Origin: Sphingomonas sp. Root710 | Lineage (GTDB): Bacteria > Pseudomonadota > Alphaproteobacteria > Sphingomonadales > Sphingomonadaceae | Reading direction: 5' to 3' | DNA: 64,000 bases | NCBI RefSeq assembly: GCF_001429065.1 | Contig: NZ_LMIB01000012.1 | Location: 442,506 to 506,505, forward strand | Part shown: one piece after another, positions 1 to 64,000 of the stretch | Position numbering within the stretch: position 1 is the stretch's first letter | Layout of the letters: the number at the start of each line of letters is the position of its first letter | Translations under genes and position numbers: made by a program | Notes under the pieces: model-generated | Database searches by the model: none | Seen by the model: only the letters and a program-made list of their open reading frames with translations | What the model was told of the DNA's origin: nothing

Positions 1-541
1 TCAATCCGACAACGGACTCGTCCTGCCGCCCGAGGACGAGCTGCGCGACCGGCTCTACAGCCGCGTGCTGACCCGCTATTATGCTTCGCCCAACCAGCTG
101 CCAGTGATGTTCCTGGTCGCCTATAGCAGCAAGCAAGACGGCATGTTGCAGGTTCACCGGCCCGAGACCTGCTATCCGGCTGCGGGTTACGAACTGATGC
201 ACGAACGCTTCATCCCGCTTGATGTCGGCGGCGGGCTGACCGTTCCCGGCCATTATCTCAATGCGCGCAGCATCAGCCGGCACGAACAGCTGATCTACTG
301 GACCCGCATCGGCAACGACTTCCCGACCCGCTGGTGGGCGCAACATTGGGCCGTGGCGAAGGAGAATCTGAAGGGCCGGGTGCCCGATGGTGTTCTCGTC
401 CGCGTCTCGACCGCCGCGCCCGACGACGAGACCGCGATGATTACCCTCAAGCGTTTCCTGCCGGCGATGCTGAAACAGCTGTCGCCAGTCGCCCGCCGCG
501 TCCTGTTCGGCGAAGCCGGCGCCCCACTGCCCGGAAAATGA
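1..541 (+). CDS. epsI: Exosortase-associated protein EpsI (3' part, truncated by window edge)
   Basis: Open from the first bases (frame starting at base 2) to the TGA at 539-541, so the 5' end lies outside the window. The visible 179 residues match the EpsI (DUF3485) family: the hallmark segment VHRPETCYPAAGYEL, containing the conserved Cys, sits at about residues 50-64 of the visible part, followed by a Trp-rich stretch. EpsI proteins accompany exosortases and act in the periplasm in exopolysaccharide or PEP-CTERM protein processing. In some sphingomonads this domain is fused to the C-terminus of the exosortase itself, and that cannot be excluded because upstream sequence is missing. The neighbours (accessory protein, epsD) support the exosortase setting. 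Confidence 0.85.
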   Translation, partial: QSDNGLVLPPEDELRDRLYSRVLTRYYASPNQLPVMFLVAYSSKQDGMLQVHRPETCYPAAGYELMHERFIPLDVGGGLTVPGHYLNARSISRHEQLIYWTRIGNDFPTRWWAQHWAVAKENLKGRVPDGVLVRVSTAAPDDETAMITLKRFLPAMLKQLSPVARRVLFGEAGAPLPGK

Positions 542-543
542 AC

Positions 544-807
544 CTAGCCTTTGTCCAAAGGCCTCAGCGCGATGTGGATGTAGACGAGCGTCGCCACCAG
601 CACCGCTACGGCAAGCAGGTGATAGACGACGCCGCGTCCGCCGACCGCCTCGTTACCGAAATAATTGGCCACCGCGCAGCCTGCCGATGCTGCCAGATAT
701 TGCCACATGGAGTCCCGCGGCGGCGCGTCGCGGCTCGATCGTTGCAGAAACAGAACGACAAGTCCGGCAAAGATTGCAACGGTGACCCAATCGTAAATTG
801 TTTCCAA
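544..807 (-). CDS. Small membrane protein, XrtV sorting system accessory type
   Basis: A protein of 87 residues starting LETIYDWVTVAIFAG, with three hydrophobic segments (about residues 6-22, 39-54, 60-78). It resembles the small accessory proteins found beside XrtV-type exosortases in sphingomonads. I chose the TTG at 805-807 because GGAGG lies 8 bases upstream on the minus strand and the family begins with the (M)ETIYDWVT segment; a longer frame up to 936 has no such support. It is convergent with epsI (2-base gap) and divergent from epsD. Its biochemical role is unknown. The family call rests on memory of the family pattern, not on a search. Confidence 0.65.
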   Translation of the reverse strand: METIYDWVTVAIFAGLVVLFLQRSSRDAPPRDSMWQYLAASAGCAVANYFGNEAVGGRGVVYHLLAVAVLVATLVYIHIALRPLDKG

Positions 808-917
808 ATCAGCATCCTCCGCACCGAAATGGTGGCATACAGGCTTGTCGCCGGGGCTGGCAATCATGTAGCACCTTGGGGGATTGCTTTGTCTGGATTG
901 CGATCGGGGGACATCAA

Positions 918-1781
918 GTGAAGGTAAAGGCTGCACTTTTGGGCGGCGCGCTGGTCGCGGGGCTGCTTGTCACGGGTTGCCAGAAGGCGCCGAAGGGCCA
1001 GGTCGTGGCGGTTGTCAATGGCGATGAGATTTCGCAGGCCGAGCTCAACGCCGAAATGACGGGCGTGAGGATTCCGGATTCCGCCGATCGCGACAAGCTG
1101 CGCCGCGAAGTGCTGCAGCGCCTGGTCGACCGCAAGCTGATCGTGCAGAAGGCGCGCGAACAGGGCCTCGACAAGACACCCGAATATGTCGCGCAGCAGC
1201 GCCGGCTCGAGGAAAATCTTCTCGTCAGCATGCTGGGCCAGAAGATCGCCGCGACGGTGCCGATGCCCGATGACCGCGACATAACCCAATATATCGCCGA
1301 CAATCCCACCCAGTTCGGCGGGCGCGAGCGGCTGCTGCTCGACCAGATCCAGTTCCAGGCGCCGAAGGACGTCAAGAAGCTGCTGACGCTCAAGGATGCG
1401 CATTCGCTCGACGAGATCGCCGCCGGCGTCCAGCGGCTCGGCCTCTCCTTCTCGCGCGGCAAGGGCGTGATCGACACCGGCCGGCTCGATCCGCAGTTGA
1501 CCGCAGTGATCAACAAGCTACCGCCCGGCGAGCCCTTCGTGCTGCCGTCCAACGGCCAATATGTCGCCAGCGTGATCGTCGGCCGCGACGCGACCCCGAC
1601 CCCGACCCCGGTCGCGCGCCAGGCAGCCGCCGAGATGGTTCGCCGCCGCGAGCTGATCGCCGAAAGCAAGGCTCAGGTCGCCCGCGCACGGTCGAGCGCC
1701 GAAATCCAGTATCAGCCGGGCTTCGAACCCGACAAATCGGCAATCAAGGCTAGCCAGGCTAAGCAGGAAGCAGCCAAGTAG
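918..1781 (+). CDS. epsD: EpsD-family peptidyl-prolyl cis-trans isomerase lipoprotein
   Basis: 287 residues starting at GTG 918, just after a GGGGGA stretch. The N-terminus has a signal sequence and lipobox LVTGC with Cys21, so it is predicted to be a lipoprotein. A SurA-like N-terminal region follows (VVAVVNGDEISQAELNAEM, about residues 30-48), the region typical of EpsD foldases of exopolysaccharide and exosortase loci. The C-terminal part is shorter and less conserved than in SurA, and no clear parvulin active-site motif was recognised, so it may act as a chaperone more than an isomerase. Neighbouring epsI and the XrtV-like accessory gene support the EpsD naming. Confidence 0.8.
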   Translation: MKVKAALLGGALVAGLLVTGCQKAPKGQVVAVVNGDEISQAELNAEMTGVRIPDSADRDKLRREVLQRLVDRKLIVQKAREQGLDKTPEYVAQQRRLEENLLVSMLGQKIAATVPMPDDRDITQYIADNPTQFGGRERLLLDQIQFQAPKDVKKLLTLKDAHSLDEIAAGVQRLGLSFSRGKGVIDTGRLDPQLTAVINKLPPGEPFVLPSNGQYVASVIVGRDATPTPTPVARQAAAEMVRRRELIAESKAQVARARSSAEIQYQPGFEPDKSAIKASQAKQEAAK

Positions 1782-1817
1782 CTGCCTCCTGCTTAACCCT
1801 CGGCTTTTGTTTCGCCC

Positions 1818-3284
1818 TCAATAAACGTCGCGGTCCCAGATCAACCGCCATACGGTTTCCAGGATGATCCGCAGGTCGAGCAGCAGCGACCAGTTCTCTA
1901 TATAATACATGTCATATTCGACACGGCGCTTGGCGCGCTCGATCGTGCCGATCTCGCCGCGCAGCCCGCGCACCTGGGCGAGGCCGGTAATGCCGGGCTT
2001 CACCCGGTGGCGCGCGGCATAGCCGCGCACCGCATCGACATAGTAGCTGTCGCCGACCATCATCAGCGTTGCGTGGGGGCGGGGACCGACGATCGACATC
2101 TCCCCGCGCAGCACATTGACCAGCTGCGGCAGCTCGTCGATCGACAGGCGGCGGATGAGCCGGCCGAAGAGCGTCACGCGCGGATCGCCGCGCCGCGTCC
2201 TCTCCGCGCCGGTTTCGTCCTGACGATCGACGTGCATCGACCGGAATTTGAGAACCTGGATCTTCACATTGTTGAAACCGAAGCGCTGCTGACGAAACAG
2301 TACCGGCCCCGGGCTCGTCAACTTGATCACCAACGCGGTGAGCAGCAGCAAGGGCGACAGCAGGATCAGCCCGAGCAGCGCCAGCACCCGGTCCTCCACC
2401 GCCTTCAGGATACGGTTGAAGTCGCGCATCGGCCGCTGCCACAGCGCGAACAGCGGCAGGGAGCCGATGAAGCGCATGCTATATTGCTGCGACAGGTCGA
2501 GCGCCTCGCGCGGCATCAGGCAGATATCGACCGAGACCAGCTGCAGCGCCTCGGTGATCTGATCGAGCCGCGCCTGGCTGATCATCGGCAAGGCGATGAT
2601 CACCATGTCGACGTCGCCCCGGCCGATGCGCCCGACCAGCGCCTCGAGCCCGCCGAGGAATGGTACGCTCCAGGGCGTATTCCGCTCGATCCGCTTGGTT
2701 CGGTCGTCGGCGATGCCGACCACCGAGACATAGGGAAGCCGTTCGAGCTCGAGCAGCCGGAGCACCCGTTCCGAACTCGCCTCATCGGCGCCATAGATGA
2801 CGATGCGCTGGCCGATATGCCCCGCCCGCACCAGATAGAAGATCAGCTTGCGGACGACGAAGCGGCTGACGAACAACATGCCGGCGGTCAGCCCGAGATA
2901 GCAGAGCGCCAGCCCGGTCGAGAAAGGCTTGGCCTGCCCTAGCTGCCAGATCGTCACGAAGACCAGCATCGCCGCGAGCAGGAACTCGAAGGCGACCGCC
3001 TGGTCACTGTCGCCGCCGCGCCCCATCGGATGGGCATAGCTGTCGCGCGACAGCCGGATCAGGAAGAAATTGACCCCGACGATCACCGCAACGTTGACAT
3101 GCTGTTCGATGAAATATTGCGGACCGCGGATCAGCTCGTACGCGACCGGCGAGAGTAGCGCGCCAAGGGTCAGGCACAGCAGATCGACCCCCAGGATGAT
3201 CGTCGCGATCACATTGGAAGTAAACCGGTATTTGCGCGATGCCGGCTCCGCCTGTGCGCCAGCCCCCTCGATCACCTTCAGCAT
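1818..3284 (-). CDS. Exopolysaccharide polyprenyl glycosylphosphotransferase (WcaJ/CpsE-like)
   Basis: 488 residues. Four to five membrane segments lie in the first 150 residues, then a Rossmann-like nucleotide-binding region (IVIYGADEASSERVL, about 160-175), and from about residue 290 the bacterial sugar transferase domain with SPGPVLFRQQRFG, LKFRSM and the PQLVNVLRGEMSIVGPRP block. Such enzymes transfer a hexose-1-phosphate from a UDP-sugar to undecaprenyl phosphate and start repeat-unit synthesis at the inner membrane. Its start codon overlaps the end of the upstream TPR gene by 7 bases (ATGCTGA), so the two are translationally coupled. The sugar used cannot be read from the sequence; glucose is the commonest in the family. 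Confidence 0.92.
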   Translation of the reverse strand: MLKVIEGAGAQAEPASRKYRFTSNVIATIILGVDLLCLTLGALLSPVAYELIRGPQYFIEQHVNVAVIVGVNFFLIRLSRDSYAHPMGRGGDSDQAVAFEFLLAAMLVFVTIWQLGQAKPFSTGLALCYLGLTAGMLFVSRFVVRKLIFYLVRAGHIGQRIVIYGADEASSERVLRLLELERLPYVSVVGIADDRTKRIERNTPWSVPFLGGLEALVGRIGRGDVDMVIIALPMISQARLDQITEALQLVSVDICLMPREALDLSQQYSMRFIGSLPLFALWQRPMRDFNRILKAVEDRVLALLGLILLSPLLLLTALVIKLTSPGPVLFRQQRFGFNNVKIQVLKFRSMHVDRQDETGAERTRRGDPRVTLFGRLIRRLSIDELPQLVNVLRGEMSIVGPRPHATLMMVGDSYYVDAVRGYAARHRVKPGITGLAQVRGLRGEIGTIERAKRRVEYDMYYIENWSLLLDLRIILETVWRLIWDRDVY

Positions 3285-4909
3285 AGCGTGCCTGTCCTGC
3301 CACAGGTCGGGGCGGCTTGCCCAGCATCCGCCTTTGCGGGGGTGACGGGCCGACGCCAGCCGGCCGCGAGCTCCCGGCGGACTTTCGGACCGCCGGGCAG
3401 CTGATCGAGAATATGGAAGGCCTCATCGACGCAATCGGTTTCGCCGAGCTGAATGCACAGCTGCGCCCGTTCCCGCCAGCCGTCACGCGAACGCGGATTA
3501 TCGACGGTAAAGCGCCTGGCCGCATCAAGGGCACGCGCGGGGCGGCCGGTGCGCAGCATATAGGCGGCGTAGGCGTTGAGCATCGCCGGGTCTTCCTTGA
3601 TCCCGTTCATCGCCTGGGCATAGACGTCATCGGCGAGGATCCTTTCCTTACGACGCACATAGATTTCAGCCAGCGCTACCCGGCCCTCCACCATATCCGG
3701 ATTGTCGCGGACCAGCGCCTGCGCGTCGCGCAGGGCGCGCGGCAGATCGTTGGCAGCAACCGACACGCGGACCCGCATGAGCAGCGCGCGCGGATTACCG
3801 TCGTCGAACTTCAGGATGCGGTCGATCAGCGCCAGCGCTTCGCCGCCGCGTCCCAGCCCCGACAACGCTCCGGCGTACAGAACGTCCGCCTCCACATTGG
3901 CGACCGTGATCACCGCATTGGGGGCCAGGGAATCGACGAAGGGACGCAGCACCGCTTCCGCTTCGGCATAGCGCTTCTGGTCGAGCAGGAGATGGCCGAG
4001 CGCGACCTTCATCTGCGGATCGCCCTGCGCCGCGACGAAGCGGCGGACCCGGTCCAGATCGACCGCGGCGCTCCCCGCTTCGGTCCAGATGTCGACGATG
4101 CTCTGCTGAAGCGCCTCGTCCCCGGGATAACGGCGGGCGAGCCGGGCGAGCACGCCAAGCGCGCGATCGGGCAGGCCCTGATCGTACAGCGCCCGCGCAT
4201 ATTCGAGCCGCAGGTCGCGGTCCCCGGGCTTCAGCGCGAACAGCCGGGCATAGATTCGCGCCGTGTTGCGGAAGTCGCTGCCCGCCGCATAAAGATCGAG
4301 CAGCGCGAGCAGTTTCTGGCTCGACTCTCCATCCCTGGCGATCGATTTTTCGAGCGTGTCGATCGCAGCCCCCCGCTTGCCGTCGATATTGAGCAGCCGC
4401 GCGAGCAGGATCGCCGCGCCTTCGTTGGAGGGATCGATCGACAACATCCTGTCGACCACCGCTCGCGCCTCGGGCAGTTCGCGCCGGCTGGCGTGGATCG
4501 ATCCCTTGACGAGCAGCATCCGCAGCGAGCGCGGCTGTTCGTCCAGAATCTGATCGGCGAACTTTTCGGAATCGCCGAATGAACCGCCCGAATAAGAGAG
4601 TTCGGCGAGCGCCTGGATCGCCTCCTCATTCCTCGGTTCGAGTTCGATCACCCGCGAATAGGCGTCATGCGCGTCGAGATAATTGCCCATGCCCAGCTGT
4701 GCGCGCGCCAGCTTCGCCCAATATTCGGGATTGTCGTCCTGCGCCGCGATCGCCTTGCCGATCTCGACCTTCGCCGAATAATAATCGCGCTTGGCGTAAT
4801 AGGCATCGAAGCGCGCCGCCGCCTTCGCCGCCTTCTGTTCGGCGGAGCCACAGCCGACGAGCGCCAGCAGCAGCGCGCCCGCCAGCATTGCTGCTCTCCC
4901 CGAAGCCAT
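3278..4909 (-). CDS. TPR-repeat lipoprotein of PEP-CTERM/exopolysaccharide locus (PrsT-like)
   Basis: 543 residues from ATG 4909; the frame is open further to 4984, but only the 4909 start gives a compact signal peptide with lipobox LVGC (Cys20). The rest is a chain of tetratricopeptide repeats, for example around YWAKLARAQLGMGNYLDAHDA, ending with a Cys-containing tail. It fits the PEP-CTERM system TPR-repeat lipoprotein group, thought to scaffold envelope assembly of the exosortase-linked polymer. It is the first gene of a two-gene minus-strand operon with the glycosylphosphotransferase and is divergent from the glycosyltransferase at 4984. Exact ligand or partner is unknown. Confidence 0.8.
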   Translation of the reverse strand: MASGRAAMLAGALLLALVGCGSAEQKAAKAAARFDAYYAKRDYYSAKVEIGKAIAAQDDNPEYWAKLARAQLGMGNYLDAHDAYSRVIELEPRNEEAIQALAELSYSGGSFGDSEKFADQILDEQPRSLRMLLVKGSIHASRRELPEARAVVDRMLSIDPSNEGAAILLARLLNIDGKRGAAIDTLEKSIARDGESSQKLLALLDLYAAGSDFRNTARIYARLFALKPGDRDLRLEYARALYDQGLPDRALGVLARLARRYPGDEALQQSIVDIWTEAGSAAVDLDRVRRFVAAQGDPQMKVALGHLLLDQKRYAEAEAVLRPFVDSLAPNAVITVANVEADVLYAGALSGLGRGGEALALIDRILKFDDGNPRALLMRVRVSVAANDLPRALRDAQALVRDNPDMVEGRVALAEIYVRRKERILADDVYAQAMNGIKEDPAMLNAYAAYMLRTGRPARALDAARRFTVDNPRSRDGWRERAQLCIQLGETDCVDEAFHILDQLPGGPKVRRELAAGWRRPVTPAKADAGQAAPTCGRTGTLC

Positions 4910-4983
4910 CTCTTGCCAGCCGTCCCTTTCCCCCCGATTACAGACCGGTGGGCCGACGGGATCAATAGGGCAAAGCGTAAACA

Positions 4984-5961
4984 ATGAGCCGAACCGACAT
5001 CGCAGCGGTGGTCATCGGCCGAAACGAGGGCGCCCGGCTCGATTGTTGCCTGGCGTCGCTGGATGGGTTGCTCACCATTTACGTCGATTCCGGATCGACC
5101 GACGGCAGCCCCGGTCGCGCCCGCGCGGCCGGAGTGGAAGTGATCGAGCTCGATCCGCGCCAGGGTTATTCGGCGGCGCGCGGACGCAATGCCGGGCTCG
5201 TGCGGCTGATTGCCGATCCGGCTATCGCCTATGTCCAGATGCTCGACGGCGACTGCGTGCTGGCGCCCGGCTGGATCAGCGCGGGGGCCGCCGCGCTCGA
5301 CGCCGAGCCGGAGCTGGGAGCCATCTCCGGCGAACTGCGCGAGGCCGATCCTGACGCCTCGCTCTATGCCTGGCTGTGCGACATCGAGTGGAGCGCTCCG
5401 CCGGGTCCGGTGCCGCTGTTTGCCGGCAATGTCCTGCTCCGCGCCGATGCTGTGCGGCGTACCGGTTTTTACCGGCCCGGCATGATCGCGGGTGAAGACC
5501 CCGACTATGCGATCCGGATGCGCGAAGCAGGCTGGAAGGTCGGGCGCATAGCCGAACCGATGGCGGTGCACAGCGCCGGCATCGCCCGCTTCGGACAATG
5601 GTGGCGGCGCACCGTCCGCGCTGGCCATGCCTTCGCCGAACTCACCGCGCTCCATCCTCGCTCGCCGCTCCACGATTTCGGCCGCAGCCGCCGCCGCATC
5701 CTGTTTTGGGGCGGCGCGGTCCCGTTCGCCGCGCTCGCCGGCCTGATCCTGGCGGCGGTGGTCGATCCGCGCTGGGCGCTCCTGAGCGGAGCGGCGCTGT
5801 TCGTCACCCTTGCGCAGATGGTCCGCGTCGGTTTGCGCGAGATGCGGCATCATCGCCCCCGGCCCGCCTTCACGCTCGCGCTGTTCCTCGGCATCGGCAA
5901 ATATGCCGAGATGATCGGGCTGCTGCGCTATCATCTGTCCCGGCGGCCCCGGGCGTCATGA
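4984..5961 (+). CDS. Family 2 glycosyltransferase, membrane anchored
   Basis: 325 residues. GT-A fold landmarks are visible: AAVVIGRNEGARL at residues 7-19, YVDSGSTDGS near residue 40, the metal-binding DGD in VQMLDGDC near residue 87, and GEDPDYAIRMREAGW near 175. Two hydrophobic segments close to the C-terminus (ILFWGGAVPFAALAGLILAA and the next one) anchor it in the inner membrane. It belongs to the exopolysaccharide assembly set and its stop codon overlaps the next start (ATGA at 5958-5961), indicating coupling. Sugar donor and linkage cannot be predicted. Confidence 0.88.
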   Translation: MSRTDIAAVVIGRNEGARLDCCLASLDGLLTIYVDSGSTDGSPGRARAAGVEVIELDPRQGYSAARGRNAGLVRLIADPAIAYVQMLDGDCVLAPGWISAGAAALDAEPELGAISGELREADPDASLYAWLCDIEWSAPPGPVPLFAGNVLLRADAVRRTGFYRPGMIAGEDPDYAIRMREAGWKVGRIAEPMAVHSAGIARFGQWWRRTVRAGHAFAELTALHPRSPLHDFGRSRRRILFWGGAVPFAALAGLILAAVVDPRWALLSGAALFVTLAQMVRVGLREMRHHRPRPAFTLALFLGIGKYAEMIGLLRYHLSRRPRAS

Positions 5962-7097
5962 CCGCCCTTGCCGCCTGGCTGATCTTCGCGTTCCCGGCGA
6001 CCGTCACGCTGGTACTAACGATCGAACTGGCCGCCGCCCTGGGTCCGGTCCGCCGCTTGCTGGAAACGGCCGCGCCCAGCATTGCGATCCTCGTCCCGGC
6101 GCATGACGAGGCCGCCGGCATTGCAGCCACGATCGCCGGGCTACGCATCGCCGCCCCCGGCGGCGCGCGGCTGATCGTCATCGCCGACAATTGCACCGAC
6201 GATACTGCGAGCCTTGCCCGCGAGGCCGGCGCTGAGGTCATCGAACGCGACGATCCGGCGCGGCGCGGCAAGGGCTTCGCGCTGGCCCATGCCCGCGACC
6301 GGCTCACCGCAGACCCGCCCGAGGTGGCTGTGGTCGTCGACGCCGACTGCGACATCGGCGGCGACGGCGTCATCCGGCTCGCCGCCGCAGCGCGGGCCAG
6401 CGGACGACCGGTCCAGTCGGCCTATCTGCTGCGGCCCCGGCCCGACCTCGGCGCGATGGTCGGGCTGTCGGGCTTCGCCTTCCTGTTGCGCAATCTGGTG
6501 CGGCAGCGCGGTCTCGCCCGGCTCGGGGCGCCCGCCCTCCTCACCGGTTCGGGCATGGCCTTTCCTTGGGAGACGTTCGCCGCTGCCCCGCTCGCGACCG
6601 GCGCGCTGGCGGAAGACCTCGCGATCGGTGTGGCACTGGCGCGGGCGGACTATCCGCCTGCCTTCCTGCCCGATGTCGTGACATGGTCCGACCCCGCGCG
6701 GCGGGCAGCGACGAGAATGCAACGTACTCGGTGGGAACAGGGCTTCCTGCGGATCGCAGCCGCGGAAGCCTGGCCCTTGCTGGCGTCAGGGCGCTGGCCA
6801 CTCCTGTGGCTCGGCCTGCACCTGCTGGTGCCGCCGCTGGCGCTGCTGGTCCTGATCGACGGCGTGGCGCTGGCGCTGCTCGCCTGGCTGGCGAAACCGC
6901 TGCCGCTGGTGCTGATGGCCATATTGCTGGCTGCCTTGCTGATCCTGCTGCCACTCAACTGGCTATGCTTTGGCCGCGCGCAGATCTCGGGTATGCGGCT
7001 GCTGCTCATCCCGCTCTATGTCATCTGGAAAGTGCCCATCTATCTCGGCGCGCTGCTTCGCCCCGAACGGCGCTGGATCCGCACCGACCGCGATTAG
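5958..7097 (+). CDS. Family 2 glycosyltransferase with C-terminal membrane domain
   Basis: 379 residues from the ATG that overlaps the previous stop; upstream in-frame sequence belongs to the preceding gene in another frame. An N-terminal membrane segment is followed by the GT-A domain (ILVPAHDEAAGI near residue 43, VVVDADCDI near 125) and a QxxRW motif in MQRTRWEQGF near residue 258, a mark of processive or polymer-type family 2 enzymes. Three or more membrane helices follow. Its stop (TAG 7095-7097) overlaps by 3 bases the stop of the convergent flippase gene. Likely adds sugars to the lipid-linked repeat unit. Confidence 0.88.
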   Translation: MTALAAWLIFAFPATVTLVLTIELAAALGPVRRLLETAAPSIAILVPAHDEAAGIAATIAGLRIAAPGGARLIVIADNCTDDTASLAREAGAEVIERDDPARRGKGFALAHARDRLTADPPEVAVVVDADCDIGGDGVIRLAAAARASGRPVQSAYLLRPRPDLGAMVGLSGFAFLLRNLVRQRGLARLGAPALLTGSGMAFPWETFAAAPLATGALAEDLAIGVALARADYPPAFLPDVVTWSDPARRAATRMQRTRWEQGFLRIAAAEAWPLLASGRWPLLWLGLHLLVPPLALLVLIDGVALALLAWLAKPLPLVLMAILLAALLILLPLNWLCFGRAQISGMRLLLIPLYVIWKVPIYLGALLRPERRWIRTDRD

Positions 7098-8473
7098 AGC
7101 AGCGCCAGCCCCGCGTCGACGACATGCGGGGCGAAAAACTCGCTGGTCCCGGCCCCGATAAAAGCGCCCCCCGCCATGACCGCGTAGAACAGGCCATGCG
7201 CGCGGAGATCGAACAATCCGGCGCGGCGCAGCATCGCCGTCGTGTATAGCAGCACGCCGAACTCGGCGGCGGTCAGCGCCAGCGGCAGCGCGATCGGTCC
7301 GAGCGGGCGGAACAGTAGCGCCACCGCCAGTATGAACAGGCCGAGCCGCACCAGATTGGCGCGCAAGACCGGGCTGGCGCGGCCCATGGCGAGGATCGTC
7401 TGGACATTGGTGTAGTTGTCGAGATCGAAGGCGGTCCGCAGCAGCAGCACCGAGAAATAGATCCAGCCATATTCGTAGCGGTGATCGAACATCACCCGGA
7501 ACAGTGCCGGGGCGGCGCCGATGCCCAAGCCGATCCCGGCGAACAGCAACAGGTAGAATCGGCGGCGTGCGGCATAGAAGATCGCGGCCAGTGCAGCCGC
7601 GCCCTCTCGCCAGCTGCGCGACGCCAGCGGAAAGAAATAGCGTTCGACATAATTGCGGCCGAACGGCGCGAGCGCGAGCGCCAAATTGACCGGCAGCATG
7701 TAGACGCCGAAATCGGCGACGCTGAACAGCTTTGCGAACAATATCTTGTCCGACTGGGTGATCAGCAGCGTGACCAGCGTCGACGCCATGATCCAGCGCG
7801 AGAAGCCCAGAAACTCGCGCGCCAGCCCACCGTCCCAGGCGAAGTGCGACCGGCCCGGCAGCAACGACAGCGTCAGGACGACCCGCGCGATCGAATTGAC
7901 GTAGAGGCCGACGATCAGGGCACGATAATCCGGCATGACCAGCGTCAGGGCGAGATTGGCGGCGATCTGGATCGCCAGCGCGCCGAGTTCGACGGTGCAG
8001 CCCGCCCGCACCCGCCCCTCGCGCTGGGCCAGCAACAGCGTCATCGGACAGAGCGCGTTTATCAGGAACAGCGGCGCGGCGATGGCGATCGGCCAGGCCA
8101 GCTCGGCCTTGCCGAGAAATAGCGCGATCGGCCAGGCCCCCGCTAGCATGGCCGCCGACAGGAGCGCCCCCTGCCCCAGCCGCAGCGTCCACAATATGTC
8201 GAGAAAGCGCTTTTCGCCGCCGCGATCGTGGCGGACGACGAAATCGAAAAAGCCGAGGTCCGACAACATCGTCAGCACGATCATCACCGAGACGATCACC
8301 CCGACCACACCAAAGGCATGCGGATCGAGGAGACGGGTGAGGACGATGTTGCTGCCGAGGCGGAGCACCAGCGTCGCCGCCGTGAAGGCGAACAGCATCG
8401 CCCCCGCCTCGCTGCGCGTGAAGCGCGCGACGAAATGCGTCAGCCGCGCGGAAAAGGTCTGCGCGCCGGTCAT
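7094..8473 (-). CDS. Oligosaccharide flippase (Wzx/MATE-like polysaccharide transporter)
   Basis: 459 residues starting MTGAQTFSARLTHFV at 8473. The frame stays open to 9373, but that extension is antisense-frame shadow of the polymerase gene and carries no membrane pattern of its own, so it was cut. About twelve hydrophobic helices and the segment LRLGSNIVLTRLLDPHAFG are typical of the polysaccharide biosynthesis flippase group, which moves lipid-linked repeat units across the inner membrane. The start codon overlaps the stop of the upstream ligase/polymerase gene (ATGA at 8470-8473), so both form an operon. Confidence 0.88.
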   Translation of the reverse strand: MTGAQTFSARLTHFVARFTRSEAGAMLFAFTAATLVLRLGSNIVLTRLLDPHAFGVVGVIVSVMIVLTMLSDLGFFDFVVRHDRGGEKRFLDILWTLRLGQGALLSAAMLAGAWPIALFLGKAELAWPIAIAAPLFLINALCPMTLLLAQREGRVRAGCTVELGALAIQIAANLALTLVMPDYRALIVGLYVNSIARVVLTLSLLPGRSHFAWDGGLAREFLGFSRWIMASTLVTLLITQSDKILFAKLFSVADFGVYMLPVNLALALAPFGRNYVERYFFPLASRSWREGAAALAAIFYAARRRFYLLLFAGIGLGIGAAPALFRVMFDHRYEYGWIYFSVLLLRTAFDLDNYTNVQTILAMGRASPVLRANLVRLGLFILAVALLFRPLGPIALPLALTAAEFGVLLYTTAMLRRAGLFDLRAHGLFYAVMAGGAFIGAGTSEFFAPHVVDAGLALL

Positions 8474-9969
8474 CGCAGCGAGGGGAGCCGCTCGCCCTGA
8501 TCGACGAGCAGTTCGGCAACGAGGGGCGCGGGCCTTGGCGCGCTGGCGGCCCGGTTGCGGGCGATGTCGTGGCGCAGCGCGACCAGCAGCGCCACCGCGA
8601 CGAAGCTCATCTGCATCGGCGCCACCCAGCTGCCGAGCAACGCGAAGGCGACCATGAGCGCGGCGATGATGGCGAGCAGCGTCTGAGCGAGCAGCATATG
8701 GTCGGGGCCCGGCCGCATCCGGCGGATCGCGCGATACTGCGGAAAGGCCGAAAGCAGGAACAGAATGAAAGGCACCAGCGAGACGATCCCGCCTTCGACA
8801 ATGATCGCGATATAGGCGTTGACGAGGTCGACGATGCCCTGCCCCTGGATGAACTTGTCGAGCAGGCCTTCGGCCACGGCTTCGCGATAGCCCAGCCAGA
8901 CCCGGCTGCCGAGCGCCTGCGGAATGCCGGTGACCAGTTCGAGCCGGTAGTTGCCAGAGGATTGCGCATCGCTGCCGGCCAGGATGGGAAGGCCGACGAT
9001 CACCACGAAGCCCGCCAGCGGCACCAGCAGCGCCAACAGATAGCGGCCGCGCAGCATCTGCAGCGCCATGACGCCGATCGCCACCGCGACCAGCCCCGAC
9101 CGCGACAGCGTCGACGCCAGCCCGATGAGGATCGTGGCCCCCAGCGCGAAGAGCGCAATCGACCGGCCCCGCGCCAGCCAGGTCCCCCATGCTGCGATCG
9201 CGGCGATGCCCAGCATCGCGCCGCCGGTCAGCGGATGGGCGAAGGGGCCATAGGCGCGGTGGATACCGCCGCGCTCCAGCCAGACACGCGGAGCATCGAT
9301 CGTCCAGAAGTCCTTCTTGATGCCCATCACCCCGGAATAGAGCGGCCAGTGGCGGATGCTTTCGAAAGCACATAGGAACGCCGCACCCGCCGCCGCGAGC
9401 AGCATGGTCCGCAGCAGCAGCTCGGGCCGCTCGACCCGCACGCGCGACAGCACATGATAGGTCAACAGATAAGGCACGAAATAGCTGGCGACGTTGCGGG
9501 CGATGCCGGTGGGCGTTTCACGAAGCGAGACGCAGATCAGATAGATGACGAGGAAAGCGATCAGGAAGAGGTCGGTCGCGGCGACGCCGCGGCGGAGATG
9601 ATGTTCGGGATGGAGCAGATAGCCGACCAGCAACGCCGCCGAAAAGGCCATGAACGGCGTCAGCGGCGCGATATAGGCTCCCGCCACCGCGAGCAGCGAT
9701 CCGGCGGCGGGCGTCCAGAAAAAGAAGAAGAGATAGGTCGCCGCCATCGGCACGCGCTTGTCGAAACAGGCGATCAGCAGCAGCCCGAAGATCAGTTGGG
9801 TCCAGAGCATCGGCACGAAACTGACCGCGATACAGGCGACGAGCATTCCGCAGATCACGATCCGCGCCAGATAGCGCTTCTCCCACCTTTCCCGGACGAG
9901 CATCGTCGCGGGCAGGGCGGCGAGGCCCAGCAGTCCGCACAACACGATCGCATTCTTCCAGAGAAACAT
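8470..9969 (-). CDS. O-antigen ligase/polymerase family membrane protein (Wzy-like)
   Basis: 499 residues if translation starts at ATG 9969 (MFLWKNAIVLCGLLG); a GTG at 10017 would add 16 residues without membrane character and is less likely. More than ten hydrophobic segments with a large periplasmic loop (about residues 190-250, containing RAYGPFAHPLTGG) and the later TLSRSGL segment match the Wzy_C/O-antigen ligase superfamily. It would polymerise or transfer the repeat units delivered by the flippase encoded directly downstream. Ligase and polymerase functions cannot be separated by sequence alone. Confidence 0.85.
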   Translation of the reverse strand: MFLWKNAIVLCGLLGLAALPATMLVRERWEKRYLARIVICGMLVACIAVSFVPMLWTQLIFGLLLIACFDKRVPMAATYLFFFFWTPAAGSLLAVAGAYIAPLTPFMAFSAALLVGYLLHPEHHLRRGVAATDLFLIAFLVIYLICVSLRETPTGIARNVASYFVPYLLTYHVLSRVRVERPELLLRTMLLAAAGAAFLCAFESIRHWPLYSGVMGIKKDFWTIDAPRVWLERGGIHRAYGPFAHPLTGGAMLGIAAIAAWGTWLARGRSIALFALGATILIGLASTLSRSGLVAVAIGVMALQMLRGRYLLALLVPLAGFVVIVGLPILAGSDAQSSGNYRLELVTGIPQALGSRVWLGYREAVAEGLLDKFIQGQGIVDLVNAYIAIIVEGGIVSLVPFILFLLSAFPQYRAIRRMRPGPDHMLLAQTLLAIIAALMVAFALLGSWVAPMQMSFVAVALLVALRHDIARNRAASAPRPAPLVAELLVDQGERLPSLR

Positions 9970-10086
9970 CGGCCCCCGATCGGCTTGCGCTGCGCTGGCA
10001 CCGCATATCGTCCGCACGCCTTAATCAAGCTCTACGCTGCCGAGGTAAAGAAGGAATGGCTTGATCGAGGGGGCGAGTCCCCCCAA

Positions 10087-10665
10087 ATGACGATCATGCT
10101 GATAGAAACCGAACTCACGCCCAATCCGGCGACCCAGAAATTCCTGCCTGGCCGCGCGGTGATGACGACGGGAACGCGCGATTTCGCCGACCCGGAAGAG
10201 GCCGGCGCATCGCCGCTGGCCGAGGCGCTCTTCTCGCTGGGCGACGTGACCGGCGTCTTCTTCGGTCAGGATTTCGTATCGGTCACTGCGGCCGAGGGCA
10301 CCGACTGGCGTGACCTCAAGCCGCAGGTGCTGGGCGTGCTGCTCGACCATTTCGCGTCCGAAGCGCCGTTGTTCCATGCGGGCAGCGCGGCGGAGATCGT
10401 GATCGACGAAGCGTTGAGTGAGGACGACCCCGCCGACGCGGACATCGTCGCCCAGATCAAGGACCTGATCGAGACCCGCGTTCGCCCCGCGGTCGCCCGC
10501 GACGGCGGCGACATCGTCTATCGCGGGTTCCAGCGCGGCACCGTCTATCTGGCGATGCAGGGCGCCTGCTCGGGTTGTCCGTCATCGGCGGCAACGCTCA
10601 AGCAGGGCATCGAGACGCTGCTCAAGCATTATGTGCCCGAGGTGACCGAGGTCCGCGCGGCCTGA
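10087..10665 (+). CDS. NifU-family Fe-S cluster scaffold/carrier protein (NfuA-like)
   Basis: 192 residues. The N-terminal Nfu domain begins IETELTPNPATQKFLPG (about residues 6-22), and the C-terminal NifU domain has ARDGGDIVYRGF and the cluster-binding CSGC in QGACSGCPSS near residue 160. Such proteins carry 4Fe-4S clusters to target enzymes; a likely client in this window is MiaB. A second in-frame ATG at 10096 is also possible. It is followed after 11 bases by tsaB, so it may head a short operon with tsaB and rimI. Confidence 0.93.
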   Translation: MTIMLIETELTPNPATQKFLPGRAVMTTGTRDFADPEEAGASPLAEALFSLGDVTGVFFGQDFVSVTAAEGTDWRDLKPQVLGVLLDHFASEAPLFHAGSAAEIVIDEALSEDDPADADIVAQIKDLIETRVRPAVARDGGDIVYRGFQRGTVYLAMQGACSGCPSSAATLKQGIETLLKHYVPEVTEVRAA

Positions 10666-10676
10666 GGTAAAGAGAA

Positions 10677-11300
10677 GTGCCCCGCACCCTGGTGATCGAT
10701 ACGGCGACCGCCGCCTGTTCGGTGGCGCTGATCGAAGATGACCGGATAATCGCGGAGTTCCACGAGGTCGTCGGCCGCGGGCACGCCGAACGATTGATGC
10801 CGATGATCGCAGCCTTGCCGGACGGCGGCCGCGCCGATGCGATCCTGGCCGATTGCGGCCCGGGCAGCTTCACCGGCGTGAGGGTCGGCCTCGCCGCCGC
10901 TCGTGCGCTGGCGCTCGGCTGGGGCGTCGGCGTGCACGGCTACAGCTCGATGGCGGTCATCGCCGCCGCGGTGGCACATGCGGACGTTGTCGCGGATGCT
11001 TCGATCGGCATCGCGCTGACAGGAGGGCATGGCGAATTGTTCGTCCAGCGCTTTGCCACGGCTCCTGTCGCGGCGCTGTCCGCGCTCGAATCGCTCGCTC
11101 CCGACGGTGCTGCCGCCGTGATCATCGATACCGATGTCTTCGGGTCCGGGGCGGCCCAACTGGTGGCGGCGCGCAACAGCGGCGCGGCGCGCGATCGCCT
11201 GCCCCGCGCGGCGGATGCCCGGCTGTTGCCCGTCGCCCTCTCGCGCCTCGCGCCCAGCCCGATCTATGGTCGCAACGCCGACGCGAAGCCCGTGGCATGA
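10677..11300 (+). CDS. tsaB: tRNA threonylcarbamoyladenosine biosynthesis protein TsaB
   Basis: 207 residues starting at GTG 10677. The N-terminus TLVIDTATAACSVAL and the later CGPGSFTGVRVGLAAARAL (about residues 60-78) are hallmarks of the TsaB branch of the ASKHA fold. TsaB partners TsaD and TsaE in making t6A37 in ANN-decoding tRNAs in the cytoplasm. The adjacent rimI gene overlaps it by 4 bases, the common bacterial tsaB-rimI arrangement. tsaD is not in the window. Confidence 0.95.
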   Translation: MPRTLVIDTATAACSVALIEDDRIIAEFHEVVGRGHAERLMPMIAALPDGGRADAILADCGPGSFTGVRVGLAAARALALGWGVGVHGYSSMAVIAAAVAHADVVADASIGIALTGGHGELFVQRFATAPVAALSALESLAPDGAAAVIIDTDVFGSGAAQLVAARNSGAARDRLPRAADARLLPVALSRLAPSPIYGRNADAKPVA

Positions 11301-11767
11301 GCGTGATCGGGATCGAGAACGTCGGCATCGACGCGCTCGACGCCGTCATGGCGGTCATGAGCAGCGCCTTCGACCCCGGCTACGGCGAGGCCTGGAACGA
11401 GTCGCAGACCTTGGCGATGCTTGCCATGCCTGGCGTGTGGCTCTCGCTCGCGACGGTCGATGGCGAGCCCGCGGGCTTCACGCTCAGCCGCATCATCGCC
11501 GACGAGGCCGAACTCCTCCTGCTTGCCGTGGCGCCGGCGCATCGCCGGCAAGGTGTCGCCCTGGCGTTGATCGAGCATTGCCGCAAGCAAACATCGCATC
11601 GCGGAGGCACACGACTTCATCTTGAAGTACGTGATAATAATCCCGCTATCGAATTATATAAGAAAGCCGGCTTCACGCAGATAGGTCGTCGTCCAGGCTA
11701 TTATCGCGGAAATGACGGACAGCTCTATGATGCGTTGACCTTGTCTTGCACTCTGGTTGAGCAATAA
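11297..11767 (+). CDS. rimI: Ribosomal-protein-alanine N-acetyltransferase RimI
   Basis: 156 residues. GNAT fold with the acetyl-CoA binding segment VAPAHRRQGVALALIEH (about residues 77-93) and the RimI-typical end LEVRDNNPAIELYKKAGF followed by RRPGYYRGNDG. It acetylates the N-terminal alanine of ribosomal protein S18 and possibly other proteins. Its start overlaps tsaB by ATGA. From about 11620 onwards the codons become noticeably more AT-rich than in neighbours, continuing into the intergenic region before mucR. Confidence 0.93.
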   Translation: MSVIGIENVGIDALDAVMAVMSSAFDPGYGEAWNESQTLAMLAMPGVWLSLATVDGEPAGFTLSRIIADEAELLLLAVAPAHRRQGVALALIEHCRKQTSHRGGTRLHLEVRDNNPAIELYKKAGFTQIGRRPGYYRGNDGQLYDALTLSCTLVEQ

Positions 11768-11889
11768 CTTAGATCTAGTCTGAGAAAGCCGTTGCAATTC
11801 GTCTCGAATGGGCGCAGACGCCCTGCTTCGAGTGCGCAGGAAAGCATTCTAAAATAAATCTATCTATATCAGCTAATAAGGGTTGAACC

Positions 11890-12303
11890 ATGTCTGACAA
11901 TAACGGCCTCACCGAAACGCTCATTGCTTTGACCGCGGACATCGTCTCCGCGCATGTCAGCAACAATAGTGTCGCGGTGTCCGATCTGCCGCTGCTTATC
12001 CAGAATGTGCATAACGCGCTGTCGTCGCTCGGCGACGAACTGGTCGAGCCGGAAGTGAAGCAGGAGCCCGCCGTCTCGATCCGCGCCTCGATCAAGCCCG
12101 ACTACATCGTGTGCCTCGAGGACGGCAAGAAGCTCAAGATGCTCAAGCGTCACCTGATGACCCATTATCAGATGACCCCCGAACAGTATCGCGCCAAGTG
12201 GAACCTGCCCGCCGACTATCCGATGGTCGCTCCCAACTATGCCGAGCAGCGCCGTTCACTCGCCAAGAAGATCGGCCTCGGCACGAAGCGCCGCACCCGC
12301 TGA
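11890..12303 (+). CDS. MucR/Ros family zinc-finger transcriptional regulator
   Basis: 137 residues. The central region SIKPDYIVCLEDGKKLKMLK followed by RHLMTHYQMTPEQYRAKW is the MucR/Ros DNA-binding domain. Cys75, Asp78, His88 and His92 are spaced like the Cys-Asp-His-His zinc site described for MucR-type proteins that lack a second Cys. MucR proteins are alphaproteobacterial regulators of exopolysaccharide, motility and cell cycle genes, and bind AT-rich targets. The 120 bases upstream (11768-11889) are unusually AT-rich, including runs at 11850-11880, which would suit autoregulation (inference). A strong terminator follows. Confidence 0.92.
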   Translation: MSDNNGLTETLIALTADIVSAHVSNNSVAVSDLPLLIQNVHNALSSLGDELVEPEVKQEPAVSIRASIKPDYIVCLEDGKKLKMLKRHLMTHYQMTPEQYRAKWNLPADYPMVAPNYAEQRRSLAKKIGLGTKRRTR

Positions 12304-12315
12304 TCGGAAAGGATG

Positions 12316-12350
12316 GCAAGGGGCGGAGAAATCCGCCCCTTGCACTTTTC
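12316..12350 (+). terminator. Rho-independent terminator of mucR
   Basis: Perfect 12-bp stem (12316-12327 with 12332-12343) closed by a GAAA loop, followed by ACTTTTC. It starts 13 bases after the mucR stop codon. Confidence 0.85.
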
Positions 12351-12402
12351 AGCATCGCCCTGACCTTGTGTTCGCAACCGCGATCCGGCTAACAAGGCGC
12401 CC

Positions 12403-12825
12403 ATGCCCGGCAAGATCGACATCGAACAGCTCTGCGCTGAAAAAGGCCTCCGGATCACCGAGCAGCGCCGCGTGATCGCACGCGTGCTGTCCGACGCGGT
12501 CGACCATCCCGATGTGGAGCTGCTGCACCAGCGCGCGGCGGCGATCGATCCGGGCATCTCGATCGCCACCGTTTATCGCACGGTGCGGCTGTTCGAAGAC
12601 GCCGGCATCCTCGAGCGGCACGATTTCGGCGATGGCCGCGCCCGTTATGAAGCCGCTCCCGAAGCGCATCACGATCATCTGATCAACGTCGAAACCGGCG
12701 AGGTGATCGAGTTCGTAGATCGCGACCTCGAGGAGCTTCAGCGCAAGATCGCCGAGAAGCTCGGCTTCCGCCTCGTCGACCATCGGCTCGAACTATACGG
12801 CGTCTCGGCGGAGCGATCGAAATAA
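12403..12825 (+). CDS. fur: Fur family transcriptional repressor
   Basis: 140 residues. The winged-helix part has LRITEQRRVIARVL and ISIATVYRTVRLFEDAGI (about residues 50-67), and the metal-binding part contains EAHHDHLINVETGEVIEF near residue 90. The usual CxxC zinc pairs of Fur are absent, as in several alphaproteobacterial Fur/Mur proteins, so the bound metal (iron or manganese) is uncertain. It is followed after 7 bases by plsC. Placed after the mucR terminator, so it probably has its own promoter in 12350-12402. Confidence 0.9.
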   Translation: MPGKIDIEQLCAEKGLRITEQRRVIARVLSDAVDHPDVELLHQRAAAIDPGISIATVYRTVRLFEDAGILERHDFGDGRARYEAAPEAHHDHLINVETGEVIEFVDRDLEELQRKIAEKLGFRLVDHRLELYGVSAERSK

Positions 12826-12832
12826 ACTGCCG

Positions 12833-13549
12833 ATGACGCGGTATCGCGCTGCCGCCCGCATCGCCGTCGCCTTGTCCGTGCTTGGCTTTTGCCTGACCGG
12901 CTATGCGCTGACCTGGCCGATACGCAAGCGGCTCGGCTGGACCCGCTTTTTCCTGCAATGGTTCGGCGAAGCGCTCGGCCTCGACGTCCGCGTCGAAGGA
13001 AAGCCGGTAGGCCGCGACGTCCTCTACGTCGCCAATCATCTCAGCTGGCTCGATATATTGGCGATGGGCGGCGCGACACCGACCGCGTTCGTCTCAAAGG
13101 ACGATGTAAGCCAATGGCCGCTGGTCGGCATGCTGGCGCGGATCGGCGGCACCATCTTCATCGACCGCCAGAGCCGCCGCGCGGCGCGCGGCCAGGCCGA
13201 TCAGCTGGGCCTCGCGCTGATGGACCACCGGCCGATCACGCTGTTTCCGGAGGGCACCACCAACGACGGCGTATCGCTTTTTCCCTTCCGGCCCGCACTG
13301 TTCGCCTCGGTCGCGCCCGCCCCGCCCGGCGTCGTGATCCAGCCGGTCGCGATCGACTATGGCGATGCGGCGACCGAAATCGCCTGGAGCGGTGACGAAG
13401 AACTGGGCCCCAACGCTCGCACGGTACTAAACCGCCCCGGCCCGCTGGTCTGCACGCTGCGTTTCCTGCCGCCGCTCGCGCCGTCGAACGACCGCAAGCA
13501 GCTGGCGGCGCAGGCACAGGCCGCCATCACCGCGGCGCTGGCGCGCTAG
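12833..13549 (+). CDS. plsC: 1-acyl-sn-glycerol-3-phosphate acyltransferase (PlsC family)
   Basis: 238 residues with an N-terminal membrane segment (about residues 8-26). The acyltransferase motifs are clear: NHLSWLD (HxxxxD) near residue 68, GTIFIDR near 105 and FPEGTTNDG near 140. The enzyme esterifies the sn-2 position of lysophosphatidate in phospholipid synthesis; some relatives act on ornithine lipids, which cannot be excluded. It lies between fur and miaB on the same strand with short gaps. Confidence 0.9.
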
Positions 13550-13574
13550 CGCAGCTTCGCTTATAGGGCCCCGC

Positions 13575-14909
13575 ATGACGCGTCCTGCCCCCAAGAGCTT
13601 CCACGTCAAGTCGTTCGGCTGCCAGATGAACGCCTATGACGGCGCACGCATGGCCGAGCTGCTCGAAGCGCAGGGGCTGACGGCGGCGGACAGCCCAGAG
13701 GCGGCCGAACTGATCGTCCTCAACACCTGCCACATCCGCGAAAAGGCGGCCGAGAAGGTCTATTCGGACATCGGCCGGATCGTGAAGCGCGCCGAGGGCG
13801 GCAAACCGATGATCGCGGTGGCGGGCTGCGTCGCCCAGGCCGAAGGCGCGGAAATTCCCCACCGCGCGCCCGCGGTCGATATCGTCGTTGGGCCGCAGGC
13901 CTATCACAACCTGCCCCAGCTGGTCGCCGATGCCGCAGCGGGCAAGCGCGCGCTCGATACCGACATGCCCGCCGCGTCGAAGTTCGACGTGCTGCCCAAA
14001 CGCCGCCGCCAGGGGCCAAGCGCCTTCCTGACCGTCCAGGAAGGCTGCGACAAATTCTGCACCTATTGCGTCGTGCCCTATACGCGCGGCGCGGAGATTT
14101 CGCGGCCCTGGCGCGCGATCGTCGACGAGGCGAAGGCGCTGGTCGACGCCGGCGCGCGCGAGATCACCCTGCTCGGCCAGAACGTCAACGCCTGGAGCGG
14201 AGAAGACGAAAAGGGCCGCGCGCAGGGCCTCGACGGGCTGATCCGCGAACTCGACACGCTGCCGGGCCTCGACCGCATTCGCTACACCACCAGCCACCCC
14301 AACGACATGAGCGACGGCCTGATCGCCGCGCATGGCGATGTCGCCAAGCTGATGCCGTTCCTCCATCTGCCCGTGCAGGCGGGATCGGACCGCATCCTCA
14401 AGGCGATGAACCGCAGCCATGACGTCGCCAGCTATCTGCGCCTGATCGAACGCGTCCGCGCGGTACGCCCCGACATCGCGGTGTCGGGCGACTTCATCGT
14501 CGGCTTCCCCGGCGAGACCGAGGCGGACTTCGAGGAAACCCTCGCCGTCGTCCGGCAGGTCGAGCACGCCTTCGCCTTCAGCTTCAAATATAGTCCGCGT
14601 CCTGGCACCCCCGCCGCGACGATGGCCGAGCAGATCGATCCAGACGTGATGGACGACCGGCTCCAGCGGCTCCAGGCGCTGCTCAACGAGCAGCAGCACG
14701 GCTTCAACCTCGCGACCGTCGGCAAGCGCTGCGAGGTGCTGATCGAACGCGACGGCAAGCGCCCCGGCCAGCGCATCGGCAAATCGCCCTGGCTCCAGTC
14801 GGTGATCGTCGAGGACGGCCCGGCGATCGGCGAACTGGTGACGGTGTATATCGTCGCGGCTGGACCGAACAGCATCAATGCGGTGATCGCGGAGCGGCAG
14901 GCGGCGTAA
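13575..14909 (+). CDS. miaB: tRNA-2-methylthio-N6-dimethylallyladenosine synthase MiaB
   Basis: 444 residues. The N-terminal cluster domain has the three Cys in [16 protein letters not shown] and [10 protein letters not shown], the radical-SAM motif is CDKFCTYC (about residues 156-163), and a TRAM domain closes the protein. MiaB adds the methylthio group to i6A37 of tRNAs reading UNN codons, which would include the intron-interrupted tRNA-Leu(UAA) in this window. Followed by phoH and ybeY, the usual alphaproteobacterial order. Confidence 0.97.
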
Positions 14910-14911
14910 AT

Positions 14912-14942
14912 ATCCTCCCCATGCTTCGCGCAGGGAGGATTT
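14912..14942 (+). terminator. Hairpin after miaB, possible weak terminator
   Basis: 8-bp stem (14912-14919 with 14933-14940) with a 13-base loop directly after the miaB stop. No good U-tract follows, so it may be only an mRNA-end hairpin. Confidence 0.4.
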
Positions 14943-15093
14943 GAAAAGACCGTCACCCAACTGCCACAACAACGGTGGATAAGTTCGCGGCACGCCCGCT
15001 TTTCCCCTTCGCATGGGTCGAAATCGGCGTAGGATCGTTGTGACCCCGACGAGCCCGTCCAGGGTCGTAAAGGAAAGGAAGCGCCCACCCCTT

Positions 15094-16092
15094 ATGTCGC
15101 GCAAGCCAGTTCCCGCGCAGGCCGGAGATCGCGCCCGGTTGGAAATCCTCTTCGACAAGCCCCAGCTGCTGGGACGATTATTCGGGGAGTTCGATCAGAA
15201 CCTGGTCGCGATCGAGAACAGGCTGGGGGTGTATATAGCGGCGCGCGGCAACAAGCTGCAGATCGAGGGCGAGGCCGAATCCGCGGGCCGGGCACGCGAA
15301 GTGCTCACCGGGCTCTACAACCGCATCGTTCAAGGTCAGGATATCGACAGCGGCGCGGTCGAAGCCGTGATCGCCATGTCGGCCGAACCGACGCTCGACG
15401 GCATCATCCGCAACGACGTGTCCGATCCGCCCAAGGTGATGATCCGCACCCGCAAGAAGACGATCGTCCCACGCTCGGCGACCCAGATCCGCTACATGGA
15501 AGCGCTCAACCGCTCCGACATCATCTTCGCGCTCGGGCCGGCGGGCACCGGCAAGACCTATCTGGCGGTGGCGCAGGCTGTGCAGCAGCTAATTCAGGGG
15601 ACGGTCGACAGGCTGATCCTGTCGCGGCCGGCGGTCGAGGCTGGCGAGCGGCTGGGCTTCCTGCCTGGCGACATGAAGGAGAAGGTCGACCCCTATCTCC
15701 GTCCGCTCTACGACGCGCTCTACGACATGTTGCCGACCGAACAGGTCGAGCGGCGGATCGCCAGCGGCGAGATCGAGATCGCGCCGATCGCCTTCATGCG
15801 CGGCCGCACGCTGGGCGACGCCTTCGTCATCCTCGACGAAGCGCAGAACACCACACCCGCGCAGATGAAGATGTTCCTCACCCGGTTCGGCCAGAATAGC
15901 CGGATGGTGGTCTGCGGCGATCCGCGCCAAGTCGACCTGCCCGACATCGGCAAGTCGGGTCTGGCCGATGCGGTGACCAAGCTGGAGGGTATCGAGGGCA
16001 TCGCCACCGTCCGCTTCGGCTCGGCCGACGTGGTCCGCCATCCGGTCGTCGGCCGGATCGTCGAGGCCTATGAGGGACCGGATAACGCGTGA
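15094..16092 (+). CDS. phoH: PhoH family ATPase (PhoH-like protein)
   Basis: 332 residues from ATG 15094; AGGAAAGGAAG lies upstream, while an earlier in-frame ATG at 15013 would add a basic extension without family support. A KH-like N-terminal part is followed by the P-loop GPAGTGKT near residue 150 and Walker B VILDEAQNT near 247. PhoH-like proteins are RNA-linked ATPases that usually sit beside ybeY, as here (4-base overlap), and are thought to work with it in RNA processing. Confidence 0.93.
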   Translation: MSRKPVPAQAGDRARLEILFDKPQLLGRLFGEFDQNLVAIENRLGVYIAARGNKLQIEGEAESAGRAREVLTGLYNRIVQGQDIDSGAVEAVIAMSAEPTLDGIIRNDVSDPPKVMIRTRKKTIVPRSATQIRYMEALNRSDIIFALGPAGTGKTYLAVAQAVQQLIQGTVDRLILSRPAVEAGERLGFLPGDMKEKVDPYLRPLYDALYDMLPTEQVERRIASGEIEIAPIAFMRGRTLGDAFVILDEAQNTTPAQMKMFLTRFGQNSRMVVCGDPRQVDLPDIGKSGLADAVTKLEGIEGIATVRFGSADVVRHPVVGRIVEAYEGPDNA

Positions 16093-16598
16093 TCGAGGTT
16101 GCCGTACAGGCCGAGCCTGACTGGAACGACGGCACCGACTGGGAAGCGCTCGCCACCGAGGCGGTCGCCGCCGCGCTCCGAGTCACCCCGCATGCCGAGA
16201 TACTGACCGCCGACTATCTGGCGGAAATATCGGTGCGGCTGGCCGATGACGACGAGGTACGGGCGCTCAACCGCCAATATCGCGACAAGGACAGGCCGAC
16301 CAACGTGCTGAGCTTCCCGATGGTGCAGGACGATCTGCTCGGTGGGCTCGACAATAGCGACGATGGCGAAGTGCTGCTCGGCGACATCATCCTGGCGCGA
16401 GGCGTGTGCGAGCGCGAGGCCGCCGAGAAGGGCGTGACCCCGGCCGGACACGCCACCCACCTGATCGTCCACGGCACGCTCCACCTGCTCGGCTATGATC
16501 ATATCGAGGACAGCGAGGCCGAGGCGATGGAGGATCTGGAGCGCGCCGCGCTGCGGACGATGGGGATCGACGATCCCTATGCGATCACCGAAGATTGA
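16089..16598 (+). CDS. ybeY: Endoribonuclease YbeY (rRNA maturation factor)
   Basis: 169 residues beginning with GTG 16089, overlapping the phoH stop. Contains the family segment RPTNVLSFP near residue 76 and the zinc-binding HGTLHLLGYDH near 130-140. YbeY is a metal-dependent RNase for 16S rRNA 3' end maturation and ribosome quality control. The next gene downstream is the CorC-type CBS protein, a widely conserved phoH-ybeY-corC order. Confidence 0.95.
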   Translation: MIEVAVQAEPDWNDGTDWEALATEAVAAALRVTPHAEILTADYLAEISVRLADDDEVRALNRQYRDKDRPTNVLSFPMVQDDLLGGLDNSDDGEVLLGDIILARGVCEREAAEKGVTPAGHATHLIVHGTLHLLGYDHIEDSEAEAMEDLERAALRTMGIDDPYAITED

Positions 16599-16694
16599 AC
16601 CGGCGCTGCCGCACGCTAAAATATAAGTTCATTGCCCATCGGGCGGTTTTTCGGTTAGCGATCCCCCGACAAAGGACGGCACACTAGAAAGACG

Positions 16695-17588
16695 ATGCCA
16701 GACGATAGCAGTAGCAGCGCCGCGGACAGCGGCGGACGATGGTGGCGCGGGTTGCGCTCGCTCTTTGCACCGGAGCATGAGCCCAGCCTGCGCGACCAGA
16801 TCGAGGAAGTCATCGAAGAGCATGACAGCGAGGGCGGTGAAGACGACGACCTGTCCCCCGCCGAACGCGAGATGCTCCGCAACATCCTGCATTTCGGCGA
16901 GCGCACCGTGGGCGATATCGGCGTGCCGCGCGGCGACATCATCGCGGTGCCCGAGACGATCGGCTTCAACGAGCTGGTCGCCCGTTTCGCCGAGGCCGAG
17001 CACAGCCGCCTGCCGGTCTTTGGCGAGGATCTCGACCATGTCATCGGCATGGTCCATGTGAAGGACATATTCCGGATCATCGCGACCGGCGCGCCGCGGC
17101 CGGAGACGATCGCCCCTCTCATCCGCCAGCCGCGCTTCGTGCCGTCGTCGATGCGGATCATCGACCTGCTGGCCGAGATGCGCGAGACACGCACCCATCT
17201 CGCCATCGTCCTCAACGAATATAGCGGCACCGATGGCCTCGTGACGATCGAGGATCTGGTTGAGGAGATCGTCGGCGACATCGAGGACGAGCATGACGAG
17301 GAGGAAGAGGAACTGCTCGTCGCGCTCGGCGATTCGCTCTGGTCGGCCGACGCCCGCGCCGAGCTCGAGGACGTCGCCCGGCTGATCGACCCACGCCTCG
17401 CCGACATCGACGACGATGTCGAGACGCTGGGCGGCCTCGCCTCCGCGCTCGCGGGGCAGGTGCCGGCGATCGGCCAGATCGTCGAGCATCCGAGCGGCTG
17501 GCGGATCGAGATCGCCGACGCGGACGAACGGCGCGTCAAGAAGGTGCTGCTGCACCCGCCGGTGGCCGAGGAAGCCGCCGAAGAGTAG
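16695..17588 (+). CDS. corC: CorC/HlyC family CBS-domain protein
   Basis: 297 residues, soluble. Two CBS domains (about residues 65-125 and 130-190, with SRLPVFGEDLDHVIGMVHVKD and HLAIVLNEYSGTDG) precede a CorC_HlyC transporter-associated domain (about 210-290). It lacks the DUF21 membrane domain of the larger relatives. The role is in magnesium/cobalt homeostasis by analogy only; the annotation hemolysin family is historic. An acidic stretch precedes the CBS region. Confidence 0.88.
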   Translation: MPDDSSSSAADSGGRWWRGLRSLFAPEHEPSLRDQIEEVIEEHDSEGGEDDDLSPAEREMLRNILHFGERTVGDIGVPRGDIIAVPETIGFNELVARFAEAEHSRLPVFGEDLDHVIGMVHVKDIFRIIATGAPRPETIAPLIRQPRFVPSSMRIIDLLAEMRETRTHLAIVLNEYSGTDGLVTIEDLVEEIVGDIEDEHDEEEEELLVALGDSLWSADARAELEDVARLIDPRLADIDDDVETLGGLASALAGQVPAIGQIVEHPSGWRIEIADADERRVKKVLLHPPVAEEAAEE

Positions 17589-17654
17589 AAGTCCGGATCC
17601 CCTTCGGTCATTCCATGCGTTAGAATGTGGCGACCCGCCCGCCAGGAGAAACAG

Positions 17655-18998
17655 ATGACGACCAGGAAGAAGCTGTTCATCGCCATTCCGGTGCTGATCC
17701 TGCTGGCCACGATCGGCTTCGTTTTCTGGTTGTTCACCCACGAGCGCGCGGAGGTCGATTTCGCCGCGACGGTCGGCGCACGCCCAAAGATCAGTGAGCC
17801 GAACGAGACGCTGGTGCCGACCATCAACGTCGCCAAGGCGGTCGGCTGGAAGCCCGGCGAAAAGCCGGTCGCGGCCGCGGGGCTGTCGGTCGCGCCGTTC
17901 GCGGCAGGGCTCAGCCATCCGCGCTGGCTCTACGTCCTGCCCAATGGCGACGTGCTGGTCAGCGAGAGCAATTCGCCGCCGCGCGACGACAAGAATGGCG
18001 GCGGCGGCATCACCGGCTTCGTGATGAACAAGATGATGGAGCGGGCGGGCGCGGGCGTGCCATCCCCCAACCGCATCGTCCTGCTGCGCGACGCCGATGG
18101 CGACGGCAAGGCCGAGCTCAGGACGGTGCTGATCGCGGATCTCAATTCACCGAGCGGGATGGGTTGGCACGACGGCCAGCTCTATATCGCCAACACCGAT
18201 GCGCTCGTCCGCGTCCCCTTTACGCCCGGCCAGACGAAGATCGACGCCAAGCCGGAGCTGGTAGCCAAGCTGCCCGGCGGTCAAAATCACTGGGCGCGCA
18301 ACCTGCTGATCGCGCCCGACGGCAAGTCGGTGTTCGTCGCGGTCGGCTCGGCGTCGAACATCGGCGAAAACGGCATGGACAAGGAGGACAAGCGCGCCGC
18401 GATCTGGCAGATCGAGCTGCCCTCGGGCCGCGACCGTATCTATGCCTATGGCCTGCGCAATCCCAACGGCCTGGCGTTCGAGCCGACCACCGGAGACCTG
18501 TGGACCACGGTTAACGAGCGTGACATGATCGGTTCGGATATAGTCCCCGACTATCTGACCGAGGTGCAGTTCGGCGGCTTCTACGGCTGGCCCTGGTATT
18601 ATTGGGGCGGCTATGTCGACAAGCGGGTCCCCGAGCCCGAAGAAAATCTGCAATCCTATGTAATCCGCCCCGATTATGCGCTCGGGCCGCATGTCGCCGC
18701 GCTGGGCCTGACCTTTACCAAGGGCGCGATCCTCGGCCCCGAATACGCAAACGGCGCCTTCATCGCCGAACATGGCTCATGGAACCGGCGGCCCTTTTCC
18801 GGCTACAAAGTAGTGTTCGTGCCCTTCGCTCAGGGCAAGCCCACCGGCAAGCCGCGCGACATCCTGACCGGTTTCCTGTCCGGCAAGGAACAGGCCCGCG
18901 GCCGCCCGGTCGCCGTGGCGATCGGCAAGCTCGGCGGGCTGTTCGTGAGCGACGATGTCGGCGGCGTGATCTGGCGCGTGACTGCGCCGGCCAGATAG
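17655..18998 (+). CDS. PQQ-dependent sugar dehydrogenase family protein (sorbosone dehydrogenase-like)
   Basis: 447 residues from ATG 17655 with AGGAGA 6 bases upstream. One N-terminal membrane segment (about residues 6-27) anchors a periplasmic six-bladed beta-propeller. Segments such as LSHPRWLYVLPNGDVLVSES, NHWARNLLIAPDGKSVFVAVGS and YAYGLRNPNGLAFEP match soluble glucose/sorbosone dehydrogenase-like proteins. It would oxidise a sugar or aldose with PQQ and donate electrons to the respiratory chain. Substrate is not predictable. It stands alone after corC. Confidence 0.82.
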   Translation: MTTRKKLFIAIPVLILLATIGFVFWLFTHERAEVDFAATVGARPKISEPNETLVPTINVAKAVGWKPGEKPVAAAGLSVAPFAAGLSHPRWLYVLPNGDVLVSESNSPPRDDKNGGGGITGFVMNKMMERAGAGVPSPNRIVLLRDADGDGKAELRTVLIADLNSPSGMGWHDGQLYIANTDALVRVPFTPGQTKIDAKPELVAKLPGGQNHWARNLLIAPDGKSVFVAVGSASNIGENGMDKEDKRAAIWQIELPSGRDRIYAYGLRNPNGLAFEPTTGDLWTTVNERDMIGSDIVPDYLTEVQFGGFYGWPWYYWGGYVDKRVPEPEENLQSYVIRPDYALGPHVAALGLTFTKGAILGPEYANGAFIAEHGSWNRRPFSGYKVVFVPFAQGKPTGKPRDILTGFLSGKEQARGRPVAVAIGKLGGLFVSDDVGGVIWRVTAPAR

Positions 18999-18999
18999 T

Positions 19000-19049
19000 T
19001 AGCCTCAGGTGCCGGCATGCGCGTCCGCGCATCCGGCGTTTGAGGGCTG
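19000..19049. repeat. Imperfect hairpin between convergent genes, possible bidirectional terminator
   Basis: AGCCTCAGGTGCCGGCAT on the left pairs imperfectly with the right arm ATCCGGCGTTTGAGGGCT. It fills the gap between the sugar dehydrogenase stop and the bpt stop. Similar end sequences (GCCTCAGG... and ...GGCGTTTGAGGGC) recur at 42206-42354, also between convergent genes. Confidence 0.55.
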
Positions 19050-19051
19050 AA

Positions 19052-19852
19052 TCAAATAAGCTGGCTTAGCTTCGACGGCGCAGGAGACGCCTTGTCGCGC
19101 GGCTGCGGCTGGATCGCCGGAGCCTCGAAGCGGTGCCAGCCCCCGGCAGACAGCCGCTCGAGCGGCTGGAATCGGGTCTTGTACTGCATGCGCGGCGAAC
19201 CATCGACCCAATAGCCGAGATAGACGAAGGGCAGGCCGGTCTCGGTGGCGCGGCGGATATGGTCGAGGATGATGAAGGTGCCGAGACCGGGACGGATCTC
19301 GTCTTCAGTCTCGAAGAAGCTGTAGACCATCGACAGGCCGTCCGACTGGACGTCGGTAAGGCAAGCGCCGATCAGCTTGCCGGGCCGGCCGCCGACCGAA
19401 GGCTCGCGATATTCGACGATGTTGGTCTTCACCGGAGTCTGTTCGACCATGTCGGCAAAGTCGAGCTCATCCATCTGCGCCATGCCGCCGCCGGGATGAC
19501 GCGACTTCAGATAGCGGCGAAGCAGCGCGAACTGCTCCTCCGTGGTCCAGGGCTTGCAGACGCTGATCTCGAGATCGCCATGACGGCGCAGCAGTTTGCG
19601 CTGGCTGGCGTTGGGTTTGAACTCGCCTGCAACGACGCGAACCGAGACGCAGGCCTGGCAATCGACACAGGTGGGCCGATACGCGACGCCCTGGCTGCGG
19701 CGGAAGCCGATCCGGCCGAGCGCATCGTTCAGTTCGCCCGCATTGGGGCCCGCCAGTTCGGTGAAAACCTTCCGCTCGGTTCGGCCGGGGAGATAAGGGC
19801 ACGGGCCGGGGGTCGTTACGAAGAAGCGCGGAAAGCGAAACTGCGCCGTCAT
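19052..19852 (-). CDS. bpt: Aspartate/glutamate leucyltransferase (bacterial arginyltransferase family)
   Basis: 266 residues. N-terminal ATE domain with [17 protein letters not shown] (about residues 17-33) and the Cys-rich [12 protein letters not shown] (about 61-72); C-terminal domain with [11 protein letters not shown] and [15 protein letters not shown]. Bpt transfers leucine from Leu-tRNA to proteins with N-terminal Asp or Glu, feeding the N-end rule pathway through ClpS/ClpAP. Single gene, convergent with the sugar dehydrogenase. Confidence 0.95.
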
Positions 19853-19997
19853 CCGAATCCAAGCCCCATAAAACTGACCGCCCGCCGGTCAGCTATGAAT
19901 ATGCCTACGCATGAACGTCATGAAAAGACCATTAACCTTGAATATTTTTAGGGGTTTTCGACTTAAGTCGAAGATCGAATTGCGTCGAATCCAACTC

Positions 19998-20089
19998 GTC
20001 ATACCCGCAAAAGCGGGAATCCATGGACGGCGGAACATCCAGTCAACAAACGGCCCGTGCCCGTGGATTCCCGCTTTTGCGGGAATGAC
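19998..20089. repeat. Palindromic element family A, copy 1 (92 bp)
   Basis: Ends are inverted copies of about 29 bp: left GTCATACCCGCAAAAGCGGG then AATCCATGG, right the reverse complement with two mismatches. Each end is itself a small palindrome (CCCGC-4-GCGGG). It lies 14 bases beyond the ilvA stop and upstream of bpt. Same architecture as the copies at 46957-47055 and 47387-47476. Confidence 0.9.
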
Positions 20090-20103
20090 AGTGATAAGGA
20101 AGA

Positions 20104-21351
20104 CTACGCAGCTTCGATGGGGGTGACGTCGTAACCCTCGGCGCGCAGCGCCTTCAGCAGCCGCTCGAGATGCTCCGCGCCCCGCGTCTCGCATTCGATC
20201 TCGGCGATCAGCCCCTTGGCGGGCAAGGTGGTGAACACCCGCTGGTGATAGACCTCGACGATGTTGACCTGCTGCTCGTCGAACACGCGCGCGACATGGA
20301 ACAGCGCGCCGGGCCGGTCCTGCAAACGCACGCGCAGGCGCGCGAGGCGGCCGAGGCGGGCAAGGTCGCGCAGCAGCACATTGGCGAGCAGCCGGGTGTC
20401 GATATTGCCGCCGCACAGGATGACGCCGACATTGCGGCCCCGGAACTTCTGCGGATGGGCAAGCAACGCGGCCAGGCCCGCCGCGCCCGCGCCTTCGGCC
20501 ACGGTCTTCTCGATCTGCAGCAGCATCGACACCGCGGTCTCGAGGTCGCGCTCGGCGACGAGAACGATATCGTCTACCAGCGCACGGACGATCTCCGCGG
20601 TCAGCACGCCCGGCTGCTTGACCGCTATGCCTTCGGCCAGCGTATCGCCGTCACAGGGCAGCATCAGCCCCTTCATCTTGGCGTACATCGACGGATAGAG
20701 TTCGGCCTGGACGCCGAACACCTGCATCGGCTTGCCCGCCGCACGCGCAGCGACCGCGGCGCCAGAGATGAGGCCGCCGCCGCCGATCGGTACGACCAGC
20801 GTGTCGATCTCCGGGGCGTCCTCCAGCATCTCGAGCGTGACGGTGCCCTGGCCCGCGATCACGTCGGGATCGTCGAACGGATGAACGAAGGTCAGCCCTT
20901 CCTTGGCCTCCAGCGCGCGCGCCGCCTCATAGGCATCGTCGAAGCTTTCGCCGCTCAGGATCACCCGCGCGCCATGGCCTTCGGTCTGCTGGACCTTCAC
21001 CGTCGGGGTCATCTTCGGCATCACGATCGTCACGGGGATGCCAAGCCGCTTGCCATGATAAGCGAGCCCCTGGGCATGGTTGCCCGCCGAGGCAGCGATG
21101 ACGCCGCGCGCGCGCTGCTCATCGGTCAGGAGCAGCAGCTTGTTGAGCGCGCCGCGCTCCTTATAGGCGGCGGTGAACTGAAGATTTTCGAACTTCAGCC
21201 AGATATTCGCGCCGGTGATCTCACTCAGCGTGCGGCTCTTCAGGACCGGTGTACGGACGATCGACGGCGAAATTCGCGCATGCGCGGCGCGGATATCGTC
21301 GATGGTCACGGGGACGCCGTCGGCGCCGGTCTGTTTGTGCACGCTAGCCAT
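20104..21351 (-). CDS. ilvA: Threonine ammonia-lyase (biosynthetic-type, with ACT domain)
   Basis: 415 residues from ATG 21351; open frame continues upstream without family similarity. The PLP lysine is Lys64 in FTAAYKERGALN, and the glycine-rich phosphate loop is PIGGGGLISG near residue 182. An ACT domain occupies about residues 335-415 (RLRVRLQDRPGALFHVARVF). The enzyme deaminates threonine to 2-oxobutanoate for isoleucine synthesis. It is the short form with a single ACT domain, so feedback control by isoleucine may be weak. Divergent from the gene at 21424. Confidence 0.93.
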   Translation of the reverse strand: MASVHKQTGADGVPVTIDDIRAAHARISPSIVRTPVLKSRTLSEITGANIWLKFENLQFTAAYKERGALNKLLLLTDEQRARGVIAASAGNHAQGLAYHGKRLGIPVTIVMPKMTPTVKVQQTEGHGARVILSGESFDDAYEAARALEAKEGLTFVHPFDDPDVIAGQGTVTLEMLEDAPEIDTLVVPIGGGGLISGAAVAARAAGKPMQVFGVQAELYPSMYAKMKGLMLPCDGDTLAEGIAVKQPGVLTAEIVRALVDDIVLVAERDLETAVSMLLQIEKTVAEGAGAAGLAALLAHPQKFRGRNVGVILCGGNIDTRLLANVLLRDLARLGRLARLRVRLQDRPGALFHVARVFDEQQVNIVEVYHQRVFTTLPAKGLIAEIECETRGAEHLERLLKALRAEGYDVTPIEAA

Positions 21352-21423
21352 AGTGGCCGCGCCATAGCTTATTGTGTTCCAGACTCCTAGCGTCCCCGGA
21401 AAATCCATCTTATGCGGGTCGCC

Positions 21424-22293
21424 ATGGCTAAAGTGACCTTTCTCGGGCTGGGCGCGATGGGCGCCCCCATCGCGCGACATCTTGCGGCCGCCGGCCATGA
21501 TGTCACCGTCTACAACCGCACCCGCCACAAGGCCGACGCCTGGGTCGAGCAGCATGGCGGCCGCGCCGCGCCGACCCCCGCCGCCGCCGCCGAGGATGCC
21601 GATGCGGTGTTGTCCTGCGTCGGTGCGGACGGCGATCTGGAAGCGGTCACGCTGCGCAAGGACGGGTGCTTCGCGGCGATGAAGAAGGGCGCGCTGTTCA
21701 TCGATCACACCACCGCTTCGGCCAAGATCGCCCGCCAGCTTGCAGTCGAGGGGCGCGACCGGGGCCTGCTGGTCGTCGACGCGCCGGTCTCGGGCGGGCA
21801 ATCGGGCGCGGAGGCGGGCACGCTGGCGATCATGTGCGGCGGCGCGGACAAGGCGGTCGCCGCCGCGATCCCGCTGATGCAGGCCTATTCGTCGCGAATC
21901 GTCCATATCGGCGGGCCGGGCGCGGGGCAGACGACCAAGATGGTCAACCAGATCTGCATCGCCGGTGCGATGCAGAGCGCGGCCGAGGCGCTGCGCTTTG
22001 CCCAGAATGCCGATCTCGACCTCGACAAGGTGTTCGAGGCGGTGTCGGGCGGCGCGGGCGCGAGCTGGTACATGGTCAACCGCTGGAAGACGATGGCCGA
22101 GGACAGCTTCGATTTCGGCTTCGCGGTCGACTGGATGCGCAAGGATCTCGGCATCGCGATCGAGGAAGCGCGCAGCAACGGCGCGGCGATCCCCTTTGCC
22201 GCGCTCGCCGATCAGTTCTATGCCGATTCACAGGCGATGGGTTGCGGCCGCGAGGATATCTCCTCGGTGGTGAAGCGGCTCCCTAAGGGATGA
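21424..22293 (+). CDS. NAD(P)-dependent beta-hydroxyacid dehydrogenase (3-hydroxyisobutyrate dehydrogenase family)
   Basis: 289 residues from ATG 21424. Rossmann motif GLGAMGAPIARHLAAAGH at residues 7-24, substrate-binding DAPVSGGQSGAEAGTLAIM near 120, and the catalytic lysine segment GQTTKMVNQ near 170. Family members oxidise short beta-hydroxy acids such as 3-hydroxyisobutyrate, tartronate semialdehyde or gamma-hydroxybutyrate. Substrate is unclear; no valine degradation genes are adjacent. Overlaps the amidohydrolase gene by 4 bases. Confidence 0.88.
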   Translation: MAKVTFLGLGAMGAPIARHLAAAGHDVTVYNRTRHKADAWVEQHGGRAAPTPAAAAEDADAVLSCVGADGDLEAVTLRKDGCFAAMKKGALFIDHTTASAKIARQLAVEGRDRGLLVVDAPVSGGQSGAEAGTLAIMCGGADKAVAAAIPLMQAYSSRIVHIGGPGAGQTTKMVNQICIAGAMQSAAEALRFAQNADLDLDKVFEAVSGGAGASWYMVNRWKTMAEDSFDFGFAVDWMRKDLGIAIEEARSNGAAIPFAALADQFYADSQAMGCGREDISSVVKRLPKG

Positions 22294-23936
22294 TCGCCCG
22301 CCGCTGGCTGCTCGGCCTCGCCCTCCTCGCCTCCCCCGCACTGGCGGACGGGCTGATCGACAATGCCAATGGCTATAGCTTCGACACGAAGGGCCAGCTG
22401 GTCCGCTTCAACGCGCTGCTGATCGACGATCAGGGCAAGGTCGCGAAGCTGCTCGGCCGCGACGACAAGCGGCCCGACAAGCTCGACTACCGGCTCGACG
22501 TCAAGGGGCGCACCGTCATTCCTGGGCTGATCGACGCACATGGTCATGTCATGGGGCTGGGCGAAGCGGCGCTGTCGCTGGACCTGTCGGCGACCGCCAC
22601 CCTCGCCGAGGCGCAGGCCGCCTTGCGCAAATATTCGGGCGACCGGCCTACCCCGCTGTGGATTCGCGGCGGCGGCTGGAATCAGGAGCGCTGGGGGCTC
22701 GGCCGCTTTCCGACCGCCACGGATATCGACGCGATTACCCCGGGCCGTCCGGTGGTGCTCGACCGGGTCGACGGCCATGCGGTCCTCGCGAACAGCGCGG
22801 CGATGGCGGCGGCGGGAATCAGCGCCAGGACAAAGGACCCGGCGGGCGGACGGATCGAGCGCGATGCCAAGGGCAACCCCACCGGCGTCTTCGTCGATGC
22901 GGCGCAGGACCTCATCCTCAACGCGGTGCCCGCGATGCTGCCGCGCGACCGCGATGCTGCGCTCGCCAAGGCGCAGGAGATATTGCTGAGCCAGGGCATC
23001 ACCGCGACCGCCGACATGGGGACCAGCGGAGACGACTGGCAGGTGATGCGCCGCGCGGGCGACGCCGGGCGGCTGCGGGTGCGGATCATCTCCTATGCGG
23101 GCGGCATCCCCACCCTGCTCTCGATCGCGGGCACCGGGCCGACGCCCTGGCTCTATGATGGCAAGCTGCGCATGATCGGGGTCAAGCTGTACAGCGACGG
23201 CGCCCTAGGATCGCGCGGGGCCTGGCTGAAGGCGCCCTATGCCGATGCGCCGGGCCAGAAGGGGCTTCAGTTTCTGGACGACGCCAAGCTGCGCAACCTG
23301 ATGAGCCGCGCGGCGATGGACGGCTTCCAGACCGCGGTCCATGCGATCGGCGACGCCGCCAATGCGCAGCTGCTCGGCGCGATCGAGGAGCTGGCCGAAA
23401 CCTATAAGGGCGACCGGCGCTGGCGGATCGAACATGCCCAGATCGTCGATCCTGCCGATCTGCCCCGCTTCGGCAAGAACGGCATCATCGCCTCGATGCA
23501 GCCTGTCCACCAGACGTCGGACCGGACGATGGCCGAGGCGCGGCTTGGCCCCGCCCGGCTGGGCGGCGCCTATGCCTGGAAGTCGATGCTCGACAACAAG
23601 GTGCCGCTCGCCTTCGGTTCGGACTATCCGGTGGAGAGCCCGAACCCCTTCCCGGCGCTCGCCGCCGCGATCAGCCGGCAGGACGCGACGGGCCAGCCGG
23701 CCGGCGGGTGGCAGCCGCAGCAGGTCATCAGCCTTCCCGAAGCATTCCGCGCCTTCACCGCGACGGCCGCTTATGCGGGCTTCGCGGAAGATCGCATCGG
23801 CACGCTGACGCCGGGTCGCATGGCCGACTTCCTGATCCTCGACCGCGACATCTTCACCGCGTCCGCGACCGACATCCGCGCGGCGAAACCGCTGGAGACC
23901 TGGATCGGCGGCAAGCGGGTGTGGGTGGCGAAATAG
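22290..23936 (+). CDS. Secreted amidohydrolase family protein (YtcJ-like)
   Basis: 548 residues with a signal peptide (RRWLLGLALLASPALA, cleavage near residue 19). The metal-binding start is TVIPGLIDAHGHVMG (about residues 72-86), later HAIGDAANAQLL, RIEHAQIVDP and FGSDYPVES give the remaining ligands. The group is YtcJ-like metal-dependent hydrolases, whose natural substrates are mostly unknown. Translationally coupled to the dehydrogenase before it. Confidence 0.85.
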   Translation: MIARRWLLGLALLASPALADGLIDNANGYSFDTKGQLVRFNALLIDDQGKVAKLLGRDDKRPDKLDYRLDVKGRTVIPGLIDAHGHVMGLGEAALSLDLSATATLAEAQAALRKYSGDRPTPLWIRGGGWNQERWGLGRFPTATDIDAITPGRPVVLDRVDGHAVLANSAAMAAAGISARTKDPAGGRIERDAKGNPTGVFVDAAQDLILNAVPAMLPRDRDAALAKAQEILLSQGITATADMGTSGDDWQVMRRAGDAGRLRVRIISYAGGIPTLLSIAGTGPTPWLYDGKLRMIGVKLYSDGALGSRGAWLKAPYADAPGQKGLQFLDDAKLRNLMSRAAMDGFQTAVHAIGDAANAQLLGAIEELAETYKGDRRWRIEHAQIVDPADLPRFGKNGIIASMQPVHQTSDRTMAEARLGPARLGGAYAWKSMLDNKVPLAFGSDYPVESPNPFPALAAAISRQDATGQPAGGWQPQQVISLPEAFRAFTATAAYAGFAEDRIGTLTPGRMADFLILDRDIFTASATDIRAAKPLETWIGGKRVWVAK

Positions 23937-23975
23937 CGTCATCATAGTGAAATCGAAGGCGGGCATCGCACCGCC

Positions 23976-25622
23976 ATGCACAGACTGATCCTCGCCGTCG
24001 CCGCGCTCGCCGCAACCTCCGCCATCGCCCAAGCCGCGCCGCCGCCGAGGCCCAAGCTGATCGTCGCGATCTCGGTCGATCAGCTCTCGACCGAAGTCTT
24101 CGAGAAATATCGCCCTGGCTACACCGCCGGGCTGAAGACGCTGGCAAACGGCGTCACCTTTCCCACCAGCTATCAGAGCCATGCCGCGACCGAGACGTGC
24201 CCCGGCCACTCGACCATCCTGACCGGGCGTCACCCAGCCGGCACCGGCATCGTCGCCAACAGCTGGACCGACCGCAAGACCGGGCAAAGCGTCTATTGCG
24301 TATCGGTCCCCGGCGAGGATTCGAAGGCGCGCGGGCATCAGAATCTGCGCGTCACCACGCTGGGCGACTGGATCAAGGCGGCGCGGCGCGGCGCGCGGAC
24401 CTTCGCGGTCGCGGGCAAGGACCGTGCCGCGATCACCATGGCAGGAAAACATGCCGACGGGGTCTATTGGTGGAGCGACGGCACCGGCTTCGTCACCTCG
24501 CCCTTCGCCGGCCCCGCCGGTCCGCGCGTGACCCAGCCTGCCGAGGCGTTCAACGCCGCGTTGATGGCGAAATGGACCGCGACCCCGCCGCAGCTCTGGC
24601 CCGCCCCGTCACCCGCCTGCGCGGCGCTCGTCAAGCGCGAGCAGTTCGGCCAGCTCGAACTGTCCGGCGAGGTGCCGCCCGAGATGGCGAAGGGCGTTAC
24701 CGAGGGGGAGGACTTCACCGCGACCAAGCGCTTCAACGAGGCGATGCGGGCCTCCCCAACCTTCGACGCGACGATCGCCGACTTCGCGATCGATCTGATC
24801 ACCCGCGAGAAGCTGGGCAAGGGCAGCGCCCCCGATCTGCTGGCGATCGGCCTGTCGGCGACCGACTATGTAGGCCATCGCCTCGGCAATGGCGGCGCGG
24901 AGATGTGCGTGCAGCAGGCCGCTCTCGATGCGACGATCGGTCGGCTGCTCGACCGGATCACTGCGCTGAACATACCCTTCGTCGTCATGCTCACCGCCGA
25001 CCATGGCGCGACCGACGCCTCCGAGCGCCATTTCGAACAAGGTGGCCATGGCTATCGTATCGACGACAAGGCACTGATGATGCGTCTCAACGACGCACTC
25101 GAAGCCGAACTGGCGGTGATCTGGCCGCCGCTCAGCACCGAAGATCCGCAGCAGCTTTACATCGTCGCCGATCCCGACGAGACGCCGCACGAGCGCGTGC
25201 TCGAAGCCGCAGTCGCCTGGCTCAAGGCCCAGCCCGAGGTGAAGGCGGTGTTCTCCCGCGCCGAGGTGGAGGCGGCGACGGTGCCGCCCGGCACCCCCGC
25301 CGATCAGCTGACGATGGCCCAGCGCTTCCACGAGAGCTACGATGCGGAGCGGTCGGGCGATATCGCGGTCGCCTATGCCGAACGGGCGAGCTACGGCGTT
25401 CCGCGCGAAGTCGGCGACACCGTCGCGGGCCATGGCACTCCCTGGGATCACGACCGACAGGTGCCGATCCTGTTCTGGTGGCCCGGAGCGCCCGCAGAAC
25501 GGCGCAACCAGCCGGTCGAGACGGTTGACATCGCCCCGACCCTGGCGGGCGTGGTTGGGATCAAGCCGCCGGTGCCGGTCGACGGGCGCTGTATCGATCT
25601 CGGCGGCAATTGCCCGAAGTGA
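23976..25622 (+). CDS. Secreted alkaline phosphatase family protein (PhoK/PafA-like)
   Basis: 548 residues with signal peptide (residues 1-20, cleavage after AQA). The nucleophile is a threonine in ATETCPGHSTILTGRHPAG (about residues 66-84), as in the PafA and Sphingomonas PhoK type monoesterases; metal ligands are visible in AISVDQ, LTADHGATD and GHGTPWDHDR. It would hydrolyse phosphomonoesters in the periplasm or outside. No Pho box was identified. PhoK-like identity is a judgement from the motif and length. Confidence 0.83.
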   Translation: MHRLILAVAALAATSAIAQAAPPPRPKLIVAISVDQLSTEVFEKYRPGYTAGLKTLANGVTFPTSYQSHAATETCPGHSTILTGRHPAGTGIVANSWTDRKTGQSVYCVSVPGEDSKARGHQNLRVTTLGDWIKAARRGARTFAVAGKDRAAITMAGKHADGVYWWSDGTGFVTSPFAGPAGPRVTQPAEAFNAALMAKWTATPPQLWPAPSPACAALVKREQFGQLELSGEVPPEMAKGVTEGEDFTATKRFNEAMRASPTFDATIADFAIDLITREKLGKGSAPDLLAIGLSATDYVGHRLGNGGAEMCVQQAALDATIGRLLDRITALNIPFVVMLTADHGATDASERHFEQGGHGYRIDDKALMMRLNDALEAELAVIWPPLSTEDPQQLYIVADPDETPHERVLEAAVAWLKAQPEVKAVFSRAEVEAATVPPGTPADQLTMAQRFHESYDAERSGDIAVAYAERASYGVPREVGDTVAGHGTPWDHDRQVPILFWWPGAPAERRNQPVETVDIAPTLAGVVGIKPPVPVDGRCIDLGGNCPK

Positions 25623-25644
25623 TGCGGCGCGCCTATCAGTCGGC

Positions 25645-25908
25645 ATGGCGCGGAAAAAATATTATCTGACGGCGACACTGCCGGATGGCTATGTGAAGAC
25701 CATCGGGCCAACCGCGCTCGACTTCACCCATTATTGGCGGGTCGTCGCGGTACTGGCGAACGGCAAGACCGAAGTCTTCTGGGGCCACAGCAAGTCGCTG
25801 CGCGAAGCGAAGAGCAAGCAGGCCGCGCTGACCGACGCTGCCGCGATGCGCGGCTGGACCTCCTACGACTTCGATATCGTCGAACTGGTGAAGACGACCG
25901 AGCCTTGA
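25645..25908 (+). CDS. Small conserved-looking hypothetical protein
   Basis: 87 residues, MARKKYYLTATLPDGYVKTI at the N-terminus, soluble, no cysteine, no signal peptide. Weak RBS. It reads like a small beta-sheet protein with a Lys-rich centre (SKSLREAKSKQAA). Family not recognised. An upstream extension in the same frame runs inside the phosphatase gene and is rejected. Confidence 0.6.
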   Translation: MARKKYYLTATLPDGYVKTIGPTALDFTHYWRVVAVLANGKTEVFWGHSKSLREAKSKQAALTDAAAMRGWTSYDFDIVELVKTTEP

Positions 25909-25918
25909 GCGATTTCTA

Positions 25919-25938
25919 GGCAGATGGAATCATCTGCC
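25919..25938 (+). other. Short perfect hairpin
   Basis: 8-bp perfect stem (25919-25926 with 25931-25938) and GAAT loop, 10 bases after the stop of the small hypothetical gene; no U-tract, so at most a weak 3' end signal. Confidence 0.4.
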
Positions 25939-25959
25939 GACTCGGAAATCGCGGTAAAT

Positions 25960-26011
25960 CAAAAAGCTAGAGCGGCAGATCGGATGCAATCCGATCGTGA
26001 ACCGCTCTAGC
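25960..26011 (-). terminator. Terminator of the beta-helix gene, made from a dispersed-type palindrome
   Basis: Minus strand: GCTAGAGCGG pairs with CCGCTCTAGC (10 bp) outside, and an inner 8-bp stem GATCGGAT/ATCCGATC lies within; a run CTTTTTG follows on the minus strand. The stop codon TAG of the gene (26007-26009) lies inside the stem. The AGAGCGG...CCGCTCT palindrome resembles intergenic repeats common in alphaproteobacteria; only one copy is in the window. Confidence 0.75.
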
Positions 26012-27014
26012 CGGCGATTCTGGCCACCAGCCGCGCGGCATAGTCGCGCAACCGTCCCTTCACCTTGTCGGCAAAGCTGGGCGGACCGGGATCGACCGCC
26101 CGCATCGCGGCGATCCGCTTGCCGAGCCGATTGCGCGCCAGGCGCTTCACGCTGCCGCTCCAGTCGGCGACCAGCGCGCTCGGCCATTCGGCGGCGCGCA
26201 CCTGATCGGCGCGATTGCCGGCAACGACGAGGCCCGCCGAACTGTTGCGACGCCCCTCGGCGGCGACGGCGATAAAGGCCGCATGATTTTCCTTGTCGGC
26301 GCCTTGGACGAAGATGTTGCGCGCGATCCGTCCGGTCGCCCCCTCGGGCAGGTCGATCATATAGTTGGTGGCGCGGCCGCGGCTGTCGTCGAAGCTGGAG
26401 TCGCTGATCTCGATCCGCCCGGCACGGCTCTTCACATAGTGACCGCCGCGGCCCTGCTCGAACCGGCTGCGCCGCACCGTCAGCGACCGAAAGGCGCTCA
26501 GATAGATCGAATGCGCGCAGGCGAGCCCGCGATCGCAGCGGCCAAGCCCGATGAAGGTCGAACGATCGATCCGGACATCGGCGGTGGGATCATCGCCGCC
26601 CCCCAATATTCCCTCCTCCGAATCGCGAAAGATGCTGCGCGTGACGTTGAGCGGCCCCTTCTCGATGCGGATGCCCGCGCCATTGCCATCGGGCACGCGC
26701 AGGTTGCGGAAGACGAGCCCGTCGACCGTCGCACTGCGCCCGCGCAGCACCAGCACCGCCTTGCCCTCGCAGATCCCGCCATCGAAAACCGCGGTCAGCG
26801 GCCGTTCGGCGCGATAGGTCACGCTGCCGCCGGTCTGGACGGCGCAGTCGCCATGGACCCCGGGCGCGATGCGGATCGTCCCCACGCCGTCGCCTATGGC
26901 GAGAACCGCGTCGGCGAGGCGATGATAGCCGCGCCCCGTCTGCTCGACGGTGAAGGGAGCAGCGGCCAATGGGGTCGCGGCGAGCATGATCGACAATATG
27001 GCCAGCAGACGCAT
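26007..27014 (-). CDS. Secreted right-handed parallel beta-helix protein
   Basis: 335 residues with signal peptide (residues 1-18, ATPLAAA). Repeating segments such as GLVFRNLRVPDGNGAGIRIE, RSIFRDSEEGILGG and RIEISDSSFDDSRG are typical of beta-helix coils found in pectate lyase or mannuronan epimerase folds. No known catalytic set was identified, so the function (polysaccharide binding or cleavage) is open. Single gene between the small hypothetical gene and metH. Confidence 0.72.
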   Translation of the reverse strand: MRLLAILSIMLAATPLAAAPFTVEQTGRGYHRLADAVLAIGDGVGTIRIAPGVHGDCAVQTGGSVTYRAERPLTAVFDGGICEGKAVLVLRGRSATVDGLVFRNLRVPDGNGAGIRIEKGPLNVTRSIFRDSEEGILGGGDDPTADVRIDRSTFIGLGRCDRGLACAHSIYLSAFRSLTVRRSRFEQGRGGHYVKSRAGRIEISDSSFDDSRGRATNYMIDLPEGATGRIARNIFVQGADKENHAAFIAVAAEGRRNSSAGLVVAGNRADQVRAAEWPSALVADWSGSVKRLARNRLGKRIAAMRAVDPGPPSFADKVKGRLRDYAARLVARIAG

Positions 27015-27056
27015 CGGCCGCCTATATCATGGAAGCCTTGAGCAAAGGCTTACGGG

Positions 27057-29675
<2,619 letters not shown>

Positions 29676-29692
29676 TGCTCTTCTATTCTGAT

Positions 29693-29780
29693 CGTCATGC
29701 TGAACCTGTTTCAGCATCCACCGCGCCACGGGAGCGATGCCCGAGGGAAGAGTGGATCCTGAAACAAGTTCAGGATGACG
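29693..29780. repeat. Palindromic element family B, copy 1 (88 bp), inside the met operon
   Basis: Ends are inverted copies of about 28 bp: CGTCATGCTGAACCTGTTTC then AGCATCCA on the left, and on the right the reverse complement with four mismatches. It sits 9 bases after the stop of metH-N and 17 bases before the start of metH-C. The internal segment is the reverse complement of that in the copy at 54710-54798. Confidence 0.9.
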
Positions 29781-29789
29781 GAGGAAAAC

Positions 29790-30851
29790 TCACGCCGCCA
29801 TGATCATCGGATCGAGGCCGGCAAGCCGGGTGCGATGGTCATGCGCGTGCGGCACACGGGCAGCGTGGCCCTTGACCGCCTCGGCCATCGCAGCGATGTG
29901 CGCGGGGGTGGAGCCGCAGCAGCCGCCCACGACATTGACCAGCGCATTGTCGGCCCATTCGCGGATGAAATCGCCGGTGGTGTGCGGCTGCTCGTCATAT
30001 TCGCCGAGGTCGTTGGGCAGCCCGGCATTGGGATAGATCATCACGAGCACATCGGCGATACCCGACAGCACCTGCACATGCGGGCGCAACAGGTCGGCCC
30101 CGAAGGCGCAGTTGAGACCGACCGTCAGCGGATGGGCGTGGCGCACCGCGTGCCAGAAGGCCTCGACCGAATGGCCCGACAGGTTGCGGCCCGACATGTC
30201 GGTGATCGTCATCGAGATCATCATCGGAATCTCGACGCCCCGCTTCGCCTGCTCTTCGAGCACCGCCATGATCGCGGCCTTGGCGTTGAGCGTGTCGAAG
30301 ATCGTCTCGATCAGGATGAAGTCGCAGCCGCCGTCGATCAGCGCCGCAGCCTGATCCTGATAGACGTCGCGCATCGTATCGAAATCGACCGCACGATAGC
30401 CCGGGTCGTTCACGTCGGGCGACAGCGACAGCGTCTTGTTGGTCGGGCCGATCGCCCCCGCCACGAAGCGCGGACGGCCATCCTTCGCCTGATAGTCGTC
30501 GGCCGCCTTGCGGGCGATCCGCGCCGCGGCGAGGTTCATCTCGCGGACGAGATGGACCGCGGCATAATCCTCTTGACTGATGATGTTGGCGTTGAAGGTG
30601 TTGGTCGAGACGATGTCAGACCCCGCGTCGAGATACTGCCGGGTGATCTCGTCGATCACATCGGGGCGGGTCAGCACCAGCAGGTCATTATTGCCCTTCT
30701 GATCGAGCCGCAGGTCATAGGACCCGCGATAATCGGCCTCCTGGAGCTTATAGCTCTGGATCATCGTGCCGAACGCGCCGTCGGTGATCAGGATGCGCTG
30801 CTTCGCCTGCTCGCGAAAGCGGATAGCGGCTTCGGACTTGTGGAGTGTCAT
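29790..30851 (-). CDS. metH: Methionine synthase, N-terminal homocysteine-methyltransferase part
   Basis: 353 residues from ATG 30851, overlapping the metF stop (ATGA). Begins with the TIM barrel segment [17 protein letters not shown]; zinc ligands are the Cys in GLNCAFGAD (about residue 250) and the Cys pair in [11 protein letters not shown] (near 315). It binds homocysteine and must pair with the larger downstream protein that carries the methyl-cobalamin. Split, not frameshifted: both halves have own starts, stops and an intact domain boundary, and they are separated by the 88-bp repeat. Confidence 0.94.
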
Positions 30852-31792
30852 GCGGCATTCTCCAGCGCCTTGGCGTCCGCGCGCAGCCCCAGCAGGTGGC
30901 AGATCGCGAAGGACAGTTCGGCGCGGTTGAGCGTGTAGAAATGGAACTGGCGGACCCCGCCCGCATAGAGGCGGCGGCACATCTCGGCGGCGATCGTCGC
31001 GGCGACCAGCTGGCGCGTGGCGGGATGATCGTCGAGCCCTTCGAACAGCCGGTCCATCCAGGCGGGAATCGCCGCGCCGCACATGCCGGCGAACTTGCGG
31101 GTCTGGGCGACGTTCGACACCGGCAGGATGCCGGGCACGATCTCGCCCTCGATCCCCGCCGCGCGGGCGCGGTCGCAGAACCGGAAATAGGCCTCGGGAG
31201 TGAAGAAGAACTGGGTGATCGCCCGGGTCGCGCCCGCGTCGAACTTCGCCCTCAGATTGGCGATGTCGGCCTCAATGCTCGCCGCCTCGGGGTGGCATTC
31301 GGGATAGGCGGCGACCGAAATCTCGAACGGGTGGATCGCCTTCAGCCCCGCGACCAGCTCGGCCGCGTTGCGATAGCCATCGGGATGCGGCGCGAACGTA
31401 GCTCCCTCGGTCGGCGGATCGCCGCGCAGCGCGACGATATGGCGCACCCCCGCCGCCCAATAGGCGCGGGCGATCTCCTCGATCTCGGCCTTGCTCGCTT
31501 CCACGCAGGTCAGGTGCGCGGCGGCGGGAATCGCGGTCTCGGTGGCGATGCGGGCGACGGTGTGATGGGTCCGCTCGCGCGTCGAGCCGCCCGCGCCATA
31601 GGTCACCGAAACGAAGCGGGGCTTGAGGGGCGCGAGCGTCTGGATCGCGCTCCACAGTGTCTCTTCCATCTTGTCCGACTTGGGCGGGAAGAATTCGAAG
31701 GAGACCGCCGCATCACCCGCCAGATCGGCGAACAGCGGCGTGTCGAGCGCGCGGCGCGCTTCTTCGAGCTGATTGAGGGAAACCCTTGTCAT
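30848..31792 (-). CDS. metF: 5,10-methylenetetrahydrofolate reductase MetF
   Basis: 314 residues from ATG 31792 overlapping the upstream gene's stop. SFEFFPPKSDKMEETLW near residue 32 and VSVTYGAGGSTRERTH near 62 are MetF signatures; FAD/NADH barrel continues with IVALRGDPP and ITQFFFTPEAYFRF. It makes 5-methyl-THF, the methyl donor for the MetH pair encoded next. Operon order ArsR-methyltransferase, metF, metH-N, metH-C. Confidence 0.96.
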   Translation of the reverse strand: MTRVSLNQLEEARRALDTPLFADLAGDAAVSFEFFPPKSDKMEETLWSAIQTLAPLKPRFVSVTYGAGGSTRERTHHTVARIATETAIPAAAHLTCVEASKAEIEEIARAYWAAGVRHIVALRGDPPTEGATFAPHPDGYRNAAELVAGLKAIHPFEISVAAYPECHPEAASIEADIANLRAKFDAGATRAITQFFFTPEAYFRFCDRARAAGIEGEIVPGILPVSNVAQTRKFAGMCGAAIPAWMDRLFEGLDDHPATRQLVAATIAAEMCRRLYAGGVRQFHFYTLNRAELSFAICHLLGLRADAKALENAA

Positions 31793-32748
31793 GATACCGC
31801 CTTCAACTGGCTGCGCTGTCCGCGCACGCCCAACCATAATTTTACCGTCAATGCATCCCCGACGAGTTCCTCGACCCGGTCAAGGCCCATACCCGCCGCC
31901 TGGAACCAGCCGCCGATCTGGTCATCGCCGAAGCCGAGACGCACATGCGCGTCGCGGCTGCGCAGATCCTCGAGATCATGGCTCGCGAAATCGACGATCA
32001 GCAGCCGGCCGCCGGGACCGAGCAGCCGCGCGCTTTCGGCGATCGCTGCCGCCGGATGCTGGGCGAAGTGAAGCACCTGATGCAGGATGACGAGGTCGGC
32101 CGATCCGTCGCCGAGCGGCAGGGCATACATGTCGCCCTGGCGAAGCTCGGCCTGCGTCAGGCCCGCTTCGGCGAGCTTGACCCGGGCAAGGCGCAGCATC
32201 TCCGGGCTGCGGTCAATTCCCAGCGCCGAGGCCGCCCGCGCGCCGACGAGCTCGATCATCCTCCCGGTGCCGGTACCGATGTCGACCATCCGGCCGATCG
32301 GGGCATCGACGAGCATCGACAATATGCGCTGCTCGACCGCGCTTTCGGGGACATGGAGCGAGCGGATCGCGTCCCATTCCTCGGCATGTTCGGCGAAATA
32401 GCGCGCCGCCGCCGCCGCCCGGTCGGCGCGCACGGCGGCAAGGCGGGCACGGTCGGCGACCGCCCAGACATCCTCGCCATCGCGGCTCCAGTCGTCGATC
32501 GCGGCGAAGAGCGGTCCGACGCAGGCGTCGGGACCGAGCCCGAGGAACACCCAGCTGCCTTCCTTGCGGCGCTCGGCCAGACCCGCGTCGGCAAGGATCT
32601 TCACATGGCGCGATACGCGGGGCTGGCTTTGCCCGAGAACCTGGGCCAGTTCGCCGATCGACAATTCCATCGCCCGCAGCAGATGAAAGATGCGCAGACG
32701 AGTCGGATCGGCCAGCGCCCGAAAGATGGGTAGCGCATCGTTTGGCAT
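31789..32748 (-). CDS. ArsR-type regulator fused to SAM-dependent methyltransferase
   Basis: 319 residues from ATG 32748. Winged-helix domain (LPIFRALADPTRLRIFHLLR, QSQPRVSRHVKILADAGL; about residues 4-75) joined to a class I methyltransferase domain (MVDIGTGTGRMIELVGARA near 152 and VILHQVLHFAQHP near 215). Two earlier in-frame starts (ATG 32760, TTG 32784) lie within the promoter and operator. The fusion at the head of metF-metH suggests a SAM-cycle regulator comparable to SahR that senses SAM or SAH through its methyltransferase fold (inference). No metal-binding Cys set typical of ArsR metal sensors is seen. Confidence 0.88.
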   Translation of the reverse strand: MPNDALPIFRALADPTRLRIFHLLRAMELSIGELAQVLGQSQPRVSRHVKILADAGLAERRKEGSWVFLGLGPDACVGPLFAAIDDWSRDGEDVWAVADRARLAAVRADRAAAAARYFAEHAEEWDAIRSLHVPESAVEQRILSMLVDAPIGRMVDIGTGTGRMIELVGARAASALGIDRSPEMLRLARVKLAEAGLTQAELRQGDMYALPLGDGSADLVILHQVLHFAQHPAAAIAESARLLGPGGRLLIVDFASHDLEDLRSRDAHVRLGFGDDQIGGWFQAAGMGLDRVEELVGDALTVKLWLGVRGQRSQLKAVS

Positions 32749-32784
32749 ATATGCAGACATAAAGAAGTCTTTATATGTGGTCAA
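32749..32784 (-). promoter_or_regulatory. Promoter with operator of the met operon, likely leaderless transcript
   Basis: Minus strand: -35 TTGACC (32784-32779), 17-base spacer, -10 TATGTC (32761-32756), then 7 bases to ATG 32748. The palindrome ATAAAGACTTCTTTAT (32774-32759, perfect 7-bp arms around CT) fills the spacer and overlaps the -10, the place for repression. Expected transcription start coincides with the ATG. Confidence 0.7.
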
Positions 32785-32891
32785 GGTGCTTGCCGAGCCG
32801 AAGCTTGGCGGGCATGCCGCTTCGGCGCGGAACTCCGCGATGTTTCAAGAGTATGACCGGCGGCGGATAAGCCGCCTGAAAGGGGACTTCG

Positions 32892-33815
32892 ATGCATGCT
32901 TCGGCGAAGATGATCGGCGTGGTGGCACTTAGCCTGACGCTGTCGGCCTGCACCACGACGCGGGTCGGAACCGACCGTCTAGCCGAGAAGGACCCGCTCG
33001 AAGGATTCAACCGCGCGGTGTGGGCCGTGAATCGCGGCGCCGACAAGGTCGTCGTGAAGCCGGTCACCCAAGTCTATCGTGCGGTCGCGCCCAAGCCGGC
33101 GCGCGACGGGGTCCGCAATTTCTTCGCCAATGTCGCCGAGCCCTTCTCGTTCATCAACAATATCCTGCAGGGCAAGCCGGACCGGGCGGTCCGCAACCTC
33201 GGCCGCTTCCTGGTGAACACCACCGCGGGCATCGGCGGACTGTTCGATCAGGCCAGCCGCGTCGGTATCAAGCCCGCCTCCGAGGATTTCGGCCAGACAC
33301 TCGCCGCCTGGGGGGCGAATGGCGGACCCTATCTGGTGCTCCCGCTGCTCGGTCCATCGACGCTGCGCGACGGCGTCGGCACCGGGGTCGCCCAGTTCAC
33401 CGATCCCTATCGCGTCTGCCTGAGCGAATGTGGCCTGCCCCATGGCGTGCCGCTGGCGCTGACCGCGACGCAGGTGATCAGCATCCGCGACGGGCTGATC
33501 GAGACCGGCGCGGACAGCTTCCTTGAATCGAGCCTCGATCCCTATGCCGCAGCGCGGTCGGCTTTCCTGCAGCGGCGGCGCGCCGAGATATTGAACCAGG
33601 AAGGCGACGACGCGGCCAGCGAGGCGGCGGCGGCTGCCGACGCCGAAGCGAATCCGATCGGCGCCGACGCGGGCTCGGCGGCCGATGCCGAAGCCGGAAT
33701 TCCGGGCGCGGACGCGCCGTCCGCCGCCGATGCGGATGCCGGCATACCGGCATCCGATCCGGCTCCGAAACCAAGTGATCCTGCGGGTTCCGAGGCTCCG
33801 AAACAGCCGAATTAA
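32892..33815 (+). CDS. mlaA: MlaA/VacJ family lipoprotein with long Ala/Asp-rich tail
   Basis: 307 residues; lipobox LSAC (Cys20). MlaA domain from KDPLEGFNRAVWAVNRGADK (about residue 33) through NTTAGIGGLFDQAS and LLGPSTLRDGVG to about residue 220. MlaA is the outer-membrane part of the retrograde phospholipid transport system. The last 75 residues are low-complexity, with repeats around AADAEAGIPGADAPSAADAD and a Pro-rich end, longer than usual. No other mla genes are in the window. Confidence 0.92.
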   Translation: MHASAKMIGVVALSLTLSACTTTRVGTDRLAEKDPLEGFNRAVWAVNRGADKVVVKPVTQVYRAVAPKPARDGVRNFFANVAEPFSFINNILQGKPDRAVRNLGRFLVNTTAGIGGLFDQASRVGIKPASEDFGQTLAAWGANGGPYLVLPLLGPSTLRDGVGTGVAQFTDPYRVCLSECGLPHGVPLALTATQVISIRDGLIETGADSFLESSLDPYAAARSAFLQRRRAEILNQEGDDAASEAAAAADAEANPIGADAGSAADAEAGIPGADAPSAADADAGIPASDPAPKPSDPAGSEAPKQPN

Positions 33816-33955
33816 CTACCGGAACAAGAGACATTGCATCGCACTGCGCAAAACTGTAAGAAGTCCGAGCCTGTTTCGGGGGGAAACAAGCCTGAACGTG
33901 ATTGGAATCGTTCGAGCCACTCTCTTTTTTTAATTCACTTCCGGAGAATTCGATC

Positions 33956-34150
33956 ATGAAGAAGATCGTTGCCCTTTCGCTTATCGCCGCTGCCTCGCTG
34001 ACGCTTGCTGCCTGCAAGAAGGAAGCTCCCGCTGCCGAGAACAACACCGTTGTCGTCGACAACGCCGCCGACGCGATGGCCGACACCAACGCTGCGATGG
34101 TCGATTCGAACGCGGCTGCTCCGGCGGACAACGCTTCGAACGCGATGTAA
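33956..34150 (+). CDS. Small lipoprotein, Ala/Asn/Asp-rich
   Basis: 64 residues starting at ATG 33956 after GGAGA. Signal peptide with lipobox LAAC (Cys20), then KKEAPAAENNTVVVDNAADA and an acidic Ala-rich tail. Strong codon bias, good RBS and own terminator suggest a well expressed small outer-membrane or periplasmic lipoprotein. Function unknown. Confidence 0.8.
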   Translation: MKKIVALSLIAAASLTLAACKKEAPAAENNTVVVDNAADAMADTNAAMVDSNAAAPADNASNAM

Positions 34151-34190
34151 TCGCGCGGGTGGCCGCCTCGGCGGCCGCCACGAAAGATTG

Positions 34191-34222
34191 AAGGCCGCGC
34201 CTCCGGGCGCGGCCTTTTTTCT
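34191..34222 (+). terminator. Rho-independent terminator after the small lipoprotein gene
   Basis: GGCCGCGCC-TCC-GGGCGCGGCC type stem (34193 to 34214) followed by six T and a T-rich tail. A second GC-rich hairpin (GGCCGCC repeats, 34161-34179) precedes it. Confidence 0.85.
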
Positions 34223-34242
34223 TTGCCTCGGGCTTTCCGCGG

Positions 34243-35034
34243 TCAGCGGAAGATCGGCTGGGTGACCAGGACTTCTTCGGCCGAACAGACCTGCGCCGAT
34301 GGCGGTGCCCCCGTCTTGCGCAGCGCAGCGAGCTCCGCCCGCGCGGCGACCACCGCATCCTGATAAGCGGGCTCGGTGCGGATCACCGCCAAGGTCGATG
34401 CGGCGACCATCCGGCCCGCCTCGATCGCGCTCATATTGTGGACGCCGCACACGACCCGGCTTTCGCCATAGGCCCTTGCCCGGGCCAGGATCGGCGCAGC
34501 GCGATCGTCGACCAGTTCGGCCAGAATCAGCCCCCAGGTCCAGCTCTTCGCCGCGTGGCCCGAGGGATAGTCGTAGCTCGCGGTCAGTTCATCGGTCTGC
34601 GCCACGCAGGTTTCACCCGGATCGAGCAGATAGGGCCGCTTCTTCTTGTAGAAGGCCTTGAGCTCATTGGTCTGCCGCGATGCGTCGCGCGACGCCTTTT
34701 CCAGCAGCGCCGCCGTCTTCGGCGCGGTCGCCGGCGTCATACTGATACGTGCGGCGCAGCCGAAGTCGCGCATCAGCGATGCCGGGTCGCTCGGCGCATC
34801 GTTCACCGCCATGTCCCAGCGGGCCGTTCCCTTGAGCGCGCGGGTGAGCTTGAACACCTCGCGGTCAGCGACACCGCGCGGCTCTTGCGGGATCGGCGCG
34901 GGCAGGACGACGTCGATCAGGGTGATATAGCCGTCAGGCAGAAAGCCGGCCCCGTCGGCGCCCGCCGCCATCACCCCGCCCGCCGCACCCGCCAGGGCGG
35001 CGGCCGCGATCATCATTCCATATCGAACCCGCAT
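34243..35034 (-). CDS. Class A acid phosphatase-like protein (PAP2 superfamily), altered active site
   Basis: 263 residues with signal peptide (residues 1-23). PAP2 motifs: K126-x6-RP (KAFYKKKRP), YPSGH at 156-160 and ESRVVCGVHNMSAIEAGR at 191-208. In the signature SRx5HxxxD the final Asp is Ala203, while Ser192, Arg193 and His199 are kept. Related PhoN-type enzymes hydrolyse phosphomonoesters in the periplasm through a His-phosphate. The Asp-to-Ala change probably changes or lowers activity, though a subfamily with HNxSAxEAG may exist. Next to the polysaccharide export operon but separated by 22 bases and with its own start. Confidence 0.85.
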   Translation of the reverse strand: MRVRYGMMIAAAALAGAAGGVMAAGADGAGFLPDGYITLIDVVLPAPIPQEPRGVADREVFKLTRALKGTARWDMAVNDAPSDPASLMRDFGCAARISMTPATAPKTAALLEKASRDASRQTNELKAFYKKKRPYLLDPGETCVAQTDELTASYDYPSGHAAKSWTWGLILAELVDDRAAPILARARAYGESRVVCGVHNMSAIEAGRMVAASTLAVIRTEPAYQDAVVAARAELAALRKTGAPPSAQVCSAEEVLVTQPIFR

Positions 35035-35056
35035 CGCTCCCCCCGGTAATCAACGG

Positions 35057-35842
35057 TCAGTCGTCGTAATAACCGCCATATTGCTTGTTCTGGCCATAGC
35101 CATAGCCATAGTCGTCCGCTGTCAGGCCGGCGCTGTAGCGGTTGAGCACGGTGCCGATGCACGGCGCCGGGCTTAGCAGCCGGATACTGTCGCGCACCTG
35201 TTTGCGGGTCGTCACGCCATCCTCGACGATCATCAGATAGGCATCGATCTTCTGGCTGATGACGACCGCATCGTCATTGGCGAAGACCGGCGGCAGATCG
35301 CACAGACAGATCGTACCTTCCGGCAGCTGGCGCATCGCGCTGATCAGCGAATCCATCCGGTTCGAAGCGACCAGCTCGTCCGATGCGGCGGCATTGGGGA
35401 AGCTGGGGAAGATCGTCAGCTGTTCGTTCGGGATGGTCCGCGCCACCGCGCTGAGATCGTTGATCGTGCCGTCGAGGAAATGCGACAGGCCGACCTCGCC
35501 CTGTAACTTGAAGTTGCGGGCGATCGTCGAGCGGCGAAGGTCGAAATCGAACAAATAGGTGTGGAGATCGGGGCTGCGCGCCATCGCGGCGGCAAGGTTG
35601 GAGACCACGAAGCTCTTGCCCACCTTCGGGGTCGGCGACGTCACGCCGATGATCCGCCAACCCCGCGCCCGCGCGATCCGCAGGATCTGCGCACGCAGCA
35701 GGGTGAAGGGCCGCGCCCTTATGTCCTTGCTGTCGAAACCGTAGATGCCGGTTTCGCGCAGCGTCTCGAAGACGCTCGCACGGTGGGCGTCGCCAGGCAG
35801 GGCGGCCGCCGGCTCGACACGCTGGGGCGGATCGAAGCTCAT
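35057..35842 (-). CDS. BY-kinase-like ATPase of polysaccharide export (CpsD/CapB, GelE/SpsE type)
   Basis: 261 residues. Walker A region TSPTPKVGKSF (residues 68-78), Walker A' YLFDFDLRRS (96-105) and Walker B CLCDLPPVF. The C-terminus carries a tyrosine cluster (DDYGYGYGQNKQYGGYYDD), the autophosphorylation tail of bacterial tyrosine kinases. The P-loop has KV in place of the more common GE. It pairs with the Wzz-like protein encoded just upstream (4-base overlap), which supplies the membrane adaptor. Confidence 0.9.
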   Translation of the reverse strand: MSFDPPQRVEPAAALPGDAHRASVFETLRETGIYGFDSKDIRARPFTLLRAQILRIARARGWRIIGVTSPTPKVGKSFVVSNLAAAMARSPDLHTYLFDFDLRRSTIARNFKLQGEVGLSHFLDGTINDLSAVARTIPNEQLTIFPSFPNAAASDELVASNRMDSLISAMRQLPEGTICLCDLPPVFANDDAVVISQKIDAYLMIVEDGVTTRKQVRDSIRLLSPAPCIGTVLNRYSAGLTADDYGYGYGQNKQYGGYYDD

Positions 35843-37302
35843 GCCGCCGCGGCCTTGCGCCGGGTGAACAGGCCCTTCTTACGCTTCCTGCGCTTGCCCG
35901 CGCCACGGCGCGCCTTCGGCTTGAGCGTGGGGATGACCACCAGCGGGCCGACCCCGAGCATCCCCTGAAGCGCCGCGGCGCCGCGGATAGGCCGGCGCAG
36001 CAGCTCGATCAGCAACGCAAGGCCGAGACCGAGCGTCGCGCCGACCGCCAGGCCGCCGATCACCAGCAGGCTGCGGTTCGGTGAATTGGGTTCGTCCGGC
36101 AGCGTCGGCGGATCGACCAGCACGAGCCGCTCGCCGCGTTGTTCGGCATCCATCTTCTGGGCGGCCTCGGCGGCGAGAAGATTGCCCGAGATGCGCTCAT
36201 AATTGCCGCGCAGGCCATCGGCCTTCGCCTCGAGCTGGCGGATGCTTTCCTCGATCAGCGGCGCGCCGCTCTGCGCCGCGACCGCCGCGCTGGCGCGCGA
36301 CATGTCGGACGAGCGGGCACCGGACAGGCTCGCGATCGTACGGTTATTGGCAGCGATCTGCGCGCTGATCGCGGGATTGGTGCGCGGATTGACATTGGCC
36401 TTGGCCGCTGCGCGTGCCTCGGTCAGCTTCTGCTTGGCGGCGATCACATCGGGGTGGTTGTCCGAATAGAGCGCCTGCGCCGCGGCAAGCGCCGCTTCCG
36501 CCTGGCCGACCCGATCATCGGCATTGGTGCTGTTGCTGCTGAGTTTGCCCTGCAGCTCGGTATTCTCACGCTGCAGCTGAGCGATCTGGACATCATAGTT
36601 GGAGGTCGAGGGGATGAAACCACCGACCCGCGACAGCGCCAGGCCGTTGCGCGCCTTGATGTCCTGGATCTTGCCTTCGATCTCGCTGATCTGCGCCTGG
36701 ATCTGGCTCGCCTGCCCCCGCAGGAAGCCTACGGTGGCATCCGCCTTCGCCGAGAGTTCGGAACTGTCGAGTTTCAGCAGCTTCTCGGTGAACTGCTGGG
36801 TCACCGCCTGCGCCTTTGCCGGGTCCGAATAGGTGAAGGAGATCGAGAAGGCGATCGTGCTCGATCCGCCTCGCGCCGCCGCCATCCGGTCTATGTCCGC
36901 GGTGACGGGGGTGATGGCGGTGGCGTCGCGCATCTTTTCGATGATCGTCGACAGCGAGCTCTTGCGGCGATCGGCCATGTACAGCTCATTGTTCTGGATC
37001 AGCTCGATCAGGCCGGGGCGGCTCAATATCTGCTGCTTGATCCGGGCGATGCGCTGGTCGATCAGGTCGGTAACCGAGGCGGCGGCGATCGCTTCGGGCA
37101 ACTCCTTGGATTCGACGACGACCGTCGCCGACGAGCGGTAGAGCGCAGGCAGGCCATAGGCGAGCCCTACGCCGGTGAGCGCGCACACTACGAAGGGGAT
37201 GATCACGAACCAGCGCCGCTGATACAGGATCTGCGGCAGATAACCGAGCAGGCCGTCGGCCAGCTCTAGGTCATTCGCGGCCGGATCGATCGCTGCATTC
37301 AT
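35839..37302 (-). CDS. Wzz/GumC-type polysaccharide chain-length and export protein
   Basis: 487 residues from ATG 37302. One membrane helix near residues 32-54 and another near 425-447 flank a long periplasmic coiled-coil (about 170-400), with the Wzz motif before the second helix (VDPPTLPDEPNSPNRSLL). The cytoplasmic tail is strongly basic (KARRGAGKRRKRKKG). It is a polysaccharide co-polymerase working with the kinase downstream and the Wza-like protein upstream. Same operon, ATGA overlaps on both sides. Confidence 0.9.
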   Translation of the reverse strand: MNAAIDPAANDLELADGLLGYLPQILYQRRWFVIIPFVVCALTGVGLAYGLPALYRSSATVVVESKELPEAIAAASVTDLIDQRIARIKQQILSRPGLIELIQNNELYMADRRKSSLSTIIEKMRDATAITPVTADIDRMAAARGGSSTIAFSISFTYSDPAKAQAVTQQFTEKLLKLDSSELSAKADATVGFLRGQASQIQAQISEIEGKIQDIKARNGLALSRVGGFIPSTSNYDVQIAQLQRENTELQGKLSSNSTNADDRVGQAEAALAAAQALYSDNHPDVIAAKQKLTEARAAAKANVNPRTNPAISAQIAANNRTIASLSGARSSDMSRASAAVAAQSGAPLIEESIRQLEAKADGLRGNYERISGNLLAAEAAQKMDAEQRGERLVLVDPPTLPDEPNSPNRSLLVIGGLAVGATLGLGLALLIELLRRPIRGAAALQGMLGVGPLVVIPTLKPKARRGAGKRRKRKKGLFTRRKAAAA

Positions 37303-38474
37303 CGCGTGCCCGGCAGTGCCACGTTCATGTAGATCTCGCCGCCGAGATCGGCCTTGATCGGCGGGCCGCCGAAGACGTCGCGATAGCGCGCTTCGGTGCC
37401 GATGATGATCTGCCGGCTCGCGCGCCATTCGAAGCCGGCATGCGTGCTGACATATTGGCGCGTGTCCGAGATGCCGCCCTGCGCCTCGCTGCGCGAATAG
37501 GTGCCGCCCATCGCGAAGCCGAGCCGTTCGGTAAGCTTGCGGCTGTAATTGCCACCCGCGCTGGTGCGTTCCACCGTGCCCAGGCCCGATGCGCTGACCG
37601 AACGATTGGCGAACAGGCAGAAATCGTCGCGCGAACCTTTGTGACAGAGGCTGGCGCTGCCCGACAGCCCCTTGGTGCTCCGGTCAGGCTGCAAGGGCAA
37701 TGTCAGTTCGCTGAACGATACGCCGAGCGAGGCATCGAAGGTCCAGGCCGCGTTGAGCTTCGTCGAGAAGGTGACGCGCGGTTCCATGATCAGTGTGCTG
37801 AGATTGGCCGTGTCGGGATAGTCGATCCGGTAGACTGCGCCGCTGACGCCGACCTTCGTGCGCTCCGACACCGCATGCTGCCAGCCGATACGCCCGCCGA
37901 CACTGTTGGAATCGGTCCCGCCTGCATCCCGGTAGCGGGTCGCGGTATAGCCGCCATCGGCTGAGACCGTGTCCTTTGGACCAACCTGATATTGCCAGCC
38001 GCCGCTCGCCGAATAGGTGTCCGTACGCTGACGCAAACCGATCAGGTTGACGTCGGTGTTGTCGAGCGGCGAGGAGCCGGTAACATCGTCATTGCCCTGG
38101 CCGATCACCGAGCTGTCATAATGCAGCGCGGCGAAGACGCTGAGCTTCGGCGTCACTCTCTGCTGAACGCTCGCCTCGGCGCCATAATCATCGGACTTGC
38201 CATATTTCTCGAGATAGGCGGTCCGGGTGAAATGGCCCGAGACCGACATCTCGCCCTTTTCGGTGCGCTTCGTGAGCTTGGGCTCGATCGAGGATTCGAC
38301 ATAGGGACTGGCCAGATCGTTGCCCGTCGTCAGGAACGGATTGAGATCATAGCCGAGCCGGGTCGACAGCTCGACCGACGCTTCGACCGGTGCGGCCGCC
38401 GCCGGAACTGCCGCCAGCAGCCCGGCGAGCACCACCAGCGATGCCCTGTGGTGGAGAGCGAGACGCGCGATCAC
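37299..38474 (-). CDS. Outer-membrane beta-barrel protein of polysaccharide export locus (GelF/SpsF-like)
   Basis: 391 residues with signal peptide (residues 1-28, AAA). The rest alternates as in long beta-barrels, with segments such as GGWQYQVGPKDTVSADGGYT and GHFTRTAYLEKYGKSDD, and ends with an aromatic-poor strand MNVALPGTR. In sphingan clusters a comparable outer-membrane protein is encoded next to the Wza, Wzz and kinase genes; here it stands between Wza and Wzz. Function probably polymer passage or retention (inference). Confidence 0.75.
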   Translation of the reverse strand: MIARLALHHRASLVVLAGLLAAVPAAAAPVEASVELSTRLGYDLNPFLTTGNDLASPYVESSIEPKLTKRTEKGEMSVSGHFTRTAYLEKYGKSDDYGAEASVQQRVTPKLSVFAALHYDSSVIGQGNDDVTGSSPLDNTDVNLIGLRQRTDTYSASGGWQYQVGPKDTVSADGGYTATRYRDAGGTDSNSVGGRIGWQHAVSERTKVGVSGAVYRIDYPDTANLSTLIMEPRVTFSTKLNAAWTFDASLGVSFSELTLPLQPDRSTKGLSGSASLCHKGSRDDFCLFANRSVSASGLGTVERTSAGGNYSRKLTERLGFAMGGTYSRSEAQGGISDTRQYVSTHAGFEWRASRQIIIGTEARYRDVFGGPPIKADLGGEIYMNVALPGTR

Positions 38475-39085
38475 GGCACCACCACCGTATCGCCGCTCTG
38501 CAGCTCTATGATCGCCCCCTGTAGATCGGCATTGGATGGATTCCCCTTCATCGCGGTGTCGAGCCTGACATCGATCACCTGGATCTGCGCCCCATTCTTA
38601 CGGTAGATCTTGACCCGGCCGAGGTCGGCGAACTCGGTCGGCCCGCCCGCCACGCTCACCGCCTCCAGCACGTTCATATAATGGCCCGGCGTGAACGATC
38701 CGGGCGACCGCACCTTGCCCGCAACCGAAAAGCTGAGCCCGCTGGGGTTCTTGACCGACACGGTCACGCGCGGCACCGAATTGCGATATTGATCGGCCAG
38801 CCCCTTCACGATCACGCCTTCGAGATCGGTGGGCAGCTTGTTGAGCGCGTCGATCCGTCCAACCAGCGGAAAGGAAACGCTGCCGTCCGGCAGGACCTTC
38901 AGCACGCGCTGAAGCCGCTCGTCGCCCCAGACATAAATCTCGATCTCGTCACCCGGGTTGATGCGATAGGGCTTGAGCGTGGCCGCCGCGGACTGGCCGG
39001 CGGCAGGCGCCGCAGCCAGGAAAAATGCGGGAAGTGCGGCCATTGCGGTGGCCGCCAGCATGGCCGTCCTGATCGTCCCCCGCAT
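38471..39085 (-). CDS. Polysaccharide export outer-membrane protein (Wza/GelD-like)
   Basis: 204 residues from ATG 39085 (a GTG at 39091 is an alternative). Signal peptide (cleavage near AAG), Poly_export domain with YRINPGDEIEIYVWGDERL (about residues 40-58) and VLPDGSVSFPLVGRI, then one SLBB domain (FSVAGKVRSPGSFTPGHYMN). No lipobox Cys was seen, unlike Wza itself. First gene of the four-gene export operon with overlapping stops and starts throughout. Confidence 0.9.
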   Translation of the reverse strand: MRGTIRTAMLAATAMAALPAFFLAAAPAAGQSAAATLKPYRINPGDEIEIYVWGDERLQRVLKVLPDGSVSFPLVGRIDALNKLPTDLEGVIVKGLADQYRNSVPRVTVSVKNPSGLSFSVAGKVRSPGSFTPGHYMNVLEAVSVAGGPTEFADLGRVKIYRKNGAQIQVIDVRLDTAMKGNPSNADLQGAIIELQSGDTVVVP

Positions 39086-39361
39086 AAGCACTACAGCCCC
39101 ATCATATCGCCACCGGACGCCCTTGCCCGATCCAGCCGCCGCCGCCCGACAACCCGCCTGATCGTTCGACCATGGTTCATCTTCACAATTGCCTCAAAAA
39201 GGCGGCGCGCGAAACAGAAAAAGCCAACACAAACCGGCACTTTGCATATGCTAACAATTGACGGACGCGATGCAGGCCAATGCCTCGCGGCCTTTTGTGG
39301 CTTTTGTTGGGGCCAGCTTCGCGTTTTTCGGGGTGGTCTATAGGACGACGGCGTGAAATGA

Positions 39362-39711
39362 TGGTGCGGGCGGGGGGACTCGAACCCCCACAGGTCTCAC
39401 GACCTTACGGATTTTCGTACCACTTCGGCTTTCGCCGCCGGGCCGGACCAGCCGGCGCCGTTCGTGGTCTGGACTATCCCTTCGCCCTATCCGCCACCCT
39501 CAGAGGGAGGAGCGGACGTAGGCGCTGCCCGTCTAGTCTCTACACCTTCCGCCGGAGCGCGAGGCCCCTGCGGCTTGGCTCGGGATCACCAGGAAGAGGC
39601 TTCCCCGAATTTGAGCAGTTCTGCATCGCCGGTTTCCCGGCGAGCACTCGATGCCGGAATCTTGCCTTTCCGCTTCAAGTCCGTTGCGTCTACCAATTTC
39701 GCCACGCCCGC
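39362..39711 (-). tRNA. tRNA-Leu(UAA), interrupted by a group I intron
   Basis: Minus strand. 5' exon 39711-39677 (35 nt, acceptor GCGGGCG, D-arm GGCGAAATTGGTAGACGC, anticodon stem ACGGA, ending CTT); 3' exon 39415-39362 (anticodon remainder AAAA, TCCGT, long variable arm AGGTC-GTGA-GACCT, T-arm GGGGGTTCGAGTCCCCC, acceptor CGCCCGC, discriminator A and encoded CCA). Joined, the anticodon loop is CTTAAAA, i.e. UAA. All stems pair perfectly. The intron splits the gene between U34 and A35. Standard tRNA scans may miss it. Confidence 0.95.
39416..39676 (-). ncRNA. Group I intron (IC3-like) in the tRNA-Leu anticodon loop
   Basis: 261 nt, no ORF. P1 forms between ACTT|GA (39680-39675) and TCGAGT (39651-39646), placing a U-G wobble at the 5' splice site; an inner extension CGGAA/TTCCG closes the loop. 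Core segments in order: CTCAAATTCGGGG, GAGCCAAGCC, GGTGTAGAGACTAGACGG (R) and GATAGTCC (S). GACTA (39538-39534) pairs with TAGTC (39476-39472), giving P7. The last base is G (39416), the omega-G. These match the cyanobacterial tRNA-Leu(UAA) intron plan. Confidence 0.93.
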
Positions 39712-39855
39712 AGCGTCGCAGCGGGGTGCATAGAGCGTGATTGGCCGGGGTGGAAGCGCTTTGCGTTTTCACGTCGCATCCGCGCTCATTCCGCAGATTC
39801 CCGCCCTCAGCGCCGCGGCGCCTCGAATCGGGCGTGCCGACGGCGGAGCGATAGA

Positions 39856-40134
39856 TCAGACGTTGAGGCGGAGCCGCATTTCCTTACCTGGCTTGAAATA
39901 TGGCACCCGCTTGGCAGAAACGGGCACAGTGTCGCCAGTCCTCGGATTACGTCCAATACGCGCGCCACGGCTACGCGTAGAAAAGGCGCCGAAGCCACGA
40001 AGTTCTACACGGCCGCCTTCTGCGAGCCGCTTTGTAATCGCGTCGAACAATGTCGAAACGATCTTTTCGACTTCTTTCGGAGAAAGATCGGGATTGTCCT
40101 GCGACAACAATTGTACCAACTCGGATCTGATCAC
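39856..40134 (-). CDS. ihfB: Integration host factor subunit beta
   Basis: 92 residues. HU/IHF fold with [19 protein letters not shown] at the start, [20 protein letters not shown] (about residues 43-62) and [20 protein letters not shown] containing the DNA-intercalating Pro. The N-terminus and RVELRGFG are of the beta type. It binds and bends DNA with the alpha subunit, encoded elsewhere. Single gene; its terminator region reaches towards tRNA-Leu. Confidence 0.95.
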
Positions 40135-40238
40135 AAAGCCACCCCCGTTGATGTCATGCCCGAGCCCGTAAATGCACCGTCCGCAGATTTGGCCCCGTCA
40201 TCGACCAGGGCCGACCCCTTTTAGGCCCTGTCTCCACC

Positions 40239-40268
40239 TATGTAGCGATAAAAGCGCCTTTAAATCAA
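40239..40268 (-). promoter_or_regulatory. Candidate promoter of ihfB
   Basis: Minus strand -35 TTGATT (40268-40263), 18-base spacer, -10 TACATA (40244-40239), about 105 bases before the start codon. A TTGACT 8 bases upstream offers an alternative -35. Nothing else is recognised in the 262 bases between ihfB and the cytochrome gene. Confidence 0.35.
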
Positions 40269-40396
40269 TCTGAGTCAAGGGCTGGCATCTGCCACGATCC
40301 TGGCTGCCGTTCAGCCTTGCGACAGACGCGCCGCCACAATAGACGGGAAAGCCGTCCGGGTGCCCGGCCCGGCTGCCCGCCACGAAAGGAGCTTAG

Positions 40397-40762
40397 ATGC
40401 CGTACCGGTTCGTTCTCGCCTCGATCGCCGCCGTCGCGCTGGCCGCGCCGGCGCTGGCCGCGCCGCTGCCCAAGCCCGCCCTGTTCGGGGTCTGCGCCGC
40501 ATGTCACAAGGTCGACAAGGGCGCTCCGAATACGATCGGGCCCAATCTGTTCGGCATCGGCAACACCAAGGCGGGCGAGGTTCCCGGCTTCGCCTTCTCG
40601 CCGGCGATGAAGAATTCCAAGATAAAGTGGACCCGCGCCAATCTGATCGCCTTCATCCAGGAGCCGCAGAAGACGGTACCGGGCACGCGCATGCCGTTCG
40701 CGGGCCTCAAGAACCCCAAGGCCGCCGAGCAGATCGCGGACTATATCCTGTCGCTGAAATAA
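40397..40762 (+). CDS. Periplasmic c-type cytochrome (class I, cytochrome c2-like)
   Basis: 121 residues with signal peptide (residues 1-21, ALAA). Haem motif CAACH in GVCAACHKVDKGAPN (about residues 32-36 for the motif), NTIGPNLFGIGNTKAGEVPG and the distal Met ligand in PGTRMPFAGLKN near residue 98. Mono-haem electron carrier of the periplasm. Single gene with a bidirectional terminator behind it. Confidence 0.92.
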   Translation: MPYRFVLASIAAVALAAPALAAPLPKPALFGVCAACHKVDKGAPNTIGPNLFGIGNTKAGEVPGFAFSPAMKNSKIKWTRANLIAFIQEPQKTVPGTRMPFAGLKNPKAAEQIADYILSLK

Positions 40763-40783
40763 GCGTCATCGCGCGTTTGATGG

Positions 40784-40810
40784 GAGGCGGCCCCCTGCGG
40801 GTCGCCTCTT
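40784..40810. terminator. Bidirectional terminator between cytochrome and membrane protein genes
   Basis: Stem GAGGCGGCCC / GGGTCGCCTC with loop CCTGC (40784-40808), followed by TT on the plus strand and located between two convergent genes. Confidence 0.6.
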
Positions 40811-40817
40811 GCCATAT

Positions 40818-41159
40818 TTAACGCCGCGATCTGCCGCGCGCCTTGCCCGGCATCCAGCGCGTCAGAACGAATATCGCCAGCGGCCAGAGCAGCGTGTTGA
40901 TCACGTCGCTCGTCGTGTCGGGCATCCAGCGGCCGTGATACAGGCGGTCGAATATCTCGTTGACGAGTTCAGCGATGCAGACGCAGGCCAGCGGCACCGG
41001 CGACGACAAGGGCCGGCGCGTTACCACCCTGGCGATCAGCAGGATCAGCAGCCCGGCGTGGACATGCAGCAGCCGATCCTCGAAACCGGTTGCGGCGGCG
41101 ATCCAGTCGACCAGGCCGATATAGGCCTCTACTATCCGATGAATTTGATCGCGCAGCAC
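40818..41159 (-). CDS. Small membrane protein of unknown function
   Basis: 113 residues from GTG 41159 (VLRDQIHRIVEAYIGLVDW). Three hydrophobic segments: about residues 33-44 (LHVHAGLLILLIARVV), 52-66 and 86-101 (INTLLWPLAIFVLTRW), with a basic end KARGRSRR. It has the look of VanZ-like small membrane proteins but I do not assign a family. The frame is open further through the tRNA-Tyr gene, which cannot be coding. Confidence 0.6.
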   Translation of the reverse strand: MLRDQIHRIVEAYIGLVDWIAAATGFEDRLLHVHAGLLILLIARVVTRRPLSSPVPLACVCIAELVNEIFDRLYHGRWMPDTTSDVINTLLWPLAIFVLTRWMPGKARGRSRR

Positions 41160-41247
41160 CCCGTCCCGTTGGCCGGGTTGCGGCGGCAGGTCAACAGCGG
41201 AGCGGCGTTGCGCACCATGATGTTGCTGGGAAGACCGCCATCGGCGG

Positions 41248-41333
41248 TGGTGGAAGGGGCTGGATTCGAACCAGCGTACGCTTGCACGGGCAGATTTACA
41301 GTCTGCTGCCTTTAACCACTCGGCCACCCTTCC
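41248..41333 (-). tRNA. tRNA-Tyr(GUA)
   Basis: Minus strand, 86 nt with encoded CCA. Acceptor GGAAGGG, anticodon loop CTGTAAA (GUA), long variable arm CCGTGCAAGCGTACG, T-arm CTGGTTCGAATCCAG. The acceptor stem and T-arm pair fully. Confidence 0.97.
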
Positions 41334-41452
41334 AGAGGCGCCAAAAGCGAGGCGGCTCAATGGCCAATCGAAACCGGCCTGTCAACGCATCTTCAGCGAA
41401 AAAGATCGGCATGCCGCGATGCTTGCCTAGCGAGGGCGCCGGTGGCTAAGGC

Positions 41453-42199
41453 ATGCACATGCGTAGAGGCCATCGCCCATCCCAACCCGCCGCCGGCCGG
41501 CCCCGTTTCTGGGGCCGCCATGCCGTGATCGCGGCGCTCGCCAATCCGAATCGCACCGTGCGGCGGATGTGGGGAACGCGTGAGGCGCTTTCGGCCCTCG
41601 ATCTGCCCCCGGTCGTTCCGGTTACCTATGCCGACGCCGCCGATCTCGGCCGGCTGGTGCCGCACGATGCGCCGCATCAGGGGCTGGTGATCGAGGTCGA
41701 TCCGCTGCCCGATATCTGGCTGGGCGACCTGCTGGAGGAAGCACAGGGCAACCGCCGCCCGCTGGTGATCCTCGATCAGGTCACCGATCCGCACAATGTC
41801 GGCGCGGTGCTGCGTTCGGCGGCGGCGTTCGACGCGGTCGGCATCGTTACCCAGGATCGCAACGCGCCAGCCGAATCGGGCGCGCTCGCCCGCTCGGCCT
41901 CGGGTGCGTTGGAGGTGGTGCCATGGGTGCGCGTGGTCAACCTCGCCCGTGCGCTCGACGAGATCGCCGAGGCGGGCTTCTGGCGGATCGGCCTGACGGG
42001 CCATGCCAAGGGGACGCTGGCCGAGGTGATGGGCGACGCGCGAATAGCGATCGTGCTGGGCGCCGAAGGTGAGGGCATGCGCCAGAATACCGAGGCACAT
42101 TGCGACGAGCTGGCGAAGCTGCCGATAAGCCCGAAGGTCGAGAGTCTGAACATCTCGAACGCCGCGGCGATCGCGCTGTACGCGATAACCACGCGTTAG
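41453..42199 (+). CDS. rlmB: 23S rRNA (guanosine-2'-O-)-methyltransferase RlmB (TrmH family)
   Basis: 248 residues; ATG 41459 is an alternative start. A substrate-binding N-terminal domain (FWGRHAVIAALANPNR from about residue 19) precedes the SPOUT domain with motifs LDQVTDPHNVGAVLRSAAAF (near 105), LGAEGEGM and VESLNISNAAAIAL. It methylates the ribose of a 23S rRNA guanosine (G2251 in E. coli). Located just downstream of the divergent tRNA-Tyr. Confidence 0.92.
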   Translation: MHMRRGHRPSQPAAGRPRFWGRHAVIAALANPNRTVRRMWGTREALSALDLPPVVPVTYADAADLGRLVPHDAPHQGLVIEVDPLPDIWLGDLLEEAQGNRRPLVILDQVTDPHNVGAVLRSAAAFDAVGIVTQDRNAPAESGALARSASGALEVVPWVRVVNLARALDEIAEAGFWRIGLTGHAKGTLAEVMGDARIAIVLGAEGEGMRQNTEAHCDELAKLPISPKVESLNISNAAAIALYAITTR

Positions 42200-42205
42200 T
42201 TTAAT

Positions 42206-42392
42206 AGCCTCAGGCGTCGGCGTACGCTTCGCGCTTGCGGAGCCCTGACGGGCTCCGACGCAAACTAGGGCGCGAAGCGGCCCGCAACGCCGAACGGACG
42301 CCGCGCCTTATTGGCGCGAAGCCAAGCAGGGCGGAGACCCTGCGCCCGGCGTTTGAGGGCGCCCACGCAAAGCGTAGGCCAAAACGAAAACA
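42206..42392. repeat. Intergenic region with repeat-like ends and inner hairpins
   Basis: Begins AGCCTCAGGCGTCGGCG and later has CCGGCGTTTGAGGGC (about 42338-42352), an inverted, imperfect pair similar to the hairpin at 19000-19049. Inner short hairpins include GGAGCCC-TGAC-GGGCTCC (42239-42256). Located between convergent rlmB and ferredoxin genes; no gene seen in it. Confidence 0.5.
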
Positions 42393-42421
42393 GGAAGATT
42401 AAGGCCTAGCCTTAATCTTCC
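42393..42421 (-). terminator. Terminator of the ferredoxin gene overlapping its stop codon
   Basis: Perfect 13-bp stem (42393-42405 with 42409-42421) and a 3-base loop; on the minus strand it is followed by TGTTTTCGTTTT. The TAA of the ferredoxin gene (42414-42412) lies inside the 5' arm. Confidence 0.85.
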
Positions 42422-42729
42422 GGCGCGATCGTGACGGTGAGGCCGTCGAGCTCGTCCGACATGACGAGCTGGCACGACAGGCGCGAGCGCTCGTCGCGAT
42501 GATCGCTGCTGTCGAGCAGGTCGTTCTCGTCGTCGCTCATCTCGGGAAGAACGCCGGTGAACGCGGGATCGACGAAGACATGGCAGGTCGCGCAGGAGCA
42601 GCAGCCGCCGCACAGCGCCAGCAGCTCGTCGACACCATTGTCGCGGATGACTTCCATCACCGACAGGCCGGCTTCGGCCTCGAACACCGATTCCTCACCC
42701 TCACGCGTGACGACGACCAACTTGGGCAT
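42412..42729 (-). CDS. [2Fe-2S] ferredoxin (adrenodoxin/putidaredoxin type)
   Basis: 105 residues from ATG 42729, with GGGGGAG upstream. Cluster Cys appear in [15 protein letters not shown] (about residues 39-53) and LSCQLVM near 86. The CxxxxxCxxC plus distal C spacing is that of adrenodoxin-type ferredoxins that feed P450s or Fe-S assembly. No P450 or isc genes are adjacent, so the partner is open. The stop codon lies in the terminator stem. Confidence 0.92.
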
Positions 42730-42813
42730 TAGCACTCCCCCGACACTTTAAATGATCCGGATTTGGCGGGGCTATGTCGCGCGCCGCCGCCGAAATCAAG
42801 AGCAGGAGCCGAA

Positions 42814-43449
42814 ATGAGCCTCTCCGCGAAACAAATAAGCGATAGTTTGAACACTTTGGCAAAGAATGAACCGGCTTTTGCGCGCGCGATCGAGACGGTC
42901 GGCTATCCGCCCCCGCGCATCCGCGAGCGCGGCTATCAGACGTTGCTGCGCACGATCGTCGGCCAGCAGGTCAGTGTCGCCGCCGCCAACTCGATCTGGG
43001 CGAAGCTCGAATCCCTGGTCGGCGCGGGCCTTGCCCCCGAGGCGGTCGCGGTCGCCCCAGACGAACTGCTCCGTCAGGCCGGGCTGTCGCGCCAGAAGGC
43101 GAGCTATGCCAAGAGCCTGGCCGAACATGTCGCGAGCGGCGACATCGACCTCGACAACCTCCCTGCCGACGATGAAGAGGCGATCGCGCAGATGACCGCG
43201 ATCAGGGGCATCGGGCGCTGGTCGGCCGAAATCTACCTGCTGTTCGCGGAAGGGCGCGGCGATGTCTGGCCCGCCGGCGACCTGGCGGTGCAGATCGAGG
43301 TGGGCAAGCTCCTCGGCCTGCCCGAGCGCCCGAGCGAGCGCGAGACGCGCCGGCTGGCCCAGCCGTGGAGCCCACATCGGGGCGCGGCCGCGATCTTCAC
43401 CTGGCACAGCTATTCGGCGCGGCTGGCCGCAGCGAAAGCGCCGATCTGA
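42814..43449 (+). CDS. DNA-3-methyladenine glycosylase II (AlkA-like)
   Basis: 211 residues from ATG 42814 after GCAGGAG. HhH-GPD superfamily: IVGQQVSVAAANSIWAKL (about residues 49-66) and helix-hairpin-helix MTAIRGIGRWSAEIYLLF (near 128), with the catalytic Asp in DVWPAGDLAVQ. It excises alkylated bases. The AlkA N-terminal domain and Ada-type regulator are absent, so it is the short form. Confidence 0.9.
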   Translation: MSLSAKQISDSLNTLAKNEPAFARAIETVGYPPPRIRERGYQTLLRTIVGQQVSVAAANSIWAKLESLVGAGLAPEAVAVAPDELLRQAGLSRQKASYAKSLAEHVASGDIDLDNLPADDEEAIAQMTAIRGIGRWSAEIYLLFAEGRGDVWPAGDLAVQIEVGKLLGLPERPSERETRRLAQPWSPHRGAAAIFTWHSYSARLAAAKAPI

Positions 43450-43485
43450 CCTTTAACCCCTCTCCCATTCGGGAGAGCGAAAGCC

Positions 43486-45861
43486 TTACCCCCTCAACCG
43501 CGCGCCCAGCTTGGCCGCCGCCGCGACGATCTTTTCGGAGATCGCCTGGAGGTCGGCATCGGTGAAGCTCTTCTCGGCGGGCTGGAGCACCACCTCGATC
43601 GCGACCGACTTCTCCCCCTCGCCGACGCCCTGGCCGACGAAGATGTCGAACAGCTTCACATCGACGATCGCCGTCTTGTCCGCGCCACGCACCGCGCGCA
43701 GCAGCTCCTCGCCGGCCTTGTCGGCGGCGACGAGGAAAGCGAAGTCGCGGCGGACCGCCTGCAGCGCAGGGGGCGCATAGGCATCGCGCATATGGTCGAC
43801 CGAGGCGCGCTTCGTCGGGATCGCGTCGAGGAAGACTTCGGCGGCGACCGCCACGCCTTCGATGTCGAAAGCGCGGGCGATGGCGGGGTGAAGCTCGCCG
43901 AATTCGGCCAGCACCGTCTTGGGGCCGAGCCGCAACGTGCCCGAGCGACCGGGATGATAGACCCCCGCCGACACCGCCTCGAACAACTGCAGCCGATCGA
44001 CCGGCGCGCCCGCCGCGCCCAACAGCGCCACCACCTCGGCTTTGGCGTCATAGGCGTCGAAGGGCTGGGCGCGGCCGGTCCGCCAGTCGCGCGACACCCG
44101 GTCCCCGGTCAGCAGCAGGCCGAGCGTCAGACTCTCGCGATCGGCCAGATAGCGGCGCCCGATCTCGAACAGGCGGATGCTGTCCGCGCCGCGATCGGCA
44201 TTGCGGCGCGCGGCGGCGATCAGGCCGGGGAGCAGTGACGGCCGCATCACCTTCAGATCTTCGCTGATCGGGTTGGCGAGCGTCCAGTCCCCGCCACCGA
44301 AGGGTGCTGCCTCGGCCTCGCTGACGAAGCTCCAGGTCACCGCCTCGTTCAGCCCGCGCGCTGCGGCGGCGCGGCGGCTGCGGCGCTCGATCATCTGCAT
44401 CTGGGTCGCGGTGGGCGGCGCGACGCCCTCGGCGCGAGGCAGCGGCGTCGAAGGTATATTGTCGATCCCGACGATGCGGACGACTTCCTCGACCAGGTCG
44501 GCAGGGCCGTCGATGTCGCGCCGCCAGCTCGGGACCGAGATGTTCCACACCGCGTCGATGCCGAAGCCGAGCGCGGAGAGGATCGAACGCTGGCGATCGG
44601 GCTCGACGGTCAGGCCAGCGATCTTGGCGGTGAGCGTCGGATCGTAGCGGAGCGCCTTGGTGCCCGATGGCGGTGTGCCCGCCTCGACCGCCTGGGTCGG
44701 CGTGCCACCGCAGATATCGAGCACCAGCCGGGTCGCGATGGCGAGGCCCGCGCCGAGGAACTGCGGATCGACCCCGCGTTCGAAGCGGCTGCGCGCGTCG
44801 GAGGTGACACCGAGCTTCTGGCCGGTGCGCGCGATGCTCTCGGGCGTGAAATAGGCGCATTCGATCAGCACGTCGGTGGTCGCGGCGGTTACGCCTGATT
44901 TCTCGCCGCCCATGATGCCGCCGATATCGTCCGCGCCATTGGCGTCGGCGATCACCGTCATCGTCTCGTCGAGCGTATAGGTCTTCTCGTTGAGCGCCAG
45001 CACCTGCTCGCCGGGTTTCGCCTTGCGCGCGACCAGCGGCCCCGACAGCTTGGCGAGATCATAGACGTGCAGCGGACGGCCATGGTCGAGCATCACATAG
45101 TTGGTGATGTCGACCAGCGCCGAGATCGGCCGCTGGCCAACCGCCTTCAGCCGCTTGGCCATCCACTCCGGGCTGTCTCCGTTGACGACGCCCTTCACCA
45201 CCCGGCCGAAAAAGGCGGGGCAGCCCTCGGGGTCTTCGGTACGGATCTCGATCGGGCATTCGCCCTGCCCGGCGATCGTCGGCACGTTGAGCGGCTTCAG
45301 CGTACCGAGCCCGGCCGCCGCCAGATCGCGCGCGATGCCGCGCACGCCCATGCAGTCCTGCCGGTTTGGCGTGATCGCCACGTCGATCACCGGATCGGAG
45401 AGACCTGCCCAGTCGACATAGCCCTGGCCGACCGGTGCATCGGCGGGCAGCTCGATGATGCCGTCATGCGATTCGCCGAGTTCCAGCTCACGCATCGAAC
45501 ACATCATGCCGCGCGATTCGACGCCGCGGATCGCGGCGATCTTCAGCGTGACGTCGAGGCCAGGGACATAGTCGCCCGGCCGCCCGAGCACACCGATAAG
45601 GCCTGCGCGCGCATTGGGCGCGCCGCAGACGATCTGCAGCGGCTCGCCCTCGCCCGCGTCGACCGACAGGACCTGCAGCTTGTCGGCCTGCGGATGCGGC
45701 GCGGCGCTCAGCACGCGGGCGATGCGGAAGGCGCCCAGCTTCTCGGCGGGATCCTCGACACCCTCGACCTCGAGACCCACCTTGGTCAGCCCCTCGAGGA
45801 TCGCGGTCAGGCTCGCGTCGGTGTCGAGATGCTCCTTGAGCCAGGACAGGGTGAACTTCAT
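43486..45861 (-). CDS. pheT: Phenylalanine-tRNA ligase beta subunit
   Basis: 791 residues. tRNA-binding OB domain near residues 40-150 ([13 protein letters not shown]), B3/B4 editing region ([12 protein letters not shown] near 215), B5 domain, catalytic-like core and C-terminal FDX-ACB domain ([20 protein letters not shown]). Forms the alpha2-beta2 enzyme with PheS, whose gene overlaps the start by 4 bases. Normal length. Confidence 0.97.
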
Positions 45862-46940
45862 GCGCCCACTCCCCCGCTTAGCGTGGGCACGTCGAGCGCC
45901 GCGAAGCCATAATGGCGCAGCCAGCGCAGGTCGCCGTCGAAGAAAGCGCGCAAATCATCCATTCCATATTTGAGCATCGCCAGCCGGTCGATGCCGCAGC
46001 CAAAGGCGAAACCCTGCCATTCGTCCGGGTCGAGCCCGCAATTGGCGATCACCTTGGGGTGCACCATCCCCGAGCCGAGGATCTCCATCCAGCCGCCATT
46101 GGGCCCGGTGGGATCGCCGCCGATCACGCGGCGGCCTTTCTCCCAGGTGAAGCCGACATCGACCTCGGCCGACGGCTCGGTGAAGGGGAAGAAGCTCGGG
46201 CGCAGGCGCAGCACGATGTCGTCACGCTCGAAGAAAGCCTCCACGAAGGTCTCGAGCGTCCATTTGAGATGGCCCATATGGATGCCGCGATCGATCACCA
46301 AGCCTTCGACCTGATGGAACATCGGCGTGTGGGTGGCGTCCGAGTCCGACCGATAGGTCCGGCCCGGCGCGATGATCCGGATCGGCGGCTTCTCGCCCAT
46401 CATCGTGCGAATCTGCACCGGCGAGGTGTGGGTGCGCAGCAGCATCTTCTTCTCCCCCTCCATGTCGGGGAAATAGAAGGTGTCGTGCATGGCACGCGCC
46501 GGATGGGTTTCCGGGATGTTGAGCGCGGTGAAATTGTGCCAGTCGTCCTCGATCTCCGGACCGGTCGCGACTGCGAAGCCCAGATCGGCGAAAATCTCCG
46601 CCAGTTCGTCCATCACCTGCGCGACCGGGTGGACCGACCCGGGGGCGCCCGGCGAGACCGGCAGGCTCATGTCGAGCTTCTCGGTGGCGAGGCGTGCGTC
46701 GAGCGCGGCGGCCTCCAGCGCGGCCTTGCGGTCGGCGATCGCGACGGTGACGGCTTCACGCAACGCGTGGATCTTCGGGCCCTCGGCTTGGCGCTGATCG
46801 GGGGTCATCCCGCCCAGCGTCTTCAGCAATGCGGTGATCGTGCCCGACTTGCCGAGCTTCGCCACCCGGATCGCCTCCAGATCGGCCAGCGTCGTCGCCG
46901 ATGCAATCTCCGAAAGCTCTGCTTGATTCTCTATCGTCAC
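45858..46940 (-). CDS. pheS: Phenylalanine-tRNA ligase alpha subunit
   Basis: 360 residues if translation starts at GTG 46940 ([12 protein letters not shown]); a TTG at 46955 would add five residues. Coiled-coil N-terminal part then the class II core with [31 protein letters not shown] and [19 protein letters not shown]. The start lies only 17 bases from the inner end of a family A palindromic element, so its leader and possibly its promoter come from or next to the inserted sequence. Confidence 0.95.
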
Positions 46941-46956
46941 GTCAGCCCCACACAAA

Positions 46957-47055
46957 GTTCGTCATTCCCGCGAAAGCGGGAATCTATGGACGGCGAAGCG
47001 CCCGATAATAAGTGTCCCGTATCCGTGGATTCCCGCCTTCGCGGGAATGACGAAC
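46957..47055. repeat. Palindromic element family A, copy 2
   Basis: Inverted ends GTTCGTCATTCCCGCGAAAG and the reverse complement ...CGGGAATGACGAAC; each end again carries CCCGC-4-GCGGG. Lies between the stop of the GIY-YIG gene (6 bases away) and the start of pheS (16 bases away). Confidence 0.92.
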
Positions 47056-47061
47056 AGGAAA

Positions 47062-47373
47062 TCATTCTCCCTTCGACGTGAACCCGAACATCGTCTCGGC
47101 AAGGTCTTCCCAATGGGGGTTCCGCGCCTCGATCAGCTCAATCTTCCACGCCCTGTTCCACTTCTTGAGCTGCTTTTCGCGGGTGATCGCAGAAACCATA
47201 TCGTCAAAGCGCTCGAAGTGGACGAGATGCGAGACCCCGTAGCGGCTGGTGAAGCCTTTGATCAAGCTTTCCCGATGTTGATACACTCGGCCGAGCAGAT
47301 CGGATGTCACTCCGATATAGAGCGTGCCATGTCTGCCACTCGAAAGAATATAAACCGCAGGCTCCTTATCCAT
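47062..47373 (-). CDS. GIY-YIG (URI domain) nuclease family protein
   Basis: 103 residues. GIY-YIG landmarks: AVYILSS with Tyr8, TLYIGVT with Tyr19, catalytic Arg29 in DLLGRVYQHR and Glu66 in AITREKQLKKW; the C-terminal NRAWKIELIEARNPHWEDL is typical of the COG2827 (UPF0213-like) small proteins. Predicted single-domain DNA nuclease without a DNA-binding extension. It is tightly flanked by palindromic elements and stands inside the rplT-pheS gap. The biological role of this group is not established. Confidence 0.92.
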   Translation of the reverse strand: MDKEPAVYILSSGRHGTLYIGVTSDLLGRVYQHRESLIKGFTSRYGVSHLVHFERFDDMVSAITREKQLKKWNRAWKIELIEARNPHWEDLAETMFGFTSKGE

Positions 47374-47386
47374 GGTCTTGCCTTAC

Positions 47387-47476
47387 GTCATTCCCGCGCA
47401 AGCGGGAATCAATGGTTATGGCGATTCTGGTTCATGCCCCCCGCTGTCCATGGATTCCCGCCTGCGCGGGAATGAC
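47387..47476. repeat. Palindromic element family A, copy 3
   Basis: Left end GTCATTCCCGCGCAAGCGGG then AATCAATGG, right end the reverse complement with few changes (CCATGGATTCCCG...GAATGAC). 13 bases upstream of the GIY-YIG start, 18 bases from the rplT terminator. Confidence 0.92.
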
Positions 47477-47494
47477 GGTTACTGGGTTAGACCA

Positions 47495-47536
47495 ACAAAA
47501 ACAAAAAGGGCGCGGTGACATGGCCACCGCGCCCTT
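47495..47536 (-). terminator. Terminator of rpmI-rplT
   Basis: 12-bp perfect stem AAGGGCGCGGTG / CACCGCGCCCTT (47506-47517, 47525-47536) with a 7-base loop, followed on the minus strand by TTTTGTTTTTG. Confidence 0.92.
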
Positions 47537-47557
47537 CCTGTGTCTCGGTCCGAAGAC

Positions 47558-47935
47558 TTACGCCGCGACGCGGGCGCCTTCGGGCAGGGCGGCCTTGGCC
47601 TGGGCGATCACGCCCTTGAAGGCTTCGCCCTCATGCATCGCGAGGTCGGCGAGGACCTTCCGGTCCAGTTCGACGCCGGCGAGCTTGAGGCCATGCATGA
47701 AGACGCCATAGGTCAGGCCTTCGGCGCGAACCGCGGCGTTGATGCGCTGAATCCACAGAGCGCGGAACGAACGCTTCTTAACCTTGCGGTCGCGATAGGC
47801 GTACTGACCCGCCTTCTCGACAGCCTGCTTGGCGATACGGATGGTGTTTTTGCGGCGGCCATAATAGCCCTTCGCCTGCTCAAGAACCCTCTTGTGCTTG
47901 GCGTGGGTGGTCGTACCGCGCTTGACGCGTGCCAT
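47558..47935 (-). CDS. rplT: 50S ribosomal protein L20
   Basis: 125 residues. [20 protein letters not shown] at the N-terminus and [20 protein letters not shown] followed by [13 protein letters not shown] are diagnostic. Second gene of the rpmI-rplT operon, 14 bases after rpmI. In many bacteria L20 represses its own operon; no leader site could be recognised here. Confidence 0.98.
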
Positions 47936-47949
47936 TTACCGGCCCTCCC

Positions 47950-48153
47950 TTAGTTCAGGCCGTACGGGGCCCACAGCTTCACGCGGGCGGTATCGGCCTC
48001 GGCGAGAACAGTGGTGCCGCGATTGGTGCGGATATACTTGGCATTGTGGCTGATCAGCCGGTGACGCTTGCCGGCGACGCCGTGCTTCACCTTGCCGGTG
48101 GCCGTGAGCTTGAAGCGCTTTTTGACGCCGCTCTTGGTCTTGAGCTTGGGCAT
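47950..48153 (-). CDS. rpmI: 50S ribosomal protein L35
   Basis: 67 residues from ATG 48153 ([20 protein letters not shown]), with AGGAG upstream on the minus strand. [20 protein letters not shown] is the family core. infC, often upstream, is not here; the 169 bases to the divergent AsmA gene must contain promoters for both. Confidence 0.98.
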
Positions 48154-48322
48154 TTTCGTCTCCTGATATGCAACGTTTGCAGACAGCCACGGCAGCCCAT
48201 ACAGCCGGACCATCCATCAAATCGCGGAAGCGCGGGCCTATAAGGGGCTTGTCCCGACTTTGCAACCATCGACGTTGGCCATGGGGGGAACCCGGCTCCC
48301 CGCTCACGGGTTTCATCGGGTC

Positions 48323-50473
48323 ATGGTAGTCGAACCGCATCCGCCGATCGAGGCGCCGCTGGAAGCGCCGGAGCCCAAAAACAGGGCGGTCCCGCCGCGC
48401 CGTGATCCCGCCAGCTGGACGCTGGCCGCGGGATTCGCGGTGGTTGCGACGATCATCGGCCTGATCGTTCTCGCCTGGTTCGTCCTCTTCGTGACGAAAG
48501 GACGCTTTCTGAAGCCGACCTTCGAATCGGTCGCCAGCCGGCTGGCCGAGCGCCAGGTGAAGGTCGCGGGCGACTTCCAATTCTATTTCGACATCATCGA
48601 CGCGCGCTTCGTTGCGGACGGCCTCACCATTTCCAACCCCGGCTGGACGAGCAAACCGAACTTCTTCGAGGCCCGGCACATCGCAGCACGGATCGACACG
48701 ATCTCGACCGTGTTCGGCAAACGCAAGGCCGACTGGCTCGTCCTCGACGGTGGCCGGGTCGACGCCGAATGGGATGCAAAGAAGCGCAACACCTGGACCT
48801 TCGGCGATCCGAACCAAAAGGGCGAGCCCTTCCAGTGGCCCGTCATCGGCCGCGCCAACATCACCAATACCGAGGTCCGCTATATCGACCCGGCCATGTA
48901 TCTGCGCACCGATATCAAGGTCGGCGACATTGCTGCGGGCGATACGAAGATAGACGGCAAGGTGCCTTTCACCGGCACCGGCACGCTGCGCAACAAGCCC
49001 TTCACGATGTATGGCGCGCTGCTCTCGCCCAATTCGACCGTGACCTTCGGCCGCACCAATTTCGAGATGCATGCCAAGTCGGGCGCGACCTATCTCGACG
49101 TCAACGGCGTCCTGCCCGCCGCAACCCAGATCGAGGGTTCGGACCTCAATGTGAAGGTGCGCGGGCCGAACATCCGCCAGCTGTTCGATTTCCTCGGCGT
49201 CGCGGCACCAGATACCCGCGCCTACTGGTTCACGTCCAAGCTGACCAAGGCGAGCGGCGAATGGCGCTTCACGCGGATCAACGGCCGCTATGGCGCAAGC
49301 GATCTGCACGGCAAGATGACGATCAGCTTCCCCAAGGAGCGGCTCTTCCTCGACGCCGTGCTTGATTCCAATCTCGTCGACATCATCGATGTCGGGCCGT
49401 TCATCGGTTATGCGCCGCAGGCGCTGGCAACGCAGGGTGTCGTGGCGGCGGTCGCACAGACTGGCGGCACGCCCCGCATCCTGCCCGACGCGCCGCTGCG
49501 CATCGAATCGATCCGCAATTATGACGCGCATATCCTCTATAAGGTGAAGGACTTCCGGAACCCGAAATTCCCGATCTCGAACGTCAACCTGACCTTCGAC
49601 CTGAACAACAGCCTCATGAAGCTGTCGCCCTTCACCTTCGACATAGCTGGCGGGCATCTCGCGTCGGACATCAGCATCAACGCGCGCGTGCCCGCGGTTT
49701 TGACGGACTATGACATCCGCCTGTCGCCGACCCCGATGGGCAAGCTGCTGGCGGGTTTCGGGGTCGATCAGGCCGGAACCACGGGCACGATTAAGGCGCG
49801 GATAAAGATGAGCGGCACCGGCGACACGCTGCGCGATTCGCTCGCCACGTCGAATGGCCGCATTGCCATCATCCTGCCCAAGGGCACCTTCTGGACCCAA
49901 TATATCCAGCTGTCGGAATTCGACCTGGGCGTGTTCGTGCAGAAGCTGCTGCAGGACAAGCTGAAGAAGCCGGTCGAGATCAATTGCGGCCTGCTGGGCT
50001 TCACCGTACGCAACGGCGTCGCGGCTGCGGACCCCATCCTGATCGACACCGACAAGAATGTGATGACCGCAAAGGGCGGCTTCAGCTTCAAGGATGAATC
50101 GCTCGACATGAGCTTCCGCGCCGACGCGAAGAAGTTCAGCCTTTTCTCCGGCCAGTCGCCGGTGGGCATCAAAGGCTATTTCGCAGAGCCGGGCATCAAC
50201 ATCCTTAGCCCGCAACTCATCGCGCGCGGCGGCGTCGGCCTTGGCCTCGGGATCGTCGCCAGCCCCCTCGCTGCCGTTCTGGCCTTCGTCGATATCGGCG
50301 ACGCCAAGTCGGCGGCCTGCGGTCCGGTGCTCGCAGGCGCCCAGGCGAGTGCGATGCGCACCAAGAGCGGCAAGCCGCGCAACGACGTCGGCAGGGTGAG
50401 CGAGAACCGCCAGCAGGCGGGCGACCGCAAGCAACCGACCAGCCTCGACGAAAAGGTAGGGCTGAAGAAGTGA
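48323..50473 (+). CDS. AsmA family inner-membrane-anchored protein
   Basis: 716 residues from ATG 48323. Cytoplasmic Pro-rich start, one membrane helix (about residues 33-57), then a long periplasmic part with AsmA features: FESVASRLAERQVKVAGDFQ near 67 and the AsmA_2-type C-terminal region with GTTGTIKARIKMSGTGDTLR and LPKGTFWTQYIQLSEFDLG. AsmA-like proteins are thought to bridge inner and outer membranes for lipid transport. Ends in a Lys/Arg/Asn-rich tail. Convergent with hisN. Confidence 0.85.
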   Translation: MVVEPHPPIEAPLEAPEPKNRAVPPRRDPASWTLAAGFAVVATIIGLIVLAWFVLFVTKGRFLKPTFESVASRLAERQVKVAGDFQFYFDIIDARFVADGLTISNPGWTSKPNFFEARHIAARIDTISTVFGKRKADWLVLDGGRVDAEWDAKKRNTWTFGDPNQKGEPFQWPVIGRANITNTEVRYIDPAMYLRTDIKVGDIAAGDTKIDGKVPFTGTGTLRNKPFTMYGALLSPNSTVTFGRTNFEMHAKSGATYLDVNGVLPAATQIEGSDLNVKVRGPNIRQLFDFLGVAAPDTRAYWFTSKLTKASGEWRFTRINGRYGASDLHGKMTISFPKERLFLDAVLDSNLVDIIDVGPFIGYAPQALATQGVVAAVAQTGGTPRILPDAPLRIESIRNYDAHILYKVKDFRNPKFPISNVNLTFDLNNSLMKLSPFTFDIAGGHLASDISINARVPAVLTDYDIRLSPTPMGKLLAGFGVDQAGTTGTIKARIKMSGTGDTLRDSLATSNGRIAIILPKGTFWTQYIQLSEFDLGVFVQKLLQDKLKKPVEINCGLLGFTVRNGVAAADPILIDTDKNVMTAKGGFSFKDESLDMSFRADAKKFSLFSGQSPVGIKGYFAEPGINILSPQLIARGGVGLGLGIVASPLAAVLAFVDIGDAKSAACGPVLAGAQASAMRTKSGKPRNDVGRVSENRQQAGDRKQPTSLDEKVGLKK

Positions 50474-50479
50474 AGCCGG

Positions 50480-51247
50480 TTACCCGTTGAGCAGCGCCGC
50501 GATCTGCTCGACCAGCGCCGGATCGCCGGCAGCGATGACCTGACCGGGGCTGGTTGCGTCGAGCGGCCTGCCCTGCCAGTCGGTCATCCTTCCACCCGCG
50601 CCTTCGACCACCGGGATCAGCGCGGCGAAGTCATAAAGCTTGAGACCCGACTCGATCACTGCGTCGAGATGCCCCGACGCGACGAGCCCATAATTGTGGC
50701 AGTCGCCGCCCCACAGCGTGTCGCCCGCCTTGGCGCACACCCGCTCGAAATGCGTCAGATCGGCCGCCGGGAAAGCCGCGGGCGACGTGGTGCCGAGATG
50801 CGCGCTGGTAAGCGCCGAACAGCGCCGCGTCTGCGCGGGCGCGCCGTTGAACTGGGTGACATGCCCCCGCGCGCCCACCCAGCGGTCGCCGATGATCGGC
50901 TGGTCGATCACGCCCAGCACCGGCTGCTGTTCTTCGACCAGGGCGATCAGCGTGCCGAACAGGGGCCGGCCCGCCACGAAGGCGCGGGTGCCGTCGATCG
51001 GATCGAGCACCCATACGCGCGCGGCGTCTTCGCGCTCATTGCCATATTCCTCGCCGATAATGCCGTCGGCCGGCCGCTCGGCGTTTAGGATCCTGCGCAT
51101 CGCCGCCTCGGAGGCGCGATCGGCCTCGGTCACCGGCGACGCGTCCGGCTTGGTCTCGCGCTCGAACCGAGCGCGGAAGAAGGGCCGGATCGCTTCCCCG
51201 GCCGCGTCGGCGAGCCGCTGGGCAAGGGTGATGTCTTCATTGGTCAT
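50480..51247 (-). CDS. hisN: Histidinol-phosphatase, inositol monophosphatase family
   Basis: 255 residues from ATG 51247. Metal-binding motifs GEEYGNE (near residue 66), DPIDGTRAFVAGRPLFGTLI (near 84) and WGGDCHNYGLVASGHLDAVI (near 193), close to HisN of alphaproteobacteria rather than SuhB. It would dephosphorylate histidinol phosphate; hisE lies 11 kb away. Alternative: general inositol monophosphatase. Confidence 0.87.
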   Translation of the reverse strand: MTNEDITLAQRLADAAGEAIRPFFRARFERETKPDASPVTEADRASEAAMRRILNAERPADGIIGEEYGNEREDAARVWVLDPIDGTRAFVAGRPLFGTLIALVEEQQPVLGVIDQPIIGDRWVGARGHVTQFNGAPAQTRRCSALTSAHLGTTSPAAFPAADLTHFERVCAKAGDTLWGGDCHNYGLVASGHLDAVIESGLKLYDFAALIPVVEGAGGRMTDWQGRPLDATSPGQVIAAGDPALVEQIAALLNG

Positions 51248-51374
51248 GCTGGCGTCATCCGCGAGCACGATGCAAAGTGCAAGCATCCCGGCGGCGATCC
51301 TTCAGTCGACCGTTGCGCCGATCGCCCAATAATGACACCCTGTCGGCAGGGCAGCACAGGACGGCGCGGGGCCG

Positions 51375-51857
51375 ATGGATTTCAACCGCGAGGTGAGCGT
51401 AATTTCGGCCAGCCCGCTGGTCGACGATGTGCTGCGCCAGCTATGCGAGCTTACCGGCATGGGATTCGCCGCCGTCGCGCGGGTCACCGAGCATCGCTGG
51501 ATCGCATGCCAGATCCTGGACAAGATCGAGTTCGGCCTGAAGCCGGGCGATGAACTGACGATCAGCACGACGATCTGCGACGAAATCCGCGATAGCGGGG
51601 AAGCCGTGTTCATCGACTGCGTGGCCGACGCTCCTGTCTGGCGCGCGCATCCGACGCCAGTGCTCTACGGTTTCCAGAGCTATGTGTCGCTCCCGCTCCG
51701 CCGCGCCGATGGCAGCTTCTTCGGCACGCTCTGCGCGATCGATCCGAGACCGCAGAAGATCGACACGCCCGAGCTGCGGCGCGCGATCCAGCGCCTCGCC
51801 GACCGCGTAGTGGCGTTTCTCGATCGCGAGCTGCGCGCAACATCCAGCGCGCTTTGA
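51375..51857 (+). CDS. Free-standing GAF domain protein
   Basis: 160 residues, essentially one GAF domain (MDFNREVSVISASPLVDDVL; GMGFAAVARVTEHRWIACQI; FQSYVSLPLRRADGSFFGTLCAIDP). No effector domain follows. The Cys in FFGTLCAIDP is where many GAF proteins have one, but no bilin site is claimed. May be a sensor partner of a kinase encoded elsewhere. Upstream region 51248-51374 holds the divergent starts of hisN and this gene. Confidence 0.85.
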   Translation: MDFNREVSVISASPLVDDVLRQLCELTGMGFAAVARVTEHRWIACQILDKIEFGLKPGDELTISTTICDEIRDSGEAVFIDCVADAPVWRAHPTPVLYGFQSYVSLPLRRADGSFFGTLCAIDPRPQKIDTPELRRAIQRLADRVVAFLDRELRATSSAL

Positions 51858-51916
51858 TGGGGTCGGCACTCGGCGGGCCGACCTGCCGTGGCCACAATTC
51901 GGTCGAGGAGAATATA

Positions 51917-52309
51917 ATGACCGCGCCGCCAGGATTCGCCACCGTCACGCCCTATATCTTCGTGGACGAGGCCGATGCCTTGGTCGCCTTTTTGATCCGG
52001 GCGCTAGGCGGAGAGGAGGTCGGCGTCCATTACCGGCCTGATGGCGCGATCGCCAATGCGCAGGTCCGGATCGGCAATGCGACGATCATGGTCAGTGAAG
52101 CGAGCGGCGCCTATCCGGCGATGCCCGCGTCCTACTACCTGTATGTCGACGACGCCGATGCCGCGATGGCACGGGCGATCGAAGGCGGCGCGACTGAGAT
52201 CATGCCGGTCGACGACATGCCCTATGGCGACCGTCAGGGCGGCGTCCGCGACCCGCACGGCAATATCTGGTGGATCTCGCAGCGCCTGAGCGACGCTGCT
52301 TATTATTGA
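51917..52309 (+). CDS. VOC (glyoxalase/bleomycin resistance) family protein
   Basis: 130 residues from ATG 51917 with GAGGAG. PhnB-like VOC protein: FATVTPYIFVDEADALVAFL at start, YYLYVDDADAAMARAIEGGA and GDRQGGVRDPHGNIWWISQ at the end. Metal ligands of true glyoxalase I are not clearly complete. Function unknown; stop is 1 base before the convergent prs stop. Confidence 0.9.
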   Translation: MTAPPGFATVTPYIFVDEADALVAFLIRALGGEEVGVHYRPDGAIANAQVRIGNATIMVSEASGAYPAMPASYYLYVDDADAAMARAIEGGATEIMPVDDMPYGDRQGGVRDPHGNIWWISQRLSDAAYY

Positions 52310-52310
52310 A

Positions 52311-53246
52311 TCAATCGAACAGCGACGACACCGAGCTTTCGTCGGCGATGCGCTTGACCGCCTCGCCCAGCAACGGGGCGATGGTCAGATGGCGGATCTT
52401 CTTCGCTTCGGCCACCGCCGGGGGGGCGCCGATCGAATCGGTGATCACCAGTTCGAGCAGTTCGGATCCCTCGACGCGGGCCACCGCGCCACCCGAGAGC
52501 ACGCCATGGGTGACATAGGCGACGACGTCCTCGGCGCCCGCCTGGCGCAGCGCCGCGGCGGCGTTGCACAGCGTCCCCGCCGAATCGACGATATCGTCGA
52601 CCAGGATGCAGAAGCGGCCGCGCACGTCGCCGATGATGTTCATCACTTCGGACTCGCCGGCGCGCTCGCGGCGCTTGTCGACGATCGCCAGCGGGGCGTT
52701 GTCGAGCCGCTTGGACAGCGCGCGGGCGCGGACGACGCCGCCGACGTCGGGCGACACCACCATCAGGTTGCGGCCGCCGAAGCGCGCCTGGATGTCGGCC
52801 GACATCACCGGCGCGGCATAGAGGTTATCGGTCGGGATATCGAAGAAGCCCTGGATCTGCCCGGCATGGAGATCGACCGAGAGGACGCGGTTGGCTCCCG
52901 CGGTCTCGAGCAGGTTGGCGACCAGCTTGGCCGAGATCGGCGTCCGCGGTCCGGGCTTCCGGTCTTGGCGGGCATAGCCGAAATAGGGGATGACCGCGGT
53001 GATTCGCCGCGCCGACGAGCGCTTCAGCGCGTCGATGCAGATCAGCAGTTCCATCAGATTGTCGTTCGCCGGATAGCCGGTCGACTGGATCACGAACACG
53101 TCCTCGCCACGCACATTTTCGTGGATTTCCACGAAAACCTCCTCGTCGGCGAACCGGCGCACGCTGGCGTCGGTCAGCGGCAGTTCGAGATAGGCTGCGA
53201 TCGCCTTGGCGAGCGTCTGGTTCGAATTGCCGGTGAGAAGCTTCAT
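52311..53246 (-). CDS. prs: Ribose-phosphate pyrophosphokinase
   Basis: 311 residues. [19 protein letters not shown] at start, ATP site with YARQDRK and the PRPP-binding loop [18 protein letters not shown] (about residues 214-231); [17 protein letters not shown] near 165. It makes PRPP from ribose-5-phosphate and ATP for purine, pyrimidine and histidine synthesis. Divergent from gltX. Confidence 0.97.
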
Positions 53247-53347
53247 GAAATGGATCCCCGTGACGGTCTGTCCCCGTTTCGCGGCCTCTTAGGGTTCAAT
53301 GTCGATCATCGCAATGGCCGGGATGGCACCTACGGCGAAGTGACTAT

Positions 53348-54691
53348 ATGACGCGCCGCATGATCGTCACCCGTTTCGCGCCATCCCCGACCGGAAGGCT
53401 TCACGTCGGCAATATCCGCACCGCGCTTCACAACTGGATGTGGTCGCGGAAATGGGGCGGGCGCTTCCTGCTCCGCCTCGACGATACCGACGTCGAACGA
53501 TCGACCGCGGAAAATGCCGAGGCGATCCAGACCGATCTCGCCTGGCTCGGCCTTTCCCCCGATGACGCTGTCCGCCAATCGGACCGCTTCGCACTGTACG
53601 AAGCGCGGTTCGAGGAATTGCGCGGGGGCGGCCATGTCTACCCCTGCTATGAAAGCGCTGAGGAGCTCGAGCTCAAGCGCAAGATCCTGGCTGGGCGCGG
53701 CTTGCCGCCCATCTATGATCGCGCTGCGCTCGCGCTCAGCGATGCCGAACGCGCTGCTTTCGAAGCCGAGGGCCGCCGCCCGCACTGGCGCTTCAAGCTC
53801 GATCATGACAGTTCGATCCACTGGGACGACTTGATCCGCGGTGTCCAGCATCTCGATCCGAAGCTGCTGTCCGATCCGGTGATCCGCCGCGCCGACGGGA
53901 GCTGGCTCTACATGCTGCCCAGCGTCATCGACGATATCGACATGGGCGTCACCCATGTCGTGCGCGGTGAGGATCATGTCACCAACACCGGCCTTCAGCT
54001 GCAGATGTTCGCCGCGCTCGGCGCACCTGCGCCGGCCTTTGCGCATGAGGCGCTGCTGGTGGGGAGCGAGGGCAAGCTGTCGAAGCGGCTCGGATCGCTC
54101 GGTTGCGACGCCTTCCGCGACGAAGGCATCGAGCCGGTCGCGCTGATCGCGCTGCTCGCCCGGATCGGCACCAGTCTGCCGGTCGAACCGGTGACGGTCC
54201 CCGAGACGCTGCTCGACAGCTTCGACTTCGCCCGCTTCGGCCGGGCGCCCGCGCGGTTCGATCTCGACGAGCTCAAGGCGCTCAATGCCCGCATCCTGCA
54301 CATGCTGCCCTATGGCGCGGTCGCCGATCGCCTGCCCGCCGGCATGGACGAAGCGGGGTGGGAGGCGATCCGCCCCAATCTCTCCACCGTCGACGAAGCA
54401 GCCGACTGGTGGGCGGTGGTGGTCGATGCCCCCGATACCGCGATCGCGGATGAGGATCGGGCCTATCTGGCGCAGGCCGCCGCGATTGCTGACGGCGCGG
54501 ATTGGAATGATGGCATTTGGAAAGCGCTGACCGGCGCGCTGGCCGCCGAGACCGGGCGCAAGGGCAAGCCGCTGTTCCTGCCGCTGCGCCTCGCTCTCAC
54601 CGGCCGCGAGCATGGGCCCGACATGAATGCCCTGCTGCCGCTGATTGGCCGGGAACGGGCGGTCGAGCGGTTAAAGGCGGCTGCGGGCTGA
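53348..54691 (+). CDS. gltX: Glutamate-tRNA ligase
   Basis: 447 residues. HIGH-type motif in FAPSPTGRLHVGNIRTAL (residues 9-26) and KLSKR motif in SEGKLSKRLGSLG (near 243). Alphaproteobacteria often carry two gltX genes with different tRNA choice; which type this is cannot be told. Anticodon-binding domain at the C-terminus is shorter than in E. coli. A family B repeat follows. Confidence 0.94.
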   Translation: MTRRMIVTRFAPSPTGRLHVGNIRTALHNWMWSRKWGGRFLLRLDDTDVERSTAENAEAIQTDLAWLGLSPDDAVRQSDRFALYEARFEELRGGGHVYPCYESAEELELKRKILAGRGLPPIYDRAALALSDAERAAFEAEGRRPHWRFKLDHDSSIHWDDLIRGVQHLDPKLLSDPVIRRADGSWLYMLPSVIDDIDMGVTHVVRGEDHVTNTGLQLQMFAALGAPAPAFAHEALLVGSEGKLSKRLGSLGCDAFRDEGIEPVALIALLARIGTSLPVEPVTVPETLLDSFDFARFGRAPARFDLDELKALNARILHMLPYGAVADRLPAGMDEAGWEAIRPNLSTVDEAADWWAVVVDAPDTAIADEDRAYLAQAAAIADGADWNDGIWKALTGALAAETGRKGKPLFLPLRLALTGREHGPDMNALLPLIGRERAVERLKAAAG

Positions 54692-54709
54692 AACGCGCCA
54701 TAATATAAT

Positions 54710-54798
54710 CGTCATGCCGGACTTGTTTCAGCATCCACTCTTCAACGCGAGCGCCGCTCCCGTGGCGCGGTGGATCCTGAAACAAGTTCAGGATGACG
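54710..54798. repeat. Palindromic element family B, copy 2 (89 bp)
   Basis: Left end CGTCATGCCGGACTTGTTTC then AGCATCCA, right end TGGATCCTGAAACAAGTTCA then GGATGACG. The middle (CCGTGGCGCGG near 54760) is the reverse complement of the middle in the copy at 29693-29780, so the copies are in opposite orientation. Between gltX and the DUF192 gene. Confidence 0.9.
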
Positions 54799-54838
54799 GT
54801 CGATTTTGATGATGGGCCCTCACGCAAAGGTGATGCGG

Positions 54839-55327
54839 TCAGGCCGGCGTCTTCCAGCTGACCTTGTCGCCTTTGGCGATGCCATTGGCCGCGGCACCCC
54901 CGCCGATGATCTCGAGCACCGCCGACACCGGCTCACCCGAATCCACCGGTTCGAGATTTTCCGGGATGGTGTTCGCCGCGATGCGGGCGATGGTTCCGTC
55001 GGGACGGATGAAGATCATGTCGAGCGGGATGTAGGTATTCTTCATCCAGAAGCTCGCCGGGCGCGGTGGGGTCATCGGGAAGATCATGCCGCCATGATCG
55101 GGCAAGCTCGTGCGATACATCAGCCCGCGCGACTGCTCCTGCGGGGTGATCGCCACTTCGACCTTGTAATGGACAGTGCCTTTCGCAGTGCGGATGTCGA
55201 GCGGCACGAGCCGGACACCGTCCTGTTGCTCGGTCTTTTCGGTGGGGCGGGCGGCCGTAGGCCCGCAGCCGGCGATGCCGAGCGATACGAGCGCGATCGC
55301 GCCCAGCAGCCGTACCGACATGGCCAT
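54839..55327 (-). CDS. DUF192 family lipoprotein
   Basis: 162 residues from ATG 55327 (or 55321). Signal peptide with lipobox IAGC (Cys21). DUF192 core: EVAITPQEQSRGLMYRTSLP near residue 54, MIFPMTPPRPASFWMKNTYI and PLDMIFI. Function of the family is not established. Starts 2 bases after the cold-shock gene's stop, so likely co-transcribed. Confidence 0.9.
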   Translation of the reverse strand: MAMSVRLLGAIALVSLGIAGCGPTAARPTEKTEQQDGVRLVPLDIRTAKGTVHYKVEVAITPQEQSRGLMYRTSLPDHGGMIFPMTPPRPASFWMKNTYIPLDMIFIRPDGTIARIAANTIPENLEPVDSGEPVSAVLEIIGGGAAANGIAKGDKVSWKTPA

Positions 55328-55329
55328 GA

Positions 55330-55926
55330 TCAGTCGGCGATCAGTTCGACCGCGAGCGGGCCCTTGCGTCCCTCGGCGATGCGCGCCCGCATCCGCATTT
55401 CGGGCACCAGATCGGCAAGGCCGGCGCGGCGCACGGTTTCCATGTGGATGAAGATGTCCTGCGTCTCGCCCTCGCGTACGAGGAAGCCATAGCCCTTGAG
55501 CCGATTGAACCATTTGACGATCACCGCCTCGGCATCGCCCGCATTGTCGATCAACTGGATCGGATCGACCCGGTCGGCATTGCGCTTGGCGATCAGGTCG
55601 GGATCCGGGCCGGTCGCGGTCGACAGGTCGATCGCGAGAATCCGCCGCGCCTGCAGGCCACGATCGCGTGCGATCACCTCGCATGCGATGCGTGCGCCCT
55701 CGGGCAGCGTGCGGCGGCCATGGTCGCGCAGAACCGAGAAGTGGACGAGGACATCGCCCTTGTCGCCATCGGTGGCAATGAAGCCGAAACCACGAGTGGC
55801 ATCAAACCATTTGACCGCCCCCACAACGGTCTCGGCGGGTTCGCCTGCAGCCATCGACACGCGTTCCTGATCACTATCCAGGCTGACGTCGCGCAACGTT
55901 ACAGACGCAACAGACTTTTCATTCAT
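55330..55926 (-). CDS. Cold-shock protein with two CSD domains (CspC-like)
   Basis: 198 residues from ATG 55926. Two cold-shock domains: first near residues 30-95 ([20 protein letters not shown] with RNP1-like GFGFI), second near 131-198 ([20 protein letters not shown]). Two-domain cold-shock proteins are characteristic of alphaproteobacteria such as Caulobacter. Probably RNA-binding in stress or stationary phase. Forms an operon with the DUF192 gene. Confidence 0.93.
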
Positions 55927-56030
55927 GTCCAGACACCCGCTGCTTGCGCAGCCTTTTAACATATAGCACCGCTGAAACGAAGCTATTCTGACTCCCCGAC
56001 ACGCTGCCATCGCCCGGAATTGCGTATTGA

Positions 56031-56552
56031 TCAATATTCTTCTTCGTCGGGCTCGCCGCTCAGCACACGCAGCAAGAGGTCCATCGGATGCCCGGCGCGC
56101 GCCATCGCGGCGATCCAGCGGCGTTTTTCCGCCGGATCGGGCGTCCGTCCGGCGAAAGGCCCGATCCTTTTGCGCCGGGCGTAGCGCATCGCCGCTTCCT
56201 CGGCCTCGTCACCGATCCGATCGCGCAATTCACCCGCGACGTCCTCCGCGATGCCGGCGGCGCGCAACGCTGCATCGATCCGCCGCGCGCCATAGCCGCG
56301 CCGCAGCAGCGAATCCGCACGCGCGCCGGCAAAGGCCCGGTCATCGACATAGCCCCGCTCGCTGAACCGCTGGACCAGCGCCTCGACCGGGGCCGCGCCG
56401 TCCCCGGCCCAACCGCGCTCGCGCAGCTTGCGGCGCAGATAGGCGGCCAGCTTCGCCCGGGTCGTGGCATAGCGAGCGGCATAGTCGAGCGCGGCGCGTT
56501 CGAGCGCCGCGGCGTCATAGGGCGTCGATGTTTTGGGGGCGGATCGTGGCAT
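56031..56552 (-). CDS. recX: Regulatory protein RecX
   Basis: 173 residues from ATG 56552; longer frame upstream is not supported. RecX helical repeats: [20 protein letters not shown] near residue 25, [20 protein letters not shown] near 59, and [19 protein letters not shown] near 128. RecX modulates RecA filaments. recA is not in the window, which is common in this group. Confidence 0.87.
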
Positions 56553-56715
56553 GCGCCATGATTGTGCCACAGTCGGGCCGGATTTTGAACGCGGGCCTGC
56601 GCGAAGGCTCCCGGATTGCAAGGCTGCCCGGCGGCCGCGGGCGGCCCCATAAGGGGGCTCTGCGATGCTGGACCGGGTGGACGACGCTTCGAGATTGCAG
56701 AGGAATGACACTATA

Positions 56716-58440
56716 ATGGCATTGGTGCCAACGCCGACAGTGGACGCGCTGCCGCGCCGTTTCGCCGATTTCGAGACCTTGGGCGCCGCTCTGGATTATG
56801 CCGCGACCGGCAGCCGCGGGCTCAATTTCCACGACGCGCGCGGAACCCTGGTCCAGCCCTATCCCTATGCCCAGCTGCGTAACGACGGCCTCGCCAACGC
56901 GCGCCGCCTGATCGCCGCCGGCATCGCGCCGGGCGACCGGATCGCGCTGGTCGCTGAAACGGGCCCGCATTTCGCCGCGCTGTTCTTCGGCGCGATCTAT
57001 GCCGGCGCCTGGCCGGTGCCGCTGCCGCTGCCCACCTCGTTCGGCGGCAAGGACAGCTATATCGACCAGCTCACCGTGCAACTGTCGAGCTCGGACCCCA
57101 AGATGTTCTTTTATCCGGCCGAGCTGGCGGAAATGGCGCACGCCGCCGCCGAGCTGCGCGGCGTCGAAGGGCTGAGCTACGAGGCGTTCGAAACGCGCGA
57201 GGCGGGTGATGCGGTCCTGCCGCAGGCGTCGCCCGACGATATCGCCTATCTCCAATATTCGAGCGGATCGACCCGCTTCCCGCATGGCGTCGCGGTCACT
57301 CACCGCGCGCTGCTCAACAATCTCGCCGCCCATTCGCACGGCATGCTGGTGGAGCCCCAGGACCGCTGCATCAGCTGGCTGCCCTGGTACCATGACATGG
57401 GGCTGGTCGGCTGCTTCCTGTCGCCGATCGCAAACCAGGTTTCGACCGATTATCTGAAGACCGAGGACTTCGCGCGGCGCCCGCTCGCCTGGCTCGACAT
57501 GATCAGCCGCAACGAGGGCACGACGATCAGCTATTCGCCGACCTTCGGCTACGATATCTGCGCGCGCCGCATGTCGAGCCAGACCAAGGCGTCGGACCGT
57601 TTCGACCTGTCGCGCTGGCGGCTCGCCGGCAACGGCGCCGACATGATCCGTCCCGACGTGATGCAGGCCTTCGTGGACGCCTTCGCCGAGGCCGGTTTCA
57701 AGGCAAGCGCCTTCCTGCCGAGCTACGGCCTCGCCGAAGCGACGCTGGCGGTGTCGATCATGCCCCCCGGCGAGGGCATCGTCGTCGAACTGGTCGAAGA
57801 AACCCAGCTGTCGGGCGGCGACCATAATCAGGATCGCCCACGCCGCTTCCGCGCAATCGTCAATTGCGGCAAGCCGGTGCGCGACATGAGCGTCGAGATA
57901 CGCGACGACGACGGATCGGTTTTGCCCGAAAAGATGATCGGCAAGCTGTGGGCCAAGGGCCCGTCGATCATGCAGGGCTATTTCCGCGACCAGGAGGCGA
58001 CCGACGCCTGCATGGTCGACGGTTGGCTCGACACGGGCGACATGGCCTATATCTCGAACGGCTATATCTTCATCGTCGGCCGCGCCAAGGACATGATCAT
58101 CATCAACGGCAAGAACCACTGGCCGCAGGACATCGAGTGGGCGGTCGAGCAGCTGCCGGGCTTCAAGGCGGGCGACATCGCCGCCTTCGCGATCACCACC
58201 CAGGGCGGCGAGGAAACCCCGGCCGTCCTCGTCCAGTGCCGCACCTCGGATCCCGCGGAGCGCGCGCGCCTGCGCGACCAGATCCGCGAGAAGGTCCGCG
58301 CGATCACCGGCATGCACTGCGTTGTCGAACTGGTGCCGCCGCGGACCCTGCCCAAGACCAGTTCGGGCAAGCTCAGCCGCGCCAAGGCGCGCAACCTCTA
58401 TCTGTCGGGCGAAATCCAGGGCTACGACATCGCGGCGTGA
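56716..58440 (+). CDS. Fatty acyl-AMP ligase (FAAL, FadD32-like)
   Basis: 574 residues from ATG 56716, with GAGG upstream. Adenylate-forming superfamily: YLQYSSGSTRFPHGVAVTH (P-loop, near residue 180), SYGLAEATL near 335, GWLDTGDMAYI near 437 and the C-terminal lysine region PKTSSGKLSRAKAR. The SSGSTRFPHGV form and extra insertion are typical of FAALs, which activate fatty acids to acyl-AMP for transfer to an acyl carrier protein or a polyketide synthase. No ACP or synthase gene is adjacent, so the partner may be the sphingolipid or lipid pathway elsewhere (inference). Confidence 0.87.
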   Translation: MALVPTPTVDALPRRFADFETLGAALDYAATGSRGLNFHDARGTLVQPYPYAQLRNDGLANARRLIAAGIAPGDRIALVAETGPHFAALFFGAIYAGAWPVPLPLPTSFGGKDSYIDQLTVQLSSSDPKMFFYPAELAEMAHAAAELRGVEGLSYEAFETREAGDAVLPQASPDDIAYLQYSSGSTRFPHGVAVTHRALLNNLAAHSHGMLVEPQDRCISWLPWYHDMGLVGCFLSPIANQVSTDYLKTEDFARRPLAWLDMISRNEGTTISYSPTFGYDICARRMSSQTKASDRFDLSRWRLAGNGADMIRPDVMQAFVDAFAEAGFKASAFLPSYGLAEATLAVSIMPPGEGIVVELVEETQLSGGDHNQDRPRRFRAIVNCGKPVRDMSVEIRDDDGSVLPEKMIGKLWAKGPSIMQGYFRDQEATDACMVDGWLDTGDMAYISNGYIFIVGRAKDMIIINGKNHWPQDIEWAVEQLPGFKAGDIAAFAITTQGGEETPAVLVQCRTSDPAERARLRDQIREKVRAITGMHCVVELVPPRTLPKTSSGKLSRAKARNLYLSGEIQGYDIAA

Positions 58441-58465
58441 GCGGGCGGATTTGGTGGGGCAGACA

Positions 58466-59185
58466 GTGGGCAAGCGGTTGACGATCTTCGCCGTCGCCCT
58501 CGCCCTGTCGAGCGCAGCCACCGCTGCTCCGCTCGATCCGCTCGGCGATCCCGCGCAGTTCCAGCGCGACGTGGCCGAGCTCAACCGCAAGCCGCTGCCC
58601 GATGGCGAGCCGCTCGCCCGTGTGGTCGGCGCTGCGGTGGCGGTCGATGCGCGCCAGCGGGGCCGCTGCACGCCCAACAAGATCAGCATCGGCGCGCTGT
58701 CGCCGGTCACGCTCGATGGCATGATCACCTCGATGGTCGCCGCCGGGCAGATCGAGAATGCCTGGCTGACCGCGGTCAAGCTCGACGATTGCCCGCCTGC
58801 CGCGCCGATCCGGGTGCTGCTGCTGCGGATGGCCGACGGCGTGGCGCTGCAGGGAATCTTTGCCGGACAGGGCGAAAGCCTCGCCTGGCCGACCCTCGCC
58901 CGCGAAGCGCTGAAGGCGACCGTGCCGCATGCCGTCAACGCGCTGCGCCGCGCCGATCCCGCCTGCGCACCAAAAGACCTGACCGCGACCGACGTGAAGG
59001 TGGCCGACCGCAGTCCCGACCTCGGGCCCGACGTCTATGGCCTGCGCCTGAAAGGCTCGTGGCGCGAAATCTGGACCTTCGAACCCTGCGGCCACCGCAT
59101 CACCGTGCCCATCAGCTTCACCGCCAATGGGACTGGCGGCGCATCCTGGGATATAGACGGCGGCGGCATAGTCTATGTGCCTTGA
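58466..59185 (+). CDS. Secreted protein of unknown function
   Basis: 239 residues from GTG 58466, with GGTGGGG upstream. Signal peptide (residues 1-18, AATA). Three to four Cys (in RGRCTPNK, LDDCPPAAP, DPACAPKD, FEPCGHR) suggest disulfides; the end GGASWDIDGGGIVYVP may be a beta sandwich. Family not recognised. Starts 25 bases after the FAAL gene, so may be co-transcribed. Confidence 0.7.
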   Translation: MGKRLTIFAVALALSSAATAAPLDPLGDPAQFQRDVAELNRKPLPDGEPLARVVGAAVAVDARQRGRCTPNKISIGALSPVTLDGMITSMVAAGQIENAWLTAVKLDDCPPAAPIRVLLLRMADGVALQGIFAGQGESLAWPTLAREALKATVPHAVNALRRADPACAPKDLTATDVKVADRSPDLGPDVYGLRLKGSWREIWTFEPCGHRITVPISFTANGTGGASWDIDGGGIVYVP

Positions 59186-59248
59186 GGGATCGGGGCGAGG
59201 CGGGAGCCCCCTTTCGGCGATGCCGAAACCATGAAAGCCTTCAACCCC

Positions 59249-59277
59249 TTGCACTCGCCCGCACCCACCGCTATGTG
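59249..59277 (+). promoter_or_regulatory. Promoter of tRNA-Trp (and probably secE-nusG)
   Basis: -35 TTGCAC (59249-59254), 17-base spacer, -10 TATGTG (59272-59277); expected start about 59284, 13 bases before the mature tRNA 5' end. Confidence 0.6.
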
Positions 59278-59296
59278 CCCGCTCTCTCGGACCCGG

Positions 59297-59372
59297 AGGA
59301 GTGTAGCTCAGTTGGTAGAGCATCGGTCTCCAAAACCGAGGGCCCACGGTTCGAGTCCGTGCACTCCTGCCA
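59297..59372 (+). tRNA. tRNA-Trp(CCA)
   Basis: 76 nt with encoded CCA. Acceptor AGGAGTG / CACTCCT, D-arm GCTCAGTTGGTAGAGC, anticodon loop CTCCAAA, T-arm CACGGTTCGAGTCCGTG. tRNA-Trp before secE-nusG is a classical arrangement. Confidence 0.98.
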
Positions 59373-59521
59373 TTCCGATGGCGATTGGGTAAGGCCAACG
59401 GGGTCGAGAAAACGAGGTCAAGGTCCGCGGCCGCAAGGCTGAAAAGCGGACTGAGGCCTCGTGTCGTTATTTGGGAAGCTTTGGCGGGCTCCGGCTCGTC
59501 AACTTGGTGGTAGGCGAGGAC

Positions 59522-59719
59522 GTGGCGAAGACTTCACCCGGCGAGTTCATCCGGCAGGTCAGGGCAGAGACGGCGAAAGTCGTCTGGCCGACCCGCAAGG
59601 AGACCGTGACGACCACCATCATGGTGGGCATCATGACACTGCTGCTGGGCCTGTTCTTCTTCGGCCTCGATCAGGCCTTCGCGGCGATCGTGAAGTTCCT
59701 GCTCTCGCTGCTCGGTTAA
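59522..59719 (+). CDS. secE: Protein translocase subunit SecE
   Basis: 65 residues from GTG 59522 with GGCGAGG upstream. EFIRQVRAETAKVVWPTRKE (about residues 7-26) is the conserved SecE amphipathic helix and hinge, followed by one membrane helix. Core partner of SecY in the translocon. Between tRNA-Trp and nusG. Confidence 0.95.
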   Translation: MAKTSPGEFIRQVRAETAKVVWPTRKETVTTTIMVGIMTLLLGLFFFGLDQAFAAIVKFLLSLLG

Positions 59720-59737
59720 ACGGAGAACGTGGCGTTC

Positions 59738-60277
59738 ATGGCGCGCTGGTACATCATTCACGCCTATTCGGGCTTCGAGAACAAGGTGCGGGAATCGATC
59801 CTGGCCGACGCCGCGCGCATGGGGCTGGAGCAGCTTGTCGAATCGGTCGAAGTGCCGACCGAGAAGATCACCGAGGTCCGCCGCGGCAAGAAGATCACCT
59901 CCGACCGCAAATTCTTCCCCGGCTATGTGCTGGCCAAGCTCAGCATGAACGACGACGTCTATCACCTGGTGAAGAACACGCCAAAGGTGACGGGCTTCCT
60001 CGGATCGATGGGCAAGCCGCAGCCGATCAGCGAGGCCGAGGCCGCGCGCATCCTGAACACCAAGGAGGAAGCCGCTCAGGCAGCCCCCAAGGCAAAGCTG
60101 AAGGTCGATTACGAGATCGGCGATCAGGTCAAGGTGCTCGACGGTCCGTTCGCGAGCTTCAACGGCGTCGTCGAGGAACTCGACTTCGACCGCAGCCGCG
60201 TCAAGGTGTCGGTGTCGATCTTCGGCCGCGCCACCCCGGTCGAGCTCGAGTTCGAGCAGGTCGAACGCGTCAAATAA
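59738..60277 (+). CDS. nusG: Transcription termination/antitermination protein NusG
   Basis: 179 residues from ATG 59738 (GTG 59729 is too close to GGAGA). RWYIIHAYSGFENKVRESI at start, KFFPGYVLAKLSMND near residue 66, and KOW domain with VKVLDGPFASFNGVVEELD near 132. Links RNA polymerase to Rho and the ribosome. In the secE-nusG-rplK-rplA block. Confidence 0.98.
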   Translation: MARWYIIHAYSGFENKVRESILADAARMGLEQLVESVEVPTEKITEVRRGKKITSDRKFFPGYVLAKLSMNDDVYHLVKNTPKVTGFLGSMGKPQPISEAEAARILNTKEEAAQAAPKAKLKVDYEIGDQVKVLDGPFASFNGVVEELDFDRSRVKVSVSIFGRATPVELEFEQVERVK

Positions 60278-60300
60278 GTTTCCGGTTAGAACCGGGAAAT

Positions 60301-60319
60301 GGGCCCCTTTCAGGGGTCC
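60301..60319 (+). promoter_or_regulatory. Hairpin in the rplK leader, possible L1 autoregulation site
   Basis: GGGCCCCT / AGGGGTCC stem with a TTC loop (one G-U pair), 66 bases before rplK. In other bacteria L1 represses the L11 operon by binding the leader; whether this hairpin is the site is unproven. Confidence 0.3.
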
Positions 60320-60384
60320 GACATTGCGGGAGGCGTTCTTTCGGGAAGGCCGCATGGACCGCTAAACTTGAAAGAGAGTGAAAC

Positions 60385-60816
60385 ATGGCAAAGAAGATCA
60401 CGGGCTATATCAAGCTCCAGGTGCCCGCTGGAAAGGCGAATCCGTCGCCGCCGATCGGCCCCGCGCTCGGACAGCGCGGCGTCAACATCATGGATTTCTG
60501 CAAGGCGTTCAACGCGCAGACCGGTGATCAGGAAGTCGGCACCCCGCTTCCCACCGTCATCACCGTCTATGCCGATCGCTCGTTCAGCTTCGTCACCAAG
60601 ACGCCGCCCGCCAGCTACCTCATCAAGAAGGCCGCGAACCTGAAGTCGGGCTCCAAGGAGCCGGGCAAGGTGGTCGCAGCCAAGATCAAGCGTTCGCAGC
60701 TTTCCGCGATCGCCGAGATCAAGATGAAGGACCTGAACGCCAACGATATCGAAGCGGCGACCCGCATCATCGAAGGCAGCGCCCGCGCGATGGGCCTCGA
60801 AGTGGTGGAGGGCTGA
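60385..60816 (+). CDS. rplK: 50S ribosomal protein L11
   Basis: 143 residues. [20 protein letters not shown] at the start and [19 protein letters not shown] (about residues 27-45), ending in [15 protein letters not shown]. Part of the GTPase-associated centre. RBS AAAGAGAG upstream; 4 bases before rplA. Confidence 0.98.
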
Positions 60817-60820
60817 TAAG

Positions 60821-61516
60821 ATGGCCAAGCTCAGCAAGAAGCAGAAGAACCAGGCTTCGTCGGTCGACGCCAACAAGCTGTACGACATCGATGCGGCGAT
60901 CAAGCTCGCCAAGTCCAACGCCACGTCGAAGTTCGACGAGACCATCGAGGTCGCGCTGAACCTGGGCGTCGATCCGCGCCACGCCGACCAGATGGTCCGC
61001 GGCGTCGTGACCCTGCCCAAGGGCACCGGCAAGGACGTTCGCGTCGGCGTGTTCGCGCGCGGCGCCAAGGCTGACGAAGCCAAGGCCGCCGGCGCCGAAG
61101 TCGTCGGTGCGGAAGACCTGCTCGAGACGATCCAGGGCGGCACGGTCGATTTCGACCGCTGCATCGCGACCCCGGACATGATGGGCCTCGTCGGCCGCCT
61201 GGGTAAAATCCTGGGTCCGAAGGGCCTGATGCCGAACCCCAAGCTCGGCACCGTCACCATGGACGTCGCGGGCGCCGTCAAGGCGGCCAAGGGCGGCCAG
61301 GTCGAGTTCCGCGTCGAAAAGGCCGGCATCATCCACTCGGGGATCGGCAAGGCCAGCTTCCCGGCGGAAGACCTGCGCGCCAACTTCGACGCCTTCGTCG
61401 ACGCGATCGTCAAGGCGAAGCCGACCGGCGCCAAGGGCAAATATGTCAAGAAGGCCGCCGTCAGCTCGACGATGGGCCCGGGTGTCAAGATCGACACCGC
61501 CGACCTCGGCGTCTGA
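60821..61516 (+). CDS. rplA: 50S ribosomal protein L1
   Basis: 231 residues. [20 protein letters not shown] (near residue 47), [20 protein letters not shown] (near 124) and [19 protein letters not shown] at the end. Binds 23S rRNA at the L1 stalk and often controls its operon. Followed by a strong terminator; rplJ-rplL do not follow, so the block is split here from the rest of the usual cluster. Confidence 0.98.
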
Positions 61517-61556
61517 TCTCTCCCGGCGTCCGTCCGCAAGGACGGGCTGAACAAGG

Positions 61557-61593
61557 AACCGCGGTGGAGCCCCTGCTCCGCCGCGGTTTTTTA
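61557..61593 (+). terminator. Terminator of rplK-rplA
   Basis: 14-bp stem AACCGCGGTGGAGC / GCTCCGCCGCGGTT (one T-G pair) with loop CCCT, followed by TTTTTTA. Confidence 0.93.
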
Positions 61594-61702
61594 TTCCTCC
61601 CCGTGCCGGGGAGGAATTAAGCGTCGGAATTCCTTACACAACCCCCGCCTTGCAAACGATCGCAACGCAAAAAATTGCCAGAAATCAGCCATTTATTAAA
61701 AC

Positions 61703-61718
61703 TGGCACGCTTCTGGCT
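61703..61718 (+). promoter_or_regulatory. Sigma-54 type promoter (-24/-12) before the PEP-CTERM gene
   Basis: TGGCACGCTTCTGGCT: GG at 61704-61705 and GC at 61716-61717 are 10 bases apart, the spacing required for RpoN; the -24 half TGGCACG is the exact consensus, and the -12 half TGGCT differs from TTGCT by one base. Expected transcription start about 61729, 53 bases before the ATG. Confidence 0.65.
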
Positions 61719-61781
61719 TTAATCTTTTGTGAACCCGCTGTTGGGGGCTCGCTGGGGCCGAGGTGGGGGGAGGTTGATCCG

Positions 61782-61979
61782 ATGGCGAGTACCGCATTCC
61801 GGGGGGTTATTGCGCTGTTTGCCGCCATTGTGATCGCCTCTCCCGCCTGGGCCCAGCTGGGGGCGCTTCAGGCATGGTTGCAGAATGTTCCGCAACCGAG
61901 TGCGCTTGTCGTGTTCCTGATCGCGGTGGCCGGCTTGTTCGTCGGCCGCCTCGCGAGCCGAAAGCGGCGGGATCCGTAA
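61782..61979 (+). CDS. Short PEP-CTERM-type surface protein
   Basis: 65 residues from ATG 61782 with GGGGGAGG upstream. Signal peptide (residues 1-24, PAWA|Q), a spacer of only about 11 residues, then VPQPSALVVFLIAVAGLF (residues 36-53) and a basic end GRLASRKRRDP: the tripartite PEP-CTERM layout (Pro-x-Pro motif, membrane helix, Arg cluster) with Gln in place of Glu. It is a likely exosortase substrate, tying it to the epsI/epsD locus 60 kb away. With almost no mature part, it may be a structural peptide or signal rather than an enzyme. Confidence 0.72.
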   Translation: MASTAFRGVIALFAAIVIASPAWAQLGALQAWLQNVPQPSALVVFLIAVAGLFVGRLASRKRRDP

Positions 61980-62044
61980 GTTTGCGTTAGTATTTTTGCG
62001 TCCGAGTTTGCGTATTCCCCTGTAGCGTTGCTGTGCGTAATCGG

Positions 62045-62091
62045 CCCCCGCCCGCCCTCACCGGCCCCTATCGGTGAATGGCGGGCGGGGG
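62045..62091 (+). terminator. GC-rich hairpin, possible terminator of the PEP-CTERM gene
   Basis: Outer 12-bp stem CCCCCGCCCGCC / GGCGGGCGGGGG (62045-62056, 62080-62091) plus inner 6-bp stem TCACCG / CGGTGA; followed by TTGCTTTAT. Confidence 0.55.
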
Positions 62092-62104
62092 TTGCTTTAT
62101 GTAT

Positions 62105-62192
62105 GCGCGGTGCCGGCCCGCTCCCCCGCCCAACCTCCCGATATATTACGCTGGATCGGGAGGTTGGGCGGGGGAGCGGGCCGGCACCGCGC
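62105..62192. repeat. Perfect 38-bp inverted repeat
   Basis: Arm 1 62105-62142 (begins GCGCGGTGCCGG, ends CCTCCCGAT), 12-base centre 62143-62154, arm 2 62155-62192 the exact reverse complement, no mismatch. Lies 64 bases before hisE. Confidence 0.97.
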
Positions 62193-62256
62193 GTTTCAGC
62201 TCTGCTGAAACAAACCAAGCATTGACCTCTTCCGCCGGGCAGGCTTGAAGCGGCGC

Positions 62257-62577
62257 ATGACCGCCACCCTCGAACAGCTCGAATCGACCATCGCGGCCCG
62301 CCGCGACGCCGACCCATCGGCCTCCTATGTCGCATCGCTCTTCGCCAAAGGCATGCCCAAGATCGCGCAGAAGCTGGGCGAGGAAGCCGTCGAGACGGTG
62401 ATCGCGGCGATGGCGGGCGACGCCAAGGCGGTGACCAGCGAGGCCGCCGACCTGCTGTTCCACCTCACCGTGCTGCTCGCGGCGGCGGGGGTGCCGCTCG
62501 CCGATGTAATGGCCGAACTCGAACGGCGCGAGGGCCGGTCCGGGCTCGACGAGAAAGCCTCGCGGCCGAAAGGATAG
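62257..62577 (+). CDS. hisE: Phosphoribosyl-ATP pyrophosphatase
   Basis: 106 residues from ATG 62257. MazG-like all-alpha fold: [20 protein letters not shown] at start, [20 protein letters not shown] (about residues 38-57) and [18 protein letters not shown] with the metal-binding Glu/Asp. Second step of histidine synthesis. Usually at the end of the his operon (hisBHAFE), but no his genes precede it here. Confidence 0.94.
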
Positions 62578-62584
62578 GACTCCC

Positions 62585-62971
62585 ATGCCGATCGACGCCA
62601 CCCTGCCCTATGACGACGGCAATATCTTCGCGCGCATACTGCGCGGCGAACTGCCGTCGAAAAAGGTCTATGAGGACGAGTTCGCCCTCGCCTTCCACGA
62701 CATCAACCCGCAGGCCCCGGTCCATATTCTGGTGATCCCAAAGGGCCGCTACGTCTCATGGGACGACTTCACCGCCAAGGCAGACGATCGCGAGGTCGCC
62801 GGCTTTATCCGCGCCGTCGGCCATGTCGCGCGCGAGGCGGGACTGGTGGAGCCCGGCTATCGCCTGCTCGCCAATATCGGCGGCCATGGCCATCAGGAGG
62901 TCCCCCACCTCCACGTCCACATTTTCGGCGGCCGTCAGTTCCGCGAAATGATCCCGCCGCCGCGCGGCTGA
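62585..62971 (+). CDS. HIT family nucleotide-binding protein (HINT type)
   Basis: 128 residues. IFARILRGELPSKKVYEDE at residues 14-32, HILVIPKGRYVSW and the histidine triad HLHVHIFGG (near 108). HINT-type hydrolases act on nucleoside phosphoramidates. 7 bases after hisE, a pairing seen in many alphaproteobacteria. Confidence 0.95.
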   Translation: MPIDATLPYDDGNIFARILRGELPSKKVYEDEFALAFHDINPQAPVHILVIPKGRYVSWDDFTAKADDREVAGFIRAVGHVAREAGLVEPGYRLLANIGGHGHQEVPHLHVHIFGGRQFREMIPPPRG

Positions 62972-63154
62972 ACGCTGCGGCGACGCTGCGCAGCAAAGCC
63001 CGGAAATCCGCGCTCCAGGCGGCGATGACGGCCAGCCGGAGTCGAGGGCCATTTCGTTCACGCGCAATTCTGTTGCGCACGGCGAATTAGCGGTTAGGCT
63101 CCGCTCCCCATGACCGGCCGCGTGCAGAAGCCCGGCCAGACAAGGGAACTCCGC

Positions 63155-64000
63155 ATGATATTTGGGCGCGTAAAACCACTCGACGCCATTCTCGCCACCG
63201 CCGCGAAGAAATCGCTGCACCGATCGCTAGGCCCCTTCCAGCTGACCATGCTGGGCATCGGCGGCATCATCGGCACCGGCATCTTCGTTCTCACCGCCGA
63301 AGCCGCGCAAAAGGCCGGCCCCGGCATGATCCTCGCCTTCGTCATCGCCGGCTTCGTCTGCGCGGTGGCGGCATTCTGCTACGCCGAAATGGCGGCGATG
63401 GTCCCGGTTTCGGGGTCCGCCTACACATACAGCTATGCCGTGATGGGCGAACTGGTCGCCTGGATGGTCGGCTGGGCGCTGGTCCTCGAATATGCGATCG
63501 CGGCGGGTGCAGTCTCGGTCGGGTGGTCGGGATATGTCGTCGGATTGTTCCAGTCGCTCACCGGCATAACCGTGCCGAAAGCTCTGGTTCTGGGCCCGAT
63601 CGACGGCGGCCTGATCAACGTGCCGGCGATGATCATCGCGCTGCTGGTCACCTGGCTGCTGGTTCTCGGCACCAAGGAGAGCGCGACGGTCAATGCGGTG
63701 CTCGTCGGTATCAAGGTCGCCGCGCTGACGCTGTTCGTCGTGCTGGCGCTGCCGGTGATGAACATGAACAATTTCGATCCTTTCGCGCCGCTCGGCTTCG
63801 CCGGCATCTCGGCGGCGGCGGCATCGATCTTCTTCGCCTATGTCGGCTTCGACGCGGTCTCGACCGCGGCCGAGGAAACCAAGAACCCCCAGCGCAACAT
63901 GCCGATCGGACTGATTGCGTCGCTTGGCATCTGCACGATCTTCTACATGCTCGTCGCCGCCGGCGTGATCGGCGGGGTCGGTGCGCAGCCGATGCTCGAC
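63155..64000 (+). CDS. Amino acid permease, APC family (3' end beyond window)
   Basis: Open to the window end, 282 residues visible. Start ATG 63155 has AAGGGA upstream; ATG 63110 is an in-frame alternative. GPFQLTMLGIGGIIGTGIFV near residue 27 is the APC signature of helix 1, then seven or more hydrophobic helices, AEETKNPQRNMPIGLI near 248. Resembles YfnA/CAT-type cationic amino acid permeases. The substrate is not predictable. Region 62972-63154 shows no other gene. Confidence 0.92.
   Translation, partial: MIFGRVKPLDAILATAAKKSLHRSLGPFQLTMLGIGGIIGTGIFVLTAEAAQKAGPGMILAFVIAGFVCAVAAFCYAEMAAMVPVSGSAYTYSYAVMGELVAWMVGWALVLEYAIAAGAVSVGWSGYVVGLFQSLTGITVPKALVLGPIDGGLINVPAMIIALLVTWLLVLGTKESATVNAVLVGIKVAALTLFVVLALPVMNMNNFDPFAPLGFAGISAAAASIFFAYVGFDAVSTAAEETKNPQRNMPIGLIASLGICTIFYMLVAAGVIGGVGAQPMLD

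Follow-up and report, generated by a model that had tools for sequence, protein, structure and literature searches.

A split tRNA-Leu(UAA) gene on the minus strand

The window, by which we mean the whole 64,000-nt stretch of Sphingomonas sp. Root710 DNA that was analysed, carries on its minus strand a tRNA-Leu(UAA) gene (39711-39362) that a group I intron of 261 nt interrupts directly after U34. The coordinates given in the preliminary description of this region (39362-39711) were exact, and the strand, absent there, is added here. When the exons are joined, an 89-nt class II cloverleaf tRNA is obtained in which 7/7 acceptor, 5/5 anticodon and 5/5 T-stem positions are paired, in agreement with the earlier view that two tRNA-Leu halves combine into a cloverleaf with anticodon UAA. 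The features of the locus and the evidence for each are as follows:

39362-39711, minus strand: whole tRNA-Leu(UAA) gene with intron (exon/intron reading, host caller score 28-type match, alignment of relatives)
39677-39711, minus strand: 5′ exon, 35 nt, with 3′ end C32 U33 U34 (GACTT invariant in 19 relatives)
39416-39676, minus strand: group I intron, 261 nt (RF00028, 26.8 bits; R1, our covariance model of the intron core with 128 positions, 112.2 bits; pair counts)
39362-39415, minus strand: 3′ exon, 54 nt, from A35 through the encoded CCA (sequence and alignment of relatives)
39646-39651, minus strand: internal guide sequence UCGAGU, the 3′ strand of P1, with a G facing U34 (U.G in 19/19 rows, columns 35/63)
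39613-39618, minus strand: P3 5′ strand CUGCUC; 3′ strand GGGCAG at 39525-39530 (pair counts)
39603-39608, minus strand: P4 5′ strand UCGGGG; 3′ strand UCCCGA at 39580-39585 (pair counts; invariant and so without covariation)
39534-39538, minus strand: P7 5′ strand GACUA; 3′ strand UAGUC at 39472-39476 (Rfam match and pair counts)
39521-39524, minus strand: P8 5′ strand CGCC; 3′ strand GGCG at 39483-39486 (pair counts)
39416, minus strand: terminal (omega) G of the intron (sequence and alignment of relatives)
39856-40134, minus strand: gene for an HU/IHF-type DNA-binding protein upstream of the tRNA, a conserved neighbour (Pfam PF00216, E=6.8e-30; neighbour test)

A simple scan of the locus found no promoter-like or terminator-like site, which we count against the explanation preferred below. 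ARAGORN reported three tRNAs in the window and the intron-split tRNA-Leu(UAA) was not among them, so the expectation that a tRNA finder would miss the gene was correct. A mis-call by ORF callers had been predicted as well; a 314-aa open frame (39280-40224, plus strand) does cross both the tRNA and the HU/IHF gene in antisense direction, has no Pfam match and is likely a false gene call. Elsewhere in the window, a 90-nt tRNA-Arg(UCG) called by ARAGORN (44003-44092, minus strand) was unsupported by Rfam at the gathering score and is probably spurious.

The Rfam scan of the window at its default threshold returned nothing at the tRNA-Leu(UAA) locus. With the threshold lifted, Intron_gpI (RF00028) matched 39660-39456 on the minus strand over the full model with 26.8 bits (E=1e-4 in 701 bases). 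The covariance search proposed in the preliminary description thus gave a full-length match with a score below the gathering score of 50, and this shortfall also counts against the preferred explanation. The gathering score is a curator's cut-off and not a biological trait; the same model gives the relative in Sphingobium cupriresistens 62.8 bits.

The assembly searched for tRNAs (4.77 Mb, 21 contigs) yielded 44 other tRNA matches, including Leu anticodons UAG, CAA, CAG and GAG. A search with the spliced sequence retrieved only its own two halves, with Leu(UAG) (78%) and Leu(CAA) (75%) as the next matches. A second, intact tRNA-Leu(UAA), raised earlier as an objection to a working split gene, was therefore found in the 21 contigs neither among the 44 anticodons read nor with the spliced sequence. 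As tRNA-Ile(GAU) and tRNA-Ala(UGC) are likewise missing from the 44, the assembly may lack the rRNA-operon regions, a caveat on the sole-copy finding that is again counted against the preferred explanation. Among 38 GC-rich window ORFs, chosen mechanically, 7 of the 1,510 Leu codons are UUA, and demand for tRNA-Leu(UAA) is therefore low, but not nil.

Fold and covariation of the intron

Read from the sequence, P1 is formed by ACUU/GA (slash, splice site) and UCGAGU with a U.G pair at the splice site, P2 is capped by GAAA, P5 is a short hairpin, P6 is GCC/GGU and P9 is a hairpin with a GAAA loop. The core comprises the P3/P7 pseudoknot, P4-P6 and P8, and P7 is the guanosine-binding helix of group I introns. 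The P1 wobble, the P7 pairing of GACUA with UAGUC and the G as last intron base had all been noticed before. Each is present: the U.G at the 5′ splice site, a group I hallmark, recurs in 19/19 Leu(UAA) rows, and P7 is backed by pair counts across relatives. In the wider set of introns described below, a final G was a precondition of the host caller and no independent test.

Comparison of 19 Leu(UAA) genes of the same family, covering tRNA and intron helices, revealed standard pairs in 99.0% of 1,240 cells, vs. 92.0% in shuffles and 32-46% in slid versions. Double-change cells numbered 82 (21.1 in shuffles) and pairs changed on both sides 20 (11.6 in shuffles). In a set of 28 cores spanning several tRNA hosts, 96.8% of cells were paired and 51 were double-change cells, vs. 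11.7 in shuffles; these came largely from P3, with CUGCUC/GGGCAG for Leu-type and GGUGUC/GGCACC for Lys-type cores. The P3 of the Lys(UUU) relatives is presumably that of the Azoarcus tRNA-Ile(CAU) intron. P4, P6 and P9.0 are nearly invariant and thus uninformative on covariation either way. The predicted P3-P8 core with its P3/P7 pseudoknot, as expected of a group I intron, is in this way backed by covariation, and the placement of such an intron at U34/A35 of tRNA-Leu(UAA), proposed earlier, is borne out by the anatomy and by the 19 relatives.

The evidence for intron structure rests on comparison, since the fold of the single sequence is only modestly better than that of shuffles (z -2.43, with 2/100 shuffles equally good), a further result counted against the preferred explanation. 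The test of P1 over 253 sites was weak: at least 4 pairs were seen in 92% of sites, but also at 51% of control U positions. By eye, a C precedes GAGU in the window's genus where many relatives have UU or UUU. The putative P10 with A35-A37 of the 3′ exon accordingly looks weaker in this genus than in the relatives, and this too we count against our preferred explanation.

With its short P5 hairpin and no P5abc-like extension, the intron would fit subgroup IC3, in line with a statement on IC3 introns in an excerpt of PMC11835236. No endonuclease ORF was found within the intron, whose three overlapping ORFs have no Pfam match at E≤0.1, and a homing group I intron with an endonuclease gene was rejected on this ground. 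An archaeal or eukaryotic endonuclease-spliced tRNA intron (short, at 37/38) was ruled out by the length of 261 nt, the 34/35 site and the ribozyme core.

Relatives, tRNA hosts and descent

Within the family, sampled as Sphingomonadaceae in the broad sense, blastn detected the Leu(UAA) gene with its intron in 19/199 genomes and a related tRNA-Lys(UUU) intron in one more. R1 matched 49/397 same-family genomes, one of them (G687) by 25 bits only. Strong relatives (≥86 bits) occupy 51 sites in 48/397 genomes: 44 in Leu(UAA), of which 41 were assigned by script and 3 by inspection, and 7 in Lys(UUU), where the script assigned 6 (2 of them tie-resolved against Thr(UGU)) and inspection 1. Counted per genome, 43 have the intron in Leu(UAA), 7 in Lys(UUU) and 2 in both. 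Eleven listed genomes of the window's genus match R1, and the genus is not represented among the no-match genomes listed, which seem to be sorted by kinship and start with other genera. Across the class, 31/385 Alphaproteobacteria match RF00028 and 50/385 match R1; together with the 48/397 in the family this confirms the earlier suspicion of a wider, under-annotated set. One genome (G800) carries two intron-bearing tRNA-Leu(UAA) genes on separate contigs (L400, L415). The tRNA-Lys(UUU) introns, at 34/35 or 35/36, occur in sphingomonads including Sphingomonas cremea and S. solaris (L075:1426-1734 of G027, L116, L158, L424-L429).

Orthologous alleles without the intron exist in the same family. 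A strict pattern for the intact gene was found in 38/149 genomes and in 0/16 of the Leu-intron genomes among the 149; a looser pattern found one intact copy each in 13/13 genomes chosen from those with neither, so the shortfall of the strict pattern is at least partly its own fault. The HU/IHF-type gene lies directly upstream at 16/19 intron loci and 8/13 intronless loci. As this neighbour is shared by both kinds of locus, the intron is gained and lost at a single gene of the chromosome.

Outside the family, R1 matched 41/398 genomes across the phylum, 28 in Alphaproteobacteria and 13 outside the class. A scan of 84,980 named species genomes with the core pattern gave at least 118 stretches and at least 119 sites. 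Hosts among the sites listed were Leu(UAA) 52, Arg(CCU) 24, Met/Ile(CAU) 10, Lys(UUU) 4, Phe(GAA) 4, Thr(GGU) 3, Asn(GUU) 2, and Thr(UGU), Arg(UCU), Leu(CAA) and Lys(CUU) 1 each; 16 of the 119 had no tRNA host call. Hosts were called with our own cloverleaf scorer, which gave at least 24 at 101/119 listed sites and at least 20 at 0/313 displaced control positions. Of the anticodons with A34 only ACG was allowed, sites had to lie within 33-36 and ties were resolved by P1 length; single isotype calls may be wrong. L425 and L428, tied between Lys(UUU) and Thr(UGU), were taken as Lys since their exons match L429 and L158; L460 was set by hand from Ser(CGA) to Arg(CCU), a listed alternative; and L400, L419 and L423 (Leu) and L427 (Lys) were assigned by eye. 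Beyond the family the host counts are incomplete, because the regular expression recognised a core in only part of the R1 loci (43/47 in the family, 37/47 in the class and 18/38 in the phylum).

Named Leu(UAA) hosts include Sphingomonas yantingensis, S. canadensis, Sphingobium cupriresistens, Rhodovulum steppense, Bradyrhizobium lablabi, Reyranella soli, Paracoccus zeaxanthinifaciens, Carnimonas nigrificans (Gammaproteobacteria) and, in Bacteroidota, Phaeodactylibacter luteus and Phaeodactylibacter xiamenensis. In cyanobacteria, 16/59 genomes match RF00028, with introns in Leu(UAA), Arg(CCU) and Met. An AT-rich Leu(UAA) intron of cyanobacterial/plastid type in an alphaproteobacterial MAG (L087, G276:C103) is likely a contaminant and was set aside.

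Several other settings of the core were observed. Introns of tRNA-Thr(GGU) at 36/37 in Alphaproteobacteria (six loci) form one clade (96/95), and Parcubacteria-type MAGs have related cores in tRNA-Phe(GAA) at 33/34 (four loci). At least 120 viral stretches contain the core pattern; among the viral matches listed, 15/125 sites were in Leu(UAA) and 87/125 in no tRNA, and some of these contigs may be proviruses with host flanks. In Synechococcus phage S-CBWM1 (MG450654.1, 112532-112582), 58 query core bases match at 84.5% under an annotated psbA/group I intron/homing endonuclease. Gordonia phage Daredevil (NC_048021.1, 41852-42010; L537) has an unannotated intron-like core (67.7% over 53% of the query) in a gap between integrase and small genes.

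A full-length match at 66% led to a plasmid-borne tRNA-Leu(UAA) interrupted by a group I intron (213 nt) of alphaproteobacterial type, exemplified by pCTX-M3 (NC_004464.2, 61823-62121; L520:5001-5299), where its neighbours are an AAA-ATPase/tunicamycin-resistance-like gene and aac(3)-IId. The gene is present on 1,280/72,556 plasmid records, over at least 80% of its length on 1,257, and 935 of the 1,280 are typed conjugative. A 1.8-kb stretch with aac(3)-IId is covered to at least 80% at one place in 1,230 records, and aac(3)-IId alone matches 2,340 plasmid records. In complete E. coli genomes the plasmid-type gene was found in 635/5,426, at 589 places on plasmids and 81 on chromosomes. None of the 10 E. 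coli matches listed had an annotated feature under the gene, and one RefSeq region, examined as a whole, contained no tRNA annotation. The plasmid intron, whose core scores 122-124 bits, shares 93.5% identity with its counterparts in Enterovirga aerilata and a Bradyrhizobiaceae MAG, and 92.5% with the one in a Novosphingobium MAG. Near 16 chromosomal carriers, tblastn found no aac(3)/tmrB-like relatives. The simplest reading of these identities would be that tRNA gene and intron were transferred together across classes. Lying beside aac(3)-IId, the plasmid intron is a sequence tag that may help to trace the origin of that plasmid segment.

Trees were calculated from 253 distinct introns and from a reduced set of 137. 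Rows with no host call, introns longer than 480 nt and identical introns were dropped from both, and the 137-row tree also lacks all viral rows, the long cyanobacterial L376 and randomly thinned members of large groups. Host labels change 26 times on the 253-intron tree (minimum 12, shuffles 103.7) and 15 times on the 137-intron tree (minimum 10, shuffles 61.6). The changes are few, yet exceed the minimum, and the introns therefore mostly keep their tRNA, with extra host switches. The window intron groups with its own genus (100/99, 97/98) and, one step further out (97/85), with two alphaproteobacterial MAGs, one of them from Bradyrhizobium; other sphingomonad Leu introns are placed elsewhere on the tree. 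The Arg(CCU) rows form their own clade (99/94), and the Leu introns sampled from cyanobacteria sit apart on a long branch (0.78, 100/100).

We consider it unlikely that one old tRNA-Leu intron was inherited vertically and lost many times with no transfer. The conserved chromosomal neighbour at 16/19 loci, the strong clustering of host labels and the single group formed by all same-genus rows are what such descent would predict. Against this, a single clade was rejected both for 21 sphingomonad rows (AU p=0.0036; 16 family rows plus Sphingomonas yantingensis, S. canadensis, a Novosphingobium MAG, Sphingobium cupriresistens and a Sphingomonadales MAG) and, with caution owing to the long branch, for all Leu(UAA) rows (AU p=0.023). 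For the Lys introns taken together, the evidence against a single clade was not clear (p=0.054). Near-identical introns in Novosphingobium, Enterovirga, a Bradyrhizobiaceae MAG and plasmids likewise speak against vertical descent, although this case is weakened by the short alignment (207 columns) and unsettled bootstrap; the long cyanobacterial branch and possible recombination further limit the trees.

The preliminary description had offered transfer as an origin of the intron. The sequence comparisons support transfer among proteobacterial lineages, but not a cyanobacterial source: the nearest kin lie in the same genus and then in alphaproteobacterial MAGs, and membership in the cyanobacterial/plastid tRNA-Leu(UAA) lineage is opposed by the AU test, read cautiously for the same long branch. 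Most of the patchiness is probably due to transfer between bacteria and not to repeated loss.

Predicted splicing, possible mobility and known tRNA introns

Taken as a whole, the locus very probably represents the sole tRNA-Leu(UAA) gene found in this genome, its anticodon interrupted by a group I ribozyme that should excise itself to leave the 89-nt tRNA. After transcription, the intron would fold into its P3-P8 core with P4-P6 and bind guanosine in P7; the chain would be cut after U34, at the U.G of P1, and U34 ligated to A35. Splicing of the window intron, also without the help of proteins, is expected from its sequence; in favour of this reading, a related alphaproteobacterial tRNA-Arg(CCU) intron, BbgpI of Bartonella, is described as self-splicing in the part of PMC7717549 consulted, according to which its tRNA had been unannotated.

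It is very improbable that the intron has instead degenerated past self-splicing, leaving a pseudogene or a copy dependent on a protein cofactor. The Rfam score below threshold (26.8 vs. 50) and the weak P10 in the window's genus would agree with decay; the exons, however, are intact, the core is preserved in the 19 relatives with nearly all cells paired, UUA codons are in use with no other UAA copy found, and 11 genomes of the genus match, with none of its members among the no-match genomes listed. A cofactor may still be required. Chance resemblance or an assembly artefact, for which nothing but the low Rfam score speaks, can be practically dismissed, being refuted by relatives in other genomes, including those of the named isolates Sphingomonas yantingensis and S. 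canadensis, that share the exon/intron layout and the neighbour gene.

The cyanobacterial tRNA-Leu(UAA) introns resemble the window intron in tRNA, site (U34/A35) and order of core segments, but differ in their separate long branch and in the rejection of a single Leu(UAA) clade, to be read with the long-branch caution given above. The Azoarcus tRNA-Ile(CAU) intron, of subgroup IC3, has a likewise small tRNA-borne core in another tRNA. A tRNA-Leu(UAA) intron at the same site was reportedly found in a Pseudomonas isolate, a gammaproteobacterium (Vepritskiy 2002), and tRNA-Arg(CCU) introns are said to be sporadic (Paquin 1999). The Agrobacterium/Bartonella tRNA-Arg(CCU) intron shares the core type and, in the same part of PMC7717549, a tRNA missed by annotation; it differs in its tRNA, its site (36/37) and its own clade.

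That this site is rare outside cyanobacteria and plastids, as supposed at the outset, was an overstatement. Group I introns of proteobacterial tRNA-Leu(UAA) are already known: a passage of PMC4853749, citing MacGregor 2013, lists putative group I introns of Beggiatoaceae in tRNA-Leu-TAA and tRNA-Arg-TCT. The tRNA-Leu-TAA intron sits in the same tRNA of a proteobacterium but belongs to Gammaproteobacteria, and it is likened here by its description. Excerpts of two further papers mention tRNAs with group I introns in cyanobacteria, alpha- and betaproteobacteria (PMC4033280), and bacterial introns as mostly tRNA- or rRNA-borne with reverse splicing unproven (PMC3984707). In the open-licence literature searched for this intron in Alphaproteobacteria, the breadth of tRNA hosts, the repeated non-monophyly within one family and the plasmid copy were unreported.

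A broader view, which we offer tentatively and hold to be somewhat less probable than its opposite, is that these introns form one mobile ribozyme lineage of bacterial anticodon loops. Through reverse splicing and the transfer of whole tRNA alleles between lineages, with plasmids among the carriers, the intron would keep its core but gain new targets after a U in at least 10 kinds of tRNA: Leu(UAA), Leu(CAA), Lys(UUU), Lys(CUU), Arg(CCU), Arg(UCU), Thr(GGU), Thr(UGU), Phe(GAA), Asn(GUU), Met/Ile(CAU). It would favour tRNAs for little-used codons, where slow splicing may be cheap.

As the intron-split gene is missed by the tools, such genomes look as if they had no tRNA-Leu(UAA). For roughly 1 in 9 of the same-family genomes sampled, a tRNA overlooked in annotation seems to be supplied only through ribozyme splicing, and the window intron belongs to a patchy, easily missed family of introns in many bacterial tRNA genes.
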